Below are positions 1 through 25,943 of a stretch of 25,943 bases of DNA, piece by piece; positions within the stretch are counted from its first letter, which is position 1; every line of letters begins with the position of its first letter. The translations under genes were made by a program, and so were the position numbers. The notes beneath the pieces were generated by a model, which saw only the letters and a list, made by a program, of their open reading frames with translations, did no database searches and was not told the origin of the DNA. Source of the DNA: a virus; IMG/VR virus record IMGVR_UViG_3300021960_000447, positions 1 to 25,943 of that record; one strand, 5' to 3'.

Positions 1-2679
1 CGGAGTGAAAGTAATCGTAAAAGAAAAGAAAAAGAAAGACAAAAAGCAGAGGAAAGAGAAAAGCAATTAGAAACAAGAAAACCAACTAAGGTTAGTGAAA
101 ATAACCTTGCAAAGATATCATTACCTGGCAGAAGTATTCTTGATACAATCAATAGATTTCTTGCATTTACTTTAATTGGATATCTGTTTAATAAGTACAA
201 TCAATTCCTACCTAAACTTGCAGAGTTTGCTAAACTTATAACTCCTGTTGCACAGTTTATTGAAGCATTTGGTAAAAATGTAATCAATAGAGTAATTGAT
301 TTTGTTGATGTTGGATATCAAACATATGATAAAGTCCGTGCAGAAATTAAAAACATTGGAGGTGAAGGAGCACAAAAAACATTTGATGACTTTTCTAAGA
401 ATTTAAATCTAATTCTAAATGGTGCAATTGGTGCTGCAATGTTGATTGCAAGCACTGCTCCAAAAACTCCAAGAGGTGCTGCTGGTGGTTTAGGATCAAG
501 TGCTTCAAAAACTTTAGGTAGCGCAATTCCAAAACCTACAAGTGGATTTGGTGCTGGAACTGCAATGACACCTGGTAGATATAGGTTACCTGGACAAGCT
601 AAAGCAAGTGGTTTTGCATTAGAGCAAGCAAGAAAAAAGGCAACTCAAACTTCTCTAAATCAAGCATCAAAACAGTTAGCATCTCAAGGTGCAAAACAAT
701 CTCTAAGATCATTGGTTGGTGTTCCTGTTATTGGTTCTCTAATTGGTTTTATTATTGATACTGTTGTTTTCAGAGAGAAACCGACAAGAGCTGCTGCAGG
801 TGCAGTTGGAAGTGCTATAGGACAAGGAATTGGAATTGCTCTTGCTGGAGGAACTACATTTGGACTTGGTGCTGGTGTTGGTATGTTTGTTGGTGGTTTT
901 GTTGGTGATATGTTAGGTAAAACAATATATGATGCACTTAATGGATATAAACCAGAACCAACACAAGCAAAGGCGCAAGGCGGACAAGTTTCTGATGGAC
1001 AATCAAGAGTTGCTACTTCAAGAAGAATTAAAACCACTCAGAGAAGAACACAAAGAACTTATACTCCACAAAAAACACAACCAGGAAAAGATATTGGTGG
1101 AAAGCAAAAGATTGAACAGTTGTATGGTAAGGATGAACCAGGACAAAGAAGTGCATTAAGAGCACTAAGAAAGAGTTCTGAAGATCTAAAAAAGATGAAG
1201 TCCTTGAATGGTGTTGCTGGTGCTATGTTTGGTGCTGGTATTGATATGTCACTGGGACAGAAACCAGACAAAAAACTTGCAACATCTCTTGGTAATACCT
1301 TTGGTTCTGTAATTCAAGCTGCTGTTGACGCTGAGTTGAATTCTTCATTCAATGATATCTCAAGAACAATTGCAATGGCAAATGGTGGCGTAGTTCCATC
1401 AAGAGAAATTAAAGGTGGTATGAGTATTGGTGAGAGGATTGGTAAATATATTTCCAGTGCATTTTCAATCGCATTAGAAAGTTCTGCTTCTAAAGTATTA
1501 CAGAACTTAAATCAAGAGTTTAATTTAGAAGGAGGAGCACCAGGCGCTGGACAAGGACCAGGAGGACCTGGTGATGGTGATGATAATGGTGGTGGAGGAG
1601 GTCAGTTTACAGGCTCTGCTGCAAACATACCTCCAGAAGGAAAAGCACTTTTAGATGCTATTGCTGGATCTGAATCTGGTGGATACAATTCAAGATATCC
1701 ATCTAAAACTTTTAATAATAATTGGGAGGATCATCCAAGAATTGATGAAATTATTTTAAGTGGCCCAAATAAAGGAAAAACAAGTAATGCTGCAGGAAGA
1801 TATCAATTTTTATCTACAACTTGGGATCAATATAAACCAGGAAAAGCATTTACTCCAGAAAATCAAGATATTGCTGCATACAGATTAGCCATTGCTGCAT
1901 ATGGTTATGGTGAATCTGGATTATTAAAGGATCTTAAAAGTGATCCTGCAAAAGTTGCAAGAAAATTAAGCGGAACTTGGACATCTTTACCCGGTGGTAT
2001 AGAACCAAACAATGCTACAACTGGATTTTTGTCTAGGTTTCAAGCAAGTGTAAAAAAATATAAAAGCACTGGTGGTCCTTTAAGTGCAAAAGGAGTTAAG
2101 AAATTTAGTAAATCTGATATAACAAGTTTCTTTAGACAACAAGAATCTTTTCGTGCTAAACCTCATGAAGGAATGGATATTGCTGCTCCTCAGGGAACAC
2201 CAATTTCTTTTGGTATGAGTGGAGAAGTTCTCGGTATTTGGAGAACTAATAGTGGATCAAGAAATGCAAATGGTGGTTATGGTACATATATGGATGTTAA
2301 ATTTTCTGACGGTAGAATTGCTAGAATAGCTCACCTAAGCAATGTTCCATCATCATTAGCAAAGGGAAGCAAATTTAGAGCAAATCAAATAATAGCTTAT
2401 TCTGGAGGTGAGGAAGGTGCTCCAGGTTCTGGAAGATCTGGAGGTCCACATATCCATTTGGAACAACTTTCCAAACCCATGGGTATTGAAGAAACAACTA
2501 AAGGTAAATCTGATCCATTAAAGGGAGGTTTATTTGATTTAATTCAACAAGGTGGAACTAGGGCATCATTAGCACCATCTCAACAAACAAGAGAGATTGC
2601 ATCATTACAACAAAGTCCATCATATGCATTAGTCGAAAATAATACCATCCTTTATCAAAAGGAATTTGTTCTTACTTAA
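1..2679 (+). CDS. Large tail protein with fused lambda-R-like muramidase and M23 peptidase domains (5' partial)
   Basis: The frame is open from base 1, so this is the 3' part (893 codons) of a longer gene; the ATG at 439 is internal. Counting from base 1, residues 1-35 are highly charged (Lys/Glu/Arg), followed by hydrophobic and Ala/Gly-rich helical stretches typical of tail-interior proteins. A Gly/Pro linker near residues 510-535 precedes a muramidase domain resembling phage lambda endolysin R (GH104): candidate catalytic Glu558 in GSESGG, then DHPR, AGRYQFL and the SLPGG tail. Residues 715-825 form an M23 metallopeptidase with zinc-ligand pattern H722-x3-D726, H778 and H817-I-H819. Such enzymes locally open peptidoglycan during injection. 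Position directly before hub-like genes suggests a tail hub or tape-measure-associated role (inference). Domain calls are strong; the virion role is less certain. Confidence 0.85.
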   Translation, partial: RSESNRKRKEKERQKAEEREKQLETRKPTKVSENNLAKISLPGRSILDTINRFLAFTLIGYLFNKYNQFLPKLAEFAKLITPVAQFIEAFGKNVINRVIDFVDVGYQTYDKVRAEIKNIGGEGAQKTFDDFSKNLNLILNGAIGAAMLIASTAPKTPRGAAGGLGSSASKTLGSAIPKPTSGFGAGTAMTPGRYRLPGQAKASGFALEQARKKATQTSLNQASKQLASQGAKQSLRSLVGVPVIGSLIGFIIDTVVFREKPTRAAAGAVGSAIGQGIGIALAGGTTFGLGAGVGMFVGGFVGDMLGKTIYDALNGYKPEPTQAKAQGGQVSDGQSRVATSRRIKTTQRRTQRTYTPQKTQPGKDIGGKQKIEQLYGKDEPGQRSALRALRKSSEDLKKMKSLNGVAGAMFGAGIDMSLGQKPDKKLATSLGNTFGSVIQAAVDAELNSSFNDISRTIAMANGGVVPSREIKGGMSIGERIGKYISSAFSIALESSASKVLQNLNQEFNLEGGAPGAGQGPGGPGDGDDNGGGGGQFTGSAANIPPEGKALLDAIAGSESGGYNSRYPSKTFNNNWEDHPRIDEIILSGPNKGKTSNAAGRYQFLSTTWDQYKPGKAFTPENQDIAAYRLAIAAYGYGESGLLKDLKSDPAKVARKLSGTWTSLPGGIEPNNATTGFLSRFQASVKKYKSTGGPLSAKGVKKFSKSDITSFFRQQESFRAKPHEGMDIAAPQGTPISFGMSGEVLGIWRTNSGSRNANGGYGTYMDVKFSDGRIARIAHLSNVPSSLAKGSKFRANQIIAYSGGEEGAPGSGRSGGPHIHLEQLSKPMGIEETTKGKSDPLKGGLFDLIQQGGTRASLAPSQQTREIASLQQSPSYALVENNTILYQKEFVLT

Positions 2680-2695
2680 ATAGTAATAAAAAGAT

Positions 2696-4045
2696 ATGGG
2701 AAGCAAGGAGTCATTACAATTTAATAAGTTTGAAGTTTTTTCAAACAAAAATAAGAAATCAGTAGACATGAGATCTATTCCAAGAATAGAGTATCGTGAA
2801 AGTGTTTTGTCTCCTTTTGTAATCATAACAGCGCAGATTGTTGAAACAGGAAGCACAATGTCTGCAGATGATGGATCTGGTGCTACAGTATCTGCACTTG
2901 AGGGACTTAATCTTCAGGGAACTGAAAAGGTTTTATTTGAGATTGAAGATGAAAATGGAAACAAAATAAAACTTACCAATGATAATGATTTAAGAGTTGC
3001 AACTGTATCAAGAGTTGCTCAATCATTTAAAAATATCTCATATCAATTGAATATAGTTTCTAAAGAAGCATATGATAATACTCTTCTTGATACAAGAGTA
3101 AGAACTAAATTTGATGGTAAAATATCCAATAGTGTTCGTAGAATACTGACTCAATTTTTAAAAACTAAAAAAGATATTGAAGTTGATGAAACTATTAATA
3201 CTTATGAGAAGTGGGGTATAGATGACTATCCATTTGATAAAATATTAGAACTACAGCAGATTGGTATTCCAAATATTAAAGATGCTCTCGGAAAAACTTG
3301 TGGATATCTTTTCTGGGAAACTTCTGAAGGATATAAGTTTAAATCAATAGATAATCTTTTTAAAGTTACAGGGTCATTTTCTAACTATAAAGATAGTAAA
3401 GGAAGAAGAATTAAAAATTATATTGAGAATAAAAAAGTTGATCGCACAACTATTCCTCAAGGATTTGATGATAAAATACTTCACTCTAGAATTGATAGAA
3501 CAATAGATGCACTTGGTCAATTTGAATCGGGTGCATATGGAACTGTCCTTGAATTTTTTGATGAGGTTAATAAAACATATACTAAAAAGGATCCATTCGT
3601 TGCACCACCAGAAGGTAATGGTGAAATTGCAGGTAAAGAATTACCTCAATTTAATGAAGAATATAAAGATAAAGCAACTGTTAGAGTAGTTGCACAAAGA
3701 GATATTGGACAAACCTTTAGTTCTGGAGATTCTATAGAGAAACAAGTTGAGCAAAATACAAAAGAAGGTGTCTCTGTTCAAGATGTTTTACAGCAAGCTC
3801 AACAGAATTATAGACAGAAGTTTAATATGTCAGCAGAGATTATAATACCTGCTGATTTTAGCTTACATGCAGGCGATTTAATTTATTGCGAGTTCCCTGA
3901 ATTATCTACAAAAAGCACTCTTACAAAAACACCCAAGGATAGTGGTATATATATGATATCGGATCTATGCCACTATGGTGATAAGTCACAAACTTACACG
4001 GGACTGCGACTGGTAAGAGATTCTTTCGGAGTAAAGGTAACCTAA
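2696..4045 (+). CDS. Probable baseplate hub protein (gp27-like)
   Basis: This 449-residue protein has no signal peptide or membrane segment. The C-terminal third reads like the hub fold of contractile tails: a short helical stretch, then beta strands with LHAGDLIYCEFPEL and GIYMISDLCHYGD, followed by a TGLRLVRDSFG end. That pattern (a property that must be set above a minimum, then a measured result) is typical of gp27/gpD-family hub proteins, which form the trimeric adaptor between tail tube and spike. T4 gp27 is about 390 residues, so this version is somewhat longer. It starts 16 bases after the hydrolase gene and ends 1 base before the CP12-like gene. Assignment rests on C-terminal pattern and on the downstream gp5-like gene. 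Another hub or tail-tube initiator protein is the main alternative. Confidence 0.6.
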   Translation: MGSKESLQFNKFEVFSNKNKKSVDMRSIPRIEYRESVLSPFVIITAQIVETGSTMSADDGSGATVSALEGLNLQGTEKVLFEIEDENGNKIKLTNDNDLRVATVSRVAQSFKNISYQLNIVSKEAYDNTLLDTRVRTKFDGKISNSVRRILTQFLKTKKDIEVDETINTYEKWGIDDYPFDKILELQQIGIPNIKDALGKTCGYLFWETSEGYKFKSIDNLFKVTGSFSNYKDSKGRRIKNYIENKKVDRTTIPQGFDDKILHSRIDRTIDALGQFESGAYGTVLEFFDEVNKTYTKKDPFVAPPEGNGEIAGKELPQFNEEYKDKATVRVVAQRDIGQTFSSGDSIEKQVEQNTKEGVSVQDVLQQAQQNYRQKFNMSAEIIIPADFSLHAGDLIYCEFPELSTKSTLTKTPKDSGIYMISDLCHYGDKSQTYTGLRLVRDSFGVKVT

Positions 4046-4046
4046 C

Positions 4047-4262
4047 ATGGAAAGAAGTATTCAGCAACACATTAATGATGACAAGGACGAACTAGATAAT
4101 CCTAGTATCAATGCACAACGTCGTCGTCATATTGAAGATGAACTTGATGCATTAGAAAAGTATCAGGCAAATCATCCTGACGAAGATAGCGACCCCAATC
4201 CATTAGAACTGTATTGCGATTCACATCCTGACGCATCAGAATGCAAAATTTATGAGGACTAA
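4047..4262 (+). CDS. cp12: CP12-like small protein
   Basis: A 71-residue acidic protein whose C-terminus (LELYC, eight residues, C, then KIYED) matches the C-terminal hallmark of CP12, the disordered redox switch that binds GAPDH and phosphoribulokinase and shuts down the Calvin cycle in cyanobacteria and chloroplasts. Cys57 and Cys66 have the CP12 spacing. Residues 31-41 (DELDALEKYQA) align with the family's central AWDAVEELQAE-type helix. The N-terminal cysteine pair of many CP12s is missing, as there are no other cysteines. Length is close to the usual ~75 residues. It begins 1 base after the hub-like gene and ends 6 bases before the gp5-like gene, so it should be transcribed with baseplate genes. 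Cyanophages are known to carry cp12. A structural protein that only resembles CP12 cannot be excluded. Confidence 0.65.
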   Translation: MERSIQQHINDDKDELDNPSINAQRRRHIEDELDALEKYQANHPDEDSDPNPLELYCDSHPDASECKIYED

Positions 4263-4268
4263 TGATTA

Positions 4269-6524
4269 ATGTCAGAGTCATCTCAAAATAGAAATTTTAG
4301 AAAAGAACTAGAAAAGAGACTTGGTAAAACCATTATAGGTATAGGTCAAATTGATGCTGAAACTTTTGAAACTGCCCAACGTCAACAAGGAAAATTTACC
4401 GAACATAACGAACAAGCATCTGGAGTTCTTCTCAATAAGTATAAGGTTAGAATTTGTCATGCAACAAATGAAAGCGAGTCTGTTAATAATTTAATTGATG
4501 TTTATGGTCAAGCTTCTATATCTGGATTAAGAGCAGAAATTTGTCCTGTTCCAGTTTATCCAGTTAATACTTATGTTGTGGTTTATAAGGATCCACTAAC
4601 AGATCTTTATTATATTGATGAAGCACGTCCTAATAGTGTAGTTGATTTACCCACCAAAAAGAATACTCCTGGATGTGGACCTGCAAGTGGATTTGTTCCT
4701 GGTTCGGCAAGTTTTAAAGTACCACAAACTCATCAAGATCCTGGTGGTAAAGGTGTTGCAAAAGGTTCAGAAGTTCTTAGAAATTCAGTACCAAGTAAAG
4801 AAGATAAAAAACAAAGTACCCATAACGAAAGTATAACGATACCCAGTCCTTGTATTCCTGTCGATACTGCTGCTATTAATAAAGAACTTGAAGGACTTAT
4901 TAAGTTTGTTTCAGATTTAAGAACAGGAGTCCTTGGTGAAGATAGTTTTCTTACAACAAGTCAAGAATTTTTAAATGAAGTTCAATCAAAAGTAAGTTCG
5001 GTATCTCAAGTAATTTCTAATGCAATTTCTTGGTTAATTCAAGAAATTAGAAAAAAGGTGATGAGAAAAATTAACGGTGCAGTTAATGATACAATAGGTA
5101 ATGTTTATTTAAGCGCAAGATACTCTATATTAGAAGCTAAAGATAATGCTTTAGATTTAACATCATGTTTATTTTTAAAAATTTTAAGTAATCTTGCAAA
5201 TTTTGTAGGTGATTTTCTTAATTCATTTATTGATACTGTACTAAACACCGGGTTATGTGTGATTGAATCATTTTTATCATCTTTAATCGGTGCAATATTG
5301 CCTTCTATTTTAAGTGCAGTAAATGCTATCTTAGGGCCTCTTTCTAGTTTAATCGGATCTGCGATTAATCTTACAAATGATATTCTTACTTTCTTGGAAG
5401 GTATCATTGATTTCTTATCTTGCGATATAAAACAAATTTGTCCTGTTACAAATGAATGGAACTTCTTAGAAGGAGGAGTTGATTCTTCTGAATTTGCAAC
5501 TCTTGATTTTAATGCAATATTTGAAAGTGCAAAATCATTTGCTGATAATATTATTGCACTTGGAGATGTTCCTGGTGATGTTGTTGATAGTTTATCTGGT
5601 ATCAATGCTGAACAAGCAATTAATAATGCTGTTGATGCTGCAGCAAGTTGTTTGGGATTATTTCAATGTGGTCCACCAACAGTTTCTTTCTGGAATCTTG
5701 GTTCTGGAGGTGGAACAGTTGCCAATGCTGTTGTCAGCACTGCTGGAGAAATACTTGGGGTTAATATTATTACACCCGGAAAAGGATATTCTAATCCACC
5801 AAATGTAGCATTTAATGACTCTTGTGGATCAGGAACTGGTGCATATGGAACTGCAGTTATTGGTGAGTATGAATATACTGATCCAGAAACAGGTAACACT
5901 TCAACGGAAACTGGAGTTCTTAGTGTGATCATAAACAATCCAGGTTATGGTTACCTTCCTGCTCCAGATGGAAGTGTTGGTGGTATGGGTAGAACTATTG
6001 CTGGTCGTTGTCAAAGTTTGATTCAGAAAGGATCTACTAAAAAATGGCAAGGTCCTTTTGAACCAGGTACAGTTCTTAATATTGAGATTGGGGATACTGT
6101 AAGACTTGCTGGTATTCCTGAGTATATTTCGGAAGAAAATACTTCTATAACAACACCACCATGTCCAGACACAGTAAGACCAACATCACCATCTTCAGTT
6201 TATCCTGTTGTTATTTCTATTGGTGATGTTGTTATTCGAGATCCTGGATTTGGATTTGTTCCAGGGGACACAATTACAGTAACACCTGATAATGGTGCAG
6301 ACATAACTCCTATTATTACTGATGGATCAATAACCGGAATTAAAATCAATAATCCTGGAATTGGATTTACCGATATGCCAGTACTAACTCTAAATACCAA
6401 TACGGGTTATAATGCTACTTTATTACCTGTTCTCTCATTTAAGAGAGTTAATGAAGACAATGCATTTGAAGTTCCGACAGGAACTGGTATTGTTCAGGTT
6501 ATTGATTGTGTAGGTAAAAACTGA
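4269..6524 (+). CDS. Probable baseplate hub/central spike protein with OB-fold (gp5-like, no lysozyme)
   Basis: A 751-residue protein. Residues about 55-120 form a compact beta segment (KYKVRICHA ... VYPVNTYVVVYKDP ... YYIDEA) consistent with the OB-fold of gp5/VgrG-type spike proteins. Residues about 205-390 are long amphipathic and hydrophobic helices rich in Ser/Leu/Ile, and residues about 460-751 contain repeated beta units with a PG-x-G-Y/F motif (TPGKGYSNPP, NPGYGYLP, DPGFGFVPG, NPGIGFTD). T4 gp5 carries a lysozyme between OB-fold and spike; nothing lysozyme-like is visible here, and muramidase activity sits in the protein encoded at the start of the window instead. The stop overlaps the next start (TGATG), indicating translational coupling. 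The helical middle could be a scaffold-like or membrane-active segment; I cannot assign it. Confidence 0.55.
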   Translation: MSESSQNRNFRKELEKRLGKTIIGIGQIDAETFETAQRQQGKFTEHNEQASGVLLNKYKVRICHATNESESVNNLIDVYGQASISGLRAEICPVPVYPVNTYVVVYKDPLTDLYYIDEARPNSVVDLPTKKNTPGCGPASGFVPGSASFKVPQTHQDPGGKGVAKGSEVLRNSVPSKEDKKQSTHNESITIPSPCIPVDTAAINKELEGLIKFVSDLRTGVLGEDSFLTTSQEFLNEVQSKVSSVSQVISNAISWLIQEIRKKVMRKINGAVNDTIGNVYLSARYSILEAKDNALDLTSCLFLKILSNLANFVGDFLNSFIDTVLNTGLCVIESFLSSLIGAILPSILSAVNAILGPLSSLIGSAINLTNDILTFLEGIIDFLSCDIKQICPVTNEWNFLEGGVDSSEFATLDFNAIFESAKSFADNIIALGDVPGDVVDSLSGINAEQAINNAVDAAASCLGLFQCGPPTVSFWNLGSGGGTVANAVVSTAGEILGVNIITPGKGYSNPPNVAFNDSCGSGTGAYGTAVIGEYEYTDPETGNTSTETGVLSVIINNPGYGYLPAPDGSVGGMGRTIAGRCQSLIQKGSTKKWQGPFEPGTVLNIEIGDTVRLAGIPEYISEENTSITTPPCPDTVRPTSPSSVYPVVISIGDVVIRDPGFGFVPGDTITVTPDNGADITPIITDGSITGIKINNPGIGFTDMPVLTLNTNTGYNATLLPVLSFKRVNEDNAFEVPTGTGIVQVIDCVGKN

Positions 6525-7141
6525 TGGCAGAAGAAAAGATTTATTCTTTTAATGGATTCTCTACCACTGAAGGTGAGGTTCGACTTGGTGATGTGATGAA
6601 GAACAATGTCAAAATGGCAGCTATTGTTCGCAATATATTTCCAAGTTCTTTTAGAAGATCTCATTATATGGGTCTTCAGATGACTGGCAAACTTGCAGGA
6701 TCTACTATCAATAGTGCTCCTGCATGTTATCAAATTTTATGTGGTGAACAACCAGTTAATGGTGTCTCATTTGTTGCATATGCAGAAAATGGTGACATGA
6801 TTATTGGAGCACCAAAAGGAAGAATCCGAATGTTTGCTCAAGACATTGATATTATTGCTTCAGGTAATGGGACAGATACTGGGTGGGTTAATATTTTATC
6901 CAATGCAAAAGTGAATGTTGAATCTGGAACTGTTCAGTTGCAATCTGCAGATGCTTTAAGTTTGGGTACTGAAAGAAATTTAAATTTAAATGTTCCTGGA
7001 AGGTTTAAAGTTACTTGTGGATCAATGAAAGTCGTTGAAGGTGCTGACATTTCACCAGTAACTAGTCCTCTTGGAAGTGGTGTAAATACTATTAAGCAGC
7101 AATTAGAAGGTCTTAAAAAGTTGATTAAAAGTATAACATGA
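6524..7141 (+). CDS. Baseplate/spike-associated structural protein
   Basis: A 205-residue protein whose start overlaps the preceding stop by one base. It is almost entirely beta-strand-like. Residues about 85-165 form a series of short alternating strands (MIIGAPKGRIRMFAQDIDIIAS ... KVNVESGTVQLQSADALSLGT ... RNLNLNVPGRFKVTCG) that reads like a beta-helix or gp5 C-terminal spike-type repeat. The last 25 residues are a short amphipathic helix. The tight coupling to the OB-fold protein suggests a partner in the same hub or spike, perhaps the spike shaft as a separate polypeptide. No catalytic motif, signal peptide or membrane segment is visible, and no named family was recognised. Confidence 0.6.
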   Translation: MAEEKIYSFNGFSTTEGEVRLGDVMKNNVKMAAIVRNIFPSSFRRSHYMGLQMTGKLAGSTINSAPACYQILCGEQPVNGVSFVAYAENGDMIIGAPKGRIRMFAQDIDIIASGNGTDTGWVNILSNAKVNVESGTVQLQSADALSLGTERNLNLNVPGRFKVTCGSMKVVEGADISPVTSPLGSGVNTIKQQLEGLKKLIKSIT

Positions 7142-7142
7142 T

Positions 7143-8093
7143 ATGGAAGTCACAGATTTACATGTAGGAAAACAATTACAAGTTGTTTCTAATCTTCCTG
7201 GAGGAATACCAGGACCTCCTAATGTTGCTCATGGTGCAGGTGCAGCAGCAATTCCTGGTGCTGTTTGGGCAGATGGAGGACTTCATGTTGGAGCACCACT
7301 TTTTGCACCTGGAGAAACGGAAGTTGGTTTTTGTAGACCACCAGCAACGAATACGTTAGCATTTGCAAATTCCCTCAAATCAATCTTTGCAATTTCGGGA
7401 AGAGGTGGAAGTAATGGTGTTACTGATGTTATTATTGGAGATCCAATTGGACCTGTTGGTATTAGCGTAAATGCTACAATTATCAATATCATATCACCAC
7501 TCACTAATGGTGTTGGTGCTCTTAACTGGACTGGAACAAAATCTTTTACTGGTGTAAAGCAGCAAACTGGATTAGAAGTTCGTTCTGGTGCTGTTGCTGA
7601 TGTTGGTAAAGAATCTACGATTGGTAATGTTGTAGAAAGTGGTGCAAGGGTTATTAATGGGTCTTTAAATGTCACTAAGTCAATTACTACTGGATCCATA
7701 ACAGCAAATTTTGGTGCATTTACAAAAGTTGCTGCACCATTCAAACAATTTGATATTCCACATCCAACAAAACCAAATCATAGATTGGTTCATACTTGTT
7801 TAGAGGGTCCAGAAATTGGAGTTTATTACAGAGGTAGATTAATTAATAATAATGTGATAGAATTACCCGAATATTGGCGTGGTCTTGTAGATCCAGAAAC
7901 TATCACAGTAAATCTAACACCACATGAATCCTATCAAGAACTATTTGTGAAAACAATTGAGTGGGGAACTAAGATTTTTGTTGTAAATAATTCAAGCGGA
8001 CCTATCAATTGCAGCTATACAGTTTATGCAAAACGATGCGATGTTGAAGATTTGGTCGTTGAATATGAAGGCACCGAAATGAGAGAGAGATAA
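7143..8093 (+). CDS. Structural protein with C-terminal fibre-type beta domain
   Basis: A 316-residue protein starting 1 base after the preceding stop. The N-terminal ~75 residues are Gly/Pro/Ala-rich (PGAVWADGGLHVGAPLF), and residues 80-200 are repetitive, short beta strands typical of trimeric phage fibres. Residues about 202-305 form a distinct domain beginning FDIPHPTKPNHRLVHTCLEG and continuing with YRGRL, ELPEYWRGLV, VNLTPH and a Cys/Arg-rich end. The pattern (HP...LVH, E-x-P, Y-x-G, LP-x-Y, LTP) resembles a C-terminal domain I associate with bacterial and phage fibre or surface proteins, function unknown. The same domain recurs alone in the gene at 9589. Most likely a baseplate or short-fibre component. 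Confidence 0.6.
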   Translation: MEVTDLHVGKQLQVVSNLPGGIPGPPNVAHGAGAAAIPGAVWADGGLHVGAPLFAPGETEVGFCRPPATNTLAFANSLKSIFAISGRGGSNGVTDVIIGDPIGPVGISVNATIINIISPLTNGVGALNWTGTKSFTGVKQQTGLEVRSGAVADVGKESTIGNVVESGARVINGSLNVTKSITTGSITANFGAFTKVAAPFKQFDIPHPTKPNHRLVHTCLEGPEIGVYYRGRLINNNVIELPEYWRGLVDPETITVNLTPHESYQELFVKTIEWGTKIFVVNNSSGPINCSYTVYAKRCDVEDLVVEYEGTEMRER

Positions 8094-8095
8094 AA

Positions 8096-9592
8096 ATGGG
8101 AATTGCATCAGATATTATTTCAGAATTAAGTCAAAAGAAACAACAGGCATATGAAGGTGTTGAGTTTCTTCAAAAGAACATTCTTGTTAAGGATGTTAAT
8201 AAAGAAAAGTATGATGCTGCAATCGTAAGTATTGATGCAGATTTATTTGTAGAAGTTAATAATGTTAATGATAAACTTCAAGATGTAAAAGATGCATACC
8301 AAGCACGGGTAGATGTTGGTTGCAGAACAGATATGTTCTGGAGATTGGTGAGTATCAGCACGTATACTGAAAATCCAGATGGAACTGGACCGGTTACAAA
8401 CCTTTATAATTTAGAGGTGACAAGGTTATCACTTTCTGGTTATCAAGGTGTTGGACTTGGAACAACTGCAAGTGGACCAGGAACAGTTGGTTATGGTACA
8501 ACAGGTGGCGCTACTTATTTTACAGAAGATGGACAAACCATTAATTATCCTCCTAGAAGTATTTTTGGATTTGAAGAGAAAAATCTTTATGGTCTCAAGT
8601 ATTATGATGAACCATCGCAAAGAGATATTGGCGATACCTTCGTAACAAGTTTTATTGGAACAATCAGTATTGGTTCCAATGTTCTTACAGTGATGTCTCC
8701 AATTGGGTCTGGGACAACTTTAGGAATTACTACAGGTCAATTAATTACTGCAAATAAAACGGGCATCTTCCCAACATCTTCGGGAGAAATTGTTGCAATT
8801 GGAACCGCACTTGCAGATTTAAATGTTCTATCGGGTGTTGGAAATACTATTGGTATTGGAACAACAACACAATTGGTAAGCACACTTACATTAGATTCTG
8901 TTGTATCAGTAGGTGCATCAGCTCCAGAGCAAGATGGTTCTTATGTAACATTTACCGTGTTCCAAAGTCCAGCTGGTATTGGAACAACTGCTATTAGTTA
9001 CTTTAGAATACCATTTACTTCCAATCCATTCAGTCCACAGTCATTGGGAATTATGAATAGTTCTCAGTATGGAATTGGTAAATCAGTTTTCTATGATAAC
9101 TCTGGATACAGTTCTAACTTACAAACTTGGAGACCAGAGTTTGAAAGTCCAGAAATTAGTGATGACTTCCCTGCTGTAACAGAACCAGAAGTTGGTGCTG
9201 GTAAAATCTATTATACTGTTGGATTCTCAAGTTATCCTGCAGTTCCATTTGGTAGTGGAAGAGCACCTGAAGGAACTACAGTTGCATTAACTGCAGCACA
9301 GGTTGCATTAGTTACTCTTTATGAAAACCCATCTGCTTGCTCAACCCAAGAAACTAATTTGACAAACGCTATTTCAGATGCAAATACTGCAGAAGCAAAT
9401 ATCCAATCTGATCTTGGTGATTTTAACTATAAGATATCAGCAGTTAATGCAATGCGTGACTTAAGAACTGATATACAATTAGAAATCTGGGGTAATCGTC
9501 AAGCAATTGGTGGTCTTGCTGATGATATAGATAAGTATGATACTGCGATTGAGTATCTTGGCGTTACAACTATCACATCCTTATTACCATGA
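8096..9592 (+). CDS. Virion structural protein of unknown role
   Basis: A 498-residue protein starting 2 bases after the previous stop and overlapping the next gene by 4 bases (ATGA). Residues 1-70 and about 410-490 are helical, coiled-coil-like and rich in Asn/Asp/Gln (for example ETNLTNAISDANTAEANIQ). The middle is beta-rich with repeated Gly-Ile/Val-Gly-Thr units (GVGLGTTASGPGT, TIGIGTTTQ, AGIGTTAIS) that also occur in the fibre genes farther downstream. This helix-beta-helix layout suggests a trimeric tail or baseplate component whose ends form coiled coils. It lies wholly inside the tail gene run. I recognise the style from T4-like cyanophages but not a named family. Confidence 0.6.
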   Translation: MGIASDIISELSQKKQQAYEGVEFLQKNILVKDVNKEKYDAAIVSIDADLFVEVNNVNDKLQDVKDAYQARVDVGCRTDMFWRLVSISTYTENPDGTGPVTNLYNLEVTRLSLSGYQGVGLGTTASGPGTVGYGTTGGATYFTEDGQTINYPPRSIFGFEEKNLYGLKYYDEPSQRDIGDTFVTSFIGTISIGSNVLTVMSPIGSGTTLGITTGQLITANKTGIFPTSSGEIVAIGTALADLNVLSGVGNTIGIGTTTQLVSTLTLDSVVSVGASAPEQDGSYVTFTVFQSPAGIGTTAISYFRIPFTSNPFSPQSLGIMNSSQYGIGKSVFYDNSGYSSNLQTWRPEFESPEISDDFPAVTEPEVGAGKIYYTVGFSSYPAVPFGSGRAPEGTTVALTAAQVALVTLYENPSACSTQETNLTNAISDANTAEANIQSDLGDFNYKISAVNAMRDLRTDIQLEIWGNRQAIGGLADDIDKYDTAIEYLGVTTITSLLP

Positions 9593-9927
9593 TTACAATT
9601 AGTCATCCTTCAGTTAAAGATTATAACTTAAATCTTGAAGGTTTACTTGGACCCGAAAATGCTGTATTCTTTAGAGGTAGAGTTACAAGTAAAAATGAAA
9701 TCAATCTTCCAAGTTACTGGGAAGCATTAGTAGAACAAACAACAATCTCAGTTCATTTAACTCCAATTGGTGCTCATCAGAATGTAATTGTAAAACGTAT
9801 TGGTGAGAATAAAGTATTTCTTCAACCACAAGGAGGAATGCCAATTGATTGTTACTATTTGATTATTGGTGAGCGCAAGGATGTGCCACGTCTCAAAGCG
9901 GAACAAAGAGTTGGCACAGAGGACTGA
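9589..9927 (+). CDS. Stand-alone fibre-type beta domain protein
   Basis: A 112-residue protein that is essentially one copy of the domain at the C-terminus of the gene at 7143: HP near the start, LEGLLGPENAVFFRGRV, LPSYWEALV, ISVHLTPIG, VKRIG and a final IGERKD. Shared features are GPE, a YRG/FRG turn, LP-x-YW, LTP and the closing strand. Its start overlaps the preceding stop (ATGA), so it is probably translationally coupled. The two domain copies may assemble on the same structure. It is the last gene before the promoter at 9911, which lies inside its final codons, so it ends the first late block. Confidence 0.65.
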   Translation: MITISHPSVKDYNLNLEGLLGPENAVFFRGRVTSKNEINLPSYWEALVEQTTISVHLTPIGAHQNVIVKRIGENKVFLQPQGGMPIDCYYLIIGERKDVPRLKAEQRVGTED

Positions 9928-9940
9928 GAGGTGCTATACT
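9911..9940 (+). promoter_or_regulatory. Sigma-70-type promoter, extended -10
   Basis: TTGGCA at 9911-9916, an 18-base spacer, then TATACT at 9935-9940 preceded by TG at 9932-9933 (extended -10). Elements differ from consensus at only one or two positions. It lies at the end of a structural gene, 26 bases before the first small gene, and would drive the small-gene/tRNA block. Its form is that of a host-polymerase early promoter and differs from the late octamers found elsewhere in the window. Confidence 0.65.
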
Positions 9941-9965
9941 ACTAAGGTAATCAAAGGACGACTGA

Positions 9966-10148
9966 ATGCAAGACGAGTACCTGACACGTTGCGTGGTAGA
10001 TCCAATTAAGCGAACCGTGTATCTTTATTCTAGTGAAGGTGATGAGAAAACTGTGACCTGCGAAACCGTTGAGCAGTTTATGAGTGTGTTGGACTTTGTT
10101 CGTGCTACTTGTGATGAAGACGTGCTTTCTTATGCAAACCCTCTATGA
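9966..10148 (+). CDS. Small conserved-type hypothetical protein
   Basis: A 60-residue acidic protein (start MQDEYLTRCVVDP). It opens with a beta hairpin (RTVYLYSSEGDEKTVTCETV) followed by one helix (EQFMSVLDFVRATC). AGGA at 9955-9958 provides a ribosome binding site 7 bases before the ATG. It is the first gene downstream of the sigma-70-type promoter and overlaps the next gene by 4 bases (ATGA). No known family was recognised. Size and position fit the small early genes of T4-like phages that act on host functions, but nothing in the sequence shows a specific role. Confidence 0.6.
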   Translation: MQDEYLTRCVVDPIKRTVYLYSSEGDEKTVTCETVEQFMSVLDFVRATCDEDVLSYANPL

Positions 10149-10351
10149 ATCCTTATCGCATTAACTACAAAGCACTGAAAGAAGAACCAGTGAAAACCAC
10201 ACCAGAGAATGTAAAGGAAGCAAATGAGAACTTGTTTCGCGCAAAATGGAATCTTCCTCAAGCAGCAAAGAACTGTGGAATGTCACAAAAAGAAATGAAA
10301 TTGACATTCTGGGAGTATCTCAAGTATAATCCTAGCACTTACCAAGCGTAA
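10145..10351 (+). CDS. Small protein with possible helix-turn-helix
   Basis: A 68-residue basic protein, translationally coupled to the preceding gene by an ATGA overlap. Residues about 34-60 (WNLPQAAKNCGMSQKEMKL then FWEYLK) have the spacing of a helix-turn-helix: helix, Ala-x-x-x-Gly turn, second helix. The same pattern is seen in Fis/resolvase-type DNA-binding segments. The N-terminal 33 residues are Lys/Glu-rich and probably flexible. It ends 7 bases before tRNA-Leu. A DNA-binding or regulatory role is possible but rests only on the helical pattern. Confidence 0.6.
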   Translation: MNPYRINYKALKEEPVKTTPENVKEANENLFRAKWNLPQAAKNCGMSQKEMKLTFWEYLKYNPSTYQA

Positions 10352-10358
10352 GTTTTTT

Positions 10359-10431
10359 GGGCGTGTAGTCCAGCGGCAGAGACAGGGAGCTTAAAACTCC
10401 TCCAGGGTCGGTTCGAATCCGACCACGCCTA
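10359..10431 (+). tRNA. tRNA-Leu(UAA) with short variable loop
   Basis: A full cloverleaf can be folded: 7-bp acceptor stem (10359-10365 with 10424-10430, one G-U closing pair), a D arm with a GG-containing loop, 5-bp anticodon stem GGAGx/xCTCC around the loop CTTAAAA (anticodon TAA at 10392-10394), a 5-base variable loop (10402-10406), and a T arm with loop TTCGAAT and stem GTCGG/CCGAC. The discriminator is A10431. The anticodon reads Leu UUA codons, which are common in the neighbouring genes. Leucine tRNAs normally have a long variable arm, so the short loop is odd. CCA is not encoded. Confidence 0.85.
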
Positions 10432-10455
10432 TTAGAAGTTTTTATTAACTTCTAA
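10432..10455 (+). repeat. Perfect 9-bp inverted repeat 3' of tRNA-Leu
   Basis: TTAGAAGTT (10432-10440) and AACTTCTAA (10447-10455) are exact inverted copies around TTTATT. In RNA this is a 9-bp, A/U-rich hairpin directly after the tRNA discriminator base. It has no U-run, so it is a poor intrinsic terminator. A tRNA 3'-processing or RNA-stability element, or an operator over the adjoining late-promoter-like motif, are possible. Confidence 0.55.
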
Positions 10456-10459
10456 ATAA
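10452..10459 (+). promoter_or_regulatory. Possible late promoter (CTAAATAA)
   Basis: CTAAATAA at 10452-10459 resembles the T4 late octamer TATAAATA and the similar CTAAATA at 21356. It lies 19 bases before the gene at 10479 and its first four bases form part of the 3' arm of the inverted repeat. In A+T-rich DNA such a motif can arise by chance. Confidence 0.35.
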
Positions 10460-10478
10460 ACAAAAGTACGGAACCTTT

Positions 10479-10748
10479 ATGAAGTACCGAATTGATACCA
10501 GATATGTTTGGTACAATGAAGGAACGCAAATAGTTCTGATGTACTTTATAAATCAAGTTCCTTTTACTTTTGATGAACTTCCAGATGATGCACTGTATGA
10601 TTTGGAATTAGTTGAAATAGCAGATAACGAAAGACGCTACGAACCAGAGGATTTATACAAAACATCATTCTATTTGATTGATGAACAATGCCATCCTCTA
10701 ATGTTTGAACTTGAACTGGAAAATCCAGAAATGTTACCTGTTGATTAA
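10479..10748 (+). CDS. Small acidic hypothetical protein
   Basis: An 89-residue, strongly acidic protein (start MKYRIDTRYVWYNEG). The first half is beta-rich and aromatic (TRYVWYNEGTQIVLMYFINQ), the second half carries many Asp/Glu residues (DELPDDALYDLELVEIADNE). It lies between the two tRNA genes, 23 bases after the inverted repeat and 3 bases before tRNA-Thr, so it probably shares their transcript. No membrane segment or catalytic motif is visible, and I recognise no family. Acidic small phage proteins are often inhibitors or DNA mimics, but that is speculation here. Confidence 0.6.
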   Translation: MKYRIDTRYVWYNEGTQIVLMYFINQVPFTFDELPDDALYDLELVEIADNERRYEPEDLYKTSFYLIDEQCHPLMFELELENPEMLPVD

Positions 10749-10751
10749 TTT

Positions 10752-10822
10752 GCCTCTAAAGCATTGTGGTGATGCACCGCTCTTGTAAAGCGGAGACGAC
10801 AGTTCAATTCTGTCTAGGGGCT
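10752..10822 (+). tRNA. tRNA-Thr(UGU)
   Basis: A complete cloverleaf folds: acceptor GCCTCTA/TAGGGGC (10752-10758 with 10815-10821, one G-U pair), D stem GCAT/ATGC around TGTGGTG, anticodon stem CCGCT/AGCGG around CTTGTAA (anticodon TGT at 10784-10786), a 4-base variable loop, and T stem GACAG/CTGTC with loop TTCAATT. Discriminator U10822. It reads ACA threonine codons, which are frequent in the structural genes. CCA is not encoded. Confidence 0.9.
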
Positions 10823-10843
10823 CTTGAGTTCTATAAAACTCCA

Positions 10844-11002
10844 ATGTCACTTATTTCACAACAAGATCGTTTGATGGCGATTGAAGCCCTTGAGTATTAT
10901 GTGCAAAAACTAAAAGATGACAACTGCAACCAAGCAGCAATAACTTCCTTCCAAACCCTTCTCAACTGGGTTGAATTGGAGCATTTCAAACATGAAGATT
11001 AA
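10844..11002 (+). CDS. Small hypothetical protein
   Basis: A 52-residue protein (MSLISQQDRLM ...). The frame extends upstream to an ATG at 10766, but that start lies inside tRNA-Thr, so the ATG at 10844, 21 bases after the tRNA, is chosen. It is predicted to be nearly all helical, two helices joined by a short acidic turn (EALEYYVQKLKDD), ending VELEHFKHED. Its last 11 bases overlap the next gene. No family recognised; the gene itself is moderately supported by its tight fit between tRNA and next gene. Confidence 0.55.
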   Translation: MSLISQQDRLMAIEALEYYVQKLKDDNCNQAAITSFQTLLNWVELEHFKHED

Positions 11003-11165
11003 TCTCTGGTATTGTGATGATATGAAACAATGGCGTTGGACTTTAACGGATGGTTCCAGACCGATTATTCGTCAGGAATCTGGACAACGACCATTTCTCC
11101 GTGATGCTATGAATGATGTAGCAAATACAGTAGAATATATGTTAGAATGTAAGCAAAGCGAGTAA
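10992..11165 (+). CDS. Small hypothetical protein
   Basis: A 57-residue protein (MKINLWYCDDMKQWRWTLTD ...). A longer frame could start at 10971 but would overlap the preceding gene by 32 bases; the ATG at 10992 leaves an 11-base overlap and gives a natural beta-hairpin start. The first half is aromatic-rich beta (LWYCDDMKQWRWTL), the second a single helix (FLRDAMNDVANTVEYML). It ends 3 bases before the Mom-like gene and is likely co-translated with it. No function can be assigned. Confidence 0.55.
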   Translation: MKINLWYCDDMKQWRWTLTDGSRPIIRQESGQRPFLRDAMNDVANTVEYMLECKQSE

Positions 11166-11168
11166 TCA

Positions 11169-11780
11169 GTGAAATCTGACTATTATATTGAAAAAATCAG
11201 TAAAAAGGAAGCAGAGGAACTTTTACTGAAATATCATTATCTTAAAGATATATCAAAAACTTTTAAAAGTGGATATAACTACGGATTATTTAAAAAAAAT
11301 GATTTTTCACCATTAAAGATTGGTGGTTTATTGGGAGTTTGTATTTTTACTGGACTCCCTGTTCCAGAAATAGCAAAAGGAGCATTTGAACTTGAAAGAC
11401 ACGAACAACAAGGACTCTTTGAACTCTCCCGATTATGCATCAGACCTGATACGCAATCTGATGAATATAACATCACTTCTTGGTTTGTGTCAAAAGCGAT
11501 TAGACAATTTCGGAGAGATACTGAAGTTAAAGCAATCCTTTCTTATGCTGATTCAGATCACCATTCTGGTACAATTTATCGCGCTTGCAACTTTAAGTAC
11601 TACGGTCTCACGGATCGAAAAAAAGATTTCTATTATTCAGACGGAACTAAACACTCTCGTGGAAAAATAAATGGTGCTGAGGGTGAATGGAGAAATAGAA
11701 CAAGAAAGCATAGATACTTGATGGTATTTGATAAAAACCTTAAGGTCTTGTGGAAAGAAGAAAAATATGGTATAATATAA
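11169..11780 (+). CDS. Mom-like DNA adenine-modification protein (GNAT-type fold)
   Basis: A 203-residue protein starting with GTG, 3 bases after the previous stop. Residues 84-93 (FELSRLCIRP) and 121-146 (KAILSYADSD, HHSGTIYRACNF, KYYG) match the pattern of phage Mu Mom and relatives: a substrate strand with L-x-RL-x-I, an SYAD turn, then GTIY-x-A-x-NF. Mom proteins have an acetyltransferase-like fold and modify adenine in phage DNA, protecting it from host restriction enzymes. The N-terminal EELLLKYHYLKD also fits the family's YHYL segment. It ends the small-gene block, and its last codons contain a promoter -10 box. A different GNAT acyltransferase acting on another substrate is the alternative. 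Confidence 0.65.
   Translation: MKSDYYIEKISKKEAEELLLKYHYLKDISKTFKSGYNYGLFKKNDFSPLKIGGLLGVCIFTGLPVPEIAKGAFELERHEQQGLFELSRLCIRPDTQSDEYNITSWFVSKAIRQFRRDTEVKAILSYADSDHHSGTIYRACNFKYYGLTDRKKDFYYSDGTKHSRGKINGAEGEWRNRTRKHRYLMVFDKNLKVLWKEEKYGII
11748..11776 (+). promoter_or_regulatory. Sigma-70-type promoter at end of Mom-like gene
   Basis: TTGTGG at 11748-11753, a 17-base spacer and a perfect TATAAT at 11771-11776. It overlaps the last ten codons of the Mom-like gene and points at a ~60-base interval that ends in a strong terminator, with no gene between. Expected transcription start near 11783. Confidence 0.5.
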
Positions 11781-11782
11781 AG

Positions 11783-11842
11783 GTGTGAAGGAAGAGCGCA
11801 CTTAATGTGCAGACAAGCATCCAGGTAACTGGGTGCTTTTTT
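11783..11842 (+). ncRNA. Candidate small RNA
   Basis: About 60 bases framed by the TATAAT promoter and an intrinsic terminator. It would contain an unpaired purine-rich 5' segment (GTGTGAAGGAAGAG), a small stem-loop (GCAC/GTGC, loop TTAAT, 11798-11810), a short linker and the terminator hairpin. No open reading frame of useful length lies inside. The exposed GAAGGAAG resembles a Shine-Dalgarno sequence, or an anti-target seed. The alternative is simply the 3' untranslated end of the upstream operon. Confidence 0.4.
11817..11842 (+). terminator. Rho-independent terminator
   Basis: GCATCCAG (11817-11824) pairs with CTGGGTGC (11829-11836) over 8 bp, with one G-U pair and a GTAA tetraloop, followed by six Ts (11837-11842). 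This is a textbook intrinsic terminator. It closes the small-gene/tRNA block immediately before the adhesion-gene block. Confidence 0.85.
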
Positions 11843-11847
11843 CTTGT

Positions 11848-11855
11848 GATAAATA
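11848..11855 (+). promoter_or_regulatory. Late promoter motif GATAAATA
   Basis: GATAAATA at 11848-11855 differs from the T4 late octamer TATAAATA only at the first position. It sits 5 bases after the terminator T-run and 30 bases before the start of the 1944-codon structural gene, the same spacing seen at 19326. Confidence 0.55.
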
Positions 11856-11885
11856 ATCTATAACAGAACTTATCGTGCAAATAAG

Positions 11886-14800
11886 ATGCCTCTCAGTCGT
11901 TTAGATAATTTCCTTAAGAATGCGCGTGGAAATATCTTATATGTTAATCCCAATGATTTAGACGCTACGGATAGCATTGAAAACCAAGGTAATTCACTTA
12001 CACGACCATTCAAAACTATTCAGCGTGCTTTAGTTGAAGCATCAAGATTTTCGTATCAAAGAGGTCTTGATAATGATAGATTTGGTCAAACAACAATTCT
12101 TGTATATCCAGGCGATCACTTAATTGATAACAGACCTGGATGGATTCCTGATGGTGCTAATAGTTTTAAACTGAGAAATGGTACAACCTCAAGTGACTTT
12201 TCTCAGTTTGACTTATCTACTAACTTTGATCTGACGACTGATGGTAATGCACTCTATAAACTCAATAGTGTTCATGGTGGCGTAATTATTCCTAGAGGAA
12301 CTTCTTTGGTTGGTCTAGATCTTCGTAAAACAAAGATTCGCCCAAAGTATGTTCCAAATCCTGAGAATGATAATATTGAAAGATCTGCTATTTTCCGTGT
12401 AACTGGTGCATGTTACTTCTGGCAGTATTCAATTCTTGATGGTGATCCAAGCAGTGTAGTATATAAAGATTATACAACTAACACATTTGTTCCTAACTTC
12501 TCTCACCACAAACTCACTTGCTTTGAGTATGCTGATGGTGCAAATCCAGTAGACATTGATGATACTTTCCTAACTTATAGTACAACCAGAACTGATCTGG
12601 ATATGTATTATGAGAAAGTAGGACTTGCATATGGTCCTTCTTCTGGTCGTGAGATTGAACCAGATTATCCTTCATCTTCACTTGATATTCAACCAAAGAT
12701 TGATGAATTCCGTATTGTTGGTCCAACGGGTGGAGAAGTTGGTATTAGCAGCATCAAAGCAGGTGATGGTGTAACATCATCTACAGTGATTACTGTTACA
12801 ACTACTGATGTATTTGAGCAACTTTCTGTTGATACTGCGATTCAAATTAATGGAATTACTGCAACTGGATATGATGGACAGTATGTTGTAACTGATGTTG
12901 TTAATGCAAATGAATTTAAGTATCAAGTATCTTCTGCACCAAGCAATCCTCTTCCAACACCAACTGGAGCAACGGTAAATCTTTCTGTTGATACAGTTTC
13001 TTCTGCTTCTCCATACATCTTTAACATTTCATTGAGATCTGTTTATGGTATGTGTGGTCTTCATGCTGATGGAAACAAAGCAGATGGATTCAAGTCAATG
13101 GTTATTGCCCAATTCACTGGAATTGGTCTGCAAAAAGATAATAATGCATTTGTAAAGTATGATCCAAATAGTGGAACGTACAAAGATGCTACATTTGCAG
13201 GAAATGAAAATATTCATACTGACTCACTAGCAGTTTATAAACCAACATACGAAAACTATCATATCAAGTGTTCTAATAATTCATTCCTACAGATTGTTTC
13301 TGTATTTGCGATTGGATTTGCACAACACTTTGTTGGAGAAACTGGTGGAGACCAATCAATCACCAACTCTAACTCTAACTTTGGTTCAAAATCTCTGATT
13401 GCATCTGGTTTTAGAAAGGATGCATTTCCTAGAGATGATGTTGGTTACATCACTCATATCATTCCACCAAAAGAACTCACTACTTCAACTACAAACATTG
13501 AATTTGATGCTATTGATGTTGCAGCAACAGTTGGAGTTGCATCAACCAATCGTCTATACTTATATAATAGAACTAACCAAGACGTTACACCTGATAATGT
13601 TATTGAAGGATATCGTATTGGTGCAAAAGAAGGTGATTCTATTCAGTGTCTAATTTCTCAGGGCGGAGCACCTGTTGAGTATTCGGCAAGAATCATTATT
13701 CCAAACACACAATTTACATCTGATGAAGTAACTTCAGAGAAGAAATTTGTAGTAGGAAGATCTGCTGGTATCAATAGTATTTCTTCTAACGTCATTACTC
13801 TTACCAGAGCACATAGTTTTATTGAAGGAGAGTCAGTTCGTTTCTTAAGTGATACTGGACAACTTCCAGACGGTCTTGAGAATAATAGAATTTATTACTC
13901 CATTACTTCTGGTATTGGTACAAACCAAATTAAAGTTGCAAAGACACTTAATGATGCACTGAATGGCCAAGAACTTACAATTAATGATAAGGGCGGAACA
14001 ATCAATGTAGTTTCAAGAGTTTCTGATAAGAATTCTGGAGACATTGGACATCCAATTCAATATGATTCTGCACAAGGTCAGTGGTATATCAATGTTTCCA
14101 CTGCAGCAACAGACAATAATCTTTATTCAACTATTGTATCTCTTGGTACAACAACTCTTGGCGCTGCAACTCCAAGAACTTATATCACAAGACAACCAGA
14201 TACAAGAAACCTTGCAGACACAATTTACAAAGTTAGATATGTAATTCCTTCTGGTTCTGGTATTACATCTGCAAGACCTCCAATTGATGGATTTGTTATT
14301 CAGGAATCTGGTGATACTTCAGGAGAAACAAATGCTGAGGTTCAAACTTACTTCAGTCCAACTACAGTTTCTCTATCAAATGTAAGTGAGCAAAGAAACT
14401 TTAAGTTCGTTTCAAATGCAACATGGGATGGTTCTTTTGCATACTATCAAACAGAACTTCCACATAATCTATCTGTAGGATCTGTTGTTGAAGTTCTAAA
14501 TGTAACCAGTACAAATAACACCACTGGTATTACAAGCACTGGATTTAATAATACATTTAGTGTTGTTGGTGTTAGTAGTGCTAAGTCATTCCAGGTTGCT
14601 CTTGGAGAGAATCCTGGAACATTTACAAACGATCTTTCAAATAGAACAACATCTCTTCCAAGATTTAAGCGTAAGAGATTTAATGATACCTACTACATCT
14701 ATCGTTCTCAGGAAGTTCAAAAATATGTTCCTGGTGAACAAGATGGTGTTTATCACTTAGTTGTTCTGAATGCATCCAACAAACCATCCGTAACGCCATT

Positions 14801-17720
14801 CTCTGGACAAAACTTCTCACAACCTGTTCAGAATCTATATCCACAAACCAACCGCGACAATCCTGCATCTGATCCACAAGAATCGGTATCTTATGCAGTC
14901 GCAACTCCAGTTGGTCAGGTTGTAATTGATGATCCAAAGCATAGTGTTACAAAAGAAACAATTAACAAAAATCTAGATGATATTAATGTTGGTTTTGGAA
15001 TTACTAATCTTGTTTCAAATGTAGCAGGAACTGCACATACCGTCTATACAAATATTGATCATGGACTAAACAGAATTACAAGAGTAAGTATTGCTAATAG
15101 TGGTACTGGTTATGGTAGCGGTTCTGCAGTATCACTTTACAATGCACGTCTTGTAGGATTTGCTGGTTCTACAACAGGTAACTATGCAACTGCAAGAATT
15201 ACTGTTGATGGAATTGGTGGAATCACTGCCGTTAAGATTATGGACGGTGGTTCTGCATATGGTATTGGTAATACTCTTGCTGTTGTTGGTGTTGCTACTA
15301 CTGCAGGATTTGTACAAGGTTATGTTACTGTTACTGATGTCTATGATAATACTGGTGATGTAGTCAGAATTACTGGTGTATCATCAGAATCTCTATCGCA
15401 TTATAATCAACTCTATAGAATTACTTCTGTTCCTGTTGGAGCAACTAAAGAAATCATTGTTGCTTCTGCATCAACAGTTGGTAATGCTAACACTACTGGA
15501 GTTGGCGCTAACTTTACATCCGATGCTTTTGGATATCTTACTGGTGAAGCACTCAATGTGACTTCTCTTGTTTATGATAATGTTTCTGGTCTTGCAACAG
15601 TTACAACATCACAGAGACATGGACTTCGTGTTGATAACAAGGTTCGCATTGCAGGTGCAAATAGTAATTTCTATAATCGTGACTTTATTGTTACTAGAAA
15701 CACTGACCTGAATAACTTTGTAATGAATGTTGGTGTCGGAACCAATGTTCCTTCAACATCTGGAACCATCTATGTCTATAGGAATGGTATTACTTCAAAT
15801 GAAGGTAACGTAACAATTGAAAATGAAAATATTGGTGGTCGTCAAGTTGTAGAATATGCAGGTATTACCACAACTCTATCTGCAGTCATCTCAAGTGCTA
15901 CTACATCTGACATTGAAATTCAAAACGTTTCTACATTAGATATCAATATTGGTGATTATTTACTAATTGATGATGAGATCGTAAGAGTCAAGACAACTGT
16001 AACTGCAAATCCAATCTCAGTATTCAGAGGTGTTCTTGGAACAAGAGCAACTACACACGTCATCAATAGCGTTGTTAGAAGAATTCGTGTAAATCCTGTT
16101 GAATTTAGAAGAAACTCTATTCTTCGTGCATCAGGTCATACTTTTGAATATCTTGGTTACGGTCCTGGTAACTATTCAACTGCACTTCCTGAGAGACAAG
16201 ATAGACAACTTTCTTCAGTAGAAGAATTCCTTGCCCAATCTATCAAGTATGATGGTGGTATCGTTGTCTATACTGGTATGAACAGCGATGGTGACTTCTA
16301 TATCGGTAATAAGAAAGTCAGTTCTGCAACTGGTCAGGAAGAAGTATTTGATGCACCAATTCCTACAGTTACTGGTGAAGACATTGCACCAACAGGTGTA
16401 AGTATTGGATTTGATGTTCTTTCACCGCTTGAAGTTTCTATCAGTCGTTCGCTGAGAGTTGAAGGTGGTCCTGATAATAATATCATTTCTGAGTTTGATG
16501 GTCCTGTTATTCTGAATAACAAACTGACTTCTACCTCCGATAAAGGTATGGAAGCAGCATCCATCTTCCTGCAAGGTGATGCAACAGTTTCTAGAAAATA
16601 CACTGTTGGTATTGCAACTCCTTCTCTTGCAGGTAACTCTGGAGACATTGTTTATAATGCAACTCCAGACAAAGGTGGATATCTTGGATGGGTTTATACT
16701 AATCAAAACGATTGGTATCGTTTCGGTAATGTTAGTTTGTCGCAAAACAGCAACATTGCACTCTTTGATCAGGTTGGTATTGGAACCACTGCTGTTGGAG
16801 ATTTAACTCTGAAGGTTGGTTCTGGTTCTTCTGAGTTCTTTGTAAATGGTTCTGGACAAGTTGGTGTTGGAACAACATCAACTCAAGGTTATAAGATGTA
16901 TATCAATGGTTCTGTTTATGGTTCATTCTCAGGTGACGGTTCTGGATTAACTAACCTTGATAGTATTTGGGAAGCAGATGGAACTGATACATTTATTTAC
17001 GATAGAGATAATATAAATCACTTTGTTGGTGTTGGAACTAGCATTGGAGTTACTGCACAACTTCAAGTTGCTGGTACTGCTGCAACATCTCTTTATGTGA
17101 AGAATGGCTCACGTTTTATTTCTACTGCAACTTTTGAATCTGAGGTATCGGTTGGCGGTACATTAAGTGCAACTAAGTTTAACCTAAATGGACCAACACA
17201 AGGTTACATTAATGCAGGTGTTACAACTTCTGGAATTATTCATGTAGGTGTCGCAGGAACTGTACTTAATGTAGATGTATCAACAGCAAATGTTGGTATC
17301 GGAACTACAGTTGTTAGATCAAAACTTGATATTGAAGGTAGAGTTAGATTAAAGACCTACTATGAGCATGTTCATGCAGTTACAAGTTCTTCAAATGTTG
17401 TAACGATTGATCTGTCTGAAGCACAGAACTTTACTCTAACTGTAACTGAAAATGTTAACCAATTCACAATCACAAACATTCCATCAGAGTCAAGTTCATT
17501 TACATTAAAGATTACTCAAGATTCTACTGGTAATCGTGCAGTTGGAATTGATACATTTAAAACTTCTGGTGGTGTTGATATTCCTGTTTATTGGCCAGGT
17601 GGTGGAGTTCTTCCAATCGTAACTCCAACCGCAAATAGATCTGATATCTATTCCTTCAAGACATTTGATGGTGGTGGTACTTTCTATGGTGTTGTTGGCG
17701 GACAAAATTTCCTTAACTGA
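11886..17720 (+). CDS. Giant virion structural protein, probable tail fibre or baseplate-fibre protein
   Basis: A 1944-residue protein, the largest in the window. Residues about 1-190 (NILYVNPNDLD, RPFKTIQRALVEA, ILVYPGDH) have the pattern of a right-handed beta-helix of the pectate-lyase type that starts many phage fibre and tailspike proteins. A long middle section repeats beta-rich modules of roughly 80-100 residues, some with G-x-GY units (SGTGYGSGS, GGSAYGIG). Residues about 1590-1800 carry VGIGTT/VGVGTT fibre motifs and GDGSGLTNLDSIW. The last ~130 residues form a separate domain starting near YYEHVHAV and ending GGTFYGVVGGQNFLN. It probably forms a trimeric fibre. It starts a new transcription unit behind a terminator and late promoter. 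The exact fibre is unknown; no lyase active site is evident. Confidence 0.75.
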   Translation: MPLSRLDNFLKNARGNILYVNPNDLDATDSIENQGNSLTRPFKTIQRALVEASRFSYQRGLDNDRFGQTTILVYPGDHLIDNRPGWIPDGANSFKLRNGTTSSDFSQFDLSTNFDLTTDGNALYKLNSVHGGVIIPRGTSLVGLDLRKTKIRPKYVPNPENDNIERSAIFRVTGACYFWQYSILDGDPSSVVYKDYTTNTFVPNFSHHKLTCFEYADGANPVDIDDTFLTYSTTRTDLDMYYEKVGLAYGPSSGREIEPDYPSSSLDIQPKIDEFRIVGPTGGEVGISSIKAGDGVTSSTVITVTTTDVFEQLSVDTAIQINGITATGYDGQYVVTDVVNANEFKYQVSSAPSNPLPTPTGATVNLSVDTVSSASPYIFNISLRSVYGMCGLHADGNKADGFKSMVIAQFTGIGLQKDNNAFVKYDPNSGTYKDATFAGNENIHTDSLAVYKPTYENYHIKCSNNSFLQIVSVFAIGFAQHFVGETGGDQSITNSNSNFGSKSLIASGFRKDAFPRDDVGYITHIIPPKELTTSTTNIEFDAIDVAATVGVASTNRLYLYNRTNQDVTPDNVIEGYRIGAKEGDSIQCLISQGGAPVEYSARIIIPNTQFTSDEVTSEKKFVVGRSAGINSISSNVITLTRAHSFIEGESVRFLSDTGQLPDGLENNRIYYSITSGIGTNQIKVAKTLNDALNGQELTINDKGGTINVVSRVSDKNSGDIGHPIQYDSAQGQWYINVSTAATDNNLYSTIVSLGTTTLGAATPRTYITRQPDTRNLADTIYKVRYVIPSGSGITSARPPIDGFVIQESGDTSGETNAEVQTYFSPTTVSLSNVSEQRNFKFVSNATWDGSFAYYQTELPHNLSVGSVVEVLNVTSTNNTTGITSTGFNNTFSVVGVSSAKSFQVALGENPGTFTNDLSNRTTSLPRFKRKRFNDTYYIYRSQEVQKYVPGEQDGVYHLVVLNASNKPSVTPFSGQNFSQPVQNLYPQTNRDNPASDPQESVSYAVATPVGQVVIDDPKHSVTKETINKNLDDINVGFGITNLVSNVAGTAHTVYTNIDHGLNRITRVSIANSGTGYGSGSAVSLYNARLVGFAGSTTGNYATARITVDGIGGITAVKIMDGGSAYGIGNTLAVVGVATTAGFVQGYVTVTDVYDNTGDVVRITGVSSESLSHYNQLYRITSVPVGATKEIIVASASTVGNANTTGVGANFTSDAFGYLTGEALNVTSLVYDNVSGLATVTTSQRHGLRVDNKVRIAGANSNFYNRDFIVTRNTDLNNFVMNVGVGTNVPSTSGTIYVYRNGITSNEGNVTIENENIGGRQVVEYAGITTTLSAVISSATTSDIEIQNVSTLDINIGDYLLIDDEIVRVKTTVTANPISVFRGVLGTRATTHVINSVVRRIRVNPVEFRRNSILRASGHTFEYLGYGPGNYSTALPERQDRQLSSVEEFLAQSIKYDGGIVVYTGMNSDGDFYIGNKKVSSATGQEEVFDAPIPTVTGEDIAPTGVSIGFDVLSPLEVSISRSLRVEGGPDNNIISEFDGPVILNNKLTSTSDKGMEAASIFLQGDATVSRKYTVGIATPSLAGNSGDIVYNATPDKGGYLGWVYTNQNDWYRFGNVSLSQNSNIALFDQVGIGTTAVGDLTLKVGSGSSEFFVNGSGQVGVGTTSTQGYKMYINGSVYGSFSGDGSGLTNLDSIWEADGTDTFIYDRDNINHFVGVGTSIGVTAQLQVAGTAATSLYVKNGSRFISTATFESEVSVGGTLSATKFNLNGPTQGYINAGVTTSGIIHVGVAGTVLNVDVSTANVGIGTTVVRSKLDIEGRVRLKTYYEHVHAVTSSSNVVTIDLSEAQNFTLTVTENVNQFTITNIPSESSSFTLKITQDSTGNRAVGIDTFKTSGGVDIPVYWPGGGVLPIVTPTANRSDIYSFKTFDGGGTFYGVVGGQNFLN

Positions 17721-17731
17721 GGAGATAACTA

Positions 17732-19330
17732 ATGCTTAACTTTAGCAACAGACAAACAACACTGGACCTTAATGGTCCAGTTTTATCAATTGTTCAACAA
17801 CCAACATCAGTTTCCATTTGTAATGCAGGTGTTGCAACTTTTGTTGGTCTTGCAACAGCAACTTTTCCAACTCAAACACCTGCAAACAGTCCAACAAATA
17901 CTGGAATATTAACACAAAGATGGTATGTTAATGGTTATGGACCACTTACTGATGGTTCTATTGTAGCACTTGGAATTACCGTTGTTGGTTCTGCTACCAC
18001 GACGCTTACAATTTCTGGTGCAATCAGTCCAACCGCAAATGGTCTCGGTTTCTTCATGAGACCAGATTATATTCCATCTGCATACTCACAACCTGTTGGT
18101 TCTGCTGTCGTTGCTGGAACTGCAAGATCAACTGGAAATGGAAATAACGAACCATATGACTCCAGTGTTGCTACGCTTACTGTATATCCAACGATTACAA
18201 TTACTGATCAACCAGATGATGCATCTGTTGCTGCAACAAAACCTGCTACATTTAATATCACTGCAACATCAAGTGACTCAAGTGCTTTATCTTATCAATG
18301 GTTATTAAATGGTAGTAATTTATCTAACAGTTCTTTGGTAAGTGGTTCTACTACACCATCTTTAACGATTACTTCAAATACTGTTGGTGTTAATACTATT
18401 CAAGCAGTTGTATCACATCCAACTTCTTGTGATAGTCCAAAGTACTCAAGTGTTGCTACCTTTACCGTTGTTGAACCTAGACAAATTATTAATTTTGAAG
18501 TTATTACAAATTCATCAAGTGCTTCTTTATCGCAAGCAAATATTTTTGATAACCCAATTACTATTACTTCTAGTCCCCTTCTTTCTTTTTATGCGCCAGA
18601 AAAAGACATTAATATTGAGATGGAACTTCATGCTTCTTCTGGTTCTGATTATGGTTCTTATCGTGGTGGTAGGGGTGGATATGCAAAAATTAGATTTACA
18701 ATGAAACAAAATGAAGAGTATGTATTTGCTGGATTAAATGTAAATGCAGTTTTCTTGTATAGAAAATCTAGTTTGATTGCATGTGTTGGTAGAGGTGGTA
18801 ATGCTGGTTCCGGTGGTAGAGGTGGTGATGGTGGTGGATTGAGTATGGCTGGAGAAAATGGACAAGGACGTGGTGGTGGAAATGGTGGTATTGCATATTC
18901 CCCAGGAACTCTTCCTTCTAATAGAGGTGTATTTGGTTCTGCATCTGGTTTTATGCCAACCAATAGTGCTGATAGTTTAGCACCAGCACCTTTAGGTGGA
19001 CAAGCACTTTCATGTCCAAGAGGAAATCAAACTATTTCTCCTTGCACTGATTTGGGAACAACTAGATTTTTATGGGGTCAATCTACACCAATTTCAAATA
19101 CTGGATTAATCAGTAGAGGATTTAAGCAAGGTTATGGTATTCGTAATACTGATGGTCTTGGTATTGGTGGCGGAAATGGTGGAAGTGGAGCAACTGGTGG
19201 TAATGGTGGAACTTCTGGTGGCGGCGGTGGAGGTGGTGGTGGATACACTGATGGATCTGTAACTGTTGTTGAAACTAGTTTAGGTGGAAGTCAATATAAT
19301 CCTAATGTAATAATTATTAGGTCAATATAA
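17732..19330 (+). CDS. Ig-like and glycine-rich adhesin, probable fibre tip
   Basis: A 532-residue protein preceded by a strong GGAG ribosome binding site. Residues about 15-148 and 150-248 are two Ig-like beta-sandwich domains (Cys/Trp pattern with RWYVNG and YQWLLNG). After a jelly-roll-like stretch comes a glycine-rich C-terminal half (from about 309) with runs such as RGGRGGYAKI, GRGGNAGSGGRGGDGGG and GIGGGNGGSGATGGNGG. Repeated GG-x-GG separated by loops recalls the gp38 adhesins of T2-like phages, whose glycine stretches pack as polyglycine-II helices and whose loops bind the receptor. I infer a distal receptor-binding adhesin. It ends on the late-promoter octamer of the next unit. A general particle-surface Ig protein is the alternative. 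Confidence 0.65.
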   Translation: MLNFSNRQTTLDLNGPVLSIVQQPTSVSICNAGVATFVGLATATFPTQTPANSPTNTGILTQRWYVNGYGPLTDGSIVALGITVVGSATTTLTISGAISPTANGLGFFMRPDYIPSAYSQPVGSAVVAGTARSTGNGNNEPYDSSVATLTVYPTITITDQPDDASVAATKPATFNITATSSDSSALSYQWLLNGSNLSNSSLVSGSTTPSLTITSNTVGVNTIQAVVSHPTSCDSPKYSSVATFTVVEPRQIINFEVITNSSSASLSQANIFDNPITITSSPLLSFYAPEKDINIEMELHASSGSDYGSYRGGRGGYAKIRFTMKQNEEYVFAGLNVNAVFLYRKSSLIACVGRGGNAGSGGRGGDGGGLSMAGENGQGRGGGNGGIAYSPGTLPSNRGVFGSASGFMPTNSADSLAPAPLGGQALSCPRGNQTISPCTDLGTTRFLWGQSTPISNTGLISRGFKQGYGIRNTDGLGIGGGNGGSGATGGNGGTSGGGGGGGGGYTDGSVTVVETSLGGSQYNPNVIIIRSI

Positions 19331-19333
19331 ATA
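19326..19333 (+). promoter_or_regulatory. Late promoter TATAAATA
   Basis: A perfect T4-type late octamer at 19326-19333, overlapping the stop codon of the adhesin gene (TAA at 19328-19330) and 29 bases before the GTG start of the next fibre gene, which has a GGGGAGAG ribosome binding site. Confidence 0.75.
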
Positions 19334-19362
19334 ATAAAAAATACCAACGGGGAGAGTGAACC

Positions 19363-21294
19363 GTGGCTGTAAATAAGAACTTTGTTGTCCGCAATGGATT
19401 AGAGGTAAATTCAAACCTCATTCTTGCAGATGCTGTAGCAAATAAAGTTGGTATTGGTTCTACTGCACCAAGATTTGAATTAGATGTTGCTGGTGGAATT
19501 GGTGCTACAACAGTAGATACTAATAGCATCATCGTATCAGGTATCTCTACAGTTCTTCAGGAGTTCAATGTAGGACTTGGTGGAACTCTTTTCACAGCAG
19601 CAGTAAATTCTGTTGGTATTGGAACTGCAATACCAGCATATGTTCTTGATGTTCGTTCACCAGTTTCTACAGGACAAACAGCACTCTATGTTCAGGGTGA
19701 TGTAAGAATTACTGGTGATTTAGCAGTTGATGATATTACTTTTGATCAAGCAACAATCAATAATTTAACAGTATCACAAGGAACAGAGACACAATTCCTT
19801 GTTGTATCTGGTGTTTCTACTTATGGCGGCAACTTAGATATTAATGCCGCTGTTGATATTACTGGATACACTAATATTGATGATGATGTTAATATTACAG
19901 GTACTCTAAACGTTGGTGGTATTACTACCATCACTAATACTACTGATTCTACAACTTATAATAATGGTGCTCTTGTAATTGATGGTGGTCTCGGTGTTGA
20001 AAAATCCGTCAACATTGGCGGTGACCTTGATGTAACAGGTAATGTTTATATCGGTGGAACTACTGTTTCATTAAGAGGTACTGATGTTTTTATTGAAAAC
20101 AAGGACATTGTTCTTGGATACACTACTACAATAACCCCAAATGATGATACTGCAAACCATGCTGGTATTGCAATTGCATCAACTGAAGGAAGTCCTTTAG
20201 TACCATTCTCTGTTTCTGGGATTAACACACTTCCAGATACTTACAAACAGATGATGTGGTTCCGAAGTGGAACTCTTGGGTTCTCCACTGATATGTTTGG
20301 ATTTAATTATGGTGTTGCTATTGGAACCACAACGGTAGCAGATGGCGTTCGTCTTGCAGTTGGTTCTAATATAAGAATTACTGATGATACAATCAATACT
20401 GTTAATCTTAATGTTAATGGTATTGTTACATCCACATCAGGTGTCGCAACATATTATGGGGATGGTCAATATTTAAATCTAAAAGGTAGTCCATATACTG
20501 GTATTGGAATTAACACTGCTGGCGGACTTGTTGGATTTGGTGTTACATATCTACACCTTTATGGTAGTGGTGTTTCTACCACTTTCTATGATGCAAACTC
20601 TGGAATTGCTACTGTATTCTTCCAAGGCGGTGGTGGAGGAGCAACAGTTAGCGTAAGTACAGTTGCACCATTATCCCCAACATCAGGTGACCTTTGGTAT
20701 AATAATGACCTTGCAAGAACTTTCATCTACTATGATGAAGTTACTCTTGGTATTGGTTCTACTGCTGTATGGATTGATGCTGCACCATTTAATGTTGGTG
20801 GTAATTATCTGACTAAGCTTGGTGATTCAATGCTTGCTGGTCTTGGAGTTACCGTTGGAACTGCAAGCACTCCAAGTGTTTACTTTAATGGTGATATACA
20901 AACTGGTTTCTTCTCACCAACTGCAGGAAACTTTAATGTTGTATCAGTTGGTTCTACAGTTCTAAATGTAAACACATCTGGTATTATTGTAACTGGTATC
21001 ACAACTGCAACTGACTTTGATTCATTATCTGATATTAACTATAAAGAGAATATTGTTACAGTTAATAATGCACTACTTAAAGTTGAGCAACTTCGTGGTG
21101 TTAAATTTGATTGGAAGGAATCGGGTAGTCCTTCTTATGGTGTGATTGCACAAGAACTGGAGCAAGTATTACCAGAACTCGTTCATGGTAATGATCCAAA
21201 AACCGTGAACTATAATGGTATCATTGGCGTATTGATTGAAGCAATCAAAGAACTCAAAGCAGAGGTTGAAGAGTTGAAGTCAAACCAAAATTGA
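19363..21294 (+). CDS. Tail fibre with C-terminal S74 self-cleaving chaperone
   Basis: A 643-residue protein with a GTG start at 19363, supported by GGGGAGAG just upstream. The N-terminus (MAVNKNFVVRNGLEVNSNLI) is a common fibre-anchoring segment of T4-like cyanophages. Repeats of VGIGST/VGIGTA plus ELDVAGG-type strands form the shaft. Residues 553-643 are an intramolecular chaperone of the endosialidase/S74 type: LSDINYKENI with Ser556 and Lys561 as candidate self-cleavage dyad, VKFDWK, YGVIAQELEQVLPELV, VNYNGIIGVLIEAIKELK and a terminal coiled coil. These chaperones trimerise the fibre, then cut themselves off. The gene has its own late promoter and is followed by a gap with a weak terminator. 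Confidence 0.85.
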   Translation: MAVNKNFVVRNGLEVNSNLILADAVANKVGIGSTAPRFELDVAGGIGATTVDTNSIIVSGISTVLQEFNVGLGGTLFTAAVNSVGIGTAIPAYVLDVRSPVSTGQTALYVQGDVRITGDLAVDDITFDQATINNLTVSQGTETQFLVVSGVSTYGGNLDINAAVDITGYTNIDDDVNITGTLNVGGITTITNTTDSTTYNNGALVIDGGLGVEKSVNIGGDLDVTGNVYIGGTTVSLRGTDVFIENKDIVLGYTTTITPNDDTANHAGIAIASTEGSPLVPFSVSGINTLPDTYKQMMWFRSGTLGFSTDMFGFNYGVAIGTTTVADGVRLAVGSNIRITDDTINTVNLNVNGIVTSTSGVATYYGDGQYLNLKGSPYTGIGINTAGGLVGFGVTYLHLYGSGVSTTFYDANSGIATVFFQGGGGGATVSVSTVAPLSPTSGDLWYNNDLARTFIYYDEVTLGIGSTAVWIDAAPFNVGGNYLTKLGDSMLAGLGVTVGTASTPSVYFNGDIQTGFFSPTAGNFNVVSVGSTVLNVNTSGIIVTGITTATDFDSLSDINYKENIVTVNNALLKVEQLRGVKFDWKESGSPSYGVIAQELEQVLPELVHGNDPKTVNYNGIIGVLIEAIKELKAEVEELKSNQN

Positions 21295-21309
21295 CTTTTA
21301 ATTCCATTT

Positions 21310-21337
21310 TTGGGGGGAAAAAACCCCGGTAAATTTT
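21310..21337 (+). terminator. Possible weak terminator
   Basis: In the 93-base gap after the S74 fibre gene, a run of six G (21312-21317), six A and four C (21324-21327) can form a 4-6 bp hairpin, followed by AAATTTT (21331-21337). The stem is short and the U-tract is brief, so efficiency is doubtful. A late promoter motif follows. Confidence 0.35.
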
Positions 21338-21355
21338 CACGCACGATACTTTTTT

Positions 21356-21362
21356 CTAAATA
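21356..21362 (+). promoter_or_regulatory. Late promoter motif CTAAATA
   Basis: CTAAATA at 21356-21362, a close variant of TATAAATA, lies 25 bases before the next start codon in a non-coding gap directly after the possible terminator, the same arrangement as at 11848. Confidence 0.5.
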
Positions 21363-21387
21363 ACTAAAAGCCGAGTATAAAACGAAG

Positions 21388-22242
21388 ATGGCGATTAAGA
21401 TTTCAGGAACTACTGTAATTGACGACAGTAGAAATCTAATTAATATCAACTCTGGACTTGGGGTTGGTATTCAGTCAGGTGGAGCAGTTATAGGTTCTGG
21501 TGTTACCACACTTAACTTTGTTGGTACAGGTAATACTTTTGCTATTAGTGGTGGAATCGTAGATATTAGTATTTCTGGTGGTGCTGGCGGTGGTGGAGGT
21601 TCTGGATTATTCAATACTGGCATCACAAGTGCTGTTGGATACACAGTAACTGATTCAATGGCTACTGCATACACTGCAACGGATACTGCAGTTATTCATT
21701 CTATTCATATTACCAACATTGATGGTACAAACAGTGCAGACATCAGTGGTCAGTTATATGCTGGTGCATATTCAATTGCATACACTGTACCAGTTCCTGC
21801 TGGTTCATCAGTAGAACTATTGAAGCAACCAAAAGTATTGAATACTGGTGAGACAATTCAACTTCAAGCAAGTGCTGTTGGAGATTTACATGCAACAATC
21901 TCAATTGAACCACAAGCAGGAAGCACTGCATATATTGGCGTAGGTACTGATATTACTGCTGCAGCAACTTATACTGACTTATGGACTGCAACCGCAGATT
22001 CAGTTCTTCAGGGTATTCTTCTTTCTAATGATGATGGTGCAAGTGATGTAAAAGCAACGGTTGTATGGACTGATGGAAGCAATAATATCCAAGGATACTT
22101 TACTTATGATATGGTCATTCCTGCTGATGCAACAGTTGAAATTTTAGAACAACCAAAGTTCTTACCAAGTGGTTATAAAGTCAGAGTACAAGCAAACCAA
22201 GCAAATAGATTAGAAGCAATTCTTTCTGCAAAAACCGCTTGA
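21388..22242 (+). CDS. Fibre-associated structural protein with duplicated beta domain
   Basis: A 284-residue protein. The N-terminus (MAIKISGTTVIDDSRNLINI) is a fibre-attachment type segment like that of other cyanophage fibre genes. Residues 45-72 end in a GGAGGGGGSG linker. Then come two related beta units, about 92-173 and 195-281. The clearest match is YTVPVPAGSSVELLKQPKVL against YDMVIPADATVEILEQPKFL, each followed by alternating strands and ending HATISIEP or EAILSAKT. This is an internal tandem duplication. The gene follows a late promoter motif and is 12 bases upstream of the first RCC1 propeller gene. Likely a short fibre or fibre-tip base; the repeated domain is not one I can name. 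Confidence 0.65.
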   Translation: MAIKISGTTVIDDSRNLININSGLGVGIQSGGAVIGSGVTTLNFVGTGNTFAISGGIVDISISGGAGGGGGSGLFNTGITSAVGYTVTDSMATAYTATDTAVIHSIHITNIDGTNSADISGQLYAGAYSIAYTVPVPAGSSVELLKQPKVLNTGETIQLQASAVGDLHATISIEPQAGSTAYIGVGTDITAAATYTDLWTATADSVLQGILLSNDDGASDVKATVVWTDGSNNIQGYFTYDMVIPADATVEILEQPKFLPSGYKVRVQANQANRLEAILSAKTA

Positions 22243-22254
22243 TAGGAGGATATC

Positions 22255-23385
22255 ATGGCTACTGTTAAAAAGGGTGTATGGGACTTACAACAAGTCAGAG
22301 ACCAAAATCTTGAAGGTGCATGGAATTATGATTCCTCTGTTGATCCTGGAGAATTATATGTATGGGGTTATAATTCCAATGCTAGTTTAGGATTAAATGA
22401 TAGAGCATCACGTTCATCACCGATACAAATTCCTGGAACACAATGGATAAGTGGAGATGGATCACAAAACAATAGTGCTTTTATAAAGAGCGATGGAACA
22501 TTATGGTCGTGGGGTAGTAATGGTAGTGGTCAATTAGGACAAAATAATACAACACAATATTCATCACCAGTACAAGTTCCAGGAACACAATGGAGTTCAG
22601 TATCTCAAGGTAATCATACGACAGCTATTAAGACCGATGGAACCTTATGGTCTTGGGGATATAATAGATTTGGTGCAGTTGGAAACAATACTGCAGGAAT
22701 TGGTAATTATGTTTCGTCACCAACACAAATTCCAGGAACGCAATGGGTATCTGTTTTTAGTGAAGCATTTTCTACAAGTGCAACAAAATCTGATGGAACC
22801 TTATGGTCTTGGGGTTACAATAATTATGGTAGATTGGGTCAAAATGATATAATCCCATACTCGTCGCCAAGACAAATTCCAGGAACACAATGGGAATCTG
22901 GTCACATTAGAGAAGCTCATGCTTTAGCAAAAAAAACTGACGGAACCTTATGGTCTTGGGGAAGAAATGGTGAAGGTCAACTCGGAGATAACACTGTAAT
23001 ACCACGTTCATCACCAGTTCAAATACCAGGAACACTGTGGAGCACTATTCAGCCAATGATATATAGTTCTGTTGCAAGAAAAACTGATGGAACCTTGTGG
23101 TCATGGGGATATGGCGCATATGGTGTCTCAGGTCAAAATAATCAAACATCATATTCATCACCAGTTCAAATTCCAGGAACACAATGGAGTAGTACTGCTT
23201 CTGGTAAATATCACATTTATGCATTTAAAACAGATAGTACACTATGGGCATGGGGATATGGAGGAAATGGAAATCTAGGTGTTAACAACGTCACTGAATA
23301 TTCATCACCAACACAAATTCCAGGAACGAACTGGATTAGGATTTATAGTGGAAACTATCATGGACTAGCGATCAAATCCATATAA
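22255..23385 (+). CDS. RCC1-type seven-repeat beta-propeller, fibre-associated adhesin candidate
   Basis: A 376-residue protein with a perfect AGGAGG (22244-22249) before its ATG. Residues 1-30 form a head with KKGVWDLQQV. Residues 34-376 are seven repeats of about 48 residues built as D-GTLWSWG, a YN-x-x-G-x-LGQN turn, SSP-x-QIPGTQW, and a variable strand ending A-x-KT/S. This is the RCC1/ATS1 pattern, which closes a seven-bladed beta-propeller. The repeat cores are nearly constant, while the segment after GTQW varies, as expected for a binding surface. No signal peptide or membrane segment. In a fibre-gene cluster the likely role is receptor or glycan binding on the host surface (inference). 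A close paralogue lies at 24155. Confidence 0.8.
   Translation: MATVKKGVWDLQQVRDQNLEGAWNYDSSVDPGELYVWGYNSNASLGLNDRASRSSPIQIPGTQWISGDGSQNNSAFIKSDGTLWSWGSNGSGQLGQNNTTQYSSPVQVPGTQWSSVSQGNHTTAIKTDGTLWSWGYNRFGAVGNNTAGIGNYVSSPTQIPGTQWVSVFSEAFSTSATKSDGTLWSWGYNNYGRLGQNDIIPYSSPRQIPGTQWESGHIREAHALAKKTDGTLWSWGRNGEGQLGDNTVIPRSSPVQIPGTLWSTIQPMIYSSVARKTDGTLWSWGYGAYGVSGQNNQTSYSSPVQIPGTQWSSTASGKYHIYAFKTDSTLWAWGYGGNGNLGVNNVTEYSSPTQIPGTNWIRIYSGNYHGLAIKSI
22354..23385 (+). repeat. Seven tandem RCC1-type repeats, copy 1
   Basis: Seven in-frame units of about 145 bases. Near-constant DNA segments recur in most units, such as CCAGGAACACAATGG and GATGGAACCTTATGG. These give recombination points within the gene and with the second copy. 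Confidence 0.8.
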
Positions 23386-23395
23386 CTAATAAACT

Positions 23396-23403
23396 TATAA
23401 ATA
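23396..23403 (+). promoter_or_regulatory. Late promoter TATAAATA
   Basis: A perfect T4-type late octamer at 23396-23403 in the 39-base gap after the first propeller gene and 21 bases before the next start codon. Confidence 0.7.
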
Positions 23404-23424
23404 CTTCTAAAGTTTCACATACCG

Positions 23425-24150
23425 ATGAAAATATTCAAGTTCTTATCAGTAGATGCAAAAACTGGTATCTCCGTAGAAATTGAAAGACCAATAGAGGGGC
23501 CTGCAAAACCTAATCTTCCTGGAATGGGAGAAGTGTTTTATTTTGGTGGTTGGATGTATGCAACTGTAGGTAATACTGCAGAAGCAAATCCAGAGAACTA
23601 TATTTTTGAGGTAACTCAAGCAGATTTTGATGAAGCGATTGCTGCTGAATTTGCTAACTTCAAAACATCAAGAATTGATGATGCATATAGAGAAGAGAAA
23701 GATATTCGTGCAGGACTCTTTGGTAAGTATCATGATTCTGCTGCAGTTGCTGGTGTTTATAAGTATGAGCAGGCAAAAGCACTGTTAGCAGATTCAACTG
23801 CTGATGCACCTGATGTAGTAGCAGAAGCAACTGCAAGAGGTGTTGATGCTGCAGTGATTGCTCAAAGAATTGTTGATAATCATGAAGCATTCAGATTAAC
23901 TGAAGCAAAACTTGCTGGACTTCGTGGTAAGATTGTTGATAGATTGAATGGTCTAACTTTTGATGCAACTGATGCACTTGGTAGTTGGAGAGAATTGGTT
24001 GAAAGAAAAGAAGTGATTGGTACTTATCCTGAAGTTGTTGATGGTCCTGGTGGTCCTGCTGGTGGTGCAAGACCAGAAGGAAATGATGTTGAGGTTGGGT
24101 ATTATATTCCAAACTTATCACAGCGTTGGGAATGGATGAACAAGGGTTGA
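23425..24150 (+). CDS. Protein resembling tail fibre assembly/attachment factors
   Basis: A 241-residue protein behind its own late promoter. Residues 1-70 are beta-rich (MKIFKFLSVDAKTGISVEIE ... FYFGGWMYATVG). Residues about 75-195 are helical with an FKTSRIDDAYREEKDIRAGL segment and RGVDAAVIAQRIV, NHEAFRLTEAKLAGLR; the pattern loosely recalls the DUF4376-type helical domain of phage fibre assembly proteins. A Gly/Pro-rich loop (DGPGGPAGGARP, about 210-220) precedes a short tail LSQRWEWMNKG. It sits between the two propeller genes and ends 4 bases before the second, suggesting it serves them as chaperone or adaptor. That role is inferred from position; family membership is uncertain. Confidence 0.55.
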   Translation: MKIFKFLSVDAKTGISVEIERPIEGPAKPNLPGMGEVFYFGGWMYATVGNTAEANPENYIFEVTQADFDEAIAAEFANFKTSRIDDAYREEKDIRAGLFGKYHDSAAVAGVYKYEQAKALLADSTADAPDVVAEATARGVDAAVIAQRIVDNHEAFRLTEAKLAGLRGKIVDRLNGLTFDATDALGSWRELVERKEVIGTYPEVVDGPGGPAGGARPEGNDVEVGYYIPNLSQRWEWMNKG

Positions 24151-24154
24151 TAGT

Positions 24155-25300
24155 ATGATTACTTCAACTACGAGTGGTGTTTGGGAACTTGATGATGTTT
24201 ATGCGAAGCGTAATGCCGAAAGGTGGCCACCTGGAAATAATGGACTGTTTACTTGGGGAAGAAATGGTTTTGGAGTACTAGGACAAAATAACAAAACATA
24301 TTATTCATCACCAGTGCAAGTTCCAGGAACACAGTGGAGCAAACTATCAACAGGAATTTTTTGGTCACTAGGACTTAAAACAGATAATACTTTATGGGTA
24401 TGGGGAGATAATAACAGAGCAAGATTGGGTCTTAATACTGTTAATTCTACCACATCACAATCATCACCGGTACAACTTCCAGGAACACAGTGGAGTGATG
24501 TAAGGTGTGCATATGCTACATCTTTAGCTTTAAAATCCGATGGAACTTTGTGGTCTTGGGGATATAATCAAGTAACTGGTCAACTAGGTCAAAACAATGA
24601 AACACAATATTCATCACCAGTCCAAATTCCAGGTACACAGTGGAATGCTATTTCTGCAGCATATTATACATCTTATGCAACAAAAACTGATGGAACATTA
24701 TGGGCATGGGGTTATAATCCAAATGGAGAAATTGGAGACAATAGTGTAATACCACGTTCTTCTCCTACACAAGTACCAGGAACACAATGGAATAAATTTG
24801 ATGGTGGTGGTAATGGTAGGCTCTATGCAATTAAAACTGATGGAACATTGTGGGTTTGGGGTTATAATGGTGGACCGTTCCCTCTTAATGGAACTACTCC
24901 CAGATCATCACCAACACAAGTTCCAGGCACACAATGGTCAACCATTTCCGCCACTTATTATAATGGATATGCAACTAAAACTGATGGAACATTGTGGGCA
25001 TGGGGAGGCAATTCATATGGGGCATTAGGTCAAAATGACAATATACATAGATCATCACCAATCCAAATTCCAGGCACACAGTGGGCTAATGATACTCTTC
25101 ATGGACCATCAGCATATCATACTTTGATGAGAAAAACAGATGGAACATTATGGGGATGGGGAATTAGTAATTTGGGTTCTCTGGGAATAAATGAAAGCGG
25201 TGCTGCTCCTCGTTCTTCACCAATACAGATTTCTGGTACTGGATGGATAAACCCAGCAGTAGGATATTACTCTTCAGCAGCAATTAAACCTACTTATTAA
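24155..25300 (+). CDS. Second RCC1-type seven-repeat beta-propeller
   Basis: A 381-residue paralogue of the protein at 22255, starting 4 bases after the previous gene. Its head again carries GVW-[DE]-L (TSGVWELDDV). Residues 31-381 are seven repeats of about 48-50 residues with DGTLWAWG, LGQN, SSP-x-QIPGTQW. Blade 2 has an insertion (LNTVNSTTSQSSP), blade 5 lacks the usual LGQN turn (GGPFPLNG), and blade 6 has a longer variable loop (ANDTLHGPSAYH). Variation is again concentrated after GTQW. With the first copy it suggests two alternative or paired adhesins with the same attachment head. It ends 6 bases before the oxygenase gene. Confidence 0.8.
   Translation: MITSTTSGVWELDDVYAKRNAERWPPGNNGLFTWGRNGFGVLGQNNKTYYSSPVQVPGTQWSKLSTGIFWSLGLKTDNTLWVWGDNNRARLGLNTVNSTTSQSSPVQLPGTQWSDVRCAYATSLALKSDGTLWSWGYNQVTGQLGQNNETQYSSPVQIPGTQWNAISAAYYTSYATKTDGTLWAWGYNPNGEIGDNSVIPRSSPTQVPGTQWNKFDGGGNGRLYAIKTDGTLWVWGYNGGPFPLNGTTPRSSPTQVPGTQWSTISATYYNGYATKTDGTLWAWGGNSYGALGQNDNIHRSSPIQIPGTQWANDTLHGPSAYHTLMRKTDGTLWGWGISNLGSLGINESGAAPRSSPIQISGTGWINPAVGYYSSAAIKPTY
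24245..25300 (+). repeat. Seven tandem RCC1-type repeats, copy 2
   Basis: Seven in-frame units of about 145-155 bases sharing CCAGGAACACA-type and ACTGATGGAACATT-type segments with the first array. The stretch GTAATACCACGTTC is shared exactly between blade 5 of copy 1 and blade 4 of copy 2, making exchange between copies plausible. Confidence 0.75.
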
Positions 25301-25306
25301 CACTTT

Positions 25307-25894
25307 ATGAATCCTTTTGAACTTATTATTATTCAACCGAATATTATTCCTCAAGAACACATACATCAACTTCTTCAACTCACCAATCAACCAACATCAA
25401 ATGCAACGGTTGGTTCTGGAGAAGAAAAAATAGAAAAAGAAACAAGACATACACTTTGGTATCCAATACCATATCCAGTTTTACAGAATCTAAATTCTGC
25501 TGTGATGTCCTGTTATAAATCATACATGGAACCAATTTATCATTCAACTGTTAAAAATATTGAACCAACACAGTTTCTTGGTTATCCTATCGGTGGTCAT
25601 TATATTGAACACAATGATAGTGAAAACTTTGAAGGTGGAAAATGGGTTAGAATTGCTCCTAGAGATATTTCAATCCTCTTTTATTTGAATGATAACTATA
25701 CTGGTGGAGAACTTGAATTTACTCAACTTGGTTTGACTATTAAACCAAAAACAGGTATGATGATAGCGTTTCCATCTTATAAAGAGTTCGCTCATAAGGT
25801 TCATCCAGTCACTTCTGGAATGAGATATTCGCTAGTAACATGGTTAGAGACAGAGAAAAAAGTTTATGAAACAGTACGAAGACAAAGGGTTTGA
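25307..25894 (+). CDS. 2OG-Fe(II) oxygenase, prolyl-4-hydroxylase type
   Basis: A 195-residue protein of the 2-oxoglutarate/iron dioxygenase superfamily. Iron ligands appear as H102-N-D104 and distal H163 in FAHKVHPVTSG; R173 in MRYSLVTW is the expected 2-oxoglutarate-binding arginine. The surrounding strands (ISILFYLNDNYTGGELEF, GMMIAFPS) are standard for the double-stranded beta-helix core. The family hydroxylates proteins or small molecules; T4-like cyanophages commonly carry several. The N-terminal ~45 residues (FELIIIQPNIIPQEHIHQLL) are the usual entry strand and helix. The substrate is unknown; a phage fibre or a host protein are candidates given the position right after the fibre genes. 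Its end overlaps the next gene by 29 bases. Confidence 0.85.
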   Translation: MNPFELIIIQPNIIPQEHIHQLLQLTNQPTSNATVGSGEEKIEKETRHTLWYPIPYPVLQNLNSAVMSCYKSYMEPIYHSTVKNIEPTQFLGYPIGGHYIEHNDSENFEGGKWVRIAPRDISILFYLNDNYTGGELEFTQLGLTIKPKTGMMIAFPSYKEFAHKVHPVTSGMRYSLVTWLETEKKVYETVRRQRV

Positions 25895-25943
25895 GGTAAA
25901 GCACGGATTTATTCCACCATTCTTTGCACAATATCTACGAAAC
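25866..25943 (+). CDS. Start of a further gene, possibly another 2OG-Fe(II) oxygenase (3' partial)
   Basis: An ATG at 25866 opens a frame that runs to the end of the window (26 codons, MKQYEDKGFEVKHGFIPPFF then AQYLRN). It overlaps the oxygenase stop by 29 bases. The pattern of a strand, then GF-I-x-x-F-x-x-x-L, is like the entry of prolyl-hydroxylase-type proteins, so a tandem oxygenase is possible. Too little is visible to be sure; an internal start of a slightly different frame length cannot be excluded. Confidence 0.45.
   Translation, partial: MKQYEDKGFEVKHGFIPPFFAQYLRN

Follow-up and report, generated by a model that had tools for sequence, protein, structure and literature searches.

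The window analysed here, a complete IMG/VR virus record of 25,943 bases, carries at 4047..4262 (+) an open reading frame for a 71-aa CP12-domain protein (cp12), assigned by matches to PF02672, phrog_627 and CP12 chains in the PDB. The frame begins with ATG, has AGGTAACCTAAC directly upstream of this codon, and is separated by 1 base (4046) from the gene before it and by 6 bases (4263-4268) from the gene after it. The upstream gene (2696..4045, +) encodes a 449-aa cyanophage tail/baseplate protein that matches phrog_350 (E 7.5e-58) and is a T4-GC15 homologue. The downstream gene (4269..6524, +) encodes a 751-aa gp5-like baseplate hub / tail lysozyme family protein, which matches phrog_1922 (E 3.2e-44), a family labelled 'baseplate hub subunit and tail lysozyme'. 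A sequence-only reading had placed the small gene between a hub gene and a gp5-like gene, with gaps of 1 and 6 bases; position, gaps and the gp5-like assignment all hold, and the upstream 'hub' is refined here to a phrog_350 tail protein.

Other features were recorded in the same window. At 439-2679 (+) lies the gene for a 746-aa protein that is probably virion-associated; residues 387-557 resemble an endolysin (phrog_90), and residues 575-675 form an M23 peptidase domain. The proteins encoded at 7143-8093 and 9589-9927 (both +) carry a similar motif, CLEGPEIGVYYRGRL..NVIELPEYW in the former and LEGLLGPENAVFFRGRV..NEINLPSYW in the latter, and this resemblance suggests that a tail or fibre module was duplicated. 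Two tRNA genes follow the gp5 region, tRNA-Leu(TAA) (10358-10432, +) and tRNA-Thr(TGT) (10752-10823, +), in keeping with the tRNA hot-spot already published for the neighbourhood of gp5. Between small genes and a large fibre gene, a 203-aa protein encoded at 11169-11780 (+) matches Pfam Mom (PF25680, E 9.6e-26), a DNA-modification family.

Family assignment and cysteine content

The CP12 match of the 4047-4262 product is far above chance. PF02672 (CP12) is matched with E 3.4e-12 and 47.4 bits, about twice the family cut-off of 22.7 bits, over profile positions 3-70 of 70; the match takes in the whole protein and bears out the CP12 identity that had been claimed. The same model is matched by all 20 sequences in an alignment of CP12s from phages and hosts. 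The window protein also matches phrog_627 (E 2.5e-24), and its homologues occur in 363 phage records, all from cyanophages or marine viruses, among which 'CP12 carbon metabolic regulator' is a frequent annotation. In profile comparisons with solved structures every significant match was a CP12, present as a C-terminal peptide or as the full-length protein in complexes with cyanobacterial GAPDH. An NCBIfam scan returned no model for the window CP12, nor for a host CP12 or the S-RSM4 CP12. The AlphaFold2 model (mean pLDDT 90) has helices at residues 5-16, 23-42 and 52-59. Its matches in the PDB were weak: the top Foldseek hit, CP12 chain 6kez_O, was not significant (E 0.52), and Foldseek/VIA-align placed 6ghr, 6ghl and 6kez at Z about 2. 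In a tree of 135 CP12s, which has too few columns for dating transfer, phages and hosts lie mostly apart; P-SSM4 and MED4-213 fall on the side of the hosts. There is nothing unusual about the window gene, a copy of the familiar cyanophage cp12.

Both features on which the original identification drew, the central helix (IEDELDALEKYQA) and the C-terminal signature, are present in the 71-aa product, whose only two cysteines, Cys57 and Cys66, lie eight residues apart and are followed by KIYED. The N-terminal Cys pair is absent from the sequence, as is the AWD_VEE motif, at whose place stands IEDELDAL. The absence of the pair had been noted correctly, but it had also been taken for a surprising loss, and this part does not stand. 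Each of 65 distinct CP12s found at 80 loci in bacterial and archaeal genomes has only the C-terminal pair; nearly all come from marine Synechococcus and Prochlorococcus, named hosts such as Synechococcus WH7803 included, and the scan was built on the window protein family's own alignment, which biases it towards the C-pair-only form. A review describes marine picoplanktonic cyanobacteria as an exception without classical CP12, and cyanophage proteins as similar to the CP12 C-terminal region (PMC3906501). A CP12 with the C-terminal pair only is the normal state in marine Synechococcus and Prochlorococcus. The N-terminal pair was not lost by the window phage, since the CP12s of marine hosts are without it too, and from the genome survey and the review together it follows that the phage retains the form of its hosts.

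CP12 genes of the phage/picocyanobacterial type were also seen on contigs filed as Nonlabens xiamenensis, a flavobacterium (L092), and as Euryarchaeota MAGs (L093, L135, L164); the likely explanation is contamination by, or misbinning of, cyanophage or cyanobacterial DNA.

A metabolic gene among tail genes

The location of cp12 among tail genes had been presented as surprising. A place at gp5 is common in T4-like cyanophages and already published: talC and cp12 lie in the neighbourhood of either psbA or gp5, frequently next to tRNAs (Sullivan et al. 2010, PMC3037559). The phrog_350 protein adjoins cp12 in S-SZBM1, syn9 and S-WAM1 too, and the tail gene-cp12-gp5 order of the window recurs in SynMITS9220M01, S-RSM4 and DSL-LC03. 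CpeT, 2OG-Fe(II) oxygenase, tRNA or small genes lie between cp12 and gp5 in S-WAM1, syn9, S-SZBM1, P-SSM4, S-MS29 and P-RSM4. Of 80 related IMG/VR contigs, 79 have the end of a phrog_350 tail-gene homologue immediately before cp12, and the remaining one breaks off 89 bases upstream of cp12; the sample was drawn with the window protein and is thereby biased towards the tail gene-cp12 arrangement. Outside the tail region, cp12 is found among talC/petE/gnd/zwf in S-TIM5, beside transaldolase near psbA in MED4-213, and among small hypothetical genes in S-SRM01. P-HM2 has the tail gene and gp5, and its gp5 region contains no annotated cp12.

The position between two tail genes, with the same tail gene alongside in nearly all of these contigs, speaks for the recruitment of a CP12 fold to a new task in the baseplate or virion, an idea raised in the sequence-only reading and one to which we give very little credence. 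The residues of the GAPDH tail are conserved as in hosts, cp12 lies elsewhere in other phages, beside talC/gnd/zwf or psbA, and in P-HM2 no cp12 separates the tail gene from gp5. Published virion proteomics of S-SZBM1 also bears on the question. In that phage CP12 is SSZBM1_64 and the tail protein directly upstream, a phrog_350 member, is SSZBM1_65. SSZBM1_65 and an 87-aa protein were detected in purified virions, whereas SSZBM1_64 appears nowhere in the main text, virion table included (PMC9146016), small proteins being easily missed. With the neighbour listed and CP12 absent, a virion role is therefore disfavoured. The most plausible view is that the tail region tolerates insertion at this site, and that the location does not point to a virion function.

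Proposed action on GAPDH and its timing

We are highly confident that the window gene is a phage cp12, a picocyanobacterial-derived auxiliary metabolic gene that a T4-like cyanophage carries in its gp5 region, its product having a C-terminal tail predicted to inhibit host GAPDH. In the proposed mechanism this tail, from about residue 51 to residue 71 and with a disulfide joining Cys57 and Cys66, would fold onto the photosynthetic GAPDH of the host; the enzyme with CP12 bound would be blocked, and NADPH and carbon would be diverted from the Calvin cycle into the pentose phosphate pathway and into nucleotides for the phage. The usual view of phage CP12 is that it shuts down carbon fixation in marine cyanobacteria during infection. 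We infer that the window CP12 would bind and inhibit GAPDH from its alignments. Residues 51-71 align with a CP12 peptide crystallised on cyanobacterial GAPDH (3zdf, 6gfo; profile E about 7e-7), and the conserved phage/host tail, with D49, P50, E54, C57, E65, C66 and Y69 invariant across the aligned phage and host rows, is the part that aligns with GAPDH-bound CP12 peptides. These observations are consistent with the earlier proposal that the C-terminal half that binds GAPDH has been kept. The missing AWD_VEE motif counts against the proposed mechanism.

The N-terminal half (IQQHINDD, QRRRHIEDELDALEKYQ) is well conserved too, as might be said in favour of a regulator that acts on PRK only or outside the Calvin cycle and whose cysteine tail is a relic. 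The tail, however, is invariant in 19 diverse phage rows and in hosts, with the Cys pair unchanged in all 20 aligned rows, and cp12 is under purifying selection (dN 0.09-0.15 against six relatives, with synonymous changes near saturation). We therefore consider a relic tail highly improbable.

Functional context for inhibition of GAPDH comes from relatives (PMC5082946, PMC10665884). The NADPH/NADP+ ratio goes up during infection by such phages, and in P-HM2 cp12 belongs to the middle cluster and reaches high expression in light infection (PMC5082946). S-RSM4, which has the gene order of the window and carries cp12 and pentose-phosphate genes, halts CO2 fixation earlier than S-PM2, which has neither, a contrast that is confounded by other carbon genes (PMC10452541, PMC10665884).

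One variant of this best explanation keeps the target and alters the timing, late expression having been raised in the sequence-only reading. CP12 would be made from the transcript of the structural genes, its translation coupled to that of the tail gene, and GAPDH would be hit late rather than in the middle period. The 1-base gap to the tail gene in the window favours late synthesis; among 83 loci, cp12 overlaps the tail gene by 4 bases in 19 and follows it after 1 base in 20, arrangements compatible with co-transcription. The near absence of T4-type late and sigma-70 -10 consensus motifs (TATAAATA/TATAAT, scanned over 150 bases upstream; 1 and 3 of the 83 loci) points the same way, but the scan is uninformative on cyanophage middle promoters, which fall outside the coverage of a simple motif search, and a promoter may sit within the upstream gene. 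The published middle timing comes from P-HM2, whose gp5 region is without annotated cp12, and is therefore not automatically transferable. On the other side, S-RSM4, with cp12 at gp5, arrests CO2 fixation early, which suggests early or middle action. We regard late action on GAPDH as possible but unlikely, and hold it equally doubtful that cp12 of the window lineage lacks its own promoter and is made late, coupled to the upstream baseplate gene, in distinction to the middle-expressed P-HM2 gene. If this were true, inhibition of the Calvin cycle would be timed with virion assembly and not with DNA replication.

As a discovery the locus carries little weight, being a further example of a recognised auxiliary metabolic gene, and it shows that finding a metabolic gene in a block of tail genes does not by itself imply a new role. 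What is sharpened is a modest, testable question, not evidence of a new system: is cp12 expressed at a different time when it lies at gp5 than when it lies by psbA/talC?

Relation to known CP12s

Cyanophage cp12 genes (T4-GC337; phrog_627), for example S-RSM4 SRSM4_226, that of DSL-LC03, SynMITS9220M01 ORF 14 and syn9 gp17, lie, like the window gene, between the phrog_350/T4-GC15 tail gene and gp5. Their products are of nearly equal length to the window CP12, have the C-terminal Cys pair and lack the N-terminal pair; identity between the window protein and other cyanophage CP12s is about 55-69%. The CP12 of marine picocyanobacteria (Synechococcus WH7803, Prochlorococcus) likewise has the C-terminal pair only, can be aligned with the window CP12 over its full length, and has the tail DP..LE.[YF]C....[DE].[DEP]EC..YDD in common with it. 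It differs in being a host gene and in its identity of ~41-45%, and the first loop shows a two-residue insertion. In plants and other cyanobacteria, classical CP12 (6gfo, 3b1j, 6kez) has a disulfide-bearing C-terminal segment for GAPDH binding, a feature predicted for the window protein too, but it also has the N-terminal Cys pair and the AWD_VEE motif, and the window CP12 is without either.

Follow-up and report, generated by a model that had tools for sequence, protein, structure and literature searches.

Genes of the fibre cluster

The window, by which we mean the whole 25,943-base IMG/VR virus fragment that was analysed, has the gene layout of a T4-like cyanophage. Its left part carries a baseplate hub/tail lysozyme and tail genes, and the window also encodes a fibre-like protein of 1944 aa, with a DNA match to tail-fibre genes of cyanophages. 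The region considered here runs in the order S74 protein, f284, RCC1a, mid241, RCC1b and 2OG-Fe(II) oxygenase (Table 1), and the oxygenase is 84–91% identical to its counterparts in the related contigs L007, L027 and L034. A sequence-only reading of this DNA had described a pair of RCC1 genes in a fibre cluster. The setting holds, since tail genes, among them that of the S74 fibre protein, precede the pair, and both genes are present, but the 241-aa gene that separates them had been overlooked.

Table 1. Features of the RCC1 cassette and its flanks, in window coordinates
Feature	Position	Strand	Basis or remark
Fibre/baseplate protein with C-terminal S74 chaperone	19363..21294	+	PF13884, 4.6e-15; tail families of PHROGs
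f284, 284-aa fibre-type protein	21388..22242	+	Directly upstream of RCC1a; L007 homologue
RCC1a, 376 aa, position-a head and seven-bladed RCC1 propeller	22255..23385	+	ORF, PF00415/PF25390, blade count, AlphaFold2, Foldseek
RCC1a head, residues 1-32, MATVKKGVWDLQQVRDQ.., proposed docking tag	22255..22350	+	Conserved by gene position
RCC1a propeller, seven blades of 47–52 residues	22351..23382	+	Blade searches, AlphaFold2
mid241, 241 aa, between RCC1a and RCC1b	23425..24150	+	Conserved in cassette; AlphaFold2 pLDDT 86.3
RCC1b, 381 aa, position-b head and seven-bladed RCC1 propeller	24155..25300	+	ORF, PF00415/PF25390, blade count
RCC1b head, residues 1-30, MITSTTSGVWELDDVYAK.., proposed docking tag	24155..24244	+	Conserved by gene position
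2OG-Fe(II) oxygenase, conserved right flank of cassette	25307..25894	+	PF13640, 1.4e-15

Divided by hand, the two RCC1 proteins yield 7 + 7 blades, as had been read from the sequence, of 48–52 residues each, and 13 of the 14 are also detected individually in the DNA, 12 of them over the cut-off. The RCC1 repeat family PF00415 matches RCC1a at 5.9e-51 (171.3 bits) and RCC1b at 3e-33 (114.6 bits) against a cut-off of 21.7, and both proteins pass the cut-off of 150 for the RCC1-like domain PF25390, with 203.8 and 177.9 respectively. The AlphaFold2 model of RCC1a (pLDDT 92.3) is a confident RCC1 propeller with four strands per blade, for which the top Foldseek matches in the PDB are the RLDs of HERC1/HERC2, UVR8 and RCC1 (TM 0.82–0.86, 20–26% identity). 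The predicted fold is thus a closed seven-bladed propeller, taken from the model for RCC1a and from sequence only for RCC1b. HERC2 RLD, UVR8 and RCC1 share this fold with RCC1a, although the blades in the window are far more alike among themselves than are those of eukaryotic RCC1-like domains.

The two propellers are 51% identical, in keeping with the paralogy that had been proposed, and the shared GVW-[DE]-L head is found as GVWDL in RCC1a and GVWEL in RCC1b. With just 30–32 residues before blade 1, neither protein has a shaft or fibre N-terminal module of its own. A short helix is predicted, with low confidence, for residues 11–19 of the RCC1a head, and the first 24 residues of the RCC1b head are identical, 24/24, to those at position b of L007.

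Orthologues of mid241 occupy the same place in L001, L007, L027, L033, L034, L037, L038, L042 and L118. Its AlphaFold2 model has a beta N-terminus followed by long helices; there was nothing over the cut-off in Pfam and no structural match, and so no known fold, in the PDB, and among viral proteins a DUF4376 protein of a phage matches weakly by structure (E 0.026). Possibly it is a fibre-assembly or adaptor protein. In another group of relatives (L048, L051, L056, L074, L080, L089, L094, L100, L101 and L107) its place between the RCC1 genes is taken by a gene of ~590 aa starting HFLSGVPRSGSTVL, which resembles a sulfotransferase P-loop.

Elsewhere in the window, a 203-aa ORF among the tail genes (11169-11780) matches Mom-like DNA modification proteins (phrog_1384, 4.2e-35). 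The ORFs at 7143-8093 and 9589-9927 both match PHROGs 17490 and 28536, of unknown function, and because they share these two families the latter may duplicate the C-terminal part of the former.

Blade number, N-termini and separate histories of head and propeller

An IMG/VR scan with RCC1b as query returned 450 related stretches, and blades were counted in 177 non-redundant complete RCC1 ORFs from the retrieved loci with a model derived from the 14 blades of the window. There are seven blades in 158 of the 177, 14 in eight and 21 in two, and part of the remaining ORFs have weak blades that the model misses; these counts come from a sample that ranking biased toward full-length matches, because the query itself had seven blades. 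The number is therefore nearly invariant apart from the multiplication of whole propellers. Having exactly seven blades is true of RCC1a and RCC1b, but it is the rule of the family rather than a peculiarity of the pair, and a change in blade number, for which the sequence-only reading had proposed to compare strains, was rejected, whole-propeller multiples aside. The spread of 4–7 blades that a simple motif count suggests is misleading.

Two ORFs of one contig, L062:4950-6347 and L062:1788-3188, the sole ORF scored with eight blades and one of two scored with five, are possible true exceptions to the seven-blade rule. One ORF, L098:6087-14639, is about 2850 aa long and carries ~54 RCC1 blades as propellers in tandem. 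At least nine propeller ORFs are present in each of two relatives, the contig of L004/L007 and the contig set of L005/L012/L027. A search for cellular relatives, a weak test in that exact short patterns were used, gave one match at 36% in a Fibrobacteres MAG.

The N-termini of the 177 ORFs are short heads in 136 cases and long extensions in 41, many of the latter being fibre-like and matching tail-fibre or virion modules. Relatives including L050 and L005 thus have proteins with their own shaft or N-terminal module, the classical mark of a fibre. L050:4567-7917 combines collagen repeats, a propeller and a C-terminal S74 chaperone in a single ORF, and in L007:6060-7985 a propeller separates the N- and C-terminal portions of an f284 homologue: residues 1–113 of f284 align with 1–109 of the L007 protein (41%) and residues 102–283 with 460–640 (78%). 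The fibre setting that had been noted for the propellers is supported by fusion to true fibre proteins in these relatives.

The order fibre–RCC1a–mid–RCC1b–2OG recurs in L001, L007, L027, L033/L049 and L034, and contigs that reach far enough carry a third RCC1 gene some kb beyond the cassette. In the window's nearest relatives the three positions have the head types GVWDLQQVRD (a), GVWELDDVY (b) and QNTWDL (c). Two head patterns were used to look for the head on proteins other than RCC1, and none was found among the loci examined, which were RCC1 genes except for L115, where an unrelated ORF fits the pattern by chance; a broader pattern gave three matches, all by chance.

We compared the kinship of heads and propellers in 24 proteins from ten genomes, asking for the nearest relative in another genome. 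The nearest head belongs to the same gene position in 24/24 cases, the difference for heads being reached in none of 2000 label shuffles, and the nearest propeller in 9/24. The mean identity of propellers is 49.0% for the same position vs 49.1% for different positions, and of 161 blades compared, 34 have the same index as their best match in another protein. The two parts of these proteins thus differ in their history.

Exchange of propellers and blades, and where blades vary

The freshwater-type contigs L048, L051, L057, L074, L080 and L094 allow the exchange to be followed in close relatives. Their nearest flanking genes are 87–99% identical (synonymous identity about 0.68–0.90) and the position-matched heads of their third genes 87–96% (0.80–0.96), but most pairs of propellers reach about 60–67% (synonymous about 0.42–0.50). 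Identity drops near the junction of head and propeller, and DNA similarity returns at the end of the gene. In L086/L101 the same pattern, with the head kept and the propeller replaced, is seen in two adjoining genes. As silent sites fall too, the propellers have been replaced by recombination, and selection on the loops is not the explanation.

Smaller units are also replaced. The DNA of L074:965 and L080:3153 is 93% and 85% identical over blades 1–2 and 66–76% over blades 3–7, and between L074:5302 and L080:7568 blade 6 alone drops, to 73%, flanked by 84% and 97%. Single blades with 93–97% identical DNA are also found at different positions or in different genes within one genome (L076, L005). 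Blade exchange, which had been suggested from the sequence, therefore extends in the relatives from single blades to whole propellers, and these relatives combine a conserved head, the proposed attachment part, with an exchanged distal part.

For the window itself, the silent-site identity with L027 is 0.73 in neighbouring genes and 0.63 in the propellers (z = 3.1), the latter being about the level of random blade pairs of the two genomes (0.64). This comparison suggests, indirectly, that the window's own propellers have been exchanged as well. Recent copying of blades inside the window was considered and set aside: silent-site identity among its blades beats codon shuffles, yet the blades of other genomes are as alike at silent sites, and we therefore do not claim it.

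Entropy along the blade has two peaks, at positions 7–20 (the A–B loop) and 33–43 (strand C, the C–D turn and strand D). Variation had been expected in the loops after GTQW; the peak after GTxW (33–43) agrees with this, while the other, in the loop from WG to SSP (7–20), had been missed. In a four-strand antiparallel meander the A–B and C–D loops lie on one face and the B–C and D–A loops on the opposite face, and with faces assigned in this way, by strand order rather than by model coordinates, loop entropy in the window's clade is 2.44 bits for A–B/C–D vs 0.65 bits for B–C/D–A (p = 0.0001). Strands C and D are as variable as the A–B/C–D loops; the variable surface therefore extends beyond the loops and beyond one face.

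In the closest non-exchanged pair, 29 recent substitutions are spread evenly with no loop or face bias, and fast mutation of the loops was rejected as an explanation. Since recent changes lack a face bias, the loop pattern reflects a long-term pool delivered by exchange and not quick mutation. The proposed diversification by loop change thus stands for the long-term variability of the A–B/C–D loops, and falls for rapid point change.

A proposed docking tag with an exchangeable propeller

We consider it probable, with room for doubt, that RCC1a and RCC1b serve a T4-like cyanophage as virion adhesins, in each of which a docking tag is joined to an exchangeable adhesin propeller that is predicted to bind the host. 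A position-specific N-terminal tag would dock each propeller at a separate place on the tail or fibre apparatus, and the rigid seven-bladed propeller would turn its variable A–B and C–D loops toward the host. Specificity would then shift mainly through recombination, the tag and flanking genes staying in place while sibling propellers of the same genome or of other phages provide substitutes for one blade, several consecutive blades or the entire propeller. The alike cores of the blades could supply the homology for recombination, with seven-blade closure kept, and mid241 would probably help folding or attachment. Docking by the head is suggested by its conservation with gene position, and receptor or host binding by the fusions and the exchange. 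A place in the virion would be expected by analogy with GAP32_001, a phage RCC1-like protein that was detected in virions by mass spectrometry (PMC5259590).

The alternative that fares best is that the propellers decorate the tail, collar or capsid without a receptor role, giving weak general adhesion or stability, and change by drift and repeat homogenisation. That neither RCC1a nor RCC1b has a fibre shaft fits this, as does the absence of face bias in recent substitutions, and concerted evolution of repeats alone can yield both exchange and the loss of positional kinship. However, replacement that reaches the level of silent sites, with heads and neighbours conserved in a close group, suggests that new propellers have repeatedly been retained, and long-term variability is concentrated on the A–B/C–D loops and strands C/D. 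We regard decoration as unlikely.

A role in organising DNA, in which the propellers bind DNA or help to pack or eject it, seems to us very unlikely, even though the fold is matched by that of RCC1, which in eukaryotes binds chromatin, and the genes fall in the PHROGs category of DNA metabolism and are named 'regulator of chromosome condensation' in databases. Such a role was put forward for the eleven RCC1-like proteins of phAPEC6 (PMC7247149), and that DNA-condensation guess fits poorly with the fibre fusions and the variability. Collagen-like and S74 fibre parts share an ORF with these propellers in relatives, the genes sit among fibre genes, and each genome has many divergent copies; moreover, fast exchange of propellers beside constant neighbours is unexpected for a DNA-packing protein.

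RCC1 folds generally serve as protein-binding platforms, and the propellers could also be scaffolds produced in infection that bind varied host proteins inside the cell. The short-head forms are indeed separate ORFs, and enzymes such as the 2OG oxygenase adjoin them, but we hold this host-takeover role to be highly improbable given the location in the structural region straight after fibre genes, the in-frame fusion of the same propellers to fibre proteins and the identification of GAP32_001 as a virion protein (PMC5259590). Rewriting of the loops by targeted reverse transcription, as the target of a diversity-generating retroelement, deserves next to no credence: a constant scaffold with variable loops near fibre genes does recall the constant scaffold and variable surface of DGR-diversified receptor-binding proteins (PMC10743442), but changes in the close pair are evenly spread, and a search whose control worked found no reverse transcriptase in the window (0/1 records) or in the nine relatives' contigs (0/9), which are fragments.

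With tagged, exchangeable adhesins as the preferred reading, a wider and more tentative view, which we would rather doubt than assert, is that aquatic phages have a modular attachment system, with as many as nine or more sibling propellers to a genome, each on a position-specific docking tag or a fibre shaft, and that single blades and whole propellers are exchanged among these at constant blade number. This would be a recombination-driven counterpart of receptor switching by retroelements. If exchange alters binding, it would offer phages a simple, repeat-based means of keeping up with host change that needs no dedicated mutator.

Phage tail fibres are well known to exchange their tips in a modular way, the attachment part being kept and the distal part replaced. 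The exchange described here differs in that the replaced part is a closed propeller, with the option of blade-by-blade replacement, and in that the attachment part can be a tag of 30 residues. Among open-licence papers, none was found that treats RCC1 propellers as phage adhesins open to exchange. RCC1-like proteins are known, however, from the Rak2-like jumbo phages (GAP32_001, 121Q_234-248, phAPEC6), where, as in the window, RCC1 repeats occur in several copies per genome (PMC5259590, PMC7247149); the excerpts of these reports suggest a DNA role and say nothing of docking heads, of fusions to fibres or of exchanged propellers. Because phage RCC1 repeats have been reported and GAP32_001 was found in virions (PMC5259590), the contrast with chiefly eukaryotic regulators from which the sequence-only reading had started was overdrawn. 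The fibre fusions and the exchange pattern make phage RCC1 genes more likely attachment proteins, and many labels such as 'regulator of chromosome condensation' or DNA metabolism on these genes would need to change.

A similar arrangement is known in Synechococcus phage S-SRM01 (gp335, gp337, gp344). Like the window, it has RCC1–small gene–RCC1 after fibre genes, then a 2OG oxygenase and a third RCC1 gene, but its head types are others and its middle gene is different. Further position-specific head families (..LLDQFVG.., DLG..LVTKDYLLDVYP and FDDLFVRKD.FLEGGLW) occur in the same gene order in L050, L052, L059, L069, L070, L076, L108 and S-SRM01 (L002), and are presumed to be a second set of docking tags.
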